DNA from: Paludisphaera soli
GTDB taxonomy: Bacteria; Planctomycetota; Planctomycetia; Isosphaerales; Isosphaeraceae
NCBI RefSeq assembly: GCF_011064595.1
Contig: NZ_JAALJI010000008.1
Location: 1-64,000, forward strand
Reading direction: 5' to 3'
DNA length: 64,000 nt
Position 1 is the first letter of the stretch; every line of letters starts with the position of its first letter. The position numbers and the translations under genes are program-made. The notes beneath the pieces are model-generated. The model was not told the origin of the DNA, searched no databases, and saw nothing but the letters and a program-made list of their open reading frames with translations. Positions 1 to 64,000 of the stretch are shown one piece after another.

Positions 1-93
1 GATGTAATCCACGGGCCGGGGGATGGCTCCCCCGACGCTGGGAACCGGAATTGCTCCTCTACCTGACGAACTGACGAACACGGGGAGCAAACC

Positions 94-519
94 ATGGCCG
101 AAAAGACCGGCGACGTCTCGATCGGCAAGTTCGACATCCTGGCGACCTACACCTACGCCAAGGCCCTGCTCGACGGCCTGGACGACGCGGAAGCCCGCGA
201 ACGCGGGATGGTCGCGGCCGTCATGGGCGCGAAGGCCAAGCTCGGCAGACCGGGCGGCACGACGAAGGACTACCACGACGACAAGTCGGCCGCCGAGAAG
301 AAGAAAAAGTCGACCATCACCGCGGGTTCGTTCGACAAGCAGGTGGCCGACAAGATGGGCCCGTTCTTCGATGACACGTTCCTGCCCGCGATCAAGAAGC
401 TGGCCGAGGCGGGGCTGTCCTACGACGAGGTGAAACGCCTGGTGAAGATCCCCAGGGTGTGGGGAGCGAAGCTCAGCGGCGAGAAGTTCAAGGAACGGGC
501 GGCGGTGGCGAAGAAGTGA
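94..519 (+). CDS. Hypothetical protein, 141 aa, lysine-rich, soluble
   Basis: I do not recognise a family. The protein has no signal peptide or membrane span. It is rich in Ala and charged residues, with a Lys run near residues 67-73 in the middle and a basic C-terminus ending in AKK. The ATG at 94 follows a GGGGAG element about ten bases upstream, which supports this start, and the frame is intact to the TGA at 517-519. It is the first gene of an accessory region whose other members concern DNA repair, DNA modification and recombination, and it faces the exonuclease VII remnant convergently. A role in that element is only inferred from location. Coding character is supported by the strong GC bias at third codon positions. 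Confidence 0.7.
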   Translation: MAEKTGDVSIGKFDILATYTYAKALLDGLDDAEARERGMVAAVMGAKAKLGRPGGTTKDYHDDKSAAEKKKKSTITAGSFDKQVADKMGPFFDDTFLPAIKKLAEAGLSYDEVKRLVKIPRVWGAKLSGEKFKERAAVAKK

Positions 520-591
520 GACTGTCTCAGGCATCTGCGCGGACGCGCACGACGCATCTCTTCCCTGCTCCGTAATCGATCCCATGCGCCA

Positions 592-898
592 TCAGAATGG
601 AATGTCATGCCCGTCGGCCTCCATAGGAGCCGACGGCCTTAGAGGAGAGATCGACTTCGCGTGCCCATTCGAAGGTGGAGCTTCCACGACGGCTGCGTCC
701 GATTCGAAACACTGGGACAGGGTGACCTGCACGGCGTCGAGCCGAGTCTTGCACACCTTTGTTGGCCTGCATCGCCGTCTCGACCCTCGGGACGAGCTGG
801 TCGATGTCGGGATCCTACTGCTGCGAGAGCCAATCGGAAGTCTCTTTCAGCAGCTTGTAGTTCTTGTTGAAGCTCGTGCCGTCGAGATTCTCGCTCAC
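592..898 (-). pseudogene. xseB: Exonuclease VII small subunit remnant (stop plus frameshift)
   Basis: XseB is the small subunit of exonuclease VII, a single-strand-specific nuclease. Reading from a GTG at 898-896, preceded by a strong AGGGAGGGG ribosome site, the peptide starts VSENLDGTSFNKNYKLL and continues to DWLSQQ, where a TAG stop lies at 815-817. Reading through it gives DPDIDQLVPRVETAMQA, then a frameshift near 757-762 restores KVCKTRLDAVQVTLSQ and a tail ending at 592. Both halves fit one small helical XseB-like protein, so the gene carries one nonsense and one frameshift lesion. It sits just after xseA, about 29 bp from its stop, as expected for an xseAB operon. Sequencing error could mimic the lesions, but neighbouring genes are damaged too. 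Confidence 0.65.
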
Positions 899-927
899 GA
901 TTTGTCCCCTCCCTGAAATTCGTCATT

Positions 928-2803
928 CTACACCCGAACGGGGCCGTCGTGGAAATGCACGCTGAAGCCGGCGGCGTGGGCCGCGTCTGCACGCCTGGTG
1001 ATCGGTCGGCCGTCGCGATCGCGAAGCCGCGTCGAAGGGTCGGGTTCGGGCCGAGCCCCATGACCAGCCTCAGTTGGCCATCGACATTGGTTCGGGCGGC
1101 CTCCACCATCGACGCCGCGCCCGCCTCGATCTCGGCGAGCCCGGCTGACAAATGGTCCGCCGCTTTCTCGGCCGACCGGCTCGATTCCCGACGCAACTCC
1201 GTCAGGTTGTGCTCGAGATCGCACCTCGCCGCGTCGATCGCCGATTCGGCCTTCAACGCCAGGATGTTGGCCGTCTTCTCCTGATCGGCGATGCGCATTT
1301 GGGCGCGGTGGACTACCGCGTCGATCTCGCCCTTCAACCGCGATCCCGCTTCGCAGGCCGCCCGATCGGCCAGATTCGCCAAGCGGCCACGCTCGGCACC
1401 CAGCCACAGGGCGGCCTCGCGGGCGTGATGACCCGCGGACGTCCTGATCAGGTTCATGAACTCCTCACGATCCTTGGACGCTCGCTGGAGGACCGACGAC
1501 GACCCATCGCGGAGCCGCGTCGCCTGCACCTCGACGGCGGCCCGCTCCTGTTGCAACCGATAGAACGTGCTGGTGCGGATCAGGACTATCGATCTCTCCC
1601 GATCGGCCTCGGCACGCCCGACGGCCGTCTTCGCGCCGGTCTTGATCCGTTCGGCCTGCGTTTCGACGGCGGTTCGTTCGCGGGCGAGGATGGGGCCGAC
1701 TTGCAGCTTGATCCTCTCGACGGCGGCCATCGCCTCGACGGCGTTGTCGCGGATGGAGCTCATGATGTACAGCGCCGCCTTCGAGGGCGTGTCCAACCGC
1801 CGATGGGCGACCTCGTCGAGGATGGTCGAGTCGCGCTCGTGCCCGATTCCCGTGAGCACGGGGATGGGCGACGAGCAGAGCATCCGCGCCACATCGAAGT
1901 CGTTGAGCCAGGCGAGGTCCGTTACAGAGCCGCCGCCCCGGATGATGACCATCGGGTCGAAGGCCAGGAGGCGATGGGCCGCCAGGGCCTCGTCGAACGC
2001 GACTCGCATCGACGCAGGCACGTCCAACCCCTGGAACGTAGCACCGAAAAACGCGATGTTGCACGGCCCGACCCGCTGCAGGCGATCCGTCTCGCGTCGA
2101 AAATCGCCCAGGCGCGCGGAGGTATCCGGGCTGATGACCGCCACCTGCAGGAACTCGATGGGCGGGAGGAGCGCCTGGTTGCTGCCGTAGATACGCTCGT
2201 CTACGAGGCGTTGCGGGATGCGGGCCAGCTTGGCGGCGAGGTCGCCCAGCGTGTAGGAGGGGTCGACGTCCTCGATGATCAGGTCGAGCCCGTAGAGGGC
2301 GTCGAAGCGGACCTGCACCTGCAGAAGATCTTGCTGTCCGTCCGCAGCCCTTCGCCCGTGGCCTCGACGAACTTCGATGCGATGCCGGTGGCGCGGGCTT
2401 TCCAGATGATCCCCTTGGCCCTGTCGAGCGGGTCGCCCTGGCCGTTGCGCTCGGTCAGCTGCAGGTACACGTTGCAGTTCTTGGACGACGATTCGCTGAT
2501 CTCGGCGCGCACCCATACCGCTTCCGACAGGTTCTGCGAAAGCACGCCCTTGATGCGTCCGAGCAGTTCGGACAGGGTGATGCCCTTCTCGGACTCGCCG
2601 TCCGTCACCATTTCTGTGCGGGGCTGCGCGCCGGCTGGCTTGAGCAGCCCTGACGGAAACCACGCCTCGTCGAATCCGCGCAGGTCTGTCCTGGCCGGCA
2701 TGTACCACAGGAGGCGCGTGCCGTCCCAACGGGCGCCGAGGGCCTTCGCCTCGTCCTTGCGCGCGTAGGGGACGTTCAGGTGTATGCGGCTCTCGTGGAT
2801 CAT
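928..2803 (-). pseudogene. xseA: Exonuclease VII large subunit with N-terminal DUF5710 domain, frameshifted twice
   Basis: The large subunit carries the nuclease active site of exonuclease VII. The ATG at 2803-2801 opens a DUF5710-type segment (NVPYARKDEAKALGARWD, about residues 10-50). An OB-fold nucleic-acid-binding domain follows from ITLSELLGRIKGVL. Near 2325 the frame shifts and continues VRFDALYGLDLIIEDVDP into the catalytic domain, where PMVIIRGGGSVTDL, the GIGHERDSTILDEVAHRR motif and DTPSKAA are clear. A long coiled-coil region follows. At about 1010-1016, inside GFAIATAD, a second shift is needed to reach the expected C-terminus RRADAAHAAGFSVHFHDG and the stop at 928. DUF5710 fused to XseA is in my experience typical of plasmid or integrative-element genes. 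Family assignment is firm; non-function is inferred from the two shifts. Confidence 0.85.
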
Positions 2804-3078
2804 TCCCTTTCGGATCCCGCCTGCGTCGGCCTATGGTACGAACGCGGGAACCTACCATCGGAAGAGGAATCGGCCAAGGCGAGCTACTGTACGAACGGCC
2901 AGGATACGTGCCGGGAGCAGCTTCGTGTCAGGAGTCGGCGGCATGGGGCCGGTCAAAGATCGAAGGGGCGGGCGTCAACAGCGCCTGGGAGGAACGCCGA
3001 GGAGTGGAAGCCGGGACTCACCTGAAAGGAAGGCGCGTCAGGTGCCATCCCGGAGCATTCCGGCCTGCCGGAGGGCGG

Positions 3079-4377
3079 CTACGCAAGCCTCCGCGCGAGC
3101 GCGAGGTGGGCGACGAGCTCCGCCCGCGTGCCGCCGCGGGACGCACACACCGGGTGGACGGTCGCCACGACTTTGAACCCGCCGACCGCGTCCACGACCT
3201 CGCCGCGGCGGTCGACGAACCGGAACAGCGGCCCGAGCACCGCCCTCGCCGCCGCCGGGCCGAGGCACACCACCACGTCAGGCCTGACCGCGGCCAGTTC
3301 CGCGAGCAGCCACGGCCGACACGCGGCGGTCTCGCGCGGCCCGACCCGCGCGCCGTCGCCCGCATTGCGTTTCACCGCGTGCGTCCGGTACACCGCCGCG
3401 GGGTCGAGGCCGGCTTCGTCCAGCGCCTGGTCGAGCAGGGCGGCGGCCTCGCCGCCGAAGGGCCGGTCGCTGACCACCACCACCCGCGCGCTCGCTGGCC
3501 CCTCCCCGAACATCGGCGGCGAATCCGGGGAGCACAGGCCGCATGCGTTGCAGCCACGGGCCGCCGCCCTGAGGCCGTCGAGGTCGCGTGTCGCCGGCAG
3601 GAAGTCGGCGGCCGACCGGGCGCACCCCTCCTGGTGCGCGACCATCGCCGCAACGCGGGCCGGCGCCTCGGCCAGCAAGTCGGGGATGATGGCCGCCTCC
3701 GGAAGCGTCGCCCAATGCCGAACCGGGAGCTCCTTCTTCATGGCCTTGATCTTGATCCGCGCGGGGTTGAACGTCGACCGGTAGTACGTCTTCCACATGT
3801 CCTCGAGTTGGTCAGGCGGGGGCGCGTCCTTCGCCGGCACGCCGGGGCCGAACTGCAGCCCGTCGCCGTCCCACAGCGCCGACTCGTCCGGCGTCAGGAT
3901 CGTCCAGAGCATCTCCGGGAAGCGGCGGGCGAAGAAGGGCGCGGCCCGGCGCAGGATGCGATGGTCCGGCCGGTGCCAGGCGACGAAGTGACCGCCGACG
4001 TCGCGGAAGCGGACGAACGCGTGCATCTTGTGGACGTCGCGGCGGACGGACTTCTCGGCGTGCAGGAGCCAGCCCACGTCGTCGTCGGTGGCGAGGTCGA
4101 GCAGGTGCGGCTCGCCGTGGGTGAGCCGCCACAACGCGCGATACAAGCACCCCCACCGTCGCGGGTCGCGGTGACACGCGACCGACTCGGCCAGCTCGAC
4201 GAACGCCCGCGGCACGTTGAACGTCCCGCCCGCGGGCGCGGCGGGGAGCGCGTCCGCCGCGAACAGGCCGGTCGCGGCACCGTCGTCGAAAATGACGTCG
4301 GCCGGTGGAACGCCCGCGGCCAGCAGCGTGCGGGCGGCGGGACGCCATGCGGCGAAGTCGGGCGCGGAAACGATCAT
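3079..4377 (-). CDS. DUF4130 / UdgX-like uracil-DNA glycosylase superfamily fusion, 432 aa
   Basis: Residues about 60-225 match the DUF4130 domain that is genetically linked to UdgX and a radical SAM partner (landmarks CLYRALWRLTHGEP, FARRFPEMLWTILTPDE). Residues about 260-432 match the UdgX branch of uracil-DNA glycosylases: a cysteine cluster CNACGLC at 276-282, ACRPWLLAELAAVRPDVVV near 352, and VATVHP at 404-409. Canonical UdgX proteins also have a GEQPGDQED-type catalytic loop and a KRRIH loop whose histidine links covalently to DNA. Here the corresponding stretches read VSDRPFGGE (301-310) and KRNAGDGARVGPRE, so both motifs appear lost while the frame stays open. Its ATG overlaps the upstream radical SAM stop as ATGA, indicating translational coupling. 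Enzyme activity is doubtful; DNA binding or a changed specificity is possible. Confidence 0.85.
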   Translation of the reverse strand: MIVSAPDFAAWRPAARTLLAAGVPPADVIFDDGAATGLFAADALPAAPAGGTFNVPRAFVELAESVACHRDPRRWGCLYRALWRLTHGEPHLLDLATDDDVGWLLHAEKSVRRDVHKMHAFVRFRDVGGHFVAWHRPDHRILRRAAPFFARRFPEMLWTILTPDESALWDGDGLQFGPGVPAKDAPPPDQLEDMWKTYYRSTFNPARIKIKAMKKELPVRHWATLPEAAIIPDLLAEAPARVAAMVAHQEGCARSAADFLPATRDLDGLRAAARGCNACGLCSPDSPPMFGEGPASARVVVVSDRPFGGEAAALLDQALDEAGLDPAAVYRTHAVKRNAGDGARVGPRETAACRPWLLAELAAVRPDVVVCLGPAAARAVLGPLFRFVDRRGEVVDAVGGFKVVATVHPVCASRGGTRAELVAHLALARRLA

Positions 4378-5597
4378 ACGTCGACCAGGTGGTCGAAAAG
4401 AGTCGCCTGCACTAGCTTCTTCTTCAGGCCGACCGCGTCGAGATGGCGCACGGCCGCGTTGTGGCCGACGGCGAGTACGAACGGGGCGGCGGTCTTCCAG
4501 TTCACCCGCAGCTTGCGCAGGTCGTCGGTCGTCACCGGGTGGTGCCGGCGAATCGCCAGGATGCGGTCGACGTTCCGCACCCCGACGCCGGGGACGCGCA
4601 GCAGCATCTCGCGAGGGGCGGTGTTCACGTTTACCGGGAAACGGTCGCGGTTCGCCAGCGCCCAGGCCAGTTTCGGGTCCATGTCCAGCGCCAGGTTCGC
4701 GCCCGGGGCGACCACCTCGCCCACGCCGAATCCGTAGAAGCGCAGCAGCCAGTCGGCCTGGTACAGTCGGTGTTCGCGAATCAGCGGCGGACGGAGCGCG
4801 GGCAATCGCGCGTCGGCGTGCGGCGTCGGGCTGTATGCCGAATAATAGACGCGCCGCAGCCCCCGGGTGCGATACAGTTCGTCGGCGGTCGCCAGGATGG
4901 TGCCGTCGGCGGTCGGCGTCGCGCCGACGACCATCTGCGTGCTCTGACCGGCTGGGGCGAACGCCGGCGCCTTGAACCCTGCCTTCCGGTCGGCGGCGTG
5001 CTCGGCGATCCCCTCGGCCACCTCGCCCATCGTGCCGTCGATGTCCTCGCGAGTCTTCTCCGGGGCGAGGAGCTGCAAGTCCTGAGAAGTCGGGAGTTCG
5101 ATGTTCGCGCTCAGCCGGTCGGCCCAGAGTCCGGCCTCCGCGACCAGTTCGGGGGACGCGCCGGGGATCAGCTTGAGATGGATGTACCCGCCGAACCCAT
5201 GGTCCTCGCGCAAGCCGCGGGCGACCGCGACGAGCTGTCCCATAGTGCCGTCCACGCTGCCGACGATGCCGCTGCTGAGGAACAGCCCCTCGATGTAGTT
5301 GCGTCGGTAGAAGTCGATGGTGAGGCTGATCACCTCGGCCACGGTGAATTTGGCCCGCGGCGTGTCGCTCGACGCCCGGTTGACGCAGAACCGGCAGTCG
5401 TACACGCAGTGGTTGGTGAGCAGCAGCTTCAGCAGCGAGACGCACCGGCCGTCGGGGGTGTAGCTGTGACAGATGCCCATCCCCTCGGTCGACCCGAGCC
5501 GCGTGTCGCGGCGCTTCGTGGAGCTGCCGCTGCTGGCGCACGAGGCGTCGTACTTGGCCGCGTCGGCCAGTATGTCGAGCTTTCGGCGAATGTCCAT
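4374..5597 (-). CDS. UdgX-linked radical SAM protein (putative DNA modification/repair), 407 aa
   Basis: This is the radical SAM family that co-occurs with DUF4130 and UdgX proteins. The ATG at 5597 (MDIRRKLDILADAAKYDASC) fits the family start better than an in-frame ATG 48 bp upstream. The radical SAM cysteines are in NHCVYDCRFC (CxxxCxxC), preceded by ICHSYTPDGRCVSLLK. A helix-hairpin-helix segment, LRVPGVGVRNVDRILAIRR, lies in the C-terminal third, which points to DNA contact. Families of this type are predicted to act on DNA, but to my knowledge the reaction is unknown. It is the first gene of the minus-strand set rSAM, DUF4130-UdgX, xseA, xseB, and overlaps the next gene by four bases. 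No lesion is visible in this frame. Confidence 0.88.
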   Translation of the reverse strand: MDIRRKLDILADAAKYDASCASSGSSTKRRDTRLGSTEGMGICHSYTPDGRCVSLLKLLLTNHCVYDCRFCVNRASSDTPRAKFTVAEVISLTIDFYRRNYIEGLFLSSGIVGSVDGTMGQLVAVARGLREDHGFGGYIHLKLIPGASPELVAEAGLWADRLSANIELPTSQDLQLLAPEKTREDIDGTMGEVAEGIAEHAADRKAGFKAPAFAPAGQSTQMVVGATPTADGTILATADELYRTRGLRRVYYSAYSPTPHADARLPALRPPLIREHRLYQADWLLRFYGFGVGEVVAPGANLALDMDPKLAWALANRDRFPVNVNTAPREMLLRVPGVGVRNVDRILAIRRHHPVTTDDLRKLRVNWKTAAPFVLAVGHNAAVRHLDAVGLKKKLVQATLFDHLVDV

Positions 5598-5754
5598 GAG
5601 ATTACCGCACCGGCCAAGGAAGTGGACTCGCGTCCACTGTATCATGCGGCAGGAGTGGAGCTCAATGCCAACTGCGGTCGGAATCTATTCTTGATTGCTT
5701 ATCGGTCGGTTTTCGCCATACTGCTCGGATCAACACGAGCACGCCGCGACCGCA

Positions 5755-7836
5755 TGTCCTCCTTCGCCGACCGATACGCCCACCGACGCGATGCCTTCCT
5801 CACGCACGCCGCCCGCGTGAAGGCTTCCCGCGACCGGCAATCGCTGCCGGCCCGGTGGCCAAGGAGATCTTCCCCAACCCGATGACCGGCTAGTTCAAGC
5901 CCGGCCGGCAGGCTATCGGCGAGGAACTCAAGTCGCTGCTCACGCCCGAGGAGTACGACTCGGCCAAGCGGAGGACTTTCAGCCAGTTTTTCACCTCGCC
6001 CGTCCTCATGGATGCGATGCACGACGCCCTGTCCAGGCTGGGCGTGCCTCAAGATGGCGTGGCCCTCGAACCGGGCTGTGGGGTGGGCAACTGCATGTCC
6101 CAAGCCCCGGCGGGCCGGCGGTTCATCGGCGTCGAACTCGACTCGCTCTCAGGCCGAACCGCCCGCGTCCTGCATCCGACGGCCGACATCCGGATCGAGA
6201 ACTTCGGCGACACCAGGCTGCCCAAGCTCGACGCCGTGATCGGCAACGTGCCGTTCGCCGACGTGAAGCTCGAATACCAGGGACAGAAACTCTCCCTGCA
6301 CGACTTCTTCATCGCCAAGTCGGTCGACGCCCTGAAGCCCGGCGGCGTGGTCGCGGTGGTTACCTCGCACTACACGCTCGACAAGCAGAACGCCGGGATG
6401 CGGATCGACCTCGCGGAGAAGGCCGACTTCCTCGGTGCGGTCCGCCTGCCGTGCGACGCCTTCAAGGCCGAGGGCACGGAGGTCACAACCGACATCCTGT
6501 TCCTGCGCAAGCGGGCTCCCGGCCAGGAGCCGAACCACGCCGACCCGGAATGGCTGGAGACCTCGGTCCTGGGCATCGACAAGGCCGACCTGTGGGAGAT
6601 GGTGCTGGACGACTTGAGCCGAAGGACACGCTCTACGGCTCCGGCTTCTCGGTTCTGCCGGTCGGCGACCTGAAAGAGGAGCTGCGGAAAGCGGTGGGGG
6701 GGGGCAGGTCCGCGTCATGCTGGGCTCCACGGCCAAGATGGGCACCCGCACCAACGGGCAGAAGCGGCTGGCGGCCCTGCACCATCTGGACGCCCCGTGG
6801 AAGCTCGACGAGGTCGAGCAGCGGGAAAGACGCATCTTGCGGCAGGGCAACCAGAACAAGGAGGTGGCGATCTACCGCTACGTGACGGAAGGCAGCTTCG
6901 ACGCCTACATTTCGCAGGCGTTGGAAACCAAGGCCCGGTTCATCGCCCAGGTGATGACCGGCGAGGCGGCCGTCAGGAAGGCCGAGGACATCGGCGGGCA
7001 GGAGCTATCCGTATGCGGAGGTGAAAGCCATCGCGTCAGGCAACCCGGCGTTGCTGACATTGGCCGAAGCCGACGCGGAACTCCAGCGGCTGGCGATACT
7101 GAGGAAAAACCACCTGGACGAGCAGTACGTGGCCAAGCGTAGCCTGCGCGACCTGCCGGACGATATCCTGCGGCTGGAGAAACCCCTGGAGGGCCCCACC
7201 GCCGACATGGCCACCATGGCGAGCAACGACGTGATTCCGAGCCAGGAGTCGATCGGCGAGAAGTTGAAGCGGATGTCGGAGAAGGTCCAGGAGACCTACC
7301 GCACAAAACTGGGGACCTATCGCGGGCTGGAAGCCAGCCTGGTTCTGCACCCGCTGGGCGGAACGGAAGTCGTGCTGGACGGAGTGACGCGCTGCCGCGA
7401 GACGCCGATGCGGGACAACCCCGGCGCACGCGCCGTGCTGAACGAACTGGAGCGGCTGGCGAACGGGTACGACTACGCTTGCCGGAGCAACCGGGCCGAG
7501 ATCAGCGTGAAGCAGGGCCAGCTCGCGGATTTCGAGGCCCGCGTGGGGCGGCCGTTCGAGCATGCCGAGTACATGAGTTAGTTGTCCGACTTACGCGACC
7601 AGCTCCGGGCGGGGCTGTCGGAGAATCCGCCCGAGGGCCCGCTGGGCGAGCAGGAGCCGGCGGAGTCGCCCACGACAGAGGCAGAGCCCACGCAGGTCTC
7701 GGTCGCTCCGGAACCCGTCCACCAGCCGGAGCCGGAACCCGTGGTGATCGCCATGCCGGAGCCGACGAGGTCGGAGCACCGCCAGAGCGTGACGCGGCGC
7801 ACGCAGGGGAACGCGGAGCAGTTGAGGCTGTTCTGA
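5755..7836 (+). pseudogene. Remnant of a large DNA methylase / SNF2-type helicase gene of mobile elements
   Basis: Several frames together rebuild parts of a very large methylase-helicase protein of the kind carried by plasmids and integrative elements. The start is ATG 5755 (MSSFADRYAHRRDAF), a shift near 5850 leads to GPVAKEIFPNPMTG, and a TAG stands at 5891-5893. From 5894 the SAM-dependent methylase part is readable: EPGCGVGN near 6070, then AVIGNVPFAD at about 6232-6261 (the NPPF-like motif IV). A shift near 6620 follows. After a G-run near 6700 the sequence jumps to the helicase C-terminal region (LGSTAKMG, ALHHLDAPWKLDE, RRILRQGNQNKE, YVTEGSFDAY), so the ATPase core is deleted. Another shift near 7010 and a TAG at 7579-7581 precede the C-terminal tail ending at 7836. 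Non-functional as a helicase. Confidence 0.8.
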
Positions 7837-8021
7837 TGGCCCGTCCTTCAGTTCGATGACACGGAATTCCCGTTCGAGGTCATCTCGCGACAAGGTCGTC
7901 TCAGGGCCGCGCTTCCCGGCCCGATTGGTCATCGGCCTCTGATTCGCGTAATGTCCATGAACGGGCGAGCTAACGACGAACCAACGACATCGAAGCACCG
8001 ATCGGGAAAGAGACACTAGCC

Positions 8022-9086
8022 ATGGCACAGAGAGCACTCATCGCGGGGGTGAGCGGGATCGTCGGCAACAACCTCGCCTCGCACCTGGTCTCGAAGGGGT
8101 GGGAGGTCTACGGCCTCGCCCGCAAGCCGCAAACCAACATCCCGGAAGTGCATCCGGTTGCCGCGGACCTGCTCGACCCCGACTCGCTGCAGTCCGCCCT
8201 GTCCGGGATCGATCCGACTCACGTCTTCATCGCGACGTGGCTCCGCCAGGCCACCGAGGCCGAGAACTGCAAGGTGAACGGCGCCATGGTGAGGAACCTC
8301 CTGAACGCCGTCGATTCGGCCGAGGGCCTCAGCCACGTCGCCCTCGTCACCGGCCTGAAGCACTATCTCGGGCCGTTCGAGGCCTACGCCAAGACCAAGC
8401 CGGTGACGCCGTTCCGCGAGGAGATGCCGCGCCTGCCTTACGAGAACTTCTACTACACGCAGGAGGACGAGGTCTTCGCGGCCGCCGAGAGGCGGGGCTT
8501 CGGCTGGAGCGTGCATCGCCCCCACACGATCATCGGATACGCCCTCGGCAACGCCATGAACATGGGCGTCACCCTCGCCGTCTACGCCACGATCTGCCGG
8601 GAGACGGAGAAGCCGTTTATCTTCCCCGGATCGCCCCAGCAGTGGGAGGGGCTGACGGACGTGACCGACGCCCGAGTCCTCGCCCGGCACCTGGAATGGG
8701 CCGGGACGTCGGAGGCCGCCCGGGATCAGGCGTTCAACATCGTGAATGGCGATATCTTCCGCTGGAACTGGTTGTGGCCGAAGCTCGCGGCGGATTTCGG
8801 CATCGAGGCCGCCCCTTATCCGGGCCACAAGTCACCGCTGGAGTCCCAACTGGCAGGCGCGGGGCCGGTATGGGCGGGTATCGCGGCGAAGCACGGCCTC
8901 GCCGAGCCGGATATCAACAGGCTCGCCTCGGCGTGGCACACCGACATGGACCTCGGGCGCGAGATGGAGGTCGTGACCGACATGACCAAGAGCCGACTGG
9001 CCGGGTTCCACGATTACCAGCCGACGCTCGGTTCGTTTCTCGATCTATTCGCCAGGTTGCGGGGGGATCGAATCATCCCCGCCTGA
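8022..9086 (+). CDS. PRISE-like short-chain dehydrogenase/reductase, 354 aa
   Basis: An extended SDR NAD(P)H-dependent reductase resembling the progesterone 5-beta-reductase / iridoid synthase (PRISE) group, which reduces activated carbon-carbon double bonds. The N-terminus has the dinucleotide-binding motif GVSGIVG at residues 9-15. The PRISE hallmark NFYYTQED is present, with the two tyrosines at about 144-145, standing in for the usual YxxxK catalytic pair. Downstream VHRPHTIIGYA and WEGLTDV are typical of the family. The length is normal for PRISE enzymes. The start ATG 8022 follows a GGGAAAGAGA element. The natural substrate cannot be told from sequence. It lies between the methylase/helicase remnant and the degraded integrase, so it may have arrived with the element, but its frame is intact. 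Confidence 0.85.
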   Translation: MAQRALIAGVSGIVGNNLASHLVSKGWEVYGLARKPQTNIPEVHPVAADLLDPDSLQSALSGIDPTHVFIATWLRQATEAENCKVNGAMVRNLLNAVDSAEGLSHVALVTGLKHYLGPFEAYAKTKPVTPFREEMPRLPYENFYYTQEDEVFAAAERRGFGWSVHRPHTIIGYALGNAMNMGVTLAVYATICRETEKPFIFPGSPQQWEGLTDVTDARVLARHLEWAGTSEAARDQAFNIVNGDIFRWNWLWPKLAADFGIEAAPYPGHKSPLESQLAGAGPVWAGIAAKHGLAEPDINRLASAWHTDMDLGREMEVVTDMTKSRLAGFHDYQPTLGSFLDLFARLRGDRIIPA

Positions 9087-9105
9087 TCGAGGGAGCGTCC
9101 GGGCA

Positions 9106-10235
9106 GTGCGCTTGACCCTGGCGATCCTCGCCGGCGACGTCTCGAGCAGCTCGCCGACGGTCAGCAAGTCGACGCCCGCCATCACGAGCCGGGACGCCGC
9201 GAGATGCCTCCACAGATACCCGCGAGCCCGCCCCTCGCCGTCTCCGCCGAGTTCCCCAGGTCTTAGCCCCCCGCGGCCGCGGCCCGACGAAGCCGGGCCG
9301 TCGCCTGGGCCAGTAGCGAGGGATCGCAACGTTTTCCGGTCGCCGAGCGGAAGATCAGGTCGTCCGGGTCGGGCCGGAGCCGGTCGTGGAGGCGGCGCAG
9401 GGGCCGGAGGACTCCCGGCAGCAGGACGATGCGGCGGGGCTTGCCGCTGTTGCGGGAGTTCTTCCACGCGAGCCTCGTCAATGTCCCGTAGACGGCCCCC
9501 GTCGCCGTACGGCCCGCGGCCCAGGACATTCTCGCCCCAGGTCGCCCGGTAGAATTCCGACGGCCTGGCTCCGGTAAGGACCAGGCAGCGTTGGAGCAGC
9601 GAGAAGTTGCGGGCGGCTTCGGTCTGAGGCTGGGCCCGGAGCCATTTGAGCCACCGGGCCGCGTCCTTCCGATCGCAGATCCGAACCCGGGCGGGCCGCG
9701 ATCGGGGGGCCCGAAAGCCGACGAAAGGGTCGGCCTCCAGCAAGGGATCCAGCCCGCCGCCGGGGCGGATAGCCCAGCGAAAGGCCGTCCTGATGAGGCC
9801 GGTCGCCGTGGCCAAATACGTCGGAGAAACCCGCGACCCCGGCTTGACGCCGGGACGCTCGGCCCACCGAGCCGCGATCGCCTCGAGATGGGAGAGGCGG
9901 ACGTCCGCGACGGGGATCGCACCGAATTCGCCGCCCGCGACGACGAATCCCGAAGCCTGGGTCAGGACGGTCGTCGCAAGGCGGACCGTCGCACGATCCA
10001 TGTCCCCTCGTACGGCCCGCGTCCCGCAGGCGTCGAGGTAGAGATTGAAGAGGTCGGCGACCCGGACGTCGGGCCGGGGGGCCGCGACCTCGGCGGCGAG
10101 TGCCGAGTACCATGCCCAAGCGGCCGCCCTGTCGCGCTCGCCCACCTCCGCCGGGGCGGTGCGACGCCTGCCGGCGATCGTCGCCGCCCACCTCGAACGC
10201 TCGCGCCACCACCACGGTCCGCCAGGTCTCGCCAC
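9106..10235 (-). pseudogene. Tyrosine recombinase (integrase) remnant, two frameshifts
   Basis: The N-terminal core-binding part is readable from 10235 (ADLFNLYLDACGT, FRWAIRPGGGLDP) and runs into the catalytic domain with the first arginine in VLTGARPSEFYRATWGE. A frameshift near 9480 leads to the lysine-bearing beta hairpin WKNSRNSGKPRRIVLLPG and then PDDLIFRSATGK. A second shift at a G/C-run near 9263 returns to the first frame at LWRHLAASRLVMAGVDLLTV, which corresponds to the conserved LRHxxAS box. Past this the sequence ELLETSPARIARVK lacks a recognisable catalytic tyrosine. Its tail overlaps the convergent reductase by location. The gene is a plausible relic of the integrase that brought in the region to its left. 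No attachment site pair could be identified. Confidence 0.8.
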
Positions 10236-10317
10236 GGTCTCGACTCCTACTCTCGCGGGGGGTTTAGTACCGCCGAATAGTGTCGATCCTTTCGTTCTCC
10301 TGGATAAATAGCAATTC

Positions 10318-13275
10318 TCAGTAGCTGGCGCTCATGCTGAAGTTGAAGTAGCGGAGGGCGTCGCCCTCGGCGTACATGACGGGGAAGGCGAGGTCGAAGC
10401 CCAGGGGGATCGGCCCCATCGCGGGGATCATCAGGCGGAGGCCGGTGCCGACGGAGACCCGCAGCTTGCTGAAGCTGAAATCGTTCTCGACGGTGCCGAA
10501 GTCGGTGAAGACGACCTGATGGACGGTGTCGCCGGCGGTCCAGGGGAACTGGTACTCCAGCGAGCCCAGGGCCATCATCACGCCGCCGGTCGGGACCCCC
10601 ATCGCCTTCGGGCTGACGGTGCGGTACTGGAAGCCGCGAAGGCTGCCGAAGTTGCCCGCGAAGAACCGCTCGTACACCGGCAGCGACTGGGTGGCGATGC
10701 CGAAGTGGCCCCGCAGGGTGACGAACCGCTTGCCGGTGCCGTCGGGGCGGCTGCCGGTCGTGTAGTGCACGCGGCCCTCGGCGTCGAACTTGGACCAGGT
10801 GTAGGTGCCCCAGCCTTGCTCGAAGGAGAACTCGGCGTACTGGCCCTTGGTCGCCATGAACGGGCTGTTGCGGTTGTCGAACCGGAGGCTCGGGCGGAGC
10901 GAGGCCAGGAACGAGTGGCCGCTGGCGGCCAGGTACTGGGCCGGGGCGGGGTTGCGATAGCCGTAGAAGTTCACATCCTCGACGCGGGCGGCCACGTCGA
11001 CGTAGGTGCTGGTGCCGAGCTGCCGGCCCAGCGAGAACCGGCCGCCGCCGCGGGCCTCGCTCCAGTCGGGATACAGGCGGTTGAAGTAGTAGCCGGCCGC
11101 GGCCCCGCCGATCGGCAGGCCCAGCAGGTAGGGCTCGCGGAGGCTGGCCTGGAAGCGGTTGATCTGGGTGCCCGGCTGGATGTCCAGGCGGAACTCCTGG
11201 CCGCCGCCCCGGAAGGCCGTGCCGTTGAAGATGTCGTTGAACGAGCGCGGGACGTTGAAGAGGTCGAAGTTCTTCTCATAGACCGTGATGTTGCCGAAGA
11301 GGCCCTGGAAGCTGCTGGCCGCCACGCCGACCATGAACCGGCCGGTGGGCGCCTCCTCCAGGGTCGTCACGATGTCGGCGTACGACCGATTGGGGAAGGG
11401 GTCGTTGCGGTCGGGGCCGACGTCGGTCATGTTCAGGCCGGGGATGCTCGGGAACGAGCCGGCGGGCTCGCCCGAGCCGACCGGCGGCTGGCTCCGCCCG
11501 GCGGGGGCCGCGCCCAGGACGCCTGGCGCGGGGCCGACGGCCGGCGCGGGGACGCGGATCGGCGGCACCGTGTCGGCGGGGGGGCTGAAGTAGCCCCCGG
11601 AGCCGGAGCCGAACGGCTGGAGCATCGACGGGCCCGAGTCCACGGCCGAGCCGGCGGGCGCGGGGACGACCGTGTAGCCGTCGTCCTGCATCCGCACCCT
11701 CGGGGCGGCGGCCGGGGCCCCCGCCTGCGCGGGGGCGGGTGCGTTCGCGGACAGGGGTACGGTCGCCACGGCGGTCGTCGGGGCGGCGGCCTCGGCCCGG
11801 GCGACGCCCCGGGAGGGCTCGTCGGGGCCCTGCATCCGGGTGCTGCCGATCTCGCTGATCAGGGGCATCATGAGGTCACGGTACGGCTTGTCGAAGGGCC
11901 GCTCGTTGACGATCTTGACCTCGATCTGCTTGCCCATCTCGGGGTTCTCGTTGAAGTACCCGAGGTTGCGGAGCCGCTGCTGCGCCAGGGCCAGGCGGTT
12001 CTGGTCGAGGACCTCGCCGGGGAGGAGGCCGGCCTGCCAGAACTCGCGGCGGATCACGTCGTCGCGGGTGCGGGCGTTGCCCCGGACGATGATCTCGCCG
12101 AGCGTGAACGGCGCGCTCTCCTCGATCTTGTAGACCAGGTCGACCACCCCCGGCTCGTTGGTGAACCGGGGCTCGGCGATGATCTGGGTCTTGATGCAGC
12201 CCAGCTCGTAATAGCGCTTGAGCATCCTCTCGCGGTCGGCGTCGCGGACCGCGTCGAGGAAGGGCTTGTTGGAGTGGAGCTCCAGCCCCTCGCGGAGCTG
12301 CTCCTCCTTGATCCGGTCGTTCCCCTCGAAGACGAGGTTGCGGACGTGGTAGCGGACCCCTTCCGAGACGACGAACGTCAGGTGGACGTCGCCCAGGCCC
12401 TCGCCCGCGCGGGTGACGGGGGCGACGCGGACCTCGAAGAAGCCCTGGGACTGGTAGTACTCGATGAGCTTGCGGGCGTCCTCGTCGAGCATGTCGCGGT
12501 GGTACTTGCCGCCGAACCCGGCGACCACCGGCTTGCGGCTGGAGATCTTGGTCCAGAGCTGGGCGTCGGTGGCGAAGACGTTCCCCTTGAAGTCGATCGA
12601 CGCCAGCTGATATTTGGGCCCCTCGAAGATCTGGATGACGACCTTGGTGTCGCCGGGATCGCCGCCCTCGAGGAGGGTGACCTGGGCCAGCTCGTAGCCC
12701 TTCTCGATGTAGAGCCGCTCGATCTGCTGGACGGCCAGCCGGGTGCGGGTAGGGTCGGCGCGGTTGCCGACCTTGAGCCCGGTGTTCTCCTCGATCTCCT
12801 TCTGGGAGACCTTCCGCCGGCCCCGCAGCTCGACCGCACGGAGGATCGGCATCTCCTTCACGCGGAAGATCAGGACGATCTTGCCGCTGCCGGGGGGCGT
12901 CTCCTCGTAGAAGGGCTGGACGTCGGTGAACCACTTGGTCGCGATCAGCGACCGCAGGTCGGCGTCCACCTTCTGCTGGTCGTAGGGGGCGTTGGCTTTG
13001 CTCAGCAGCTTGCCGCGGATCTTCTCCGCGGTGATGCCGGTGTTCCCCTCGATGCGGACCTCGACGACGGTCCCCTGGGGGGTCGCCTGAGCCCGGGCCG
13101 TCGGGGCCCCGGCCGCGAGGCCGAGGAGGGCGAGGGCCATCGCCAGGATCGGCGCGGCCGCCGGCGCCGGGATCCGGCGCGGGGGCTTCGGAATGATGAC
13201 GTCGGCTTCGATGAGATTTCGCTCCACCGGACCCGTCCCTGGCGCCGGAAGGCGTCTGGTTACTTGATACGTCAT
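10318..13275 (-). CDS. bamA: Outer-membrane protein assembly factor BamA / Omp85 family
   Basis: BamA-type proteins insert beta-barrel proteins into the outer membrane. I place the start at ATG 13275, about nine bases after a GGGGG element; a longer reading from 13482 adds only low-complexity residues. A hydrophobic export segment (PILAMALALLGLAAG) ends before AQA. Several POTRA repeats follow, each with the VRIEGN, VELRGR or FKGN-type strand and an RLxxxY-type helix. A long Pro/Ala-rich linker (roughly residues 480-640) separates POTRA from barrel and is unusually large compared with proteobacterial BamA. The C-terminal barrel holds the Omp85 motif GSLRGFQYR and ends in aromatic-rich FNFSMSASY. 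At about 985 residues it is longer than E. coli BamA, mainly because of the linker. Confidence 0.92.
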   Translation of the reverse strand: MTYQVTRRLPAPGTGPVERNLIEADVIIPKPPRRIPAPAAAPILAMALALLGLAAGAPTARAQATPQGTVVEVRIEGNTGITAEKIRGKLLSKANAPYDQQKVDADLRSLIATKWFTDVQPFYEETPPGSGKIVLIFRVKEMPILRAVELRGRRKVSQKEIEENTGLKVGNRADPTRTRLAVQQIERLYIEKGYELAQVTLLEGGDPGDTKVVIQIFEGPKYQLASIDFKGNVFATDAQLWTKISSRKPVVAGFGGKYHRDMLDEDARKLIEYYQSQGFFEVRVAPVTRAGEGLGDVHLTFVVSEGVRYHVRNLVFEGNDRIKEEQLREGLELHSNKPFLDAVRDADRERMLKRYYELGCIKTQIIAEPRFTNEPGVVDLVYKIEESAPFTLGEIIVRGNARTRDDVIRREFWQAGLLPGEVLDQNRLALAQQRLRNLGYFNENPEMGKQIEVKIVNERPFDKPYRDLMMPLISEIGSTRMQGPDEPSRGVARAEAAAPTTAVATVPLSANAPAPAQAGAPAAAPRVRMQDDGYTVVPAPAGSAVDSGPSMLQPFGSGSGGYFSPPADTVPPIRVPAPAVGPAPGVLGAAPAGRSQPPVGSGEPAGSFPSIPGLNMTDVGPDRNDPFPNRSYADIVTTLEEAPTGRFMVGVAASSFQGLFGNITVYEKNFDLFNVPRSFNDIFNGTAFRGGGQEFRLDIQPGTQINRFQASLREPYLLGLPIGGAAAGYYFNRLYPDWSEARGGGRFSLGRQLGTSTYVDVAARVEDVNFYGYRNPAPAQYLAASGHSFLASLRPSLRFDNRNSPFMATKGQYAEFSFEQGWGTYTWSKFDAEGRVHYTTGSRPDGTGKRFVTLRGHFGIATQSLPVYERFFAGNFGSLRGFQYRTVSPKAMGVPTGGVMMALGSLEYQFPWTAGDTVHQVVFTDFGTVENDFSFSKLRVSVGTGLRLMIPAMGPIPLGFDLAFPVMYAEGDALRYFNFSMSASY

Positions 13276-13605
13276 GAGCGATCGTCCCCCGACCCGGGCC
13301 GACCGCGGCTCGCCTCGGCGTGGGCCGCGGCGGCGGAGGGGTCGGGCGGCCCGCAGGCTCGGTCGATCATCCCAGTCGAAGTCGAGGGGGCGACGATCGC
13401 CCCCCCATCCCATCCGGATCACGAATATGAGTCGCGACGCGGGCCCGCTCTCGGGGCCTCGCGGGGCGAGGTCGGCGTCCATCCTGGTCGCGACCGCCCC
13501 GACATCCGCGCGTCGCCCGCTGACGAAGACGTGACAGGCGGGGGCGTTTTACTCAAGTTCCCCCGCCGACGCAAGGCCGGAAGCGGCGAAAGCCGGGGCC
13601 GCTCG
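13276..13605. other. Intergenic stretch upstream of bamA
   Basis: This 330-bp stretch lies between the 3' end of the FAD/Fe-S dehydrogenase gene and the chosen bamA start, both on the minus strand. It is strongly GC-rich with several G and C runs. I see no convincing gene, tRNA, sigma-70-like hexamers or terminator with a T-tract. An open frame into the bamA N-terminus crosses part of it, but its composition is arginine-rich and unlike a protein start. It presumably holds the bamA promoter. Confidence 0.4.
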
Positions 13606-16600
13606 TCACGACATCGCGTGCCGCGGCTTGGGGTCCTTGAAATGGAGCCGGAGCGAGGGGTTGAGCCCATAGGCCAGCGCCAGGAGCTTGATCGGGTGGA
13701 GCGTCCGCTTGGCGATGCCTTGCTCCATCTGGATCCGGCAGGCCCCGCACTCGGTCGCGCCGATCTCGATGTCGTCGTCAAGGAGCCGCTTGTGCAGGCC
13801 CCGCCCGGCGCGGAGGCTGGCGCGGAACTGGTGGCGACGGAGGCCGAACGTCCCCCCCATCCCCGAGCACCCCCGGTTGATGAATTCCAGGTCCAGCTCC
13901 GGGACCTTGTGCAGCAGGTCGAATCCGGGGAGGCCCACGTCGAGCGCCCGGAGGTGGCAGGGCTGGTGGTAGCCGACCCGCGCCCGCACCGGCTCGGACG
14001 GCGCGGGGAGCTGGCCGCGCGCGTCCAGCCCCTTCAGGTACTGGCCCAGGTCCATCGTGTTCTGGGCCACGAGCGTGGCGTCGAGGTCGTCGGTGAGCTT
14101 GACGTACTCCTGCCGGAGCATGAGTGCCGCGGTGGGCTCGGAGCAGACGACGGTGTAGCCGTCACGCACGGCGTCGCCGAGGATGCGGAGGTTCCGCAGG
14201 GCCAACTCGCGGGCGTGGTCGACGTCGCCGACGACCAGGGGCGCCATGCCGGAGCTGCGCTGGGAGGCGGGGACGTAGACGTTCACCTCGGCCTGCTGGA
14301 GTACGCCGACGACCGACTCGGCCAGCTCGTGGTCGTAGTAGTTGGCGTACACGTCCACGAAGTAGACGACCCGGGGGCCCGGGCGCGAGGGCCTCGGCCG
14401 GTGCAGCCCGAGCTTGGCCGCCCGGCTGGTGAACGGCGTCCGCCGCACCGGGGGCAGCACGCGCCGCCGGGACACCCCCAGCGCCCGCTCCAGGAGCCAG
14501 CGGGAGCCGCGACGCGACATCAAGAGGTTGGAGACGATCGGGAACCGGCTGGCGAGCCGGGCCCACATCTCCAGGTGGGAGAAGACCCAGTCCTGGGGAG
14601 CCAGGCCGTGGTCCTCGACGAACGCCGCTTTGGCCTCCAGGATCAGGCTCGACACGTCCACGCCCGCCGGGCACTCCGGCTGGCAGAGCTTGCAGTGGAT
14701 GCAGGCCCCGGCCTTGGCCTGGAACTCCGACGAGCCCCACGAACGGGGGTCGAGCACGCCGGCCGCCGCCTGCCGCACCAGGTTGGCCTGCGCCCGGGGG
14801 GACGCCGCCTCCTCGCCGTGGGCGCGGAAGGCGGGGCACATCCGGAGGGTCGGGTCGGTCCCTCGGCAGCTCCCGCAGCCGTTGCACGACGAGGCGACCG
14901 TCGCGGGATCTTCGCCCGGCCACCGCAGCACGGGCAGGATCAAGGGCGTCGCCGCGCCGGCCGCCGGCCCGCCCTCGACGGCCGCCTCTCCGACGGCCGG
15001 GGCGACGGGGTCGGGGAACGCCTTGAGCGGCCGCGCCGCCTGCCGCGAGTTCTCGACGACCTTGCCGGGGTTGAGCAGCCGGGCCGGGTCGAACGCATCC
15101 TTCACGTCGCGGAAGACGCGGGAAAGCTCGCCGAGCTGCCGGGGGAGGAACGGCGTCCGCAGCAGGCCGCAGCCCTGCGAGGCCGCGATCGTCCCCCCCG
15201 CCTCAAGCACCACGTCGAAGAACTCCGCCGCGAGGTCCTCCAGCTTCGCGAGCCCCCCCGGATCCCCGGGGTCCAGAAACGGCCGCATCCGGATCCGACC
15301 CTCGGCCGCGAACACGTCGAGCGTCCAGGTCAGGTCGCGGCGGCGGAGGACGTCCTGGAGGCTCCGGATCGCCGGCGCGAGCCGCTCGACCGGCACAGCC
15401 ACGTCCTCCAGGACCGGCGACGGCGCGGTACGCCCTCGGCCCCGCAGGAACAGCGGCTCGATCCGGCGGCGGAGGCGCACCAGGCGCTCGCAATCGGCCC
15501 GGCGGTGCACCACGGCCGGGTCGGCCGAGAGCAGGCCGGTGCGGACCGCCTTCTCGATCAGCAGCCGGGCCCGCCCCGCGACCTCGGACGGCGAGTCCCC
15601 CTCGAACTCGACGATCATGACCGACTCGACCGACTCGCCGACGTGCTCGCGGAAGAGCAGGTCGGCGTCGCGCGCCAGGCTCACGGATCGCCAGTCGTAG
15701 AGGTCGCAGGCCGACGGCGCGGTGTCGCCCCCGGTCAGGAACGGCACGCAGCCGGCCGCCTCGACCAGCCTCACGAACGGCAGGATCACGACGGCCGTCG
15801 CGGGGGCGATCGGGACCGTGCGGAGCGTAGTCCGAACGACCATCGCCAGCGTCCCCTCCGACCCGCAGAGCAGCCGAGCCAGGTCGACGCCGCGCTCGTC
15901 GGACGCCGGCACCAGCCGGTAGCCGGCGCGGTCGCGGAGCGAGACCGACGGCCCCGACGTCGTGTCCGGGGGCTCCTCGCCGCGCGACTCCCAGGCCCCT
16001 CGCCGCCGCTTGTGGATCCGGTGGAGCTTGCGCACGACCAGCGACTTGAAGTCCGCCGAGTCGTCCTCGAACGCCGGCCAGGGCTCGAAGCCCAGGTCCG
16101 CCGCCTCGCCCTGCGCCGAGACCACGCCCAGGCGCTCGACCCAGCGGCTGGTCGGCCCGTAGAGGCACGACCGCGAGCCCGAGGCGTCGACGCCGATCGC
16201 CCCGCCGAGCGTGGCGGCCTCGGACGTCGCGGGGGTCGGCTCCAGCCGCCGGCCCAGCCCGGCGAGCCGGGCGTTCACGGCGTCGAAGACCACCCCCGCC
16301 TCAGCCTCCACGCGATCCTCGTCGATCGCGATGATCCGCCGCAGGTGGCGGCCGAAGTCGACGACCAGGCCGTCCCCCAGCGAGCCCCCGCCGGGGTCGG
16401 TCGCGGCCCCTCGGGGGTGGAGCGTCAGGCCGTTCTCGGTCGCGTAGCGGGCCAGCGTCGCCACGTCCTCGGCGCTCCGAGGGGCGACCGCGCCCAGCGG
16501 GTCGATCTCGAACGGCCCGGCCCCCAGCGCGTACGCGGCCCGGTCCAGGGGCTCGAAATAGAGGTCCCCCGAGACGATCCCCCGGAGGTCGTCGTAGATG

Positions 16601-16620
16601 CGGGCTCGGCGTTCGTCCAC
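13606..16620 (-). CDS. FAD-linked oxidase with C-terminal Fe-S and CCG domains (YdiJ / D-2-hydroxyacid dehydrogenase type), 1004 aa
   Basis: This fused flavoprotein oxidises a 2-hydroxyacid and passes electrons through iron-sulfur clusters. Residues about 40-215 form a PCMH-type FAD domain (LHPRGAATDPGGGS, GVDASGSRS), followed by the FAD-oxidase C-terminal domain. Two ferredoxin-like cluster motifs appear: CNGCGSC near residue 577 and CIHCKLCQPEC near 638. The last 300 residues contain the cysteine-rich CCG domain with GYHQPCH and ECGACRIQME near 957. Domain order and length match E. coli YdiJ, linked to D-2-hydroxyglutarate, and related D-lactate dehydrogenases. The substrate cannot be fixed from sequence alone. 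It runs with the folE operon direction, but a 100-bp gap with a hairpin separates it from the gene upstream. Confidence 0.9.
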   Translation of the reverse strand: MDERRARIYDDLRGIVSGDLYFEPLDRAAYALGAGPFEIDPLGAVAPRSAEDVATLARYATENGLTLHPRGAATDPGGGSLGDGLVVDFGRHLRRIIAIDEDRVEAEAGVVFDAVNARLAGLGRRLEPTPATSEAATLGGAIGVDASGSRSCLYGPTSRWVERLGVVSAQGEAADLGFEPWPAFEDDSADFKSLVVRKLHRIHKRRRGAWESRGEEPPDTTSGPSVSLRDRAGYRLVPASDERGVDLARLLCGSEGTLAMVVRTTLRTVPIAPATAVVILPFVRLVEAAGCVPFLTGGDTAPSACDLYDWRSVSLARDADLLFREHVGESVESVMIVEFEGDSPSEVAGRARLLIEKAVRTGLLSADPAVVHRRADCERLVRLRRRIEPLFLRGRGRTAPSPVLEDVAVPVERLAPAIRSLQDVLRRRDLTWTLDVFAAEGRIRMRPFLDPGDPGGLAKLEDLAAEFFDVVLEAGGTIAASQGCGLLRTPFLPRQLGELSRVFRDVKDAFDPARLLNPGKVVENSRQAARPLKAFPDPVAPAVGEAAVEGGPAAGAATPLILPVLRWPGEDPATVASSCNGCGSCRGTDPTLRMCPAFRAHGEEAASPRAQANLVRQAAAGVLDPRSWGSSEFQAKAGACIHCKLCQPECPAGVDVSSLILEAKAAFVEDHGLAPQDWVFSHLEMWARLASRFPIVSNLLMSRRGSRWLLERALGVSRRRVLPPVRRTPFTSRAAKLGLHRPRPSRPGPRVVYFVDVYANYYDHELAESVVGVLQQAEVNVYVPASQRSSGMAPLVVGDVDHARELALRNLRILGDAVRDGYTVVCSEPTAALMLRQEYVKLTDDLDATLVAQNTMDLGQYLKGLDARGQLPAPSEPVRARVGYHQPCHLRALDVGLPGFDLLHKVPELDLEFINRGCSGMGGTFGLRRHQFRASLRAGRGLHKRLLDDDIEIGATECGACRIQMEQGIAKRTLHPIKLLALAYGLNPSLRLHFKDPKPRHAMS

Positions 16621-16689
16621 GTGAAAGCTTCGATCCGGTTGCGAGTCGGGATGGGGGCCTGCCGGTCGGCGCCGGCCGGGCGTCGTCTC

Positions 16690-16713
16690 GACGGGGCGGG
16701 GGGTCGCCCCGTC
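16690..16713 (-). terminator. GC hairpin after the zinc-ribbon gene
   Basis: A perfect 9-bp inverted repeat, GACGGGGCG and CGCCCCGTC with a six-base loop, begins seven bases beyond the stop of the zinc-ribbon membrane protein gene. There is no T-tract on the minus strand, so intrinsic termination is uncertain; it may only protect the 3' end of the folE operon transcript. Confidence 0.35.
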
Positions 16714-16720
16714 CGTCCTG

Positions 16721-17254
16721 TCAGGTCGCGTCCCCGCCAGCCTCCGGCGCCGGCTTCGACTCCGGTTCGGCCGACGCGCCGCCGGCCTTCAAGGCCCTGG
16801 CGCGGAGTCGTTCCTGGCGGTAGCGTTCGCCCACGGCCAGGTCGAACGCGCCTCGGCGACCGCCGGGGTCGATCCCCGGCCCTCGGATCTGGCTCGAGCA
16901 GCGGTAGCAGACGGCGACGTCGGGGACCCAGCGGTAGAGGATCATGTCCAGGAGGAGCGACGAGCCCAGCACCAGGTAGGCCGACAACGGCCGTTCACTA
17001 TACCAGAACGCCGTGCTGGCCGCGAATCCCGCCGTCACGATCGCCAGCCCCAGCGCCTGCGGAAAATCCTTGCGGATGTAAAGGTCCGCCGAGCCGCAGG
17101 CCGGACATTTCGCCAGGCCCCCCTCGGCGTCGAAGGCGTCCGGGGCCAGCTCACGCTCGCGGAGGCAGTGTCGGCAGAGAGCGCGGCCCGACGCCTCCAC
17201 TGACTCGGTGTGGTCGATCATCCGGCAATGGGGACACTCGAACGTCAATTCCAT
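16721..17254 (-). CDS. Zinc-ribbon protein with two membrane spans, unknown function, 177 aa
   Basis: The N-terminal 55 residues hold two pairs of CxxC motifs (CPHC at 8-11, CRHC and CPAC further on), typical of zinc ribbons. Two hydrophobic segments follow (ALGLAIVTAGFAASTAFWY and AYLVLGSSLLLDMILYRWV), and then another cysteine pair CYRC. The C-terminal 60 residues are charged and low in complexity. This pattern suggests a small membrane-anchored protein with a metal-binding head, but I recognise no named family. It lies 25 bp after the membrane protein gene 17280-18038 and is probably the last gene of the folE operon. Function is not inferred. Confidence 0.75.
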   Translation of the reverse strand: MELTFECPHCRMIDHTESVEASGRALCRHCLRERELAPDAFDAEGGLAKCPACGSADLYIRKDFPQALGLAIVTAGFAASTAFWYSERPLSAYLVLGSSLLLDMILYRWVPDVAVCYRCSSQIRGPGIDPGGRRGAFDLAVGERYRQERLRARALKAGGASAEPESKPAPEAGGDAT

Positions 17255-17279
17255 CGGACCGATCGCCCCTTTCCCGACC

Positions 17280-18038
17280 TCAGACGATCGGCGCCCCGGC
17301 CCGCGAGAGGATCAGCGAGGCCAGTTCGCCGAGCATCACCAGGGCGGTCCCGGCGTAGAGGACCCCCGTCGCCGACTGCGTGGAACGGAGCCCGGCCGCC
17401 TTGCAGGCCAGGGCGGCCGCCGCCGCCGGCGCGATCAGCCCCATCCCCCAGCGCATCGCCGGCAGGAGCCAGGTCGGGGCGGTCGCCGAAGCACTCCCCG
17501 TCGGCGGTCCCGAAGCCAGCGCGAGCCCGGCCGCCGCCAGCGCCGCCCGCGCGGCGAGGGCCGCCGCCATCAGCAGGATCGCGCGTCGGAGAGGCCCGAT
17601 CGACGTCGACGGGGCCGTCAGGTACTGGTGTCCCATCAGCATCGCCGCGACCGTCGCCCCCATCGCCGATCCGGAAGCCGCGCGGCTGGCGGCGTTGAAC
17701 GCCCAGGGGCCCCCCTCCGCGAGCGCGAGGCCCGCGAGCCAGGAGCCCGAGAGGCCCGCGACGGCCGCCGTCGCCGCCGTCCCGACCCGCGACCATCCCA
17801 TGCCCCATGCCACCGCCCCCATGTAGGCGACCGCCGCCGTCGCGATCATCGCCCAGGCTCCCAGTCCTCCCCGGGAAGCGTCGGAACTCCGACCCGCGAG
17901 CGTCGCGAGAACGGCCAGGCCCAGCATAACCAGGCACATCGTCCGGAAGTAAGGCGTGGGGGTCGATCGCCGGGGTGCCGCCAGGGCGGCGACCGCCAGG
18001 CCGAAGGCCAGCCTCGCCGCGAAGTCGGCCAGCATCAT
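17280..18038 (-). CDS. Multi-span membrane protein of unknown function, 252 aa
   Basis: The protein is almost wholly hydrophobic, with around seven Ala/Leu/Gly-rich spans. A conserved-looking stretch, GHQYLTAPSTSIGPLRRAI, sits in the middle between spans and could be a functional loop. No cofactor or transporter motif is seen. Its ATG at 18038 is 53 bp after the folE stop, and its stop is 25 bp before the zinc-ribbon gene, so the three probably form one transcript. I cannot assign a family. Confidence 0.7.
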   Translation of the reverse strand: MMLADFAARLAFGLAVAALAAPRRSTPTPYFRTMCLVMLGLAVLATLAGRSSDASRGGLGAWAMIATAAVAYMGAVAWGMGWSRVGTAATAAVAGLSGSWLAGLALAEGGPWAFNAASRAASGSAMGATVAAMLMGHQYLTAPSTSIGPLRRAILLMAAALAARAALAAAGLALASGPPTGSASATAPTWLLPAMRWGMGLIAPAAAAALACKAAGLRSTQSATGVLYAGTALVMLGELASLILSRAGAPIV

Positions 18039-18090
18039 CGTCCACCCCGGCCGGCCCGGGTGGGCGTCGCGCGGTCGCGGTCGTCGGGGA

Positions 18091-18687
18091 TCATCGCCGC
18101 GAGCCGAAGATGAGCGACATGACCTCGGTCCGGGTGGCCAGGTGGTCCTTGAAGCCGCCCCGCACGGCGCTGGTGACGAACGAGCTGTCCGGCTTCTGGA
18201 CGCCCCGGATGGTCATGCAGCTGTGGCTGGCCTCGATCACCACGGCCACGCCCCGCGCGTCCAGCTCCTTCATCAGCAGGTCGGCGACCTCCTCGGTCAG
18301 CCTTTCCTGGAGCTGGGGACGCTTGGCCAGCACGTCGATGACCCGGGGGATCTTCGAGAGGCCGACGACCTTGCCGTTGGGGATGTAGGCGACGTGGGCC
18401 TGGCCGATCACCGGCAGCAGGTGATGCTCGCAGAAGCTGACGAACCGGATGTCCCGGATCAGCACCATCTCGTCGCACTTCTGGGTGAAAGCCTTCTGGA
18501 GGTGGACGCGGGGGTCCTGGTGGAGCCCCTGGAAGACCTCGGCGTACATCCGCGCCACGCGGTCGGGTGTGTCCTCCAGCCCTTCGCGGTCGGGGTCCTC
18601 GCCCACGGCCAGGAGGATCTCGCGGACGGCCCGGCGGATGCGTTCGAGGTCGAAGGCCTGGCTCGGGGCGGGGGACGGCTCGGGCAT
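18091..18687 (-). CDS. folE: GTP cyclohydrolase I
   Basis: FolE converts GTP to 7,8-dihydroneopterin triphosphate, the first step of folate (and queuosine) precursor synthesis. At 198 residues it has normal length. The zinc-binding and active-site motifs are present: SFCEHHLLP near residue 85, [17 protein letters not shown], and SCMTIRGV, where the second zinc cysteine lies. The start ATG 18687 gives the expected [13 protein letters not shown] leader before the helical N-terminus. It leads a three-gene minus-strand set with two small membrane proteins. A sigma-70-like promoter is visible 90 bp upstream (18777-18805). FolE also fits metabolically with queG at 22637 and metF at 21706, though these are separate transcripts. 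Confidence 0.95.
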
Positions 18688-18776
18688 GAGTCGGAGCTTT
18701 CTCGGGCAGGGAGAGGAGCCGGCGGGCCGGACGCAAGCCGAACCAAATCAAGAACTTCCGCACGATCCCCGGGGTA

Positions 18777-18805
18777 ATTTTAAGAACCGGGGCCGGGAAA
18801 ATCAA
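18777..18805 (-). promoter_or_regulatory. Sigma-70-like promoter for folE
   Basis: On the minus strand TTGATT (18805-18800) is followed after 17 bp by TAAAAT (18782-18777). The hexamers stand in an AT-rich patch in otherwise GC-rich DNA, about 90 bp before the folE ATG and just after the end of the LON-domain gene. The spacing is optimal; no experimental evidence is implied. Confidence 0.5.
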
Positions 18806-18820
18806 GCCGACCGAAGGCCT

Positions 18821-19501
18821 TCAGTTGTCGCTGAACGGGGGCGGGAAGGTCCGCTCGCGGGGGAACGCCGCGGCGAGGTCGCCGATCCAGCGGTCAAGGC
18901 GACGGACGCGGACTTCGACCGAAGGCTCCGCGAGCAGGCGCTGCTTGGACTCGACGGGGAAGGGGAGGGCGTGCGCCATGACGTCCGTCAGCGCGCCGAG
19001 GGAGTCGGCGGAGTCCAGCAGCTTGAAGAACTCGGGGTCGACGTCGGCCGCCTCGCCGACGACGCTCCGGAACCGGGAGATCAGGCGCTCGCGCCCGGCC
19101 GCCTCCTCGACCTTCGACGGCGGCTCATCCTCGATCAGGGCGACGTCGGCGGTGCGATACGGGAGGTCCGGCTTGCTCGTCTCGCGGACCAGGCGGACCC
19201 GCTTGCGGCCGAGCAGGAGGATGTTGAATCGGCCGTCGGCCAGCCTCTCGTGGTGGACGATCCGCCCCAGGCAGCCGACCTCGGCGATCGGCGGATTCGG
19301 CTTCCACGAGGTGGCCGGATCGGGGAGGACCTGCACGATCGCGATCAGCCGATCGCCGTCCAGCGCGTCCTCGGCCATCCGCTTGTACCGCGGCTCGAAG
19401 ATGTGCAGCGGGGCGACGACGTGCGGGAACATCACCACGCCCGGCAGCGGGAACAGCCGCGCCCGCCCCGTGAAATCCTTCAAATCCAGCTCGTCCGCCA
19501 T
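18821..19501 (-). CDS. LON peptidase substrate-binding domain protein, 226 aa
   Basis: This is a stand-alone Lon N-terminal (LON substrate-binding) domain without the ATPase or protease domains. The fold signature runs LFPLPGVVMFPHVVAPLHIFEPRY near residues 15-40, then GCLGRIVHHERLADGRFNILLLG. Such proteins are about 200-230 residues, which fits. The ATG at 19501 is preceded by GGAGGACGC, a good ribosome site. The role is unknown; involvement in protein quality control is only suggested by the domain. It is transcribed divergently from nth, 120 bp away, and precedes the folE promoter. Confidence 0.88.
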   Translation of the reverse strand: MADELDLKDFTGRARLFPLPGVVMFPHVVAPLHIFEPRYKRMAEDALDGDRLIAIVQVLPDPATSWKPNPPIAEVGCLGRIVHHERLADGRFNILLLGRKRVRLVRETSKPDLPYRTADVALIEDEPPSKVEEAAGRERLISRFRSVVGEAADVDPEFFKLLDSADSLGALTDVMAHALPFPVESKQRLLAEPSVEVRVRRLDRWIGDLAAAFPRERTFPPPFSDN

Positions 19502-19621
19502 GCGTCCTCCGCCCTCCTCGTTCGCCCCGGTCCATCTTGACAACTTTCCCGCCGAGACGCCACAGTCGACGCCGCGAGGGCGCGGGGCGACCCGCCCGAG
19601 AGGGGACCGGCCGGGGGCGAC

Positions 19622-20296
19622 ATGGCTCGCAAGAAAGACGCGACTCGGACCATCGACCCCAGGGCCCAGGCCCCGCGGGTCGTCGCGGCGCTGAAGGAGG
19701 CCTATCCCGAGGCCCTCTGCGCCCTGGTGCACGACGGCCCGTTCCAGCTCCTGGCCGCCACGATCCTCTCGGCCCAGTGCACCGACGCCCGCGTCAACAT
19801 GGTCACGCCCGAGCTGTTCCGACGCTTCCCCGACGCCCGCTCGCTCGCCGCCGCCGACCGCGAGGAGGTGGAGGACGTGATCCGCTCCACCGGCTTCTTC
19901 CGAGCCAAGGCCAAGAACCTGCAGGAGATGGCGGCGAGGCTCGACGAGGACCACGGCGGCGAGGTCCCGCGCGACCTCGACGCCCTCACGGCCCTCCCCG
20001 GCGTCGGCCGCAAGACGGCCAACGTCGTCCTGGGGACGGCCTACGGCCTGGCGACCGGCGTCGTCGTCGACACCCACGTCAAACGCCTGGCCTTCCGCCT
20101 CGGCCTGACCACCCGAACCGTCCCGGAGCAGATCGAGCGGGACCTGATGGCGATCGTGCCGCGCGACCAGTGGGTCGGATTCAGCCACCGCCTGATCCAC
20201 CTGGGCCGAGGCCCCTGCCAGGCGCGCAAGCCGCGCTGCAGCGCCTGCCCGATGGCCGACTTGTGCCCGCGGGCCGGGGTGACCTCGTCCGCGTGA
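19622..20296 (+). CDS. nth: Endonuclease III
   Basis: Nth removes oxidised pyrimidines from DNA and cleaves the abasic site, in base excision repair. The 224-residue protein has the helix-hairpin-helix LPGVGRKTANVVLG near residue 125 with the catalytic lysine, followed by the catalytic aspartate in VVDTHVKRL near 150. The C-terminal [4Fe-4S] cluster motif CQARKPRCSACPMADLC matches Cx6Cx2Cx5C exactly. The start ATG 19622 gives a short basic leader. It is divergent from the LON-domain gene and followed after about 115 bp by the FkbM gene. Confidence 0.95.
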   Translation: MARKKDATRTIDPRAQAPRVVAALKEAYPEALCALVHDGPFQLLAATILSAQCTDARVNMVTPELFRRFPDARSLAAADREEVEDVIRSTGFFRAKAKNLQEMAARLDEDHGGEVPRDLDALTALPGVGRKTANVVLGTAYGLATGVVVDTHVKRLAFRLGLTTRTVPEQIERDLMAIVPRDQWVGFSHRLIHLGRGPCQARKPRCSACPMADLCPRAGVTSSA

Positions 20297-20412
20297 CGAC
20301 CCTCGCGCGATTCCGCCTTGTCGGCCCTCGGGGACTTCTGTAGGATCCCGCCGATCCACCCGAGGCCCTTCGCGCCCCGGCCCGGCAACGTCCCAGGGAG
20401 TCCATCGGAACG

Positions 20413-21594
20413 ATGATATCCTACGCCCAGAATCGTGAGGATGTCCTTTTGCAACGAGCCTTCCCGCGGGATTACAAGGGCTTCTACCTGGACGTCGGCG
20501 CGAACGAGCCGGTCGACTGCTCGGTGACCAAGCACTTCTCGGTCCACGGCTGGCGCGGCATCAACATCGAGCCCCAGCCCGCCCTCCATGAGAAGCTGTG
20601 CGCCGACCGTCCGGACGACGTCAACCTGAACATCGGCGTGTCGGACCGCGAGGCCACGCTCGAGTTCTTCGAATGCGCCGCGAACCCCGGCCTGTCCACG
20701 TTCTCGGCCTCCCTGGCCGATCAGCACCGGCGGGACCGGGGGATGGAGTTCGTCGCCCGGCACCTGCCGGTCAGGACGCTGACCGAGGTCTGCGAGGCCC
20801 ACGTCCGCGGCCCGATCGACTTCCTGAAGATCGACGCCGAGGGCTTCGAGCGGCAGGTCGTCCTGGGACTGGATTGGGCGCGCTGGCGGCCGCGGATCGT
20901 CCTGGTGGAGGCGGCCTTTCCCGAGCGATGGGAGCCGTTGCTGCACGCCGCGAACTACCTGTCCGCGACGTTCGACGGGATCAACCTTTATTACGTCCGC
21001 GGCGAGGAACCGGAGCTGCTGGAGTTCTTCAAGGCCCCGCTCAGCGTCCTGGACGTCTTCACTCCCTACGGGGTCAAACACTCGCTGGACGCCCTCGAGG
21101 CCCGCGCCAGCGTGTGGGAGCGACGCTCGGAGCTCTGGGAGGAGCGGGCCGGGGAGGCGGGACGACGTGCCGCGATCGGGGAGCAGCAAGCGGCGCACTG
21201 GGAGCGATGGGCCGCCGGCTGGGAGCGGCGGGCCGCGGACCTGGAGCGGAGCCTCGACGAGTCGCGACGGCTGGCCTCGGAGCTGGAAGGGCGGGCCGCG
21301 GACCTGGAGCGAAACCTCGACGCCTCGGAGCGGCGGGCCGCGGACCTGGAGCGAAACCTCGACGCCTCGGAGCGGCGGGCCGCGGACCTGGAGCGGAGCC
21401 TCGCCGCCTCGGAGCGGCGGGCCGCCGCCTCGGAGCACGAACTGGCGATGGCGGGCGCCGAGCTGGCCGGATATCGCGCGTACGGCCCGAACGCCCTGCG
21501 GATCGCCCGCAAGGCCCAACGCCTGGCCGCGAGGCATCCGAAACTCTCTCGGGCCTTCAAGCGGGCGGTCGGGATCGGCCGCGCCGTCGGATGA
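20413..21594 (+). CDS. FkbM-family methyltransferase with C-terminal coiled-coil repeats, 393 aa
   Basis: The first 225 residues are an FkbM-type SAM-dependent methyltransferase: FYLDVGANEPVDCSVTKHF carries the SAM-binding motif, INIEPQP the acidic residue ending strand 2, and IDFLKIDAEGFERQVV the conserved IDxEG motif. Such enzymes typically O-methylate sugars or other small molecules in envelope or polysaccharide gene sets. Residues about 230-350 form a highly charged coiled coil built from 14-residue units such as RRAADLERNLDASE, encoded by 42-bp tandem repeats. A basic tail follows. The coiled coil may drive oligomerisation or docking on a polysaccharide assembly complex; that is inference. 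AGGGAG precedes the ATG. Confidence 0.88.
   Translation: MISYAQNREDVLLQRAFPRDYKGFYLDVGANEPVDCSVTKHFSVHGWRGINIEPQPALHEKLCADRPDDVNLNIGVSDREATLEFFECAANPGLSTFSASLADQHRRDRGMEFVARHLPVRTLTEVCEAHVRGPIDFLKIDAEGFERQVVLGLDWARWRPRIVLVEAAFPERWEPLLHAANYLSATFDGINLYYVRGEEPELLEFFKAPLSVLDVFTPYGVKHSLDALEARASVWERRSELWEERAGEAGRRAAIGEQQAAHWERWAAGWERRAADLERSLDESRRLASELEGRAADLERNLDASERRAADLERNLDASERRAADLERSLAASERRAAASEHELAMAGAELAGYRAYGPNALRIARKAQRLAARHPKLSRAFKRAVGIGRAVG
21228..21416 (+). repeat. 42-bp in-frame tandem repeats in the FkbM gene
   Basis: A unit beginning GCGGGCCGCGGACCTGGAGC recurs at 21291, 21333 and 21375 with a 42-bp period; a related copy starts at 21228, 63 bp earlier. The adjacent copies are nearly identical at DNA level, and each unit encodes 14 residues, that is two heptads. 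This suggests recent copy-number change within the reading frame. Confidence 0.85.
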
Positions 21595-21705
21595 GGCCCG
21601 TCGACGGGGTCGCGGTCTGACCTGTCGCCGGACTCGTCCGGGAGATATGCTGGGACCGGGCCCATGACCGGGAGCGGCTGCGAGCGACGAGGACCTGACG
21701 ACGCC

Positions 21706-22623
21706 ATGCATATACTCGACATCTTCGACGCGCATCCGACGACCTTCAGCTTCGAGTTCTTCCCGCCGAAGACCGATAAGGCGTCGGCCGACCTCTTCGA
21801 GAACATCGCCCGTCTCCAGGAGTTGCAGCCGTCTTTCGTCTCGGTGACCTACGGGGCCGGCGGCTCCACCCGCGAGCGCACCCACGACCTGATCGTCCGC
21901 ATCCAGCAGCAGACGAACCTCACGGCGGTCTCGCACCTCACCTGCGTCTGCCACTCCGAGGCCGAGCTGGCGGCGATCCTCGACCGCTATGCCGCTTCGA
22001 ACATCGAGAACATCCTGGCGCTCCGCGGCGACCCCCCACGGAACCTCGAAGGCTATCGTCGCGAAGACGACGCCTTCGAATTCGCCGAGCAGCTCGTCCG
22101 ATTCATCAGGTCGCGCTCCGCCCCCGACGCGCGCGGCTTCGGGGTCGGCGTCGCCGGCTTCCCGGAAGGTCACCCCTCCACGCCCAACCGCCGGCTGGAG
22201 ATGGACAACCTCAAGCGCAAGGTCGACGCCGGCGCGGAATACATCTGCACGCAGCTCTTCTTCTGCAACGACGACTTCTACGACTTCCGCGACCGCTGCG
22301 ACCTGGCCGGGATCCGCGTCCCCATCCTCGCCGGGATCATGCCGATCACCTCGCGCGAGAACATGAACCGGATCTACGAGCTGGCCTTGGGCGCGCGGGT
22401 GCCGGCCAAGCTCGATCGGTCGGTGGAACGCTGCGGGGAGTCCAACGAGTCGGTGGCCAAGGTGGGCGTCCACTGGGCGACCGAGCAGTGCCGCGACCTG
22501 CTGGACAACCAGGTCCGCGGCATCCATTTCTACACCCTGAACCGCTCCGACGCGACCCGGCGGATCTACGAGAACCTGGGCGTGAAGGACTCCGCGGCCC
22601 TCGCCGGCCGCAAGCCCGCCTGA
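21706..22623 (+). CDS. metF: 5,10-methylenetetrahydrofolate reductase
   Basis: MetF reduces methylene-tetrahydrofolate to methyl-tetrahydrofolate using FAD, supplying methyl groups for methionine. The ATG at 21706 gives MHILDIFDAHPTTFSFEFFPPKT, matching the usual start; an in-frame ATG at 21664 would add 14 residues. Motifs FSFEFFPPKT, SVTYGAGGSTRERT, LTCVCHS, NILALRGDPP and ICTQLFF are all present, as is PILAGIMPI. The length of 305 residues is typical of bacterial MetF without the regulatory domain. It is followed after 13 bp by queG, so the two are probably co-transcribed. Confidence 0.95.
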   Translation: MHILDIFDAHPTTFSFEFFPPKTDKASADLFENIARLQELQPSFVSVTYGAGGSTRERTHDLIVRIQQQTNLTAVSHLTCVCHSEAELAAILDRYAASNIENILALRGDPPRNLEGYRREDDAFEFAEQLVRFIRSRSAPDARGFGVGVAGFPEGHPSTPNRRLEMDNLKRKVDAGAEYICTQLFFCNDDFYDFRDRCDLAGIRVPILAGIMPITSRENMNRIYELALGARVPAKLDRSVERCGESNESVAKVGVHWATEQCRDLLDNQVRGIHFYTLNRSDATRRIYENLGVKDSAALAGRKPA

Positions 22624-22636
22624 GCCGAGGGCGGCC

Positions 22637-23755
22637 ATGGACCCCGACCTCACGCGACGGCTCAAGCGGCAGGCGCGGGCCCTGGGCTTCGACCGCGTGG
22701 GGATCGCCCCGGCGGCCCGGCCGCCGGACTACGACCGCTTCCGCGAATGGCTCGACGACGGCCGCGAGGCCGGCATGGGCTACCTCCGCGAGCACGCCGA
22801 GGCCCGCGCTCACCCCGACTCGATCCTCGAAGGGGTCCGCTCGGTCGTCATGGTCAGCCTCGTCTACGGCGCGGGGCCGTCCGCCGCGCCCCGGCCGGCC
22901 GTGGGCAAGGTCGCCCGCTACGCCCGCGGCGAGGATTACCACCATGCCGTCCGGGGCCGGCTCGAATACCTGATCGAATGGCTGAAGGCCGAGGCGCCCG
23001 GCGTCTCGGCGCGCGCGGTGGTCGACACGGCGCCCCTGCTGGAGCGCGACTTCGCCCGCCTCGCCGGGCTGGGCTGGATCGGCAAGAACACCCTGCTGAT
23101 CGACCGGAAGCTCGGCAGCTTCACGGTCCTGGGGGCCCTGCTGGTCGACGTCGACCTGGAGCCGGACGAGCCCCACGCGACGTCGCACTGCGGCACCTGC
23201 ACGCGATGCCTCGACGCCTGCCCGACCGACGCCTTCGACGGCCCCAATCGGCTCGACGCCGGGAAGTGCATCAGCTACTGGAACATCGAGCACATCGGGC
23301 CGACCCCCGACGGGCCGGCCGCCGACCTCCACGGCTGGGCGTTCGGCTGCGACGTCTGCCAGGACGTCTGCCCTTGGAACCGCAAGGCGCCGCCGGGCCG
23401 CGCGCCCGAACTGGCCCCCCGCGACGACTGGAGCGCGCCCGACCTGATCGAATGGCTGGGACGCTCCAAGGGGGACTGGAAGCGGGCCCTCAGGAGGACG
23501 GCGATGCGAAGGACTCGCCGCGAGGGGCTCCTGCGGAACGCGGCGCTCCTGCTGGGCGCCGAGCGTCGCGTCGAGGCCGTCCCCGCGCTGGCCGCGAGGC
23601 TGGCCGACCGCCGCGAGGACCCGACCGTCCGGGCCGCCGCCGCCTGGGCCCTGCGGCGGATCGACGCGCCTGAGGCGAGGACCGCGCTCGACGCCGCCCG
23701 CGACGACGAAGACCCGGCCGTCCGCGAGGCCGTCGCGGGGGCCGGGTCCGGGTGA
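22637..23755 (+). CDS. queG: Epoxyqueuosine reductase, 372 aa
   Basis: QueG makes the last step of queuosine tRNA modification, reducing epoxyqueuosine with cobalamin and two [4Fe-4S] clusters. The sequence shows the cobalamin/catalytic region (VDTAPLLERDFARLAGLGWIG, with KNTLL), then two ferredoxin motifs CGTCTRCLDACPTDAF and CDVCQDVCPWN. The C-terminal 80 residues form HEAT-like repeats (VRAAAAWALRRI), known for longer QueG proteins. It follows metF by 13 bp. The stop at 23755 faces the convergent dockerin gene with only 24 bp between. Confidence 0.95.
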   Translation: MDPDLTRRLKRQARALGFDRVGIAPAARPPDYDRFREWLDDGREAGMGYLREHAEARAHPDSILEGVRSVVMVSLVYGAGPSAAPRPAVGKVARYARGEDYHHAVRGRLEYLIEWLKAEAPGVSARAVVDTAPLLERDFARLAGLGWIGKNTLLIDRKLGSFTVLGALLVDVDLEPDEPHATSHCGTCTRCLDACPTDAFDGPNRLDAGKCISYWNIEHIGPTPDGPAADLHGWAFGCDVCQDVCPWNRKAPPGRAPELAPRDDWSAPDLIEWLGRSKGDWKRALRRTAMRRTRREGLLRNAALLLGAERRVEAVPALAARLADRREDPTVRAAAAWALRRIDAPEARTALDAARDDEDPAVREAVAGAGSG

Positions 23756-23779
23756 GTCGTCATCGCCGGGGCGCGAAGG

Positions 23780-24772
23780 TCAGGTGGACTTCACGGTCGG
23801 GATGGTGTTCGTCAGCGTGGGGGGGTTGTTGCTGTAGGTCACGGCGGCGATCGAGCCGGAGATGACCTGGCCGAAGGCGTCGGCGGCCGTCACCTTGAAG
23901 GAGTTGGAGCCGTCGCCGAGCTGGACGTCGATCGTGTAGTTGCCGTCGGCGCCCACGGTCGTCGTCCCGCCCGGCGACTTGCCCGCGGCCTCGACGAAGG
24001 TGATCTGTGAGTTCGGCGAGGCCGTCCCCTTGAACTTCACCACCCGCTGGTTGGTGATCCGGTCGGAGATGCCCGAGTCGCTGGCCGGGTCCAGGTTCAC
24101 GCTGGTGACCGGGCTGATGATGGTCTTGGCGCCGACGTTCTGGCCGGCCATGCGGAGGTCGCGCATGTCGATCTTGCCGTCGCGGTTGGCGTCGGCGTCG
24201 AACTCGTAGCCATCGTCGGTCGAGGACCTGCCGAACAGCGTCGCGATCTTCTGCACGTCGTCCCGGCTGACCAACCCGTCGCCGTCGGCGTCGCCGGGGA
24301 GGTAGAAGCCCAGCAGGTACGCCCCGTTCGCCGAGGTCATGCCCCGGACGTCGACCTTGTAGGAGACGGGCGCCTGGCCCTCCTTCGGGGTCGTCAGCGT
24401 CGCCGTCACGGCCGAGCTGCGCGGGCTCAGCAGGCCCTGCGACTTGACGATCGTCTGCGAGTACATGGACCGTTGGAAGCCCAGGTTGCGGCCGGTGGCG
24501 GACCGCACGGCGGTGACCTCCGGCTTGACCGACGAGCCCGGATCGGCCGCCACGTCGATCCCCACCACGATGCGCCCCCGCGCCCCGGGGGTGAAGTGGG
24601 TCGTGTCCAGTCGCACCTCGGAGCTGGAGGTCTGGCCCGCCTCGGCGATCACGCCGGGGACGATGGCGAACGTGCTCCCCATCCCGGCGCTGAGCACCCG
24701 GCGCTCCTCGAGCGCGTCGACGGCCAACGCGGGCTTGCGACGGTTCCGCTGCTGTTCACGAGACTCGTTCAT
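23780..24772 (-). CDS. Secreted dockerin-type protein with LEERRVL N-terminal motif, 330 aa
   Basis: The ATG at 24772 follows AGGAGGG by eight bases. The N-terminus (RRKPALAVDALEERRVLSA) carries the LExR-x-L motif seen at the start of many large planctomycete exported proteins. After a beta-rich region of about 150 residues come two EF-hand-like calcium loops, DADGDGLVSRDD and DADANRDGKIDMRD, which together form a type I dockerin. A C-terminal Ig-like or bacterial Big-type domain follows (FKGTASPNSQITFVEA). Dockerins in planctomycetes are not known to form cellulosomes; a cell-surface or matrix role is inferred. A longer open frame upstream to 24976 is arginine-rich and not taken as coding. 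Confidence 0.82.
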   Translation of the reverse strand: MNESREQQRNRRKPALAVDALEERRVLSAGMGSTFAIVPGVIAEAGQTSSSEVRLDTTHFTPGARGRIVVGIDVAADPGSSVKPEVTAVRSATGRNLGFQRSMYSQTIVKSQGLLSPRSSAVTATLTTPKEGQAPVSYKVDVRGMTSANGAYLLGFYLPGDADGDGLVSRDDVQKIATLFGRSSTDDGYEFDADANRDGKIDMRDLRMAGQNVGAKTIISPVTSVNLDPASDSGISDRITNQRVVKFKGTASPNSQITFVEAAGKSPGGTTTVGADGNYTIDVQLGDGSNSFKVTAADAFGQVISGSIAAVTYSNNPPTLTNTIPTVKST

Positions 24773-25079
24773 TCGGAGGCCCTCCTGAGCCGACTGCCGA
24801 CGGACGATCGAGGCGCCGGTCGGTCGAGATCGCTTCCCATTCGGTCGGACGTGCGACGGGCCGTCGCTCCCCGAGGTCTCGCCCCGAGGCGCACGGCACG
24901 GCCGCGATAGGATCCTTAGATCGACCGCCCCACGTCGGAACTCCAGCCGAAACCGAAAAACCCCGGAAACCCGCACGGCCGTCGCAACCCGAAAGACAAA
25001 CGCAAACCGCCGGCCCGCCCCCCCTCGGGGACGGCCGGCGGTTCGTGGATGGGGGGCCGCGAGGCGAGACCGGGGCCGG
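24773..25079. other. Intergenic region between dockerin and GT87-like genes
   Basis: The 307-bp stretch holds the ribosome site and presumably the promoter of the dockerin gene at its low-coordinate side, and the terminator hairpin 25005-25043 at its high side. Between them is GC-rich DNA followed by an A/C-rich run (24940-25005). I see no additional gene. Confidence 0.5.
25005..25043 (-). terminator. Intrinsic terminator of the GT87-like gene
   Basis: A perfect 11-bp inverted repeat, AACCGCCGGCC and GGCCGGCGGTT, lies 37 bp beyond the stop of the membrane glycosyltransferase-like gene. In the minus-strand direction it is followed by a T-rich tract (TTTGCGTTTGTCTTTC), as in a rho-independent terminator. 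Confidence 0.7.
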
Positions 25080-26447
25080 TCACTTGGCGGCGAGATTCCT
25101 CCGCGACAGGCCGAGCTTGGGGGCCGTCAGGGCCGAGGCCGCGGCGGCGGGGACCGTCGCCTCCAGGCCGTCCGCCGCGTCGTCGGCCCGGAGCCGCCAG
25201 GCGACCGCGACGAAGAGGACGAAGGCCGCCCACATGAACATCCCGTATCCCTGCGCGATCTCGTGCCCCTTGCCGTGGGCGAACAGCCCGCCGAACTCGC
25301 TCGACGTGCTGGCCATCAGCAGGAAAGACGCCGTGAGTGCCGCGAAAATCCCCCACCTCGACCGCGGCGGGGTCCGCGACGAGTACAGCTCGGCCATGAG
25401 GAAGGTGTAGGGGAAGACCATGGTCACGAAGTGGTGCTTCCAGCTCCGTTCCGAGAGGAAGAGCATGGTGAGCACCACCAGGGAAATCTCGCCCAGGTAC
25501 CTGGGGCTCGTCCGGTCGGCGTCCTTGGTCCGGCAGAAGAAGGCTAGGAGCCCGATGAACCCGAAGCTCACCGCCTTGACCAGCCCGCCGACGACGTCCG
25601 GCGGCAGCGCCGCCAGGTTGAGGTCGTGCTGGACGTCGTAGCGGTCCGTCCCCGGCTCGATCTCGGTCAACAACCGCGTCATGACGCCCACCATCGACTG
25701 GTTCGCCTCCTGCGGGCTGGCGCTCCCCTCGACGAGGAACGGCGTGACCATCCGCTGGCACCAGGTCGACAGGCAGAGGGCGTTGAACCGCGGCCCGATG
25801 ACCGCGCTCGGCACGATCAGCAGGAACAGCAGCAGGCCCGTGAACGTCCAGCCCACCGTCCGCCACGACCGCTTGTAGGCGAAGTACGGCAGGAACAGCG
25901 CGGGGGTGACCTTGAACGCGATCGCCAGGCCCAGCAGGAGGCCCGCCGATCGGTCGTACCCCTTCCGCCAGGCGTGGAACATCGCCGCGAGGAAGAACAG
26001 GATCAGCAGGTTGATGTTGCCGTGGTGCAGGTCCCCAAGGATCGGCCGGAGGGCCAGGAGCAGCACCGCCGTCTGGAAGAACGGCGGGATCGGCTTGCCC
26101 CGGACCCGGATCGCGTCGAAGCAGATCAGCAGCGTCATCGACGTGAGCCCGGCCTTGATGAGGAACCAGCCCATCGCCGCGGCGACCGGCGGCAGGGTCA
26201 TCAGCGGGTAGAGCGTGATCGGCATGATCGGCGGGTTGGGGAAGTACATCTTGTCGTAGATGTTCGTCCCGTCCCAGAACTTGAGCACCTGGGGCTGCCA
26301 CCGCACGAAGGCGCTGCGCGAGTCGGCCGCCTTCGGGTAGTAGAACGCCGCCGCTATCACCACGACGGTCGCCCAGACGCCCCAGAAGACGGGCTGCGTG
26401 AAGCGTCCCACGACGCGGCTCTTGACTCCGGTGTCGATCTCAGGCAC
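25080..26447 (-). CDS. GT87 / DUF2029-type membrane glycosyltransferase, 455 aa
   Basis: A polytopic membrane protein with about nine or ten hydrophobic spans, resembling the GT-C fold DUF2029 (GT87) family of polyprenyl-phosphate-dependent mannosyltransferases. Support comes from the early loop with DGTNIYDKMYFPNPP, and from GDLHHGNINLLILFF and AFKVTPALFLPYFAYKRSW, which resemble the family's GQxN and KxxP motifs. The C-terminus is a cytoplasmic-type tail. It is preceded by the larger membrane protein 26546-28591 in the same orientation with a gap of about 100 bp. A role in cell-envelope glycan or glycolipid building is likely from the family, but the sugar and acceptor are unknown. Confidence 0.82.
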   Translation of the reverse strand: MPEIDTGVKSRVVGRFTQPVFWGVWATVVVIAAAFYYPKAADSRSAFVRWQPQVLKFWDGTNIYDKMYFPNPPIMPITLYPLMTLPPVAAAMGWFLIKAGLTSMTLLICFDAIRVRGKPIPPFFQTAVLLLALRPILGDLHHGNINLLILFFLAAMFHAWRKGYDRSAGLLLGLAIAFKVTPALFLPYFAYKRSWRTVGWTFTGLLLFLLIVPSAVIGPRFNALCLSTWCQRMVTPFLVEGSASPQEANQSMVGVMTRLLTEIEPGTDRYDVQHDLNLAALPPDVVGGLVKAVSFGFIGLLAFFCRTKDADRTSPRYLGEISLVVLTMLFLSERSWKHHFVTMVFPYTFLMAELYSSRTPPRSRWGIFAALTASFLLMASTSSEFGGLFAHGKGHEIAQGYGMFMWAAFVLFVAVAWRLRADDAADGLEATVPAAAASALTAPKLGLSRRNLAAK

Positions 26448-26545
26448 AGCGTACTCCCTCCCTGGAGAAAGCCGCGCGGAACGAATCAGCAGGGAACGCG
26501 TGCTTCGTCGCGGACTGTGTGAGAGCCTTCTCGCCGGCGCGGCGT

Positions 26546-28591
26546 CTAGGGCGTTCGGACCGGCGGCGCCATCTCCAGCGTCACCTCCGAGACCCCCGCG
26601 GCGGGCCGGACCCGGATGAACGGGACCGGGTCCTCCTCCGCGGATTCCGCGTCGACCGGCGCGGCCGGCTGGGCCTGCAAGCTCGGGACGGAGTGATACC
26701 GCAACACGACGGAACCGTCAAGATCGGGCGTCATCCCCCGGACCACCAGCCTCCCCGGCGTCGCCTCGACCGTCGCCGCCCCCCGGATCGCGTCGCCGCC
26801 GAATCCCTCGATCCGCGCGAACAGCAGCGTCCCGTCGTCGTCCAGGATCGTCGCCAGGTTCGGGTTGTCGCGGCAGAACCGCCGGGCGTGGGGGGTCCAG
26901 CAGAGGATGTAGCTCGGCCGATACACCCGCGCATAGCGCTCGAAGAAGGCCCGATCCCAGCCCTGGCGGCCGAACAGCCGGTCGCCGCCGAACTGGGTGA
27001 AGTTCGTTTGCAACGCCGCCCGCAGGTAGGGCCCGCCGAGCAGCTCGGCCCCGGTCTTCCACGGCAGGAGCCCGCTGAACCGCCCGCCGCCGAACGGGTC
27101 GGGTGCCCCCGGCACGTCCTCGCCCCCTTCCTCATAGAGCACCCGATCGCCGGGCTTCACGTTCTCCTGGAACCGCTTGAGGATCCAGAAGAACCGCGGC
27201 GGCGGCTGGGCCGACAGGAACGTCGGCTCGGCCAGCACCCGCGACCGGACCGAGGCGACGGTCGGCGTCCCGAGGATCCGCACGCCGATCAGGACCGCCG
27301 CGAGCAAGGCCCAGCGGTCCAGCCGGACGGCCTCCGGGCCCGAAGCCCCCGGCGCGGGGTGAAGCCTCGCCAGCGCCGCCGCGCCCGCCGCGCCCGACGC
27401 CAACGCCAGGGCCGAATACAGGGCGAACGTGTGCCGCCCCGGCTGGAGGAAATCGAGCGCACGGACGTCCGCCGCCGTGTAGGCCCAGAACCAGCCGGCC
27501 GCCGCCACCCCCGCCAACGCCAGGCCGCGCCCCAGCCCGCGAGTCGCCAGAACCAGCAGCCCTGGCAGCCCCAGTCCGATCAGGATCAGCTCCGCCGGAG
27601 CCTCGCTCGTGAAAAGCTGGACGATCCGCGCCAGCGAGCCCTCCGGGTGGACGAACGCGAACCCGCTCTCTCCCTTGGTGGCCGACAGCCACAGGGCCGG
27701 CGCCCACCAGAAGGCGTTCGTCGCCAGCACGACGACCGGGACCGCCCACACGCCCAGGTGTCGAGCGATCGGCAAGCCCGCGCCTCGCCGTCGCCTCGCG
27801 ATCCAGACCCCGAGGTACGCAAGGGCCCCCGCCGGGGCCACGAGCATCCCCGCGGTCAGGTGCATCAGGAAGGCCAGCGAGCAGAGCAGGGCGGCGGCCA
27901 GCCATCGGCCGAAGCCCCCGACGTCGACGAACCGCCCGAACGTCCCCGCCGCGATCAGGCAGGTCGGCGCCGCCACGAAATACGGCAGCATGCCGAAGCC
28001 GACGTAGTTGATCGGCCAGTCCGTCCAGACATACCCCAGGAACAGTAGCACGGCCGTCGCGACCGCCCCCCGCCCCATCCCCTGGACCCACCCCGCGCAG
28101 GCGACCAGCCAGGGGGCCGCAGCCGCCGCCAGCAGCAGGTAGAGCTTGAACGTCCGCTCCGGCCGCTCCCCGCCGAACAGCCAGACGGCCAACTCGGGCA
28201 GAGTCGACGACGCCGGGAAGACCACGCTCTTGGGGTAGCCCGCCATGAACGACGGGTCGTACCCGGCCGTCGTCCCCGACTGCGACAGGAACTCCCGCGT
28301 CACCAGGGCGCTGTGGAAGTAGAGCGGATGGTCATCCCGCCAGGGCACCCACGGGCCGTTCACGCCCTCCCAGCCCCCGAGCCCCGTCCAGATCGCCCAG
28401 CCGTGTGCCAGGCACGCCGCGACCAGCACCGCCGACGCGGCTGGCCGAGTCCAGCGCGACCGCTTCGGGGCGGCCGGCGACGGGGCCGGCACCTCGGGCG
28501 GGACCTCGCCACGCGTCCCGACGTGCGGGGTCGCCCGCGGCTCCGGCTCGTCCGCGAACGGGATGGGATCGTCGTCGATCTCGTCGATCAT
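26546..28591 (-). CDS. Large polytopic membrane protein, possible GT-C type, 681 aa
   Basis: The start is placed at ATG 28591 (MIDEIDDDPIPFADEPEP); an upstream in-frame ATG at 28684 is less likely. An acidic and proline-rich cytoplasmic head of about 70 residues is followed by a first span, the loop PWVPWRDDHPLYFHSALVTR, and some ten further spans up to about residue 445. The last 230 residues are soluble and probably extracytoplasmic, with KRFQENVKPGDRVLYEEG and YARVYRPSYILCWTP. This layout resembles predicted membrane glycosyltransferases or YfhO-like proteins, but no diagnostic motif allows a firm call. Neighbouring the GT87-like gene, it may act in the same envelope pathway. Confidence 0.7.
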   Translation of the reverse strand: MIDEIDDDPIPFADEPEPRATPHVGTRGEVPPEVPAPSPAAPKRSRWTRPAASAVLVAACLAHGWAIWTGLGGWEGVNGPWVPWRDDHPLYFHSALVTREFLSQSGTTAGYDPSFMAGYPKSVVFPASSTLPELAVWLFGGERPERTFKLYLLLAAAAAPWLVACAGWVQGMGRGAVATAVLLFLGYVWTDWPINYVGFGMLPYFVAAPTCLIAAGTFGRFVDVGGFGRWLAAALLCSLAFLMHLTAGMLVAPAGALAYLGVWIARRRRGAGLPIARHLGVWAVPVVVLATNAFWWAPALWLSATKGESGFAFVHPEGSLARIVQLFTSEAPAELILIGLGLPGLLVLATRGLGRGLALAGVAAAGWFWAYTAADVRALDFLQPGRHTFALYSALALASGAAGAAALARLHPAPGASGPEAVRLDRWALLAAVLIGVRILGTPTVASVRSRVLAEPTFLSAQPPPRFFWILKRFQENVKPGDRVLYEEGGEDVPGAPDPFGGGRFSGLLPWKTGAELLGGPYLRAALQTNFTQFGGDRLFGRQGWDRAFFERYARVYRPSYILCWTPHARRFCRDNPNLATILDDDGTLLFARIEGFGGDAIRGAATVEATPGRLVVRGMTPDLDGSVVLRYHSVPSLQAQPAAPVDAESAEEDPVPFIRVRPAAGVSEVTLEMAPPVRTP

Positions 28592-28705
28592 CGAGGGGCT
28601 CGGGAAGGTCGGGAAGCTCCGCGGCCGGGCCTCCACGACCCCCGCGCGCGTCGACCGGATCATAGCACCGACGCCCCCCGTCATGCAAAGTCGCGGGGAC
28701 GCCGC

Positions 28706-28756
28706 TTGACTCCCTCCGACGAACTACTCAATAATCCGTACGCTTCACAAGGTAGT
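28706..28756 (+). promoter_or_regulatory. Promoter and possible BlaI-type operator for the blaI/M56 pair
   Basis: TTGACT (28706-28711) and AATAAT (28730-28735) form a sigma-70-like pair with 18-bp spacing. ACTAC at 28723-28727 and GTAGT at 28752-28756 are inverted copies flanking the -10 and start region, and their sequence resembles half-sites bound by BlaI/MecI repressors. A dyad placed over the promoter of a BlaI gene suggests autorepression. The dyad is short and its centre spacing is wide, so the operator part is tentative. Confidence 0.4.
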
Positions 28757-28789
28757 CAACCATTCGTCCGAGGGGATGGGGAGGCCGCA

Positions 28790-29242
28790 ATGGCGGGGCG
28801 GAAGGTCCTGGCGATGACGGAGCGGCAGTTCGCCGTGCTCCGGGTGTTGTGGGAGCACGGGCCCTTGACGGTGAGGGGGCTGATGGAGCACCTCCCGCGC
28901 GGCGACCGTCAGCCGTACACGACGGTCCTGGGGATGCTCCAGCAGATGGAGAAGGCCGGCCTCGTGGGCCACGAGAAGGAGGGCCAGGCGCACGTCTACC
29001 GCCCGGCCGTCTCCAGCCGCGAGGCCACCGGCAGCCTGCTCTCGGACTTCCTCGCCCGGTTCTTCCACGGCTCGGCCGAGAAGCTGATCCTCGGCCTGGT
29101 CGACGCCGAGCAGCTCGCCCCGGACGACCTCCGCGCCATCGAGGCGAAGCTGGCCGAGGCGGAGCAGGGGGGGCGGGAGGCCGATCCCGACGAACTCAAT
29201 CCCCCGGTCAAGGAGGCGAAGCGGAAAAGGAGGAAGTCATGA
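28790..29242 (+). CDS. BlaI/MecI/CopY family transcriptional repressor, 150 aa
   Basis: A winged-helix repressor that usually controls a neighbouring membrane-sensor protease. The ATG at 28790 follows GGGGAGG. The DNA-binding domain covers residues 8-80 (MTERQFAVLRVLWEHGPLTVRGL, TTVLGMLQQMEKAGLV), with the characteristic VYRPAVS end of the wing. The second domain, about 85-125 (SLLSDFLARFFHGSAEKLILGLV), is the dimerisation region cut by M56 proteases in the beta-lactam systems. A lysine-rich tail KRKRRKS closes it. Its stop overlaps the ATG of the M56 gene as ATGA, so the two are translationally coupled and very likely a functional pair. The inducing signal is unknown. Confidence 0.93.
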   Translation: MAGRKVLAMTERQFAVLRVLWEHGPLTVRGLMEHLPRGDRQPYTTVLGMLQQMEKAGLVGHEKEGQAHVYRPAVSSREATGSLLSDFLARFFHGSAEKLILGLVDAEQLAPDDLRAIEAKLAEAEQGGREADPDELNPPVKEAKRKRRKS

Positions 29243-32031
29243 GCGACGACCGATCGATCCTCTTGCTGCTGTGGCTGGCCGACGTCTCCGTGCGCTGGGG
29301 CGTCCTGATCGGCCTCCTCGCGATCGCCTTCGCCATTCGGCCGCCCCGAAGCGCGGCGACCCGTCACGCCCTCTGCGCGGTCGTCCTGGCCGCCGGCCCC
29401 GCGCTGGCCGTCGTGCCCCGCTGGGGCGAGGCCGTCGTCCCCTGGCACTGGGCGGCCTCGGCGACGGTCCCCGACCCCGAGCCGATCCGGTCGGCCGCCC
29501 CGGCGTTCGCGCCGCCGCGCGTCGAGCCGGAGAGGTTCCAGCCTGCGATCCTTCCCTCGCCCCGCCTGGACCCTGCGCCAACGCCAGCGGCCACACCCCA
29601 GCCGTTCGATCGAGCCGGCTTCCTCGCGAGGTCCCTCGTCGGCGTCTGGCTGGCGGGCACGCTCGCGATGCTCGCGCGGCTGGCGCTCGGGGCCTGGACG
29701 CTCGCGCGGTGGAAGCAGTCGGCGACCGACCTCACAGGCGACGACCTGGCGATGCTCGCGGCCTGCGTCGCCGACGCGCCCGGCCGTCGAGGCGTCCGCA
29801 TGGCGAGGCACCCCGCCGTGGCCTCGCCGGTGGTGATCGGCGGGCTGCGGCCGACCATCCTGGTCCCGGTCGACTGGGACGCCTGGCCGCCGGCCCAACG
29901 CCGGGCGGGGCTCCGGCACGAGCTGGCGCACGTCCGTCGCGGCGACGACGCGTCCAAGCTCGCGGAGGAGCTGATCCGTTGCCCGTTCTGGTTCCACCCC
30001 CTGGTCGCCTGGCTGCTGGGGCGGATCGATCGCGAGCGCGAGCTGCTCTGCGACGAGGCCGCCGTGGCCCTGGGCGACGACCCGAAGGGCCTCGCGCGGC
30101 TGCTGCTGGAACTGAGCCGACGCCCCGGCCCGCCCCGCCGCGTCCCGTCCGCCTCGCTCCCCTTCTTCCCGGGCCGCCTCGCGACGGCGGTCCGCATCGA
30201 GCGTCTCCTGGAGGATGACATGAGCCGCACGCTGTCCCGCCCCTCGTTCGCCCGCACCTGGATCCTCGGCCCCCTGGCCCTGGCCGCCGCCCTCGGCCTC
30301 GGCGGCCTCCGCGTCCGCACCGCCACCGCGCAGGACCAACCCCGGCCCGAACCCGCCGCGCCCGTGGCGGGAACTTCCTCGAATGCACTCCGGGGCCTCG
30401 TCGTCGACCCTGACGGCAAGCCCCTTGTCGGGGCCGCGGTGACGATCGAGGACGCTCGCTCCGACGCGGCAGCGAAACCGATGCGGTGGTCGCTGCACAC
30501 GGACGAGAGCGGTCGATTCGCCTGGGTCGCCCCCGAAGGGATGGGCCGGATCCTCGTGTTCGTTTCCATGCCGGGGCTCGCCCCCCGCTCCATGCCGCTC
30601 GACATCTCCTGGGTCGTCGCTCGGGGCCGCGAAATCCGGATCGCGCTGAGAAAGCTCGGCACGCTCGGCGGCATCCTCGTCGATGCGGCGGGAAACCCGC
30701 TGGAGGGCGCGCGGGTGCGGGCGATGCTGCGATCATCCCGCGATCCGGAGCAGGGCGCGGCCGATCGGGCCTCGGCCGGCGTCTACGCAATGAATAAATT
30801 CACCATATCGATTTTGATCGATCCGTCATCAGGACTCGGGGCTTCCAGGGAGGCGACGACGGCCGCCGACGGCTCGTTCACGCTCCCCGGCGACATCCCC
30901 TCTGCCATCTATGACGCGAGCCTGGAAGTCCGCGGCGCCGACGGGACAGCGTTGTCGATCCGCCGAAGTGCGCCACTCCCGCCCGCAGGTTCGCCCCCCA
31001 CCACGCAGATCGTCGCGAACGGCCTCCAAACCCTCACCCCCGGCGAACGGCCAAGGCTGACGGTCGTGCCGTCGGCCCGCATCGAGGGGCGGGTGATCTC
31101 CGAGGTCCCCGGGCTCGACCTCGCAACCCTGTCCGTCCGCGTCTCTCGCAGCCTCCTCCGGCCGTCGGCCGAGACCCGGCCCGATCGCGAGGGCCGCTTC
31201 GTCCTCGACGGCCTCGACGAGTCGCCGATCGACCTGGTGCTCGCCGGGCCGGGCGTCCATGCGTCGTGGACTTTCCGACCGGCGAGGGTCGACTCGCCGG
31301 CGCCGGGCGCGACGCTCCCGGTCGACATCCGCGTGGTCCGCGGGGTCGAGGTCCGGGGCCGGGTCGTCGCACGCGGATCCGGGAGCCCGGGCGAGGGGGT
31401 GGAGGTTGAGGTCTGGTCGCCGTCCGTCCCCGACGCAGAAGCACTCCGGACGGTGATCGGCGAGGACGGCCGCTACGCCCTGCGACTGCCTGCCGGCGAG
31501 ACGATCCTCGTCGTCTCTCACCCCGGGGAACGGTTCGTCGCCTTGCGGGCCGACGGCCGGAATCCCCTCTCCCGCCCGGCCGGCCCCTTCGTCCAGTTCG
31601 CCCCCACGGCGTCGGCCGTGAAGTTTACGGTCCCAGAGGGGGCGCAGGCCTTCGAAGCTCCTCCGATCGAGGTCGCTCACGCCGTGACGCTCCACGGCCG
31701 GCTCCTCGCCGGGGACGGGAAGCCGATCGCCGGGGCGCATGTCAGCCCGATGAGCGACCGTCCGTTCCGGAGCATGCAAGGCCCGCCCCCGAGCGACGAC
31801 CGAGGTTACTTCCGGTTCCGTCCGGGGCCCGGCACGGTCGAGGTCGGCCAGGAAGTCCACCTGGGCATCCTCCGCCCCGGCGTCGCGCCTCGGAACGTCC
31901 GGGTCACGCCCGACGACGAGGGGTTCGTCGAGGTCGTCGTCCCCGATGAGGCTCCCGCGGCGTCGGAGGGGATGAAGGGTGAGTTGAACGAATTCATCGT
32001 AGAGCCCGTCGTCACCCCCGCGGGTCGTTGA
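29239..32031 (+). CDS. M56 (BlaR1-like) membrane metallopeptidase with carboxypeptidase-regulatory repeats, 930 aa
   Basis: The N-terminal half is a BlaR1/MecR1-type membrane protease: hydrophobic spans at about 15-35 and 45-60, a Pro-rich loop, another span near 130-150, and the zinc motif HELAH at 227-231 with the third ligand in CDEAA near 271-275. A further span at about 340-357 leads to an extracytoplasmic C-terminus of some 570 residues made of carboxypeptidase-regulatory-like beta domains (GLVVDPDGKPLVGAAVTI, GILVDAAGNPLEGARV, GRLLAGDGKPIAGAHV). BlaR1 proper has a penicillin-binding sensor there, so the replaced sensor implies another signal. It overlaps the BlaI-type gene by four bases. 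Cleavage of that repressor is the inferred function. Confidence 0.9.
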   Translation: MSDDRSILLLLWLADVSVRWGVLIGLLAIAFAIRPPRSAATRHALCAVVLAAGPALAVVPRWGEAVVPWHWAASATVPDPEPIRSAAPAFAPPRVEPERFQPAILPSPRLDPAPTPAATPQPFDRAGFLARSLVGVWLAGTLAMLARLALGAWTLARWKQSATDLTGDDLAMLAACVADAPGRRGVRMARHPAVASPVVIGGLRPTILVPVDWDAWPPAQRRAGLRHELAHVRRGDDASKLAEELIRCPFWFHPLVAWLLGRIDRERELLCDEAAVALGDDPKGLARLLLELSRRPGPPRRVPSASLPFFPGRLATAVRIERLLEDDMSRTLSRPSFARTWILGPLALAAALGLGGLRVRTATAQDQPRPEPAAPVAGTSSNALRGLVVDPDGKPLVGAAVTIEDARSDAAAKPMRWSLHTDESGRFAWVAPEGMGRILVFVSMPGLAPRSMPLDISWVVARGREIRIALRKLGTLGGILVDAAGNPLEGARVRAMLRSSRDPEQGAADRASAGVYAMNKFTISILIDPSSGLGASREATTAADGSFTLPGDIPSAIYDASLEVRGADGTALSIRRSAPLPPAGSPPTTQIVANGLQTLTPGERPRLTVVPSARIEGRVISEVPGLDLATLSVRVSRSLLRPSAETRPDREGRFVLDGLDESPIDLVLAGPGVHASWTFRPARVDSPAPGATLPVDIRVVRGVEVRGRVVARGSGSPGEGVEVEVWSPSVPDAEALRTVIGEDGRYALRLPAGETILVVSHPGERFVALRADGRNPLSRPAGPFVQFAPTASAVKFTVPEGAQAFEAPPIEVAHAVTLHGRLLAGDGKPIAGAHVSPMSDRPFRSMQGPPPSDDRGYFRFRPGPGTVEVGQEVHLGILRPGVAPRNVRVTPDDEGFVEVVVPDEAPAASEGMKGELNEFIVEPVVTPAGR

Positions 32032-32152
32032 GCCGACTCGTCGCGAAACCCCGGCGTTGTCGGTCACATCGAGCCCGGTCGTGGCGTCTCCTATGCTGGA
32101 TCGAGGCTCCACGCGGCGACGACGGCCGATGGTCCGGCCGGGGAGGTTCGGC

Positions 32153-33115
32153 ATGGGATCCGGGGCGGCAGGGCGGGGCGGCGGCGTGAACCCGAGGGGC
32201 CGGATGGGGGTTGTCGCCCTCGGGCGGCTGGTGGCCGGGCCAGCCTTCAACAACCCGAACTTCCTCTTCCGCCTGGCTCGCGAGGACGCCCTCGCGTACT
32301 TCCTGGGCCGGCGGGCGGGGGAGACGATCGCGAAGTTCCAGTACGCCCTGGCCCAGGCGTTCGTGCTTGGCGAGCGGCAGCCGCTGCTGAGCGTCGAGGG
32401 GGCGTTGCTCCAGCACGGCAAGGGGCATTCGTCCGCGCGGATGGAGGACGGCAAGCGATACCTTTCGGGGACCGAGGCCGCCCATTTCGGCGTCGGCACG
32501 ATCACCCAGCGCGGCGAGGCGTACAGCGTCCGGTCGACGCGGCGGATGCTCCTGGCGGCCCGGTCGGCGGGCGTGGCCGGGGGCGACTTCCCCACCCGGA
32601 TCGGGGCGGGGGCCGACCTGGCGACGATGGGACTGGTCCACGACGCGGCCACCTACTACGCCCCCGCCATGATCAATCGGGCCGAGGGGCTGCTGGAAGG
32701 CCCCAAGCAAAGCCTCCTGCGCGGCGCCTTGCCAGTTGTCGTCGCCGCCGACCCTTCCGGGCTGGAGTCGCAGATCATCACGATCAGCTTCCAGGCCCTG
32801 GAGGTCCTCACGGGCGGCGCGGGGGGGATCGGCCCGATCCAGGAGCGGCTCCGGGCCATCCGGGGGGGCTTCGGCAAGGAAATCTTCCAGGACCCTCGCG
32901 ATCCCGATCCCGGCAATCGCCTGTTCGGCCTCCGCGAAGCAACCTTCCTCGAAGCGACTTTGGCCGCCTATCAAGACCCGGGCGGTGCGTTCGCCCGCGA
33001 GCTGGAGGGGGTCGCCCGGCGTATCCCGGAGCAGGCCCACGACATGGCCCAGCTCGCGGTCCAGGCCCGGGAGGAGTTGGCGGCGATCGCGTCCGGGTCG
33101 GCGATCCTGATCTGA
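32153..33115 (+). CDS. Hypothetical protein, 320 aa
   Basis: I recognise no family. The ATG at 32153 is preceded by GGGGAGG with seven-base spacing, which favours it over upstream in-frame starts at 32093 and 32129 that lack a ribosome site. The protein is soluble, with a Gly/Arg-rich first 25 residues and mixed alpha-beta content afterwards; ALLQHGKGHSSARMEDGKRY and AATYYAPAMINRAEGLLEG are the most distinctive segments. Codon use and GC3 pattern match the neighbours. It follows the M56 gene in the same direction by about 120 bp and converges on the NTF2-like gene with an 11-bp gap. Confidence 0.7.
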   Translation: MGSGAAGRGGGVNPRGRMGVVALGRLVAGPAFNNPNFLFRLAREDALAYFLGRRAGETIAKFQYALAQAFVLGERQPLLSVEGALLQHGKGHSSARMEDGKRYLSGTEAAHFGVGTITQRGEAYSVRSTRRMLLAARSAGVAGGDFPTRIGAGADLATMGLVHDAATYYAPAMINRAEGLLEGPKQSLLRGALPVVVAADPSGLESQIITISFQALEVLTGGAGGIGPIQERLRAIRGGFGKEIFQDPRDPDPGNRLFGLREATFLEATLAAYQDPGGAFARELEGVARRIPEQAHDMAQLAVQAREELAAIASGSAILI

Positions 33116-33125
33116 CCGACGGGGC

Positions 33126-33602
33126 TCAGGCCTCGACGGTCGGGTCCAGGTCCTCGACGAACTGGTCGACGCGGCGGATCTTGCCGTCGCCGATCGTGAA
33201 GTGCTGGGCGCAAAGGACGGCGTAGGCCGCGCCGGTGTCGCGGAACCGCCCGCGCTCGTGGAAGACCACGTCCACGCGGTCCTCCTTGGCCTCGATCGAG
33301 CGGATCTCCGGGGCCTGATCTTCGAGCATGCCGAAGTTGCGTCGCATGGCCTCGGCCACCTCGGCGCGGCCCCGCCAGCGGCCGAGGAAGGGGAGGGCGG
33401 CCGGGCCGGCGATCTCCAGCTCGACCTCGTCGTGCATCGCCCGGGCGGCGGCGTCGAAATCGCCCCGGGCGACGGCCCCGAAGACCTCCCGGAGCAGCGC
33501 CACGTTCCGCGAGGCGGCCTCCTCGCGGGTCGCGTCCGCCTTCCCGGCCCGGAACGCGGGGTCGATGTCGCCGACGAACTGATCGAGGTGGTTCTGCGCC
33601 AT
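33126..33602 (-). CDS. SnoaL / NTF2-like protein, 158 aa
   Basis: A cone-shaped NTF2-like fold protein of the SnoaL type, a family that includes small-molecule isomerases, cyclases and binding proteins. Landmarks are NVALLREVFGAVARGDFDAAARAM, then HDEVELEIAG, GRWRGRAEVAEAM and CAQHFTIGDGKIRRVDQFVED near the end. Length is normal. The specific substrate cannot be told. It lies 31 bp after the stop of the thioredoxin-fold gene in the same direction and may be co-transcribed with it. Confidence 0.8.
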   Translation of the reverse strand: MAQNHLDQFVGDIDPAFRAGKADATREEAASRNVALLREVFGAVARGDFDAAARAMHDEVELEIAGPAALPFLGRWRGRAEVAEAMRRNFGMLEDQAPEIRSIEAKEDRVDVVFHERGRFRDTGAAYAVLCAQHFTIGDGKIRRVDQFVEDLDPTVEA

Positions 33603-33633
33603 GAGATCGATCTCCGGGTTCGGGTTCCTGGGC

Positions 33634-34794
33634 TCAACGCGGGGCGGGAGGGGCCTTCATCTCCGCGAGCAGGGCGTCGACGGCCCGATCGAGTTCTTCC
33701 CCCCGGACGTCGATGTGACGGATGACGCCGGCCGGGTCGAGCACGTAGACGGTGGGCCAATGCCGGACGTCGTAGGAGGTCTGGATCGCGCCGCGGACCC
33801 CGCCGTCCCACCACGACGGCCACGACATCCGCTTCTCGACGGTCGCCTTGCGGGCCTTCTCCCGATCCTTGGGCGAGTCCGAATTGACGCCGAGGAGGGC
33901 GAAGGGCTCGCCCTTCAGGCGGGAGACCAGCTCGCGCTCGTGCGGGACCATCGCCATGCAGGGCCCGCACCAGGTGGCCCAGAAACAGACGACGACCACC
34001 TTGCCGCGATGGTCCGAAAGCTTCAGCGGCCGCCCCTCCAGGTCCTCGCCGACGATCTCGGGGGCGACCTTGCCCACCTTCAGATTCGCCAGGTTCTCGA
34101 ACCGCGCCAGCTCCCCCTTCGCGCGATCGGCCAGGAGGAAGTCCCCCTCGACCGAGCGGACGTCGGCGAACTCGTCGACGACCTGCCGGAACCGCCGTTG
34201 AGCCTGCTCGATCCCCTCTCCCGAAGCGGCCTCGGCCGTGTCGCCCCCGCCGGCGCGCTGCTCGGCCGCGTAACGGTGGCCGCAGGCCAGGGCGTAGGTC
34301 GCCTGGCCGCGGACGACCCGGTCGGGATGGCGATCGGCGACGTCCCGGATCAGGCCGATCGATTCCGGCCGCGAGGCGAGCGAGGCGCAGAGCTTCCCGA
34401 TGCGGGGATCGTCCAGGAAGCGGGCTCGGACGATCGCCTCGTCTTGCGGCTGGAGGAAGCTCCGCATGGGGCCGGTGAGAAGGATCAGACCGTCGAGCGC
34501 GGCGGGGTCCTCGGGGTGCGTCCGGACGAGGGCCCGGACCTCGTCCGCCATCGCGAACCATTCGCGCTGGAAGTCCGCGTTCTCGTCGGTGATCTTCTTC
34601 TGGCGTGCGTCGCCTTCCAGCTTGTTGGCGGCGGTCAGCTCGTCGTAGAAGGCCTTCTCGCGGGCCTCGAAGCGTCGCCCGAGTGCGGCGATCCGAGGGC
34701 CGGGGGCGTCGGCCTCGGGGTCCTGGTCGTCGCCCGGCGCGACGAGTAGGCCCAAGGCGACGGCCATGCGGAGCAGGGGGGCGAGGGGCGTCAT
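33634..34794 (-). CDS. TlpA-like thioredoxin-fold protein, 386 aa
   Basis: The C-terminal 150 residues form a TlpA/ResA-type thioredoxin domain with the redox motif WCGPC inside VVVVCFWATWCGPCMAMVPHE and a conserved cis-proline region HWPTVYVLDPAGVIR. The N-terminus has a hydrophobic export segment (LLRMAVALGLLVAP), and the middle 200 residues are helical, as in many planctomycete redoxin proteins with a long N-terminal extension. It is likely exported and acts in thiol-disulfide exchange, for example in cytochrome c maturation or in repair of exported proteins, which is inference. It sits next to the intron-bearing tRNA. Confidence 0.88.
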   Translation of the reverse strand: MTPLAPLLRMAVALGLLVAPGDDQDPEADAPGPRIAALGRRFEAREKAFYDELTAANKLEGDARQKKITDENADFQREWFAMADEVRALVRTHPEDPAALDGLILLTGPMRSFLQPQDEAIVRARFLDDPRIGKLCASLASRPESIGLIRDVADRHPDRVVRGQATYALACGHRYAAEQRAGGGDTAEAASGEGIEQAQRRFRQVVDEFADVRSVEGDFLLADRAKGELARFENLANLKVGKVAPEIVGEDLEGRPLKLSDHRGKVVVVCFWATWCGPCMAMVPHERELVSRLKGEPFALLGVNSDSPKDREKARKATVEKRMSWPSWWDGGVRGAIQTSYDVRHWPTVYVLDPAGVIRHIDVRGEELDRAVDALLAEMKAPPAPR

Positions 34795-34882
34795 GGCGCG
34801 GGCTCCCGTGCGAAGGACGAGGAGGCGAGACGCGGACGGGGAGGCGGATCGGGTCAGTTCGGACGTGTCGGCGGAGGTCGAG

Positions 34883-35213
34883 TGCGGCCCGCAGGATTCG
34901 AACCTGCAACCAAGGGATTCAAGGGCCCCCGCGTTTCCACGGGGCTTGGACTATCTCATCCTCGCCCCGGCCGCGGGGCGGTCGGGGGAGGCCGGGCGCT
35001 CTGGGCGGGGGTTATCGTTGGGGCTCACCCCGCTAGTCTCTGAACCTTCCTGGCCACCGGATGCCCGGCCAGGCTCGGCTGCGGATCGCCATGCCCCCTC
35101 GCGGAGGTTTAGGTTTCCCGCAATTCACCCGGTTCGCGGTCGGGGGTCGCCCCCCGGCGCCACCATTCCTCTGGACTGATGAGTCCCCTGCTCTGCCGTT
35201 GAGCTAGGGCCGC
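34883..35213 (-). tRNA. tRNA with CAU anticodon (Ile2 or elongator Met), interrupted by a group I intron
   Basis: Exon 1 (35213-35179, 35 nt) starts GCGGCCC TA GCTC and ends in the anticodon loop at CTCAT. Exon 2 (34919-34883, 37 nt) starts AATCCCT. Joined, they fold as a perfect cloverleaf of 72 nt: 7-bp acceptor stem GCGGCCC/GGGCCGC, D stem GCTC/GAGC, anticodon stem GGGGA/TCCCT (one G-T), loop CTCATAA, and T arm GCAGG-TTCGAAT-CCTGC, with discriminator A and no encoded CCA. G1 pairs with C72, which excludes initiator tRNA. Anticodon CAU leaves Ile2 (lysidine-modified) or elongator Met; the anticodon stem-loop looks closer to Ile2, but this is not decisive. Confidence 0.9.
34920..35178 (-). 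ncRNA. Group I intron in the tRNA anticodon loop, 259 nt, no ORF
   Basis: The insertion lies between tRNA positions 36 and 37. Exon 1 ends with T and the intron ends with G, as group I splicing requires. An internal guide GTGG shortly after the 5' splice site can pair with the exon end CTCAT including the U-G wobble. Core elements are visible: a P4-region GCGGGAAACCTAAACC (about 35121-35106), a P7 5' strand within AGAGACTAG (about 35041-35033) and its partner GATAGTCC (34955-34948). A P9-type hairpin with GAAA loop (CCCCGTGGAAACGCGGGG) precedes the 3' end. It closely resembles the Azoarcus tRNA-Ile(CAU) intron in size, site and core, so self-splicing is expected. No homing endonuclease frame fits inside. 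Confidence 0.88.
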
Positions 35214-35278
35214 ATGCTTCAAGACGTCGCGGAGACGGCCCGAGCGACGCCATCATCGCCGCTCGGGTCCGGAAAGAC

Positions 35279-35296
35279 AAGGCCGACGACGGCCTT
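35279..35296 (-). terminator. Second terminator hairpin after the desaturase gene
   Basis: AAGGCCG ACGA CGGCCTT is a perfect 7-bp stem with a four-base loop. On the minus strand it follows the hairpin 35309-35335 and is itself followed by GTCTTTCC. It separates the desaturase transcript from the downstream tRNA gene. Confidence 0.55.
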
Positions 35297-35308
35297 CAGA
35301 AACGACGA

Positions 35309-35335
35309 ACCGCCGCGAGGTTCGCTCGCGGCGGT
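35309..35335 (-). terminator. Main terminator hairpin of the desaturase gene
   Basis: A perfect 11-bp inverted repeat, ACCGCCGCGAG and CTCGCGGCGGT with a five-base loop, sits 34 bp after the desaturase stop. The T-rich stretch TTCGTCGTTTC follows on the minus strand. Position and strength fit transcription termination. Confidence 0.7.
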
Positions 35336-35369
35336 CGGAAACTTGTTCGGGAACGATCGACCGCGCCGG

Positions 35370-36365
35370 TCAGGCGGAAGTCTGCTGCATCTCGCTGCGG
35401 ACTTCCCGGGGGGCGGGGGCGACGGCGGGGGGGCAGGAGGGGGCCGCAGCGGTCGTCGGCGGGACGGCCGGGCGGACGTCGGTCTCGACGATCGTGCCGT
35501 CGGCGTTCTTGCGGACCTTGGGGAGCTTGATCTCGCTGGCGAGGCCGAAGACCTGCATCAGCTTGATCGTCCAGTAGGTCGGGTCGACCTCCCACCAGTC
35601 GAGGCCGTGGCGGGCCGAGGTCTGGAAGGCGTGGTGGTTGTTGTGCCAGCCCTCGCCGTAAGTCAGGGCGGCGCACCACCAGAGGTTCGTGGACTGGTCG
35701 CGGGTGGCGTGGGTTCGGTAGCCCCAGACGTGGCTCGCCGAGTTCACCAGCCAGGTCGTGTGCCAGACGAACAGGGTGCGGACGAACCCGCCCCAGATCA
35801 GCCAGCTCATCCCCAGCCCGCCGTACCACTGGCCGGCGGCGTACAGCCCGGCGAACAGGGCCATGGGGAAGATCAGGAAGTAGTTGTCGAAGAACCGCTG
35901 GACCGGGTCGCGGTAGAGGTCGGGTGCCCAACGCTTGTAGTAGGCCTCGCCGTGGCGCGACGTCTCGTCGGTCACCATGAACCAGCCCATGTGGGCCCAG
36001 AACAGGCCGCGGAGCGGCGAATGCGTGTCCTGCTCCTCGTCGGAGTAGGCGTGATGGCGGCGATGGTCGGCCACCCAGCCGATCGCCCCGCCTTCGGAGG
36101 CGGTCATGCCGATGATGGTCAGGGGATATTCGAGCCACTTCGGCCAGAGCTTGAAGCTGCGGTGCGTCAACAGGCGGTGGTAGACCAGGCAGATCCCGAT
36201 CCCGCCGGTGAGCCAGTGCAGGGCCAGGCAGATCAGCAGGCCCGACCACGAGAAGAACGCCGGCACCACCGCCAGCAGCGCGAGGACGTGTATGCCGCCG
36301 ATATAGAAGATCGGCGCCCAGGCGATGCGCTTTGAGACCGGCGGCGCGGTCGTCGTTGTGCTCAT
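35370..36365 (-). CDS. Membrane fatty-acid (acyl-CoA) desaturase, 331 aa
   Basis: A di-iron desaturase introducing a double bond, probably delta-9, into acyl chains. The three histidine boxes are present and well spaced: HRLLTHR, HRRHH (in WVADHRRHHAYSD) and HNNHH (in GEGWHNNHHAFQ). Four hydrophobic spans surround them. The ATG at 36365 (MSTTTTAPP) follows AAAAAGG by about nine bases; a frame to 36443 exists but lacks such support. The C-terminal 40 residues are Pro/Ala-rich and dispensable-looking. Two strong hairpins terminate the gene. It likely tunes membrane fluidity. Confidence 0.93.
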   Translation of the reverse strand: MSTTTTAPPVSKRIAWAPIFYIGGIHVLALLAVVPAFFSWSGLLICLALHWLTGGIGICLVYHRLLTHRSFKLWPKWLEYPLTIIGMTASEGGAIGWVADHRRHHAYSDEEQDTHSPLRGLFWAHMGWFMVTDETSRHGEAYYKRWAPDLYRDPVQRFFDNYFLIFPMALFAGLYAAGQWYGGLGMSWLIWGGFVRTLFVWHTTWLVNSASHVWGYRTHATRDQSTNLWWCAALTYGEGWHNNHHAFQTSARHGLDWWEVDPTYWTIKLMQVFGLASEIKLPKVRKNADGTIVETDVRPAVPPTTAAAPSCPPAVAPAPREVRSEMQQTSA

Positions 36366-36691
36366 AGTCAACCTTTTTGGTGTAGCTTTCGAGAAGAGTT
36401 CCGCGACGAGCCTTCGATCGCCGAGGGTGCGCCTGCATCGCACCGGGCTAGGCTATGCAGGATCCGCGCCGGCATCCTCAGACGTCGAGGATCCGTGCGG
36501 CGTCGGCCCGATCGGTCGTTACTGGGATTATCGTTCGCGAGGAAACGGACAACAAGGCGTTCGCCTCTCGCCCGTTTGTACCATTTTTCACGGACTCGCG
36601 GGGAGCGAGTCCTTCCGAAAATCCGGCCCGATCCGGCCGCCGCGGCGGGCCCGAGGCGACCCGACGCCCCATCCGCCTGGCGGCCCGGACG
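36366..36691. other. Intergenic region between B12-radical SAM and desaturase genes
   Basis: This 326-bp stretch is less GC-rich than its surroundings. It should contain the desaturase promoter; no clear -35/-10 pair stands out. A perfect 8-bp inverted repeat, GGACTCGC and GCGAGTCC around a five-base loop, lies at 36592-36612 behind the radical SAM gene. It has no T-tract on the minus strand, so I do not call it a terminator. No gene is seen here. Confidence 0.45.
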
Positions 36692-38257
36692 TTAGAACGA
36701 GTTGACGAGCTGCTGGCTGCGGCTCGACATGGATCGCGCCATTTTCCACGTGTGGTAGTGCATGGCCATGTGGAAGACGTAGAAGAGCACCAGGCCGGGG
36801 CGGCGATGGACCTTGATGAAGGCCTTGAACCGCTTGCGGTACTCCTTGCGAAGGTCGGGCTCCGGGACGTTCTTCATCAGGCGGGCGAACAGGCCCAGGC
36901 CCTCGACGGCGCACCGCATCTCGTCCAGGAACCATCGCGTCGAGATCTTCCACCAGCGCTGCTTGCTGGTGATCCCATAGTCGAAGTCCGGGTTCATGAA
37001 GAGGGCGTCGGTCCGGTCGAAGTAGGCCTGGGGCTCGTAGAGGCGGTTGAGCACCTCGAAGTAGCCTTCCAGCAGCTCCTCGCGCGACATCTTCAGGGGG
37101 ATGACGTTCGTCCCGAACTCGGAGCGGTCGGAGTGGTCGAGCCGCCCCTCGGCTTCCAGCCGGGCGTGGAGCGGCGTCTTGGGGATGGCCGAGAGCATGC
37201 CGCTCATCGAGAACGAGATGCGGGCCTGCTGGATGAACTCGATCTGGCGTTCGAAGATGCCGACGTCGTCGCTGTCGAAGCCCATGATCATCCCGCACCA
37301 GACCTCCATGCCGGCGTCCTGGATGCGGTGGACCTTCTCCAGCAGCGTGCCGCCCGTGCGGACGTTCTGGAACTTCTTGGTCTCGCGGAGCGAGTCCTCG
37401 CTGGGGCTCTCGATGCCGATGAACGTGGCGATGAAGTTGGCCTCGACCATCAGGTCCATCAGCTCGGCGTCGTCGGCCAGGTCGATCGAGGCCTCGGTGA
37501 ACAGGCTCAGGGGGTAGCCGTTCTTCCGCTGCCAGACGATCACTTCCTTCAGGACTTCCTTGATCGCCTTCTTGTTGCCGATCAGGTTGTCGTCGACGAC
37601 GAACGCGATCCGCAGGCCGGTCCGCCGGATGGCCTCCAGCTCGGCGATCACCTGATCGGTCGTCTTGATCCGGGGGCGGCGGCCGAAGGTCACGATGATG
37701 TCGCAGAACTCGCACTGGAACGGGCACCCGCGCGAGAACTGGATGCTGCCGAAGGCGTACTTCTTCATGTCGAGCATGTCGAAGCGCGGGGTCGGCACCT
37801 TCGTCATGTCGGTCTTGTCGCGCTGCTCGTAGCGATACTGGTTCAGGCCCTGCTTCCACTCGTTGAGGAACTGGGGCCAGGTCTCCTCGGCCTCGCCGAT
37901 GAAGATCGCGTCGGCCGGCTCGTCGTCGAAATAGTCCTCCTGGACGGTGATCCAGGGGCCGCCGATCGCCACGAAGCAGCCCCGGGACTTCAGCTCGCCC
38001 AGGATCTCCTTCATGCGGAACCGCTGGACGCTCATGCCGGTCATCGCCACGATGTCGGCCTTGGCGCAGCGGTCGAAGTCGATCTCCTCGGCGTTCTCGT
38101 CGATCAGGGTGACCGTGTGCTCCTCGGGGGTCAGCGCAGCCAGCAGCGGCAGGCAGGCGACCGGCAGGTTGGCCGACTTCCCCATGAACGGGAGCAAGTG
38201 GTCCATCCCCCAGTACGACGGCTCGAACCGGGGGTTGATGATCACGATGTCTGCCAT
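36692..38257 (-). CDS. B12-binding radical SAM protein with DUF4070 C-terminus, 521 aa
   Basis: The N-terminal 150 residues form a cobalamin-binding Rossmann-like domain (IVIINPRFEPSYWG, HTVTLIDENAEEIDF, ADIVAMTGMS, FVAIGGPWITVQED, AIFIGEAEETWPQF). The radical SAM cluster motif is SRGCPFQCEFCDI (CxxxCxxC) near residue 180. A DUF4070-type region follows (IPKTPLHARLEAEGRL, NVIPLKMSREEL). Enzymes of this architecture include the hopanoid methylase HpnP and other radical methyltransferases, so methylation of an unactivated carbon is plausible. The substrate is unknown. The next gene downstream on the same strand is the fatty-acid desaturase, which would be compatible with a lipid substrate. Confidence 0.88.
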   Translation of the reverse strand: MADIVIINPRFEPSYWGMDHLLPFMGKSANLPVACLPLLAALTPEEHTVTLIDENAEEIDFDRCAKADIVAMTGMSVQRFRMKEILGELKSRGCFVAIGGPWITVQEDYFDDEPADAIFIGEAEETWPQFLNEWKQGLNQYRYEQRDKTDMTKVPTPRFDMLDMKKYAFGSIQFSRGCPFQCEFCDIIVTFGRRPRIKTTDQVIAELEAIRRTGLRIAFVVDDNLIGNKKAIKEVLKEVIVWQRKNGYPLSLFTEASIDLADDAELMDLMVEANFIATFIGIESPSEDSLRETKKFQNVRTGGTLLEKVHRIQDAGMEVWCGMIMGFDSDDVGIFERQIEFIQQARISFSMSGMLSAIPKTPLHARLEAEGRLDHSDRSEFGTNVIPLKMSREELLEGYFEVLNRLYEPQAYFDRTDALFMNPDFDYGITSKQRWWKISTRWFLDEMRCAVEGLGLFARLMKNVPEPDLRKEYRKRFKAFIKVHRRPGLVLFYVFHMAMHYHTWKMARSMSSRSQQLVNSF

Positions 38258-38504
38258 AGGATGCCGATCCCTCCGTTCCTGGAGCCGGGTAGGCCAGGGG
38301 TGTGCGCAAGCTCTCGAAGATGAATATGCTAGTCAAGCGGGGGGGGACTTGCCCAGGGGCAGTCCTCCGATTCCGGGGCCGATCCGTCGTCGCGATGGCC
38401 CTGGCCCGCGGAAATCGTACAATAGGCCCGACCCAACGCCCGTCCGCGGGATGGGGACGACCGCCGTCCCGCCGCCCCGGCTCGCCCCTTAGCCAACACG
38501 TTTC

Positions 38505-39539
38505 ATGCCACAACGTCCGATTCGGCGATCGGCCGCGTCCTCGGCGGGCCAGGGCCTCGTGCCCGATTTCGCCCCGCATCCCTGGATCCGGGGGGGCCAC
38601 GCCCAGACGATCTTCGGCCGCTACATGGACCCGAGCCGACCGACCTACGGGTCGTGGACGGACACGATCGAGCTGCCGGACGGCGACCGCCTCTGCGTGC
38701 ACGAGTCGATCCCGATCGGCTGGGACGAGGGGGGTCCGGCGGCCGTGCTGCTGCACGGGCTGGCGAGCACGGCGGACGCCCCCTACGTCGTCCGGTTCGC
38801 CCGGCGGCTCGGCGACCTGGGGGTCCGGGTGGTCCGGATGAACCTCCGGGGCGCAGGGGCCGGGTTCGGCCTGGCGAGGGGGTTCTACCACGCCGGCCGC
38901 ACCGAGGACGTCCGCGCGACGGTCGACTGGCTCGCCGGACGCGCGCCGGGCTCGCCGATCGCCGTCGCGGGGTTCTCGCTGGGGGCCAACCTGGCGCTCA
39001 AGATGGCGGCCGAGGCGTCCCGGCCTTCGTACGACGGGGTGAGGCCCGATTGCGTCGTGGCGGCGAACCCGCCGGTCGACCTCTCGCTCTGCTGCCGGAC
39101 GTTGCGGAAGGCCGAGAACCGCGCCTACGACTGGAGCTTCGTCCGCTGGCTGCGCGCCGAGGTGCGCAGGCTGCACGAGCGGTTCCCGGACCTGGGCCCG
39201 ACCGGGCTCGAAGGGGTCCGCTCGGTCTACGACTTCGACGACCGCTACACCGCGCCTCGCAACGGCTTCGACGGGGCCGAGGATTATTACCGACGCAGCA
39301 GTTCCGGCCCGCTCGTCCCCGAGATCGCCTTCCCCGGCCTGGTCGTCCACGCGGCCGACGACCCGTTCATCCCCGCCACGGCCTTCGAAAAAGTCGCGTT
39401 CCCCCCGAACGTCCGCTTCGAGTTGCTCCCCCACGGCGGCCACCTCGGCTACGTCAGCCGAACCCCCTGGCTCGGCGACCGCCGCTGGCTGGAGACCCGC
39501 CTGACCGCCTGGCTGGCCGATCGCTGGGGGATGGGCTGA
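38505..39539 (+). CDS. YheT-like alpha/beta hydrolase, 344 aa
   Basis: An alpha/beta hydrolase of the YheT / ABHD1-3 group. The N-terminal signature PHPWIRGGHAQTIFGRY is diagnostic. The catalytic serine lies in the nucleophile elbow GFSLGANL (about residue 161), the acid in HAADDPFIP, and the histidine in HGGHLGYVSR near the C-terminus. YheT-like enzymes are thought to hydrolyse esters, possibly of lipids, but substrates are poorly known. It is divergent from the B12-radical SAM gene with a 247-bp gap that must hold both promoters. Length is normal. Confidence 0.88.
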   Translation: MPQRPIRRSAASSAGQGLVPDFAPHPWIRGGHAQTIFGRYMDPSRPTYGSWTDTIELPDGDRLCVHESIPIGWDEGGPAAVLLHGLASTADAPYVVRFARRLGDLGVRVVRMNLRGAGAGFGLARGFYHAGRTEDVRATVDWLAGRAPGSPIAVAGFSLGANLALKMAAEASRPSYDGVRPDCVVAANPPVDLSLCCRTLRKAENRAYDWSFVRWLRAEVRRLHERFPDLGPTGLEGVRSVYDFDDRYTAPRNGFDGAEDYYRRSSSGPLVPEIAFPGLVVHAADDPFIPATAFEKVAFPPNVRFELLPHGGHLGYVSRTPWLGDRRWLETRLTAWLADRWGMG

Positions 39540-39551
39540 GGGGATCCAGGA

Positions 39552-39750
39552 TCACAGGGCCTCGATCCAGTCTCGCCACCGCCCTCGATAGCCGGGGCGA
39601 TCACGGCCCGGTCGCCCTCGAGCCTCGCCGAGCCCCGGGATGGGCTCGACCTGCTGACACTCCCGGACCGCAAGCCACGAGGGCGGGTCCGCGGCCCATC
39701 GTCGCACGACCTCGGGCGCGGCGGAGTCGGCCAACTCCCGGTGGTGACGG
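39552..39750 (-). pseudogene. Short gene remnant, possibly DUF3368/PIN-like N-terminal part
   Basis: Immediately after the stop of the 207-residue gene, an open frame reads VVRRWAADPPSWLAVREC and QQVEPIPGLGEA and ends at 39552 with DWIEAL. Codon bias looks like real coding sequence, but there is no start with a ribosome site and the piece is only about 65 codons. The wording of the segment reminds me of the early part of DUF3368-type PIN-fold proteins from planctomycetes, which belong to toxin-antitoxin-like pairs. The identification is a guess and the piece is probably non-functional. Confidence 0.3.
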
Positions 39751-39760
39751 ACGCCCCATT

Positions 39761-40384
39761 TCAGGCCTTGCGAGGCGCCCGGCCGGGCTGGGGGAGTTCG
39801 CCGCGGAGGAATGCGGCGAGGGCGCGGTCGTCGTCGAGGTCGAGTTCGAAGGGGATCCAGGCGCCGGTGGATTCGTCGAGCAGTGCGGCGTCGGCCATGC
39901 CCCGGAGGCTCGTGCGGACGCTGGTCCAGATGAGGCGGTCGTCCTCGTTGGTGAAGCCGTGGCCGTCCCACTGGCCGACGCCGCCGACCGTGGCGCGGAG
40001 GGCCGAGCGGACGGCGTAGACGGCGTCGATCGCCTCGGGGCGGCTGCGGATCGCCTCGGGATAGATCCGGATGGCGTAGATCGCGCGGACGGTCTCCAGG
40101 TAGTCGCTCAGCCAGCGGACGGCCGAGGGGGGGCCGCCGGTCTCCAGGCTGTCGATGAACTCGGCGACTTCCTCGGCACCGAGCGTGTTGGGGCCGACCG
40201 GATTCAGCTCGACGGTGGCCCAGACGTCGTGCAGGTCCTCGGCCTCGGGGCCGATGGCGAGGTAGTTCCCCAGCATACCGGGATGATCAACCGACCAGAC
40301 CGCACCGAAGGGGACGGCCCGTTGCAGCGCGGCCAGGGGGACGTCGCGGTCATCGACGGTCAACAGGCGGAGATAATCACCCAT
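39761..40384 (-). CDS. Hypothetical protein, 207 aa
   Basis: I do not recognise a family. The protein is soluble, acidic and mixed alpha-beta, with landmarks VWSVDHPGMLGNYLAIGPEA, GGPPSAVRWLSDYLETVRAIY and GQWDGHGFTNEDDRLIW. The ATG at 40384 overlaps the end of the MFS transporter gene by eight bases, so expression is probably coupled to it. No signal peptide or membrane span is evident. A binding or accessory function for the transporter is possible but not shown. Confidence 0.7.
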   Translation of the reverse strand: MGDYLRLLTVDDRDVPLAALQRAVPFGAVWSVDHPGMLGNYLAIGPEAEDLHDVWATVELNPVGPNTLGAEEVAEFIDSLETGGPPSAVRWLSDYLETVRAIYAIRIYPEAIRSRPEAIDAVYAVRSALRATVGGVGQWDGHGFTNEDDRLIWTSVRTSLRGMADAALLDESTGAWIPFELDLDDDRALAAFLRGELPQPGRAPRKA

Positions 40385-41693
40385 CGGCCGGCTCCGTCAT
40401 CAAATTCGCGACGCACGCCACCACGCCTCGTCTGGTATGGGGTCGTTGAAGAACGTCGGCGTCGGCATCGGCGACCGCCTCGCCCGGCCGGCCCACGATC
40501 GAGGGCTGCGATCGGAATCCCCTCAAGAAGTAAATTAACAGCGCCCCATCGAGGATGCAAGGGACGAGGAAGACCCACACGTCGTCCCCCAGCGAGATCC
40601 GCCGCACCCATTCGCCGGCCGCCAGGCTCCCCAGGAACGAGGGGAGGCCCGTCGAGAGGATCAGGAAGATCGCCTGGACGCTCGCCCGGTGGGTCGTCGG
40701 CGCGCGGCCGTCCAGGAATACCTGGCCGCCGATCGCGAAGCAGGCGATCCCGACCCCCTGCAACACCCCCACGCTCACCGCCACCGCGAGCGGCGGGTGC
40801 GTCGCCAGGATCAGATACCGGAGGAACCAGGCCCCCAGCCCCATCGCCATCGTCCCCTTGTAACCCATCCTCCCCAGGAGCCAGGGCATCACCGCCAGGG
40901 CCGCGACCTCCGGGACCTGATTGATCGACACGGCCGTCGAGATCCAGGCCCGCGGCATCCCCCGCGCCGCCAGGTAGCCGGGCACGACCTGGTACGCCAG
41001 GGGGATCGTCAGGAAGACGCCGAAGGTGGTGATCAGGAACACCCGGACGTCCTTCTCCCGCAACAGCTCCACTCCCTTGCGCAGGTTCGCCCGGCCGGAC
41101 GTCTCCCCGGCCAGGGGGGGCGTGTGGGGGAGCGTCCCGCAGTAGCAGGCCATGACCAGCGAGATCGCCGCCGCCATCCAGAAGACCTCGGGCATCCCCC
41201 CGGCGGTCGCGATCCGGCCGCCGCCGACCGCCAGCATCACCCCGGAGACCAGCCAGCCGACGGCCATCCAGCCCACCGTCCCCCAGAGCCGGACCGCCGC
41301 GAACTCGCGCCGGGGGTCGTCCAGGTTCCGCATCGCCAGCGAGCTGCTCAGGCTGTGCGTCGGCATGATGATCGAGAAGTAGAGCAGGAACGTCAGGAAG
41401 AGCGGCCCCGCCCCCACGACCCAGCCGGACGCGAGCGCCGCCAGCAAGAGCGTCCCCGCGCCGTACGCCAGCACGAGGAACGTCTGCGTGGGCATCAGCC
41501 GGTCGACGAGCTGCCCTGCGCCCAGGGGCAGGAGCGTCGCCGCGAGCGCCTGCGAGGCGAAGATCAGCCCGCGCCAGCGGCCGTCGATCCCCAACTCGGC
41601 CAGGTGCACGCCCAGGAGCGGCCAGAAGGCCCCCGAGACCGCATAGAGCAAGGCCATCATCATCGACAGCCGCCACCGCCCGCGCGTTTTCAT
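40377..41693 (-). CDS. MFS transporter, nucleoside:H+ symporter-like, 438 aa
   Basis: A twelve-span major facilitator protein resembling the nucleoside:H+ symporter (NHS) / MFS_1_like group. The early span ends in PLLGVHLAELGIDGRW, and the loop between spans 2 and 3 reads GAGQLVDRLMPTQ, matching the MFS signature region. FAAVRLWGTVGWMAVGWLVSG is the conserved RxxGxxG segment typical of this subfamily. The C-terminal 60 residues are a hydrophilic tail. Substrate prediction from the family (nucleosides or sugars) is weak. The gene overlaps the following unknown gene by eight bases. Confidence 0.85.
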   Translation of the reverse strand: MKTRGRWRLSMMMALLYAVSGAFWPLLGVHLAELGIDGRWRGLIFASQALAATLLPLGAGQLVDRLMPTQTFLVLAYGAGTLLLAALASGWVVGAGPLFLTFLLYFSIIMPTHSLSSSLAMRNLDDPRREFAAVRLWGTVGWMAVGWLVSGVMLAVGGGRIATAGGMPEVFWMAAAISLVMACYCGTLPHTPPLAGETSGRANLRKGVELLREKDVRVFLITTFGVFLTIPLAYQVVPGYLAARGMPRAWISTAVSINQVPEVAALAVMPWLLGRMGYKGTMAMGLGAWFLRYLILATHPPLAVAVSVGVLQGVGIACFAIGGQVFLDGRAPTTHRASVQAIFLILSTGLPSFLGSLAAGEWVRRISLGDDVWVFLVPCILDGALLIYFLRGFRSQPSIVGRPGEAVADADADVLQRPHTRRGVVACVANLMTEPADG

Positions 41694-41800
41694 CGCCGCT
41701 CCGTTCCTCGTGCGTGCCGCCCCTCCTGGCCGCCTGAGACTCTACCAGAGACGCGCGACGCGGCCCAAGGCCAGTTGCCGCGCCGCGACCGGCCGCCCGC

Positions 41801-42811
<1,011 letters not shown>

Positions 42812-42867
42812 CAGTAGGCGTCTCCAATGGATGGTGGAAAGCCCGGGGCCTTCCACCCCCCTCGTCC

Positions 42868-42896
42868 TTGGTTGATCGTCCCGTCCAGTATAGAAT
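42868..42896 (+). promoter_or_regulatory. Sigma-70-like promoter for the 142-residue unknown gene
   Basis: TTGGTT (42868-42873) and TAGAAT (42891-42896, within TATAGAAT) are 17 bp apart, in the divergent gap between the aldo/keto reductase and the gene starting at 42974. The AT-rich -10 stands out against GC-rich DNA. Confidence 0.5.
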
Positions 42897-42973
42897 CGAG
42901 GACAAGGCACGAGGGGAGCTTCTGGGATGCCCCGAATTGACCCGAGCGAACGGCCCGCAATCAGGGCCGCATC

Positions 42974-43402
42974 ATGGATTCCATCATCGAGCTGACGACC
43001 GGCTATCTGACCTTCGAAGAACTCGACGCGGAAGTCGTCGCCTCGATCGACGACTTCCGCTCCATGGGCGTCGAGACGATTTTCCTGACCTTCGGGTTCG
43101 GCTGCGACCGCGAGGATCGGCTCCAGTTCGAGGAGATTCCCGTGGCGCTCGGCGACCTGATCCACTTTATCCAGGACGCCGAGGCCGACGGGACGTTCGA
43201 ACTCGGCGAGTCGGACCTGGTCCTCCGCGGCGGGGGGCTGGAGTTCCTTTTCTGCCACGAGGGGGACGTGCATTGCTACGGCCGAGAATCGCCCCCTCTG
43301 CTCGCCGTACGCCGGCGATGGCGGAGGGACTACGAGTGGAGCGAGGATCGTCAATGCGGCGGGCGGCATCGCCGATTGACCGGCCGCCCGAAGCGCCGAT
43401 GA
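42974..43402 (+). CDS. Hypothetical protein, 142 aa
   Basis: No family is recognised. The first 100 residues are acidic and mixed alpha-beta ([40 protein letters not shown]), the last 35 strongly basic with many arginines. The ATG at 42974 lies about 78 bp after a sigma-70-like -10 element. It is followed after 79 bp by the lipoate-ligase-family gene in the same direction. A short immunity-like or regulatory protein is possible, but nothing in the sequence proves it. Confidence 0.6.
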
Positions 43403-43481
43403 GGCGGTGCCGATCGGGATCAGCGTCCTCGCCGACGCGGCCGACTCCGCAGCACGGAGAACGCGACGCCGTCGCATCGCC

Positions 43482-44234
43482 ATGATCTGCCGCGTGCTCC
43501 CCTATCGCGTCGCCGAGGGGCCGACGAACATGGCGATCGACGAGGCCCTGCTGGACCACGTCGCCCGCGACCCGTCGGCCGCCTGGTTCCGCACCTACGG
43601 CTGGGCGACGCCCACCCTGAGCCTCGGCTACTTCCAGCGCTGGGCGGAGACCGAGGCCGAACCGCGCTGGCGGGACGCCGCAAAGGTCCGCCGCGCCACC
43701 GGCGGCGGGGCGATATGGCATGAACATGAGATCACGTTCGCGATCGTCATTCCGTCGAGCCACCCCCTGGCGCGGCCGAACACCGCCCTCTACCGCGCCG
43801 TGCACCGCGCGACGGCCGCCGTGCTGGCCTCGCGGTCCGTCGACGCCCGCCGCCACGGCGACCTCGCCCCCGACGAGGCCGGCTCGACGCCCGCCCACCC
43901 GTTCCTCTGCTTCGCCGGCCGCGACGGCGAGGACCTCGTCCACGGCGGCGACAAGCTCGTCGGCAGCGCCCAGCGGAGGAGGGCGGGGGCCGTGCTCCAG
44001 CACAGCTCGCTCCTCCTGAGGCGCGCCGACGCCGTCCCCGAACTCCCCGGCGCGGCCGACCTGGCCGACGTGACCGACGACCCCCGGGCCTGGTCCGACC
44101 TGATCGTCGCCGCCCTCGTCCCCGCCCTCGGCATGGAGCCGGAGCCCGCCGGCTGGCCCGACGGCCTGCTCGACCGCGCCGACCGGATCGAGCGTGAGGT
44201 CTATCGCAACCCCGCCTGGAATCAGAAGCGTTGA
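43482..44234 (+). CDS. Lipoate--protein ligase / biotin-lipoyl transferase family protein, 250 aa
   Basis: Members of this LplA/LipM/BPL fold family transfer lipoyl, octanoyl or biotinyl groups to carrier lysines. The ATG at 43482 gives [24 protein letters not shown], a typical start with the conserved MAxDEALL motif. [19 protein letters not shown] contains the ligand-binding RRxTGGGAxxH loop, and [23 protein letters not shown] holds the catalytic-lysine region (KLVGSAQR). It ends 26 bp before the nitrilase-family start. Whether it is an octanoyltransferase or a lipoate ligase cannot be settled. Confidence 0.88.
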
Positions 44235-44260
44235 AGCTTGCAGCCGACAAGGACCCGCCG

Positions 44261-45073
44261 ATGTTCCTGGCCGCCGCCATCCAGACTTCCGCCACGACCG
44301 ACGTCGCCCGCAACCTGGCCGAGATCGAAGCCCTCGTCGCCCGCGCCGCAGGGTACGGGGCGAAGTTCGTGGGGACGCCCGAGAACAGCAACTTCCTCGG
44401 CCCGGCCGACGAGAAGGTGAGGCTCGCCGAGCCTCTCGACGGGCCGACCTGCTCGTTCTTCGCCGACCTGGCGCGCCGGCACGCGATCCACCTCCTGCTG
44501 GGCTCGTTCAACGAGCGTGGGTCGACCCCGGAGCGGTGCCGGAACACGAGCGTCCTGTTCGGCCCCGACGGCGCCCGGCTGGCGGCCTATCGCAAGATCC
44601 ACCTGTTCGACGTGGACCACTCCGAAACCGTCCGCGCGATGGAGTCGCGGACGATCGAGCCGGGCGAACAGCACGTCGTGGCCGAGACGCCGCTAGGCCG
44701 CTTCGGCCTGAGCGTCTGCTACGACCTGCGGTTCGGCGACCAGTACCGCCGGCTCGTCCGCGAGGGGGCCGAGATCCTCTGCGTCCCCGCCGCCTTCACC
44801 ATGCGGACCGGCCGGGACCACTGGGCCGAGCTGCTCCGCGCCCGGGCGATCGAGTGCCAGGCGTACGTCCTGGCCCCGGCCCAGTACGGCGTCCACGGCG
44901 CGGCGTCCGAACTCCGCGAGAGCTTCGGCCGCGCCATGATCGTCGACCCCTGGGGCGTCGTCCTCGCCACCGCCCCCGACGGCCCCTCCGGCCTCGCCCT
45001 CGCCGAGATCGACCTGTCCCGCGTCTCCGAGATCCGCCGCGCCATCCCCGTGGGGGCCTACGAGGCCTCCTAA
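44261..45073 (+). CDS. Carbon-nitrogen hydrolase (nitrilase superfamily, Nit1/Nit2-like), 270 aa
   Basis: The Glu-Lys-Cys triad of the nitrilase superfamily is present: E in TPENSNF, K in AYRKIHLFDVD, C in SVCYDLRFGDQYR. The overall sequence fits the NIT branch that cleans up deaminated glutathione or acts on omega-amido acids; RAIECQAYVLAPAQYG and the end region are typical. I take ATG 44261, preceded by AAGGA at about eight bases, rather than the in-frame TTG at 44231 that would overlap the upstream gene. It is probably co-transcribed with the lipoate-ligase-family gene. Confidence 0.9.
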   Translation: MFLAAAIQTSATTDVARNLAEIEALVARAAGYGAKFVGTPENSNFLGPADEKVRLAEPLDGPTCSFFADLARRHAIHLLLGSFNERGSTPERCRNTSVLFGPDGARLAAYRKIHLFDVDHSETVRAMESRTIEPGEQHVVAETPLGRFGLSVCYDLRFGDQYRRLVREGAEILCVPAAFTMRTGRDHWAELLRARAIECQAYVLAPAQYGVHGAASELRESFGRAMIVDPWGVVLATAPDGPSGLALAEIDLSRVSEIRRAIPVGAYEAS

Positions 45074-45093
45074 CGACGAAAGGGCCCGCAGCC

Positions 45094-45402
45094 ATGCCGC
45101 CCACCGGCCAGGCCGCGACGACCGCCGTCATCTACGTCTTATCGGTCGGCGCTGCCGGCTGTTGCTGCCTGCTCAGCTTGTCCGCACCGAGGCTCCTCGT
45201 CCCCGGCGGATGCGGGTTCATCCTTCAGTGCGACTCCAGCGCCCTCTATCATCAGGCGCCGATGGCCCTCTGCCTCGTCCTGGGCCTGGCGGTGTTCGCC
45301 CGGCTCGGGCATCCCCAGGCCGCGAGCCTAACGAGGTGCGCGGCCCTCGTCTCGACCTCGTTCTGGATCTTCGCCGTCGGCCTGGCACGGGAGTGGTGGT
45401 GA
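45094..45402 (+). CDS. Small membrane protein, 102 aa
   Basis: A short protein with three hydrophobic segments (VIYVLSVGAAGCCCLLSL, LCLVLGLAVFARLG, LVSTSFWIFAVGLAREWW) and a notable run of three cysteines in the first. No family is recognised. The ATG at 45094 lies 20 bp after the nitrilase-family stop, so it is likely the last gene of that transcript, which ends at the hairpin 45434-45463. Confidence 0.6.
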   Translation: MPPTGQAATTAVIYVLSVGAAGCCCLLSLSAPRLLVPGGCGFILQCDSSALYHQAPMALCLVLGLAVFARLGHPQAASLTRCAALVSTSFWIFAVGLAREWW

Positions 45403-45433
45403 GCGTCGGCCGAACCCCAATCGAAGCCAGTCC

Positions 45434-45463
45434 CGCCGCCGCGGCGCGAGTGCCGCGGCGGCG
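45434..45463. terminator. Bidirectional terminator hairpin between convergent genes
   Basis: A perfect 12-bp inverted repeat, CGCCGCCGCGGC and GCCGCGGCGGCG with a six-base loop, lies in the 76-bp gap between the small membrane protein gene (+) and the HEAT-repeat gene (-). No T-tract is visible, but the stem is very stable and the placement fits termination of both. Confidence 0.6.
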
Positions 45464-45478
45464 TGGTCGGCGGCGGGT

Positions 45479-46168
45479 TCACGCCTTGCGGAGCGATTCC
45501 GCCCGCTTGGCGGCGACGTCCTTGGCGCAGGCCAGCGGGGCGGCCTTGGCCAGGGTTTCGTAGACCTCGGCGGCGGCGGGGCGCTGGCCGAGGGCGGCGA
45601 GGGATTCGGCCGCGCGGAAGAGGCCCTCGACGACGGCGGCCTGGGCGACCCCGGTCGTCTTGGGGAGGGCGTCCCGGAGCGCCTGGGCGGCGGCGGCGGT
45701 GCCGATGCAGCCCAGCGACTTCGCGGCGGCGACGGCGACCTGCGCGTCGGCGTCGGCGAGCTTGGCGGCCAGGGCGGGGACGGCCTTCACGTCGCGACGC
45801 ACGCCCAGGCTGGCGATCGCGCCGACGAGGGGGCGGCCCTGGGCCTCGGCGACCACGGCGCGGAGGGCCTCATCGACGGCAGGGTCGGGGATCGGCTCGA
45901 CGGCGTAGCGGGCCATGTCGGCCAGTTCCTCGTCCCGTAGGAGCGGCGCGACGACCGGCACGCACGCGCGGTCGCCCACCTGGGCCAGCACGCGGAGGGC
46001 GTCGACCCGGGCCTTGCGGGGGGAGTCCTCCTTCTTGAGGACCTCGATCAATTCGTCCTGCCCCTGGCGCTTGCGGTTGCCCGCGGACTGCGAGGCCTTC
46101 TGGGCGAGGGCCGTCGACGAGGCGGCCAGCAGGGCGGCCCCGGCGAGAACGGCGGCTTGCGTCTTCAT
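45479..46168 (-). CDS. Exported HEAT-repeat protein, 229 aa
   Basis: A signal peptide (MKTQAAVLAGAALLAASSTALAQ) is followed by four or more HEAT/PBS-lyase-like repeats: VDALRVLAQVGDRACVPVVA, PLVGAIASLGVRRDVKAVPAL, VAVAAAKSLGCIGTAAAAQAL, each about 30-35 residues. Such repeats mediate protein-protein contact. The last 50 residues form a helical tail. GAGGAATGCCGAG precedes the ATG. It is 24 bp after the Gfo/Idh gene in the same direction, so a shared transcript and related function in the periplasm are plausible, though the partner is unknown. Confidence 0.8.
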   Translation of the reverse strand: MKTQAAVLAGAALLAASSTALAQKASQSAGNRKRQGQDELIEVLKKEDSPRKARVDALRVLAQVGDRACVPVVAPLLRDEELADMARYAVEPIPDPAVDEALRAVVAEAQGRPLVGAIASLGVRRDVKAVPALAAKLADADAQVAVAAAKSLGCIGTAAAAQALRDALPKTTGVAQAAVVEGLFRAAESLAALGQRPAAAEVYETLAKAAPLACAKDVAAKRAESLRKA

Positions 46169-46192
46169 CTCGGCATTCCTCGACGGGTAGGT

Positions 46193-47527
46193 TCAGATGA
46201 TCCAGGGGGCACGCTGGGCGCGGGTCAGGAAGCGGTTCGCCTCGGCGTCGCCGACGAACTCCTCGCGGACCGGGTCGAAGTGGACGTCGCGCTTCAGCCA
46301 CATGCAGACGTTGGCCGCGTGCACGGTGGTCATCGTGCGGTGCATGACCTCGGGGTTGGCCACGGTCCAGCGGCGGGACTTCACGCAGTCGAAGAAGTCG
46401 CGGACGTGGTTCATCGGCCGGCCGGTCTTCTCGACGTACTCGGCCAGCAGCTTCTCGCCTTCCGCCATCAGGGCGGGCGAGGAGACGTCGGGCTTTTCGT
46501 ACCCGTCGGCGCAGGAGGCGGAGCCCTCGTCGCCTTCGAAGGTCATGCCGCAGGAGCCCCGCCAGCCCTCGCGCTGGAGGATCATCTTCACGCCGCTGGC
46601 GAAGGCGGTCTCCATGCCGTCGCCGCTGACGTTCTTGACATAGCTATACTCGATCGCCGAGGTGTCCAGCGCGTCGATGCCGGCCTGGCCCTGGGCGAAC
46701 GTGTGGGCGCCCCACTCGCCGATGCAGCTCGTGTGGAAGTCGTAGTGGCCGCGCCAACCGCCTTTGATGTAGCCGCTGTTGAACGGCCGCCAGGGGCAGC
46801 CGCCGAGCCAGGCGTCCCAGTTCACCTCATCCTGGGGCGGCTGGGGCTCTTCGGGGAGCCAGGCGTGGCTGAGGTCGGCCGAGTCCCAGGGGGCGATGTG
46901 GGCGCGGACGGTGTGGACCTTGCCGAGCTTGCCCGAGCGGGCCAGCTCGATGATCGTCCGGAACGGCCCCTCGCTGAGCCGCTGGGTGCCGGTCTGGTAA
47001 ATCCGGCCGTAGCGCTTCGCGGCGTCGACCACCGCGCGGCCCTCGGCCACGGTCATGCTGGAGGGCTTCTCGGAGTAGACGTCCTTCCCCAGCCGCATGG
47101 CGCGGATGGCGGCCTGGGCGTGCCAGCGGTCGCCGGTGGCGATGAGGACGGCGTCGATGTCGGGGCGGGTGGCCAGCATCTCCTCGAAGTCGGCGTAGGT
47201 CTTGCAGTCCTGGTCGCCGTTCTTCTTGTCGATCCTGGCCTTCACCTCCTCGCGGCGCGACTTCTGGACGTCGGCGATGGCGACGAACCGGACGTCGGGC
47301 TCGACGGCCATCCAGTCGAACACGAACTGGCCGCGCGGGCCGAGGCCGACGCCCGCCATGGTGATCCGCTCGCTCGGCGCGACGGCGCCGTCGCGCCCCA
47401 GGGCCGAGGCCGGCACGATCGTCGGCACGGCGAACGCCGCCCCGGCGAGGGCCGCCGTCTTCAAGCAGTCGCGCCGGGTCTGGCCCTTCGCGGCCGTGCC
47501 GTCGGCGGTCGAAACGGGATCCGTCAT
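46193..47527 (-). CDS. Tat-exported Gfo/Idh/MocA oxidoreductase, 444 aa
   Basis: An NAD(P)-dependent sugar- or polyol-type dehydrogenase with export signal. The ATG at 47527 follows GAGGGAGACTCGACG. The twin-arginine signal contains TRRDCLKTAALAGAAFAVP, typical of planctomycete members. The Rossmann domain follows (RITMAGVGLGPRGQFVF, VAIADVQKSRREEVKA, VLIATGDRWHAQAAI) and the conserved EKP lies in DVYSEKPSSMTVAEG. The C-terminal domain includes WDAWLGGCPWRPFN and HYDFHTSCIGEWGAHT. The substrate is unknown; related genes are often near sugar-degradation genes. The second copy of this family is at the right window edge. Confidence 0.9.
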   Translation of the reverse strand: MTDPVSTADGTAAKGQTRRDCLKTAALAGAAFAVPTIVPASALGRDGAVAPSERITMAGVGLGPRGQFVFDWMAVEPDVRFVAIADVQKSRREEVKARIDKKNGDQDCKTYADFEEMLATRPDIDAVLIATGDRWHAQAAIRAMRLGKDVYSEKPSSMTVAEGRAVVDAAKRYGRIYQTGTQRLSEGPFRTIIELARSGKLGKVHTVRAHIAPWDSADLSHAWLPEEPQPPQDEVNWDAWLGGCPWRPFNSGYIKGGWRGHYDFHTSCIGEWGAHTFAQGQAGIDALDTSAIEYSYVKNVSGDGMETAFASGVKMILQREGWRGSCGMTFEGDEGSASCADGYEKPDVSSPALMAEGEKLLAEYVEKTGRPMNHVRDFFDCVKSRRWTVANPEVMHRTMTTVHAANVCMWLKRDVHFDPVREEFVGDAEANRFLTRAQRAPWII

Positions 47528-47767
47528 CGTCGAGTCTCCCTCAATCTGGGGATGTCCGCGCGGGCCTCTCGGGATCTCGTCCGGCCGTTCCTGAAGACTC
47601 GCCGGGCGTTGCACCCGCCGGGCGTCGAGGCCGGACCCAGGCAAGGAAGAAGCTCGCACGCGAAGGTCGGAGGACGACCCGCCGTCCGGCGAGTCTCCCG
47701 CCATCATCCCCCCGACCGAGGCGTGAAGCAAGGTGCCGGCCGACGGGGCGAGCCTGTCGAGTCCCGT

Positions 47768-49978
47768 TCAGAGGACCTCCACACGCGGGACCTCCACACG
47801 CGGCGCGGGCGCAGGACCTTCAAATCGCGGCTCGGGGGCGAGCTGGATCGTGACGGGCTCCGGGTCGCGAGGGGCCGCGAACGCCCACCCGACCACCCCC
47901 CTCAACTCGCCGAATTGAACGTAGAGCAAGGCGCGCCCTTCGGGCAGTCCATCGAACCGGAATCGGCCGGCGGCGTCGGTCCGAACGACCTGCATCCGGG
48001 GCATCCGCCTGGAGAGGTTCTCGATCTGGGCCCCTTCCACCGGATTGCCGTCCGGGCCCACGACCACGCCGACCGCCGAGCACGCCGGGACCAGGACGAG
48101 GTCGGGGAATGTCGCGGGCTTGCCGCGCTCGATGTCGAGCGGCTCGGTGTCGGCACCCGCGAACCCCTGCTTGCTCACCCCGATTTGCAGCGACGTCGGC
48201 GCGGCGCCCGAGACCGCGTCGGGTATGCAGTCGAACCGATAGCGGCCGCTCCCGTCGGTCGTCGTCCGGCAGGATTCCGAAGCCTTCATCGCGACGCCGT
48301 AGCCCTCCGCGTTCCTCCAGACGTAGGCGACCTCGACCAGGGCCCCGGAAACGGGGGCGCCCGAGCGGTCGAGGACCTTCCCGCCGACCGCGGCGAGCAC
48401 CCCCGGCTCGGACTCGGGCAGGGCGATGTGGATCGCCAGCCGGCCGGCTTCCAGGCGAGGCTCGATGCTTCCGCCGTCCTTGCTCTCGAACTCGGCCGAC
48501 CGGCCTTCGGCGTCCATCAGCCGGTAGCGATCCGATCCCTCCATCCGCGCCACGCTCCGGACGGCCTCGGGCCGGAACCCGTCGTCCCGGCGGAGCGAGA
48601 ATCCGAGCGGCCGGACGTCCCACCTCCGGGGCGGCTCGATCTTGCCATCGATCTGGCCGCCCTCGCGGGGGAGCCCGATCCTCGCCACGCCGTCGGCGTC
48701 GGCGTCGGCAGCGGCGTTGACGGTTTCGGTGTAGACCCTGCCGTGCTCGGCCGGGCGGCCGTCGCGCGCCCACGCAAGCCGGAACTCCCACGCGGCCCCG
48801 CGCCGCATCGGCACGTCCTGCCGCTCGACCTGGACGGCCTCCGACAACGCGAACGGCCTGAAGCGCAGCCCCTGCGTCACGACGTAGCAGCCGGGCGCGG
48901 GCTCGACCGTCGTCATGGAACAGTGCCCCGGCGCCAGCTCTACCGAGTAGAAACCGTCGGGGCCGGACCGGGCGGACCGGACCGCCACCTCCTTCTTGCC
49001 GACCTCCGACGTATAAGTCTTGATCGTGGCCCCGGCGATCGGCTCGCCGGTGTCCGGATCGGCGACCCGACCGGTCAGCCGATACTTACTCGGCGACCGA
49101 GCACCGGCCGCCTCCCGAGCCGGGGCCGCCCCGTCATCGGCCGCCGAGGCGTTCCAGGTCCAGGCACCCGCCGCCAGGGCGAGGAGGGCGACGGAGGCTC
49201 CGATCAGTTTCGAGAGCCGCATGGTCCGCAGGACTCCCTGGGTCAAGGTGAGGACGGGTGCCGGGACGCCGACGCCCAGGGCCGAGGTGGCGAGGGTCGC
49301 CACCCTGGCGGTCGCGGTCGACAGGGCGAGGGGGACGGGGGGAGGGGGGATCGTGGCGAGGGACCGGGCCGGGTCGGAAACGCCTCGGCGTTCGAGGCGG
49401 GTCCGCAGCCGCTGCTTCGCCCGACGGAGGCGGACGCTGAGGGTGCCGAGGGGGCATCGGAGTCGCTCGGCGGCGGCCTGATAGGTCAGGCCCTGGAGGT
49501 GGCAGAGGATCAGGGGGTCGCGATCACGCGCCGGGAGGCGGGCCAGCTCTTGCATCAGGATCGCCAGGTCGTCGTCCGGGCCGGGCGGCTCGTGGGCCGT
49601 GGGCGAGCCCTCGGCGGCGCGGCGCTCGTGGGCCCGTCGCCGTGCCGCGTTCAGGCGGGCGCGGGCCGACACGCGTCGGGCGACGCCGAACAGCCAGGGG
49701 CCCAACGACCCGCGGCGACGGACGCTCGCCGCGCGGCAGGCCAGGACCAGGAACGTCGCCTGGAAGGCGTCGTCGGAGTCCGGGCCGGCGACCGAGCGGC
49801 AGACTTCCAGGACCATCGCCCCGTGGCGGGCCACGACGGCCTCGAAAGCCGCCTCGGCACCCTCCCCGCCGTCGAGGAACCGGGCGAGCAGGTCCGCGTC
49901 GTCGAGGCCCGACAGCGTGCCGACGTCGTACAGGGCCTGGATCGAGCGGACCGGCCCGCCCCCTCGGCTCGTCGTCAT
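47768..49978 (-). CDS. ECF sigma factor fused to a membrane span and carboxypeptidase-regulatory domains, 736 aa
   Basis: Residues about 44-110 are sigma region 2 (FEAVVARHGAMVLEVCRSV, DSDDAFQATFLVLACRAASV, GPWLFGVARRV) and about 137-195 are region 4 (LPARDRDPLILCHLQGLTYQ, CPLGTLSVRLRRAKQRL). A single membrane span follows at about 259-278 (LIGASVALLALAAGAWTW). The remaining 450 residues are predicted extracytoplasmic beta domains of the carboxypeptidase-regulatory type (GRVADPDTGEPIAGATIKTY, GKVLDRSGAPVSGALVEVAY, VGPDGNPVEGAQIENL). The design resembles known planctomycete ECF groups with long C-terminal extensions, where the sigma factor is held at the membrane and presumably released by a signal. 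No separate anti-sigma gene is adjacent. The C-terminus ends in a small repeat VEVPRVEV. Confidence 0.9.
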   Translation of the reverse strand: MTTSRGGGPVRSIQALYDVGTLSGLDDADLLARFLDGGEGAEAAFEAVVARHGAMVLEVCRSVAGPDSDDAFQATFLVLACRAASVRRRGSLGPWLFGVARRVSARARLNAARRRAHERRAAEGSPTAHEPPGPDDDLAILMQELARLPARDRDPLILCHLQGLTYQAAAERLRCPLGTLSVRLRRAKQRLRTRLERRGVSDPARSLATIPPPPVPLALSTATARVATLATSALGVGVPAPVLTLTQGVLRTMRLSKLIGASVALLALAAGAWTWNASAADDGAAPAREAAGARSPSKYRLTGRVADPDTGEPIAGATIKTYTSEVGKKEVAVRSARSGPDGFYSVELAPGHCSMTTVEPAPGCYVVTQGLRFRPFALSEAVQVERQDVPMRRGAAWEFRLAWARDGRPAEHGRVYTETVNAAADADADGVARIGLPREGGQIDGKIEPPRRWDVRPLGFSLRRDDGFRPEAVRSVARMEGSDRYRLMDAEGRSAEFESKDGGSIEPRLEAGRLAIHIALPESEPGVLAAVGGKVLDRSGAPVSGALVEVAYVWRNAEGYGVAMKASESCRTTTDGSGRYRFDCIPDAVSGAAPTSLQIGVSKQGFAGADTEPLDIERGKPATFPDLVLVPACSAVGVVVGPDGNPVEGAQIENLSRRMPRMQVVRTDAAGRFRFDGLPEGRALLYVQFGELRGVVGWAFAAPRDPEPVTIQLAPEPRFEGPAPAPRVEVPRVEVL

Positions 49979-50072
49979 CCTGCGTCCCTCCGGGATGCGA
50001 TCGTTCGTCTGAGATCATAGTGTCCCGGACGACGCCGGCGCTTTCACGAACCTTGCAAAATCGGGGGCCGAT

Positions 50073-50100
50073 CGTCCTTCCCCCCGGCGGGGGAAGGACG
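50073..50100. repeat. Perfect 12-bp inverted repeat in a divergent promoter region
   Basis: CGTCCTTCCCCC and GGGGGAAGGACG flank a four-base loop, between the sigma-factor gene (start 49978, minus) and the DUF5009-type gene (start 50198, plus). It is upstream of both genes, so it is not a normal terminator. It could be an operator, a leader hairpin of either transcript, or termination between opposing leaders. Confidence 0.5.
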
Positions 50101-50197
50101 TCAGGGGACCTCCTCGCACCTCGCTTCCCCCTTTCGGAGCCGGTATCGTGGCTGCGACGTGTCCCCCTCGACGCCCCCGCCGCAATGAGACCCACAT

Positions 50198-51442
50198 ATG
50201 AGCACCGAGCCGTCGCCCGTCGAGACCGAGGCCCAACCGAGGCCCGTGGTCGACCCCGATCCCGCCGTCGAGCCGACCGCCCGGCTGGATTCGATCGACG
50301 CCTATCGCGGGCTGGTGATGTTCCTCATGATGGCCGAGGTCCTCCGCCTCGGCGCGATGGCCCGGAACTTCCCGGAGAGCGGCGTCTGGCGGTTCCTCGC
50401 CGAGCAGCAGGACCATGTCGAGTGGATCGGCTGCGTCCTCCACGACATGATCCAGCCGTCGTTCTCGTTCCTGGTGGGCGTCGCCCTGCCGTTCTCGATC
50501 GCGTCGCGGATGGCCAGGGGGCAGTCGCGCGGGCTGATGACGGCCCATGCGCTCTGGCGGGCGCTCATCCTGATCTTGCTCGGCGTCTTCCTGAGGTCGG
50601 TCGGGCGGCCCCAGACGTACTGGACGTTCGAGGACACGCTGTCGCAGATCGGCCTGGGGTATCCGTTCCTGTTCCTGCTGGGCTGGACCTCGCGCAAGGT
50701 GCAGGGGGGGGCCCTGGCGGCGATCCTGGTCGGCTACTGGCTGCTGTTCGCCGTCTACCCCGCGCCGGGGCCGGATTTCGACTACCCCGCGCACGGCGTG
50801 CCGGCCGACTGGCCGCACCTGATGAGCGGCTTCCAGGCCCACTGGAACAAGAACAGCAACCCGGCCTGGGCCTTCGACACGTGGTTCCTCAACCTCTTCC
50901 CGCGCGAGAAGCCGTTCCTCTACAACGGCGGCGGCTACGCCACGCTCAGCTTTATCCCCACGCTCGGGACCATGATCCTCGGCCTGCTCGCCGGCGGCCT
51001 GCTGAAGGAGCGACGGCCACCCTGGTCGAAGATCGGCCTGCTGGCCGCCGCCGGGATCCTCGCGACGGCCGCCGGCTGGGCGCTCGGCGCGGCGGGGCTC
51101 GTCCCCGTCGTCAAGCGGATCTGGACGCCGTCGTGGACGCTCTACTCGGGGGGGATCTGCTTCCTGATCCTGACCGCTCTCTACCTGGTGATGGACGTCT
51201 TGGGCTTCAAACGCTGGGCGTTCCCGCTCCGGGTAATCGGCATGAATTCCATCGCCGCCTACTGCCTGGCGCACCTGGTCGAGGAATTCCTCGTCTCGGC
51301 CCTGCACACCCACCTCGGCCCCGACGCCTTCAAGGCCTTCGGCCCGGAGTACGAGCCGATCGCCCAGGGCGCGGCGACCCTGGCGATTCTATGGCTTATG
51401 CTATTCTGGATGTACCGCCGTCGGCTCTTCCTGAGGATCTAG
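50198..51442 (+). CDS. DUF5009 / heparan-alpha-glucosaminide N-acetyltransferase-like membrane protein, 414 aa
   Basis: A membrane protein of the NagX/HGSNAT-like acyltransferase group with about ten or eleven spans. The conserved start of the first span region, RLDSIDAYRGLVMFLMM, holds the family motif SxDxxRG. HDMIQPSFSFLVGVALPFSI and FIPTLGTMILGLLAGGLL are further landmarks, with VIGMNSIAAYCLAHL near the end. Members transfer acetyl groups across membranes to amino sugars; several planctomycete copies lack evidence of activity. A 40-residue Pro/Glu-rich cytoplasmic head precedes the first span. It is divergent from the sigma factor. Confidence 0.88.
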   Translation: MSTEPSPVETEAQPRPVVDPDPAVEPTARLDSIDAYRGLVMFLMMAEVLRLGAMARNFPESGVWRFLAEQQDHVEWIGCVLHDMIQPSFSFLVGVALPFSIASRMARGQSRGLMTAHALWRALILILLGVFLRSVGRPQTYWTFEDTLSQIGLGYPFLFLLGWTSRKVQGGALAAILVGYWLLFAVYPAPGPDFDYPAHGVPADWPHLMSGFQAHWNKNSNPAWAFDTWFLNLFPREKPFLYNGGGYATLSFIPTLGTMILGLLAGGLLKERRPPWSKIGLLAAAGILATAAGWALGAAGLVPVVKRIWTPSWTLYSGGICFLILTALYLVMDVLGFKRWAFPLRVIGMNSIAAYCLAHLVEEFLVSALHTHLGPDAFKAFGPEYEPIAQGAATLAILWLMLFWMYRRRLFLRI

Positions 51443-51531
51443 GCAAGAGGGACGGGGTTGGCCCCGGTTTTGCTATTTCGTAACCCGACGCCGAACAGCC
51501 TAAAGCCCCTGACCGACACAATTTTTCCATG

Positions 51532-51558
51532 TTGCTCTTTTTGCCCATGTTGTAGAAT
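51532..51558 (+). promoter_or_regulatory. Weak promoter for the YTV-repeat protein gene
   Basis: In an AT-rich stretch 90 bp before the gene, TTGCTC (51532-51537) and TAGAAT (51553-51558) form a sigma-70-like pair, but with 15-bp spacing, shorter than optimal. The same -10 TAGAAT precedes the gene at 42974. CCATGTTG occurs twice here as a short direct repeat. Confidence 0.35.
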
Positions 51559-51643
51559 ACCCTCGAACGTCTCAGCGGGCGGCAACGAGCGAGCGACCTG
51601 GGCGAGAGACGAATTGCTGATGGACAACCGGAGGGAGACGAAG

Positions 51644-52507
51644 ATGCGCATCCGTATGAGTTTGGCGATGGCGGCCTGCCTGCTGATGGCGGCCGAGACG
51701 GCTTCGGCCTGCGGGACGTGCCACAAGACCCCCTGCGTGGTCGCGCAGCCGGCCTACCAGTGCGTGACCGAGCTGATCCCGTACACGGTCTACAAGAAGC
51801 AGTGGCGGACCGAGTACGAGACGGTCCAGAAGACGGTGATGGAGAAGGTGCCGGTCACCAACTACGTCCAGCGCCAGCGGGTCGTCTGCAAGCCGGTCTA
51901 CAACACGATCGAGGTCCCGGTCCAGCGGGTCGTCTGCAAGCCGATCGTCGAGACCGACTACGTCACCCAGAACTACACCGTCTGCCGCCCGGTCCAGACG
52001 ACGCAGCAGGTCCAGTCCTGCGAGTACGTCCCGTCGACGCAGTACGTCACGGTCCCCGTCAAGAAGTGCGGCCTGCACCACAAGTCGGCCTGCGGCGAGT
52101 GCCGCGTCGTCGCCCAGACGACCTACACGGCGGTGCCGACGGTCAAGGACGTGGTGGTGACCCAGTTCGTCCGCGAGTGCCAGACGCGGCAGGTGCCGGT
52201 CACCCGCACCCGCTACGTCCAGGAGGTCGTCAACGACGTCCGCCGCGTGACCCAGAAGACGATGGTCCAGGAGGTCGTGACCGAGAACGTCCCGGTCGTG
52301 ACCTGGACCTGCCAGCCCCGCGTCGTGACCAAGCAGATCCCCCACAAGGTCTGCGAGCAGGTGGCCGTCACCGCCTACAAGAAGGTCAACCGGATGGTCC
52401 CCGTCGTCTACGCCCCGGTCGAGTACGCCGCCCCGGCCGTCGCCCCCGCCCCCCAGGCCGTAGCCCCGTCGACCCAGGCGATCGCCGCCCCTTCCAAGCA
52501 GGGCTGA
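51644..52507 (+). CDS. Secreted cysteine-rich YTV-repeat protein, 287 aa
   Basis: The ATG at 51644 follows GGAGGGAGACGAAG and opens a signal peptide MRIRMSLAMAACLLMAAETASA. The mature protein is built from short repeats rich in Tyr, Thr, Val and Cys (LIPYTVYKKQW, VPVQRVVCKPIVETDYV, NYTVCRPVQTTQQV), the planctomycete-specific YTV domain linked to their proteinaceous cell surface. A histidine/cysteine patch, KKCGLHHKSACGEC, sits in the middle. The C-terminal 30 residues are Ala/Pro-rich. The many cysteines suggest disulfide-linked assembly in the envelope or stalk-like structures. It is transcribed alone, ending at a strong terminator. Confidence 0.88.
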   Translation: MRIRMSLAMAACLLMAAETASACGTCHKTPCVVAQPAYQCVTELIPYTVYKKQWRTEYETVQKTVMEKVPVTNYVQRQRVVCKPVYNTIEVPVQRVVCKPIVETDYVTQNYTVCRPVQTTQQVQSCEYVPSTQYVTVPVKKCGLHHKSACGECRVVAQTTYTAVPTVKDVVVTQFVRECQTRQVPVTRTRYVQEVVNDVRRVTQKTMVQEVVTENVPVVTWTCQPRVVTKQIPHKVCEQVAVTAYKKVNRMVPVVYAPVEYAAPAVAPAPQAVAPSTQAIAAPSKQG

Positions 52508-52547
52508 GCGACGACCGCGACGCGAATCAAGCGCGGAAACGCATAAG

Positions 52548-52576
52548 GGCGGAGCCGACCTCGTGTCGGCTCCGCC
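52548..52576 (+). terminator. Terminator of the YTV-protein gene (bidirectional)
   Basis: A perfect 12-bp inverted repeat, GGCGGAGCCGAC and GTCGGCTCCGCC with a five-base loop and extra A-T pairs at the base, is followed by TTCGTTCCTTCG. It lies 41 bp past the YTV stop and 29 bp before the end of the convergent GH97 gene. Confidence 0.75.
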
Positions 52577-52604
52577 TTCGTTCCTTCGAAGCCTGAACCT
52601 CCGA

Positions 52605-54614
52605 TCATCTCGCCGCCGGCCTGAGCCTCGCCACGAATCCGCCGTCGCGCGGGACCGCGAGCCTCAGCGGGGCCGCCGACGAGGCCGCCTCGCGACGCCG
52701 GATCAGCGCCGTCGGGCCGACGCTCGGGTCGTCGAGCCAGAGATCTGCCTCGTACTCGCCCTTCAAAAAGCCCACGTCCAGGTCCAGCTGCCGGCCCTCG
52801 ACGGCGGTCATCCCTCCGAGATACCAGGCGTCCCCTTTGCGCCTGGCGACCACCAGGCAGCGGCCGAACTCGGCGTGCAGCACGCGGGTCTCGTCCCAGC
52901 TGGTGGGGACGTCCGTCAAGAAGTCCAGGCCGGGCTGGCCGCGGTAGGCCTCGGGCGTGTCGGCCATCATGGGGAGCGGGTCCAGGTAGACGACGTACAT
53001 CGCCAGTTGATGCCCGCGCGTCCCCTGGACCGGCGGGGCGACGTTGCGAGGCCGGTAATCGTGGGGAAGCACGTTTCTCATCCCGCCGTGGTGGTAGTCG
53101 ACGGGCCCGGCGATCCCCCGGATGAACGCGATATCCAGGTTGTGCGAGGGGGGCGCGCCGCGGCTCGCGTTCGAGTCCCACTTGTTGTATTCCTGGTTGA
53201 GCGCCGCCTCGTAGTTCAGGACGTTCGGCCAGGTCCGCTCCATCCCGGTCGGCTTGTACGCGCCGTGCAAGGTGAGCGTCAGGTGGTGGCGGGCGGCCTT
53301 CTCGGCCATCTCGTGATAGAAGCGGACCATTTCCTGGTCGTCGCGGTCCATGAAGTCGACCATGACGCCCTCGACGCCCCACTTCTCATAGGTGGCGAAC
53401 GCCTCGTCGATCTGCGGACGCAGGGCTTTCCAGTGGAGCCAGAGGCGGAGCCGCACGCCCTTCTCCCGGGCGTACCGGAGCAGTTCGGGCATGTCGATGG
53501 AGGGGGCGGCCGTGGTGACGTCGATGGGGCCCTCGGGCTGGATGGGGCCGTCGTACCAGGCGATGTCGAGGCCGTCGAGCGAGTGGTAGGGGATGCCGTG
53601 CTCGGCGCAGAAGTCGATGTAGTGCTTCATCGTGGCCGTGTCCACGCCCGGCTTGAAGTCCAGGCCGTCGGGGGCGTAGCCGTTCCACCAGGGGAACAGG
53701 GTCTTGCCGGGCCTGATCCACGACGCGTCGGCGATCGCCGGCGGGTCGCTCAGGTGGAAGATCAGGTTCGATTCGAGAAAACGGCCGGGATCGTCGGCGA
53801 TCATCAGGATCCGCCAGGGGGACGCATGCGGGGCCTCGCCGACCACCTTCGCGTCGTCCTTCCGGCCGGGAAGGGGGGAGAGCCGGGCGCGGAGGGTCCC
53901 CGGGTCGGCCGCATCCCCCGCGAGGTAAAGCCCGGCGTAGTCGGTCAGGCCCGCCTCGGTCACGGCGATCCAGGCCTTTCCCGGACGTTCCAGCAGCAGC
54001 GGCAGGCCGATCAGGCGATCGGGGCCGATCGCGGAGGTCGGGAGCGTCTCGTAGTACTTCTCGTAAGAGGTCGTATAGCCGTCGAGCGGCAAGGCGTGGG
54101 CCTTCGGATCGCCGGGGAACGTGAGCCGGGTCGCCTCGTCGGTGATCGTGAAGGCGCCGATCGCCGCCTGCTCGGGGATCCGATACCGGAAGGCTACTCC
54201 GTCGTCGAACGCCCGGAGCTCGACCTCCAGCCGCCGGCCGGGCGGGCCCGTCTCCTCCAGCGTCAAGACGAGGGCCTTGTGGCGGTCGCGGGCCGACGAC
54301 GCCTTGCCCACCGGGATCGGATAGGTCGCGTCGCGCTCCTCGCGGCGCTCGGCGACGATCCGCAGGCCGTCACCGATCGGCCGGGCCCCGGCGAGGTCCA
54401 GGCCCAACGAGCCGGCGGCGACCGCCTCGCCGCCCCGGAAGACCTCGAACGCCGGCCGCCCCCCGTCGCCGAGCCCGATCGCCACGCGAAGCCGGCCGTC
54501 CGGGGATTTCAGCTCGATCGGGTCGATCGCGACCGGGGGGGCCGCCGGGGCGTCAACCCCGATGAGCGCTATGAGCGCGACGAGCGCGGGAAGCCATCGG
54601 AACGGGACGGGCAT
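52605..54614 (-). CDS. Glycoside hydrolase family 97 (alpha-glucosidase/galactosidase-like), 669 aa
   Basis: An exported alpha-glycosidase of the SusB-like GH97 family. The ATG at 54614 opens a signal peptide (PVPFRWLPALVALIALIGV). The N-terminal beta-sandwich ends near residue 270. The TIM-barrel part begins at WIRPGKTLFPWWNGY and shows GVDTATMKHYIDFCAEHGIP, EKWGVEGVMVDFMDRDDQEM and RTWPNVLNYEAALNQEYNKW. The DFMDRDDQ stretch fits the retaining group of GH97, in which an Asp is nucleophile. A C-terminal beta domain closes it. It probably acts on alpha-linked sugars in the periplasm; the exact linkage is unknown. Confidence 0.92.
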   Translation of the reverse strand: MPVPFRWLPALVALIALIGVDAPAAPPVAIDPIELKSPDGRLRVAIGLGDGGRPAFEVFRGGEAVAAGSLGLDLAGARPIGDGLRIVAERREERDATYPIPVGKASSARDRHKALVLTLEETGPPGRRLEVELRAFDDGVAFRYRIPEQAAIGAFTITDEATRLTFPGDPKAHALPLDGYTTSYEKYYETLPTSAIGPDRLIGLPLLLERPGKAWIAVTEAGLTDYAGLYLAGDAADPGTLRARLSPLPGRKDDAKVVGEAPHASPWRILMIADDPGRFLESNLIFHLSDPPAIADASWIRPGKTLFPWWNGYAPDGLDFKPGVDTATMKHYIDFCAEHGIPYHSLDGLDIAWYDGPIQPEGPIDVTTAAPSIDMPELLRYAREKGVRLRLWLHWKALRPQIDEAFATYEKWGVEGVMVDFMDRDDQEMVRFYHEMAEKAARHHLTLTLHGAYKPTGMERTWPNVLNYEAALNQEYNKWDSNASRGAPPSHNLDIAFIRGIAGPVDYHHGGMRNVLPHDYRPRNVAPPVQGTRGHQLAMYVVYLDPLPMMADTPEAYRGQPGLDFLTDVPTSWDETRVLHAEFGRCLVVARRKGDAWYLGGMTAVEGRQLDLDVGFLKGEYEADLWLDDPSVGPTALIRRREAASSAAPLRLAVPRDGGFVARLRPAAR

Positions 54615-54709
54615 CGCGGTCTCCGGGCGTTGAAGGGAGAGGACGGGCCCGGACAGGTTACGCGACCGCTCGTCGCCAGGCCCGAGGGGACCGAATCGGG
54701 GGCCTCGGC

Positions 54710-55318
54710 TCAGCCCGCGGGCTCGGCCTTGCGGTTGCGGTAGAGCGAGGGGTCGACGGCGGCGACCATCGCCTCGACGTCGAGCCGGCCGCCGAAGAAG
54801 GCGTTGATCCGCTCGGCCTGCGCGCGGGGCTCGGCGACGAGGTCGCCGTGGCTGACGAACAGCACGGGCATGTTCGGCTGCTTCTCCAACCAGGCGAAAA
54901 GGCGGTCGAGATGCTGGGTGAACGCTCGCTTGATCTCCTCGCGCGGGGCCGAGGGACGGCCGAGGCGCGCGAGCATCTTCTCCTGCGAGTCCAGCATCTC
55001 GTCGAAGTCGCGCCGCATGAAGACGATGCGGTAGGTCTCCGAGGCCGGCAGGTCGTAGAGGAGCTGCGAGACCATCTTGAAGACCTTGCCCCGGGTCTCG
55101 GGGATCCACGAGGCGTCTTCCTTGATCTTCTTGACGATCTCGAACTCGTAGTAGCCGCGCGGGTTGTCGACGTCGGGGGTCCGCAGGCTGTCGGTGACGG
55201 CCGGGATCCCCCCCTTGTCGAGCATCTGCATCATCAGCGAGGTGCCCGAGCGCGGCAGGCCCGAGACGACCACGATTTCCCGATCCGCGCCCGCACCCTC
55301 GCCCGATTCCGCGTTCAT
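54710..55318 (-). CDS. Sulfotransferase-fold P-loop protein, 202 aa
   Basis: The N-terminal P-loop-like PAPS-binding motif VVVSGLPRSGTSLMMQML and the second motif region RIVFMRRDFDEMLDSQEKML identify the sulfotransferase superfamily. It is shorter than most enzymes of that family, and the 3'-phosphate-binding region is not obvious, so it may be a minimal variant. The ATG at 55318 is chosen because it follows GGGAGG by about ten bases and starts a soluble sequence. The gene lies between fabF and the GH97 gene in the same direction, with an 87-bp gap after fabF. The target for sulfation is unknown. Confidence 0.82.
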   Translation of the reverse strand: MNAESGEGAGADREIVVVSGLPRSGTSLMMQMLDKGGIPAVTDSLRTPDVDNPRGYYEFEIVKKIKEDASWIPETRGKVFKMVSQLLYDLPASETYRIVFMRRDFDEMLDSQEKMLARLGRPSAPREEIKRAFTQHLDRLFAWLEKQPNMPVLFVSHGDLVAEPRAQAERINAFFGGRLDVEAMVAAVDPSLYRNRKAEPAG

Positions 55319-55404
55319 ATTCCGACGACCTCCCTGGATGATCCGTGTCCGAAGTCCGGATTCTAGCGAGTCGCCGGGGAACGAGACATCCCCATCCGTC
55401 GCGG

Positions 55405-56688
55405 TCAGTCGACGAACCGCCTGAGGATCAGGGCCGTATTCTGGCCGCCGAAGCCGAAGCTGTTGGACAGCACGGCGTCGACCCGGCGCTCGCGGGCCTT
55501 GTGCGGGATGTAGTCCAGGTCGCAGTCGGGGCCGGGGTTCTCCAGGTTGATCGTGGGGGGGAGCAGGCCGTCTCGGATGGCCAGCAGGCTGGCGACGGCC
55601 TCGACCGCGCCGCCGGCGGAGACCAGGTGCCCGGTCATGCTCTTGGTGCTGGAGATGGGCGTGGCGTACGCCCCCTCGCCGAAGACCTTCTTGATAGCGA
55701 GCGTCTCGATCGAGTCGTTGGACGGCGTGCTGGTGCCGTGGGCGTTGATGTAGCCGATGTCGGACGGCTCCAGGCCCGCGTCCTCCAGGGCGATCCGCAT
55801 GGCGGCGACGGCGCCCCGGCCCTCGTCGTGGCTGTCGGTCAGGCGGAAGGCGTCGGCCGTCGAGCCGTGGCCGGCGACCTCGCCGAGGATCGTCGCCCCG
55901 CGCGCCCGGGCGTGCTCCAGATCCTCCAGGACGAGCACGCCGCCCCCCTCGCCCAGGACGAAGCCGTCGCGGTCGCGGTCGAAGGGGCGGCTGGCGCGGG
56001 CGGGGTCGTCGTTGCGGGTGGACATGGCCGTCAGCAGGATGAAACCGGTGACCCCCAGCGGGTGGATCATGCTGTGCGCGCCGCCGGCCAGCACCACGTC
56101 CAGCTCGCCGCGGCGGATGAACTCGCAGGCCTCGCCGACGGCCTGGGCGCTGGCGGCGCAGGCGGTCTGGCAGGTCAGGTTGGCGCCCCGGGCCCCGAAA
56201 ACCGACGCCAGGTGGCCGGCCGCGTTGCCCGGCTCCTGGTCGGCCTCGCGCACCGGGTGGAGCCCGTGCACGCCCTGGCGGGTGAACCGCGCGGTGTCCA
56301 CCTTGCCCTCGCGGCTGGAGCCGTGGACCAGGGCGACGAAACGGCCGAAGTCCTGCTGCCCCTCGCCCGAGCCCAGGTAGACGCCGAACCGCGAAGGGTC
56401 CAGCCCGGCGACGTCCAGCCCCGCCTGCGCGACCGCCTGGGTCGCCGCCGCCAGCGCGAACTGCGAGGTCCGGCTGTGATCGACCCAGCGCGCCGCGTCG
56501 GGCCGGTACGCCGCCAGGTCGAAGTCCGGGACCTCGGCCGCGATCCGGGTCGCGAACGTCCCGGCGTCGAAGAGCGTGATCGGCCCCACGCCCCCCTTGC
56601 CGCTCAGGAGCGCCGACCAGGACGACTCCACGTCCTTGCCGACCGGCGTGATCATCCCCATCCCCGTCACCACCACCCGTCGCCGCAT
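55405..56688 (-). CDS. fabF: 3-oxoacyl-ACP synthase II (KAS II), 427 aa
   Basis: FabF elongates fatty-acyl chains by condensing acyl-ACP with malonyl-ACP. The ATG at 56688 gives MRRRVVVTGMGMITPVGKDV, the classic start; an in-frame ATG at 56760 is further upstream. The catalytic triad is present: Cys in TACAASAQA at residue 177, His in INAHGTSTPSND near 317 and His in STKSMTGHLVSAGG near 354. DRDRDGFVLGEGGGVLVLE and NSFGFGGQNTALIL also match. Length is standard. No acpP or other fab gene is adjacent in the window, so it may be a stand-alone copy for a special acyl product; it precedes the sulfotransferase-like gene by 87 bp. Confidence 0.93.
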   Translation of the reverse strand: MRRRVVVTGMGMITPVGKDVESSWSALLSGKGGVGPITLFDAGTFATRIAAEVPDFDLAAYRPDAARWVDHSRTSQFALAAATQAVAQAGLDVAGLDPSRFGVYLGSGEGQQDFGRFVALVHGSSREGKVDTARFTRQGVHGLHPVREADQEPGNAAGHLASVFGARGANLTCQTACAASAQAVGEACEFIRRGELDVVLAGGAHSMIHPLGVTGFILLTAMSTRNDDPARASRPFDRDRDGFVLGEGGGVLVLEDLEHARARGATILGEVAGHGSTADAFRLTDSHDEGRGAVAAMRIALEDAGLEPSDIGYINAHGTSTPSNDSIETLAIKKVFGEGAYATPISSTKSMTGHLVSAGGAVEAVASLLAIRDGLLPPTINLENPGPDCDLDYIPHKARERRVDAVLSNSFGFGGQNTALILRRFVD

Positions 56689-56779
56689 CGCAGGGCCCCC
56701 CAGCCAATCCGCCCGTCCGCATCGCGCCGGAATGATATGACGCCCGTCTTTCAACGTCAAGGCGGGCGAGGGGGCGGGC

Positions 56780-58057
56780 TCAGGGGGTGGAGCCGGGCGC
56801 GCGGTCGCGGGCGTGCTGCTGGCGGTAGGCGGCGGGGGTGACGCCGGTGGCCCGTCGGAAGACGGTGCTCATGTAGCCGAGATAGGTGAAGCCGGATCTC
56901 TCGGCGATGTCCTCGTAGCCGAGGTTCGTCTCGATCAGGAGCTGCTCCACGCGACGGATGCGCTCGCGGGCGATGGTCTCGTGGATCGTGCGGCCGATCT
57001 CTTCGCGGAAGAGGCGCTGGAGCTTGCTGCGGGAGACGTCGACGTGGTCGAGCACGTCGTCGACCCGGATGCCCCGGCAGGCGTGGGCGCGGATGAACCG
57101 GAGGGCCTCGGCGACGCAGGGCTCCTCGATGGCCGTGATCTCGGTCGACTGGCGGACGGCGACCCCCACCGGGGGGATCATGAGGGTCGTCCGGGGCGCC
57201 CTTCCGCCGCGCATCATCCGGTCGAGCAGCGCCGCGGCCTGGTAGCCGATCGCCCCGCAGTCGGGGATCACGCTCGACAGCGGGGGGTTCGCCAGCTCGC
57301 AGGCGAGGGTCTCGTCGTCGGCGCCGATCACCGCGACCTCCTCGGGGACCGAGACCCCGGCGCGGCGGCAGGCCTCGAGCGCCTGGATGCCCCGGAAGTC
57401 GTTGCAGGCCATCAGCCCCAGGGGCTTGGGGAGCGACGCGATCCAGCGCGAGGCCGTCTCCATCTCGGTCTCCCAGGCCGGCAGCTGGTGGCCCCACGAG
57501 GCGGTCTGCCCGCCGCGGTAGAGCCGGCATTCCCAGCCCTCGCGGCGCACCCGCTCCGCGAACCCTTCGTAGTTGGCCGCCGACCAGCGGAAGCCCGGAT
57601 AGCCGAAGAAGGCGAACCGCTTGAAGCCCCGCTCCAGCAGGTGCTCGGCGGCCACGGCGCCGATCGCCCGGTGGTCGCTCTGGATGTGGGGCCGCCCCGC
57701 CTGGTCGTCCAGGTTCACCATCGGCAGCCTGCGAGGGGGGCGGAACTCGCCGCCGGACTTCGTCACCCCCAGGATGATCCCGTCGCCGTCCCACGAGGCC
57801 AGCCAGGGGGGCAGGGGGTCCTGCCGCGACCGGGGTTCGAAGTAGAACGTCCAGGGGCCGTTCTCGCGCGCGTATCGGGCCACGCCCTGGAGGATCTTGC
57901 GACCGTAGGCCATCGAGGTCTGGACCACCAGGGCGACGTGAGGCGGCCCGTCTCGGGTGCAAAGAGGCTTCGAAGGTGCTGCCATGCGCAGGAGGGACTC
58001 GCCGAATCGTCGGTGAGGAGAATCACTGATCGTCCGAAGACTTTGAACGAATTCCAT
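56780..58057 (-). CDS. XylR-like AraC-family regulator with periplasmic-binding-protein domain, 425 aa
   Basis: A one-component regulator with a LacI-type ligand-binding domain (VALVVQTSMAYGRKILQGVA near residue 43, MACNDFRGIQALEACRRAG, AVIGADDETLACELANPPLSSV) and a C-terminal AraC DNA-binding domain with two helix-turn-helix units (RGIRVDDVLDHVDVSRSKLQ, LGYEDIAERSGFTYLGYMS, FRRATGVTPAAYRQQ). This is the architecture of XylR, usually sensing a sugar. No strong ribosome site marks the start; 58057 is the longest frame and ATG 57985 is an alternative that removes 24 residues. It is divergent from the DUF1559 gene and could control that cluster, the GH97 gene or distant sugar genes. Confidence 0.9.
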   Translation of the reverse strand: MEFVQSLRTISDSPHRRFGESLLRMAAPSKPLCTRDGPPHVALVVQTSMAYGRKILQGVARYARENGPWTFYFEPRSRQDPLPPWLASWDGDGIILGVTKSGGEFRPPRRLPMVNLDDQAGRPHIQSDHRAIGAVAAEHLLERGFKRFAFFGYPGFRWSAANYEGFAERVRREGWECRLYRGGQTASWGHQLPAWETEMETASRWIASLPKPLGLMACNDFRGIQALEACRRAGVSVPEEVAVIGADDETLACELANPPLSSVIPDCGAIGYQAAALLDRMMRGGRAPRTTLMIPPVGVAVRQSTEITAIEEPCVAEALRFIRAHACRGIRVDDVLDHVDVSRSKLQRLFREEIGRTIHETIARERIRRVEQLLIETNLGYEDIAERSGFTYLGYMSTVFRRATGVTPAAYRQQHARDRAPGSTP

Positions 58058-58283
58058 GGTAGCCCCGAGGGGGCCGCAGCGACAACCGTCATGGTAGGCC
58101 GAAAGTTAGAAAACGAATGCCGAATATTGAATTGTCGGAGTCGGGGAGAGCCTCTAAGGTGATCTCCACTCTCCCACTTCCCTTGCATGCCGTCGTTCGC
58201 GGACAGACGTCGCGACATCGTCGAGGCGCACGCTCCGTTGCGCCCGTCCCTGCCCGATCTGCTCGTCTGAGGAGTCAATTCTG

Positions 58284-59312
58284 ATGACCGCCATCCAACG
58301 CGGCGAGCCCCGTCGGGGCTTCACGCTGATCGAACTCCTGGTCGTGATCGCGATCATCGCCGTCCTCATCGCGCTCTTGCTGCCGGCCGTGCAGTCGGCC
58401 CGCGAGGCCGCCCGCCGGATCCAGTGCACCAACAACCTGAAGCAGATGGGCCTGGCCTTCCACAACTACCTGAGCGCCGTGGGCGCGCTTCCGCCGGCCA
58501 AGATCTACTCGGGCAGTTGCACCGCGCTGAATCCCGGCGGCCGGGTCCTCAATACGACCGCCTTCGCCCTGATCCTCCCCTACTTCGAGCAGACCGCCCT
58601 GGCCAACGCCTACAACTTCGAGCAGGCCGGCAACAACACGGCCTTCGGCGGCGTGAACACCGTGGTCATCGGCTCCGACCTGGTCAACACGACGGTCGTC
58701 GGCACGATGATCAACGCCTTCTGGTGCCCCAGCGACAACGAGCCCGACGCGGTCAACGACCCCAATACGACCGCCGCCTGGCCGTACCGCCGGATCAACG
58801 CCCGACGGGCGAACTACCAGCTCAACACCACGCTCTACACCGACTACTTCTGCCCGGCCTCCACCGGCGTCGACGCCGGCCAGAAGGGCCCCTTCTTCAA
58901 CGACCTGGCCACCTCCATCTCCGCCATCACCGACGGCACCAGCAACACGTTCCTCGCCGGCGAGTCGGTCAACGGCGTCTCCAAGTACGACCAGGCCGCC
59001 CCCGCCCGGTTCGGCCCCTACTGGGGCTCGGGCACGCATACCGCCGTCCACGGCCGGATCCTCCCCCCGACGCATGAACATGCCATCGCCTTCATGCCCA
59101 ACGGCGTCTCGGGCTACCTCTACCCGACCGCCACGGCGTTCGCCAAGAAGGCCCCCTACGCCTGGGTCTTCTCCAGCAAGCACGCCGGCGGCGTGAACAT
59201 GCTGATGGCCGACGGCAGCGTCCGGTTCATCAAGAACTCGATCAGCCCCGTCACCTGGTGGGCCGCGGCCACCATGGCCGGCGGCGAGGTCGTCAGCGCC
59301 GACGCGCTCTGA
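58284..59312 (+). CDS. DUF1559 pilin-like secreted protein, 342 aa
   Basis: A planctomycete-typical protein with a type IV prepilin-like N-terminus: the peptide RRGFTLIELLVVIAIIAVLI carries the G|F cleavage site and Glu at position +5, followed by LLPAVQSAREAARRIQCTNNLKQ, the DUF1559 signature. The C-terminal motif HAGGVNMLMADGSVRFIKNSI is the H-X9-DG motif used to recognise the family. GAGGAG stands before the ATG at 58284. Proteins of this family are predicted to form pseudopilus-like surface structures. A terminator follows at 59350, then two lipoproteins. Confidence 0.95.
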   Translation: MTAIQRGEPRRGFTLIELLVVIAIIAVLIALLLPAVQSAREAARRIQCTNNLKQMGLAFHNYLSAVGALPPAKIYSGSCTALNPGGRVLNTTAFALILPYFEQTALANAYNFEQAGNNTAFGGVNTVVIGSDLVNTTVVGTMINAFWCPSDNEPDAVNDPNTTAAWPYRRINARRANYQLNTTLYTDYFCPASTGVDAGQKGPFFNDLATSISAITDGTSNTFLAGESVNGVSKYDQAAPARFGPYWGSGTHTAVHGRILPPTHEHAIAFMPNGVSGYLYPTATAFAKKAPYAWVFSSKHAGGVNMLMADGSVRFIKNSISPVTWWAAATMAGGEVVSADAL

Positions 59313-59349
59313 CCCCCATCGCGTCGCGTCGAGCCCGATCCGAACGACC

Positions 59350-59391
59350 GACCCGCGGCGACGCCCTGCACCGGCTTCGCCGCGGGTCTTT
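59350..59391 (+). terminator. Terminator after the DUF1559 gene
   Basis: A perfect 12-bp inverted repeat, GACCCGCGGCGA and TCGCCGCGGGTC, with a 15-base loop and a following TTTC, lies 37 bp behind the stop. Partial read-through into the lipoprotein genes beginning at 59410 is possible. Confidence 0.65.
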
Positions 59392-59409
59392 CATGAGGGA
59401 GCCCCCAGC

Positions 59410-59931
59410 ATGAACCTCCGCCAGACGACCCGGCGACTCGCGCCCGTCGCGATCCTCCTCGGCCTCGCCGCCGGCTGCGGCGACGCCGACGACTCGATCG
59501 CCCTCGTCCCCGTGAAGGGGAAGGTCCTCCGCAACGGCGAGCCCCTGGGCAACGCCTCGGTCTCGTTCCAGCCCGACCCGAGCAACGCCGACCAGACTCC
59601 CGGCGGCGACACCAGCGGCCCCGCCGGCACCTACCTCGCCCGGTTCAAGACCCGCTCGGGCCTCGCCCCCGGCAAGTACAAGGTGACCGTCACCCCCGGC
59701 GCCGCGATCCCGGACATCGAGATCGACGCCTCCGTCGAGGAGGCCTTCAAGGACGACCCGATCATGCTCGGCGAGATGAAGAAGTCCGCCGCCGGCTCGT
59801 CCAAGGGGGGCCGCAAGGGGAAGAAGCTCGATCCCCCCGCCGAGTTCGAGGCCGAGGTCAAGGCCGACGGCAAGCCGCTCGACTTCGACATCGCCAAGGG
59901 CGAGGTCGTCAAGCAGGCCGCCGCCAGGTAG
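59410..59931 (+). CDS. Small lipoprotein with carboxypeptidase-regulatory/transthyretin-like domain, 173 aa
   Basis: A lipoprotein signal LAPVAILLGLAAGCGDADD carries the lipobox AGC, so Cys is the lipidated residue. The mature part begins VKGKVLRNGEPLGNASVSFQP, a transthyretin-like beta domain, and GLAPGKYKVTVTPG, the strand-turn common to these proteins. The C-terminal half is lysine-rich and charged (KGGRKGKKLDPPAEFEAEV). Such proteins often follow DUF1559 genes in planctomycetes. It is 32 bp before a second related lipoprotein. Confidence 0.85.
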   Translation: MNLRQTTRRLAPVAILLGLAAGCGDADDSIALVPVKGKVLRNGEPLGNASVSFQPDPSNADQTPGGDTSGPAGTYLARFKTRSGLAPGKYKVTVTPGAAIPDIEIDASVEEAFKDDPIMLGEMKKSAAGSSKGGRKGKKLDPPAEFEAEVKADGKPLDFDIAKGEVVKQAAAR

Positions 59932-59963
59932 ACCCCGCCAGCCACGATCAGGAGCCCTCCCCG

Positions 59964-60515
59964 ATGAACGCCCGAATCCGCCGCCCGATCGGCCTCGCCT
60001 CCCTCCTCTGGATCGCCGTCCTGGCCGCCGGCTGCGGCGGAGGATCGGAGGAGGACACCGTGGACGCTCGCCTCGCCAAGCTGGAGGCCCTCGCCCCGGT
60101 CTCGGGCGTCGTGACGGTCGGCGGCAAGCCTCTCCCGGGCGTCGTCGTGACCTTCATCCCCGAGGAGTGGGCGCCGGCCCACGGCGAGACCGACGAGGAC
60201 GGCCGCTACACCCTGGAGACCGCCGCCCGCCCCGGCGCGATCCCCGGCAAGTACAAGGTCGCCTTGAGCTACCTCGTCGCCGCCGACGGCCGCGTCCTCG
60301 GCCTCGAACCACGCGGCGGCTTCGTCCCCGACCCCGCCGTGGCGACCGCCGTCGAGAAGCTCCCCCCCGAATACGTCTCCCCCGAGAAGACCCCCCTCAC
60401 CGCCGAAATCCCCCCCGACGGCGGCAGCTTCGACTTCGCCGTCGACGCCCAGATCGAGCCCACCTCGCCCGAGCCCGAAGCCGCAGCGGAGCCGGTCGCC
60501 CCTGCTCCGGAATGA
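59964..60515 (+). CDS. Second small lipoprotein with carboxypeptidase-regulatory domain, 183 aa
   Basis: Related to the preceding gene in layout: lipobox AGC within LIWIAVLAAGC-like leader (LWIAVLAAGCGGGSEED), then the beta-sandwich SGVVTVGGKPLPGVVVTFIP and TDEDGRYTLETA followed by GKYKVALSYLV. The C-terminus is Pro/Glu-rich (EPTSPEPEAAAEPVAP). The GEPL/GKPLPG and GKYKV features link it to its neighbour, so the pair probably arose by duplication, though sequence outside these motifs has diverged. It is presumably anchored in the membrane facing the periplasm. Confidence 0.85.
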   Translation: MNARIRRPIGLASLLWIAVLAAGCGGGSEEDTVDARLAKLEALAPVSGVVTVGGKPLPGVVVTFIPEEWAPAHGETDEDGRYTLETAARPGAIPGKYKVALSYLVAADGRVLGLEPRGGFVPDPAVATAVEKLPPEYVSPEKTPLTAEIPPDGGSFDFAVDAQIEPTSPEPEAAAEPVAPAPE

Positions 60516-60544
60516 TCCGTCTGCTGTCGATGACGGCTTCTCAG

Positions 60545-61018
60545 TTAAGATCGTGGCTGAATCTCAAAATCGACCGTTCGACAACCGCGTTTGCCGCCCG
60601 CACGGTCCACGACTTCCACCGTGATGCTGGCATCATCACCCTCGCGGCATTTCTTGATATCTCGGGCGCGACCGATGGAGAACACGGGCGCCCCCGGGCC
60701 GAACCAGTCGAGATTTGTATCGATCTGATTGGCCCGCCAGAACCGCCTTACCTCCTCCTCGTTCCGGACGCGGAGGCCCAGGTCTTTCCCCATCGCTCGA
60801 ATCACTGTCCCGTAAGCCGTCAAGCGAGCCCCTGGCGGTACGGATTTAGACGATCTCAGGATATCGATCGGGATTCTTTCCGGTTGTTCCGAAGTCCCGC
60901 CCTCGGGCTTGTCTCCCCCTGTTGGCCCAGGAGGGGCGACCTCCCCGCCAGAGTGGTCAAACTCTATTTCAAATCCAAACACATTAATTCTTCGAATTTT
61001 GCGAAACCAGTTCGCCAT
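60545..61018 (-). CDS. Hypothetical protein, 157 aa
   Basis: The start ATG 61018 follows GGGAGGAG closely, giving MANWFRKIRRINVFGFEIEF. I recognise no family. The protein is soluble and charged, with a central proline-rich linker and SKSVPPGARLTAYGTVIRAM, WRANQIDTNLDWFGPGAPVF and VEVVDRAGGKRGCRTVDFEI further on. Several codons are AT-rich compared with neighbours, and the DNA is visibly less GC-biased, which may mark recent acquisition. It is convergent with the lipoprotein gene (29-bp gap) and is not obviously related to it. Confidence 0.7.
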   Translation of the reverse strand: MANWFRKIRRINVFGFEIEFDHSGGEVAPPGPTGGDKPEGGTSEQPERIPIDILRSSKSVPPGARLTAYGTVIRAMGKDLGLRVRNEEEVRRFWRANQIDTNLDWFGPGAPVFSIGRARDIKKCREGDDASITVEVVDRAGGKRGCRTVDFEIQPRS

Positions 61019-61374
61019 GACTCCTCCCGATTCTCCGGCCTTCGAGGCACACGGCTGGCGTCCGCCCGGAGCTCCTGGGACCAACCTCTGAGAATGCGCG
61101 ACGATCCAAAGCACCGAGGTCTCGGCCTGACCATTGCCACGATTGTAGCGTCGGCCCGACGAGGAGCTGATGTACTCAACAGGAGTCGGAAAGATTCTGA
61201 CCTGGTTCCGAGTCGTCCCCGAAGTGCGCCCCGCTCAGGCGTCGCCGATGGTGAAGCTTGTGCTATAGGAGAATCGATCCACTCAGCCCGGTCGAGGTGG
61301 GACGAGAGCACAGAGTGGGCTCAAGGGACCAGCCCGAGCCCACTTTATCCTGCCGGCCTGCCGGCCTGCCGGCC
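61019..61374. other. Intergenic region with 8-bp tandem repeat
   Basis: This 356-bp stretch separates two minus-strand genes and is less GC-rich than average. It should carry the promoter of the 157-residue gene. AGTGGGCTC at 61314-61322 and GAGCCCACT at 61336-61344 form a 9-bp inverted repeat behind the FAD-oxidoreductase gene. CCTGCCGG is repeated three times at 61349-61372, up to the stop codon of that gene. No further gene is evident. Confidence 0.5.
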
Positions 61375-63129
61375 TCACTCCGCCTTCTCGGCCTCCGGGC
61401 CGGGGTAGAGCTTGCCCTCAATGGTCCACTCGGTGGGGGTCTTGGCGCGGACGAGGGCCTGGAGCTGCTCGATCTGCTCCAGCTCGTCGCGGCTGCTCCG
61501 GCCGTTGCGGGCCATGTCGGCGGCGGCGACCCCGGCGGCGGTGCCGCTGGACCACTCGATCGGGTGCAGGCGGGTCGCCGCGTTGGCGAGGAAGCTCTGC
61601 GCCATGGTCTTGCCGGCAACCAGCAGGTTGCCGAACGTCTCGTTCGTCAGCGAGCGGAACGGGATGTAGAACGGCAGCGTGTCGTGCGCCGAGACGATGT
61701 ACGCCGGCATCGAGCAGGTCGAGATCGGATGGACGTCGGACGGATACGCGCCCAGGGCCACGCGGTCGTGGAACCGTCGGCCGGTCTTCTTGGCGATCGA
61801 CCCGGCCAGGTCTGTCCCCTTGAGGAGGAAGCCGTCGAGCCCGACCGAGCGGCGGGTGTCGCGGATGTACGGCAGCTTGGCCAGCCCGTGGCCGGTCCCC
61901 AGCACCTCGCCGGCGAGCAGGAGCTGACGCGGGTCGATCCCCTCGGGCGCGTGGGCCTTGAACCAGTGATGCCAGCCCAGCGCCCGTCGCTCGGCCTCGG
62001 ACATCACGCCCAGGTCCACGCCCCCCTTCCAGTCCCCCTTCTGCGAGTCGGTCTCGGCGCGGGTGAGGAACAGGTAGCCGAACGGGTAGTCGTTGCCGCC
62101 GGCCTTGAGCTTCGCGGAGTAGCCCCAGTTCTGGAGGCAGAGGTCGCCCACGGCCGCCGGGCCGCCCCCCTTCGCGCTCTTGATGCGGCGGTAGGTCCAG
62201 ATCTTGTCCCAGGCCTCGGCCTTGCCCTGAAACTCGTCGTAGCCGAAGCCGGAGACCCCCTCGGGGCCGGCGGGCTCGTCGGCCGGCTCGGCGGCGTAGC
62301 GCTGGACGAAGTCGAAGACCGTGGACTGGCCGCAGCGGTCGTCCCCCTCGCGGCCGCCGTCCTCGGACTCGACCCCCTGGAGGTACGGGGCCCCGGCCAG
62401 AACCAGGACCTCGCCCCACTCGGTCGCGTCGATGAAGACGACGTCGCGTCCCCTGGGGGCTTCGAACCGGAGCACGGCCTTCTCGAACCGCGAGGAAGGC
62501 TCGGGGCTGTACCAGTCGGGCAGGTCCTTCGACGGCAGGACGTCGTAGCCCCCGGCCGCGACGCCCGCCCTGGGCGTGCGCCGGATCGCCGTGATCGCCG
62601 TCACCAGCCCCCGGGCCGGGTCGGCCTCGACGGTCTTGATGACGGTTTCGCGGAAGACCACGAGCGTCCCCTGGTCGACGAGCTTCTTCTCCAGCGGCAG
62701 GAGGTGGTCGGCCAGGAAGTTCTTCGGCTCGAAGCAGTAGTTGCTGACCCAGCCCTTGCCGGGGTTGCCGGTGGCGTCGAGCATGGCCCGGAAGTTGGGC
62801 GTCATGTTCGCGCGGTCGCGGGCGATCGCGAAGACCTTGTACTCCTCGCCGGTCTTCTTGTCCTTGATGGTGTGCCAGGCCTCGTCGATCGCCGGTACGG
62901 CGCTCGCGGTGATCTGGCCGCCGACCCAGTCGGTGGGCTCGATCAGGCAGGTCCTCGCCCCGCTCTCCGCCGACGCCACCGCCGCCGCGAAGGCCGCCGT
63001 CGTACCGCCCGCGATCACCACGTCGAAATCGCGGTGAATCTCGACGCCCTCGGCGCGGGCTCGCGTCCCGACCCCCGGGAAACCGACCAGGCCGACCCCG
63101 CACGCCCCCAGGAACTCTCGCCGTCGCAT
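61375..63129 (-). CDS. Exported FAD-dependent oxidoreductase (FAD_oxidored/PF12831 type), 584 aa
   Basis: A planctomycete flavoprotein with a signal sequence (MRRREFLGACGVGLVGFPG, twin-arginine-like). The FAD-binding Rossmann motif is FDVVIAGGTTAAFAAAVASA. TDWVGGQITASAVPAIDE is the conserved loop contacting flavin in this family, and VFIDATEWGEVLVLAGAPY and FGNLLVAGKTMAQSFLANAA follow. The C-terminal helices resemble the xanthan-lyase-associated and similar sets. The family often sits next to Gfo/Idh/MocA genes, as here, and the two may oxidise related carbohydrate substrates. Substrate unknown. Confidence 0.88.
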   Translation of the reverse strand: MRRREFLGACGVGLVGFPGVGTRARAEGVEIHRDFDVVIAGGTTAAFAAAVASAESGARTCLIEPTDWVGGQITASAVPAIDEAWHTIKDKKTGEEYKVFAIARDRANMTPNFRAMLDATGNPGKGWVSNYCFEPKNFLADHLLPLEKKLVDQGTLVVFRETVIKTVEADPARGLVTAITAIRRTPRAGVAAGGYDVLPSKDLPDWYSPEPSSRFEKAVLRFEAPRGRDVVFIDATEWGEVLVLAGAPYLQGVESEDGGREGDDRCGQSTVFDFVQRYAAEPADEPAGPEGVSGFGYDEFQGKAEAWDKIWTYRRIKSAKGGGPAAVGDLCLQNWGYSAKLKAGGNDYPFGYLFLTRAETDSQKGDWKGGVDLGVMSEAERRALGWHHWFKAHAPEGIDPRQLLLAGEVLGTGHGLAKLPYIRDTRRSVGLDGFLLKGTDLAGSIAKKTGRRFHDRVALGAYPSDVHPISTCSMPAYIVSAHDTLPFYIPFRSLTNETFGNLLVAGKTMAQSFLANAATRLHPIEWSSGTAAGVAAADMARNGRSSRDELEQIEQLQALVRAKTPTEWTIEGKLYPGPEAEKAE

Positions 63130-63310
63130 ATCCGGACCCCTTCGATGATCGTCGCCCCTTGCCGGGCGGACGCGCGCGACCGCCTCGTTCCGGCCCGCAG
63201 CGTCGCGGGCGGATCTCCGAATTCTATCAGTTTCGAGCCCGGGCGGTCACCCCCGCCGCGTCGGGGCGGGCGGGGCGGGGGGCCGTGTGTGCCTCGGGAG
63301 GGTCCGCCGG

Positions 63311-64000
63311 TCAGGCCCGCGCGGGGCCGTCGGCCTGGAGCTTGACGGAGGAGGGCTCGGGGAGCCGCCAGGGGTCGCGGTAGGGGCGGGAGAGCATCGC
63401 GGCGGCCTCGGCGTCGCCGAGGATGGTCTCGACCTGGGGGTCCCAGGCGAGCTTCCGGCCGGTCCGGATGGCGATGTTCCCCAGGTGGCAGACGGTCGCC
63501 GAGCGATGCCCGATGCCCACGTCGCAGATCGGCTTCGCGCGCGACTTGATGCAGTCCAGCCAGTTGCGGTGGTGGTTCGCGCTGACCTCCAGCCGCACGT
63601 CCCCTTCGGCCAGGGGCTCCGTGAGCAGCTCCTTCGGGTCGGAGGCGATGCTGCCGCGCGAGACGCCGATGGTCCCCTTCTCCCCCTCGAACTGGACGGA
63701 GTGGCCCTTGCCCTCGCCCTGGAGGCAGACCACCCGCACGCCGTCGTCGTAGGTGTAGACGATCCGGCTGGTCTCGGCGACCTCGAACCAGCCGTCCTTG
63801 TTGAACTGGGCGGTGGCCTCGATCGCGACCGGGCCGGAGTCGTCGCGGCCCAGGCCCCACTGGGCGATGTCCAGGTGGTGGGCCCCGAAGTTCGTCATCT
63901 GGCCGCCGGAGTAGTCCCAGAAGAAGCGGAAGAGGTAATGCACCCGCTTCTCGTTGTAGGGCCGCTCGGGGGCGGGGCCGAGCCAGGTCTGGTAGTCCAA
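63311..64000 (-). CDS. Gfo/Idh/MocA oxidoreductase, C-terminal part (truncated by window edge)
   Basis: Only the last 229 residues are inside the window; the 5' end lies beyond 64000. The segment MTNFGAHHLDIAQWGLGRDD and RTGRKLAWDPQVETIL are typical of the C-terminal domain of exported planctomycete Gfo/Idh proteins, and DCIKSRAKPICDVGIGHRSA is the conserved substrate-loop region. The stop is at 63311. It lies 181 bp upstream of the FAD oxidoreductase gene in the same direction and is likely functionally connected with it. Confidence 0.9.
   Translation of the reverse strand: MDYQTWLGPAPERPYNEKRVHYLFRFFWDYSGGQMTNFGAHHLDIAQWGLGRDDSGPVAIEATAQFNKDGWFEVAETSRIVYTYDDGVRVVCLQGEGKGHSVQFEGEKGTIGVSRGSIASDPKELLTEPLAEGDVRLEVSANHHRNWLDCIKSRAKPICDVGIGHRSATVCHLGNIAIRTGRKLAWDPQVETILGDAEAAAMLSRPYRDPWRLPEPSSVKLQADGPARA

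Follow-up and report, generated by a model that had tools for sequence, protein, structure and literature searches.

The DNA analysed here, a stretch of 64,000 nucleotides referred to as the window, carries on its minus strand a tRNA gene that is interrupted immediately after its CAU anticodon. What the interrupting sequence is, which tRNA the gene encodes, and whether the cell depends on the removal of the insert are the questions raised by this locus. The reading favoured here, to which we assign a probability of about 0.92, is that of an apparently single-copy tRNA-Ile2 gene that hosts, between its positions 36 and 37, a compact group I intron, spliced by the group I pathway, mostly transmitted vertically, and whose splicing is probably obligatory.

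Layout of the split gene and fold of the intron

The gene spans 331 nt (35213-34883, minus strand) and is made up of a 5' exon of 35 nt ending with the anticodon (35179-35213), an intron of 259 nt (34920-35178) and a 3' exon of 37 nt (34883-34919). The first-pass annotation had described two exons of these lengths joining to a cloverleaf, and an insert of 259 nt placed after position 36 and ending in G. Both descriptions hold. Joined in silico, the exons are folded by ARAGORN into a full tRNA(CAU) cloverleaf with one G.U pair in the anticodon stem; the coordinates of the insert agree, and its final G (34920) is invariant among related introns. The downstream neighbour, on the minus strand (33634-34791), encodes a protein with an AhpC/TSA-redoxin domain, and the upstream one, also on the minus strand (35370-36443), a fatty acid desaturase. 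A terminator-like hairpin (35308-35336, minus strand), recognised by a consensus match only, separates the tRNA gene from its upstream neighbour.

Run without the intron option, ARAGORN reports zero tRNAs in the window, and nothing is found in the window by Rfam at curated cut-off; both null results are taken as a matter of limited sensitivity. ARAGORN in intron mode sets a different junction, and calls a tRNA-Gln(CTG). Two observations lead us to reject this placement. Exactly the joined exons CTCAT/AATCCC, the slash marking the junction, occur in four genes of other families that lack the intron (L226, L227, L229 and L231, from families f4 and f8), and the pairings in P1 and P9.0 that fit the CAU placement are kept throughout the alignment of related introns.

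In a search against all Rfam families, the window intron matches Intron_gpI with 36.5 bits (E 9.1e-08) over P3-P7-P3', and a second piece gives 14 bits over P7'-P9. The search, suggested earlier as a check on the group I assignment, is thus significant for the window copy, though this falls below the curated cut-off of 50 bits. The cut-off is passed, with the whole model covered, by 12 of the 20 related loci scanned, of which 19 come from the family of the window (f1, which we take to be the Isosphaeraceae) and one, which fails, from genome G056 of family f4. Weak matches to Plastid-ycf2, tRNA, miRNA and CRISPR-DR9 families are regarded as tRNA-arm or chance matches. The Intron_gpI E-value, and the fact that relatives share both its site and its structure, argue that the window intron is more than a chance resemblance.

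A structure of 12 helices was drawn on the window sequence after the alignment had been inspected. The alignment includes 41 sequences, 40 introns from f1 and that of G056; L101, another entry for gene L062, was left out, as was the copy of G020, which is split over two contigs. Exon ends are kept in all the 41 genes, and all introns start after CAU and end in G, their length varying from 252 to 416 nt. Standard pairs fill 99.0% of 2412 pair cells (59 pairs). Changes on both sides occur in 22 of the 59 pairs; shuffled alignments have 6.6 on average, with 0/500 as high, and slid controls 4-9. Such changes involve five pairs each in P2 and P6a, four in P9, three in P9.0, two in P4, and one each in P1, P3 and P7; P5, P6, P8 and a P7.1-like stem have zero.

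All helices lie on the minus strand. P1 (35160-35182) pairs the exon end UCAU and the first intron base with a guide (35160-35164); the 5' splice site is marked by a U.G pair, as expected for group I introns, in 41/41 sequences; the adjacent pair features a both-sided change in three. P2 (35141-35156) is a hairpin with a GNRA-type loop, in which 5/6 pairs have both-sided changes. The group I core, in which P3-P8 is combined with P4-P6 and P7, is recognisable, and its helices are kept in the alignment. The two strands of P3 (35126-35132 and 34992-34998), as well as P4 (35118-35123 with 35079-35084) enclosing P5 (35112-35113 with 35089-35090), are defined by both the Rfam match and the alignment. 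P6 (35077-35078 with 35045-35046) is followed by P6a (35068-35073 with 35049-35054), where 5/6 pairs change on both sides. P7, the guanosine-binding helix, joins a 5' strand (35034-35038) to a 3' strand located by alignment (34949-34953), and is paired in 41/41 sequences. P8 (34988-34991 with 34960-34963) is paired in 98.8% of cells. P9.0 (34945-34947 with 34921-34923), in which all three pairs have both-sided changes, surrounds the P9 hairpin (34927-34944), closed by a GAAA loop and changed on both sides in 4/7 pairs; P9.0 and the terminal G are also typical of group I introns. The P4, P7 and P9-like elements and the guide pairing to the exon end (P1) noticed in the first-pass annotation have thus all been located. 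To these are added P2, P3, P5, P6, P6a, P8 and P9.0, as well as a hairpin that lies between P7 and P3'.

Identity of the tRNA and probable dependence on splicing

The spliced tRNA is identical to E. coli tRNA-Ile(CAT) at 58/73 positions. The five E. coli matches listed, out of 5474 matching records, are all annotated as tRNA-Ile, and the one that was read has the anticodon CAT. ARAGORN labels the spliced gene tRNA-Met, with which it shares the CAU anticodon, and the host of the intron could accordingly be an elongator tRNA-Met. This is very improbable, since the other CAU tRNAs of the same genome are less similar to E. coli tRNA-Ile(CAT) (53/74 for L024, 44/73 for L025, 44/74 for L030), and AUA codons would have zero tRNA without the window gene. 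Of the four other CAU genes, two (L025) are read as initiators, one (L030) as initiator-like and one (L024) as an elongator. The genome also encodes TilS, so that the window gene combines the anticodon, the similarity to a known tRNA-Ile(CAU) and the modifying enzyme distinctive of tRNA-Ile2.

The tRNA inventory of the genome was drawn from 65 tRNA-model hits, of which 62 were read with ARAGORN, the three unread ones being weak (16.9-20 bits). It includes one Ile(GAT) gene and, besides the window gene, the four CAU genes. The 62/65 candidate places read in this 197-contig assembly yielded neither a tRNA-Ile(UAU) nor a tRNA-Ile(CAU) without intron. A search for intron-free paralogues had been recommended earlier, with the remark that self-splicing would be obligatory if this were the only Ile2 tRNA. 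Since TilS is present, and tRNA-Ile(UAU) and an intron-free copy are absent from the inventory, splicing is probably obligatory for the formation of tRNA-Ile2 in this genome.

Splicing of the window gene is inferred from the intron family to which it belongs, and covariation supports the fold. The pre-tRNA-Ile2 would fold so that the anticodon is paired in P1 with the guide sequence via the U.G pair. The 5' splice site would be attacked by an external guanosine held in P7, which would then give way to the final G of the intron, and the exons would be joined. The CAU anticodon of the mature tRNA would presumably be modified to lysidine by TilS, and read AUA.

It may be objected that this is a pseudogene, or that its intron has decayed, and that AUA is read by another tRNA. 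The position of the window copy below the Rfam cut-off is in keeping with this, as is the rarity of AUA, with 31 occurrences among 18231 codons when 41 long ORFs of the window, uncurated, are counted. Yet f1 exons are 98.2% identical, against 79.5% for well-aligned intron columns; exon 1 and exon 2 covary in the acceptor stem, where 3/7 pairs have both-sided changes; core helices are intact in 41 sequences; and the inventory has no other Ile2 or Ile(UAU) to take over. Decay is therefore extremely improbable. That the fold is of group I type but splicing requires the help of a protein, for example a synthetase-like or a DEAD-box factor, has somewhat more in its favour, and is a minor possibility. 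Small tRNA group I introns, such as that of Azoarcus, splice alone in vitro, which argues against such a need. The intron is, by contrast, very rich in G+C and may misfold, and helper proteins are described for some group I introns in passages of PMC3984707.

The window gene is not the only split tRNA gene of this genome. The only tRNA-Lys(UUU) detected (L186, G000 contig 24, 195138-195510, outside the window) is interrupted after position 34 by a group I intron of 300 nt. The intron is found in the tRNA-Lys(UUU) gene of 28 of the 30 f1 genomes searched; the gene is intron-free in G021, and in G010 the sole match is to a tRNA-Arg gene.

Distribution and inheritance of the intron

The 331-nt gene was searched in 99 genomes, 45 of which belong to f1, scoring the best seven candidates per genome. 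An intron-bearing gene is found at the same site in 41/45 f1 genomes; in one of these, G020, the copy is split over two contigs. The complete gene was not found in the other four f1 genomes, one of which has 25 nt of an exon at a contig end and three zero match. Five other exon-like matches in f1 genomes are tRNA-Arg genes, and the remaining weak ones fall in the intron part of the query. An exact core pattern was found in 30 stretches from named genomes, and Singulisphaera, Tautonia and Aquisphaera are among the carriers, in line with the planctomycete host envisaged in the first-pass annotation. Two MAG contigs titled Candidatus Kuenenia stuttgartiensis (L147 and L162) have the same size as contigs of the f1 genomes G036 and G027, and their titles look wrong.

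Distances between introns correlate with distances between RpoB proteins (r 0.74 in 26 f1 genomes, 0.86 with G056 added), and 0/2000 permutations are as high. RpoB was found in 30/30 genomes; the fragmentary G004, G008 and G009 were excluded from the comparison. The correlation fits an intron whose transmission within the Isosphaeraceae, judging from these sequences, has been mostly vertical. Recent acquisition as a mobile element would be suggested by related introns found in tRNA-Asn genes of family f3, and by G056, which carries an intron at the same site while its f4 relatives G047 and G052 are intron-free. The agreement of intron and RpoB distances makes recent acquisition quite improbable, as does the small size of the closed ORFs in the 41 introns (82 aa at most), with no homing endonuclease gene apparent among them. 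An origin from phages or plasmids has similarly been discarded, because the core pattern has 0 matches in viral contigs, the intron of a relative (L059) shares with phages a piece of 32 nt only, in 23 records (E 6e-3 in the best ten of the 23), and it has no plasmid match.

The P7.1-like hairpin and comparison with known introns

The hairpin located between P7 and P3' (35005-35033, minus strand) measures 29 nt, and is found in all the 40 aligned f1 introns, with a mean identity of 93.0%. Host genes of other tRNA introns were assigned by eye from 57 loci. The P7.1-like hairpin is absent from 33 other tRNA introns compared, namely that of G056 and those in tRNA-Lys (8), tRNA-Leu (7), tRNA-fMet (5) and at a second site of tRNA-Ile2 (12), and is present in two tRNA-Asn(GUU) introns of family f3 (L109 and L174). 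The latter interrupt a different tRNA at a different site, plausibly between positions 35 and 36 by inspection; no published name was found for them. An exact hairpin pattern occurs in 40/397 genomes of the class (38 from f1, 2 from f3) and in 2/392 across the phylum, both f1, and misses variants, as G008, G024 and G025 have the hairpin but no match. When a profile of f1 introns devoid of the hairpin is used, the Asn introns score 51.8 and 32.2 bits, that of G056 32.8, and the others scanned 16.6 or less. The intron of G056 is therefore about as close as one of the Asn introns, and it is the hairpin, not the score, that separates them.

Intron_gpI matches with E <=0.01 are found in 84/397 genomes of the class, 39 of them above cut-off, and by inspection are hosted by tRNA-Leu, fMet, Lys, Asn, Ile2 and rRNA genes. 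The second-site introns, at positions 33/34 of tRNA-Ile2(CAU) in other families of the class, have also been assigned by inspection (L177, L181, L182, L183, L199, L201, L209, L214, L218, L220, L221 and L222). In L205 (genome G243) a group I intron apparently interrupts another tRNA gene, possibly tRNA-Arg(CCU), with the exon AGCGGCGGTTTCCT; it may be likened to the known group I intron in tRNA-Arg(CCU) of Agrobacterium.

In a tentative and rather unlikely scenario, a distinct lineage of hairpin-marked tRNA introns would have switched hosts between tRNA-Asn and tRNA-Ile2, become fixed in an ancestral Isosphaeraceae genome, and been domesticated there; jointly with the tRNA-Lys(UUU) intron, it would make the reading of AUA and AAA dependent on ribozymes, possibly as a regulatory step sensing GTP or Mg2+.

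The hairpin also bears on the subgroup. In IC3 introns P7 and P3' are joined by a short segment and P7.1 is absent, whereas the window intron has 29 nt of hairpin there. IA introns carry the extra stems P7.1/P7.2 between P7 and P3'; the window intron has one stem-like insert, and the T4 stretch used as a yardstick (td, nrdB) itself lacks both an Rfam match at cut-off and a matching motif. P7.1 and P7.2 are named as class features in a passage of PMC3984707.

One of the closest known systems is found in Azoarcus. The first-pass annotation had stated that a group I intron sits in its tRNA-Ile(CAU), and the sections of PMC6274277 on this pre-tRNA agree, reporting that the triplet recognised by the guide is the CAU anticodon, and that a U.G pair forms where the 5' exon ends. 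The guide triplet being thus paired to the anticodon, the Azoarcus intron must occupy the same site after position 36 as the window intron. As far as these accounts go, the introns of Azoarcus sp. BH72 (IC3) and of the window share tRNA and site, and neither has a reading frame of note. They differ because the former is not known to have the P7-P3' hairpin and is about 205 nt long, and the latter has the hairpin and measures 259 nt.

Group I introns have similarly been described, in parts of PMC8450103, as hiding tRNA-Ile2 from tRNA finders in Acidovorax and Burkholderia. By these descriptions, they interrupt the same tRNA in another phylum. The same tRNAscan-SE 2.0 paper mentions 36 genomes in which the fMet or Ile2 gene is hidden by group I introns. 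Self-splicing introns in the anticodon loops of cyanobacterial tRNA-Leu(UAA) and tRNA-fMet, mentioned in sections of PMC4033280, involve other tRNAs and sites than the window intron. Leu and fMet introns also occur in the class of the window; those compared, seven and five respectively, differ from the window intron in lacking the P7.1-like hairpin, and stay within 16.6 bits with the hairpin-free f1 profile. Hosts in the table of that 2014 review are only cyanobacteria, alpha- and beta-proteobacteria.

No report of a planctomycete tRNA-Ile(CAU) group I intron was found in open-licence literature by title or abstract, in keeping with the earlier remark that no well-described planctomycete case was known; the host supplement of PMC8450103 may name some. 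Since such genes escape programs that do not allow for group I introns, as this one escapes plain ARAGORN and as reported in parts of PMC8450103, annotations may wrongly lack tRNA-Ile2 and tRNA-Lys(UUU) in these bacteria. The Isosphaeraceae, a family with cultured members, extend the range of bacteria hosting group I introns in tRNA genes. In one genome, two isoacceptors seem to be dependent on self-splicing, and the support of essential tRNAs by ribozymes therefore becomes testable in organisms that can be grown. Compared to known systems, the occurrence of group I introns in tRNA-Ile(CAU) is not novel; new are the group of hosts, the fixation of the intron throughout a family, the additional hairpin and the presence of a second tRNA gene that is split.
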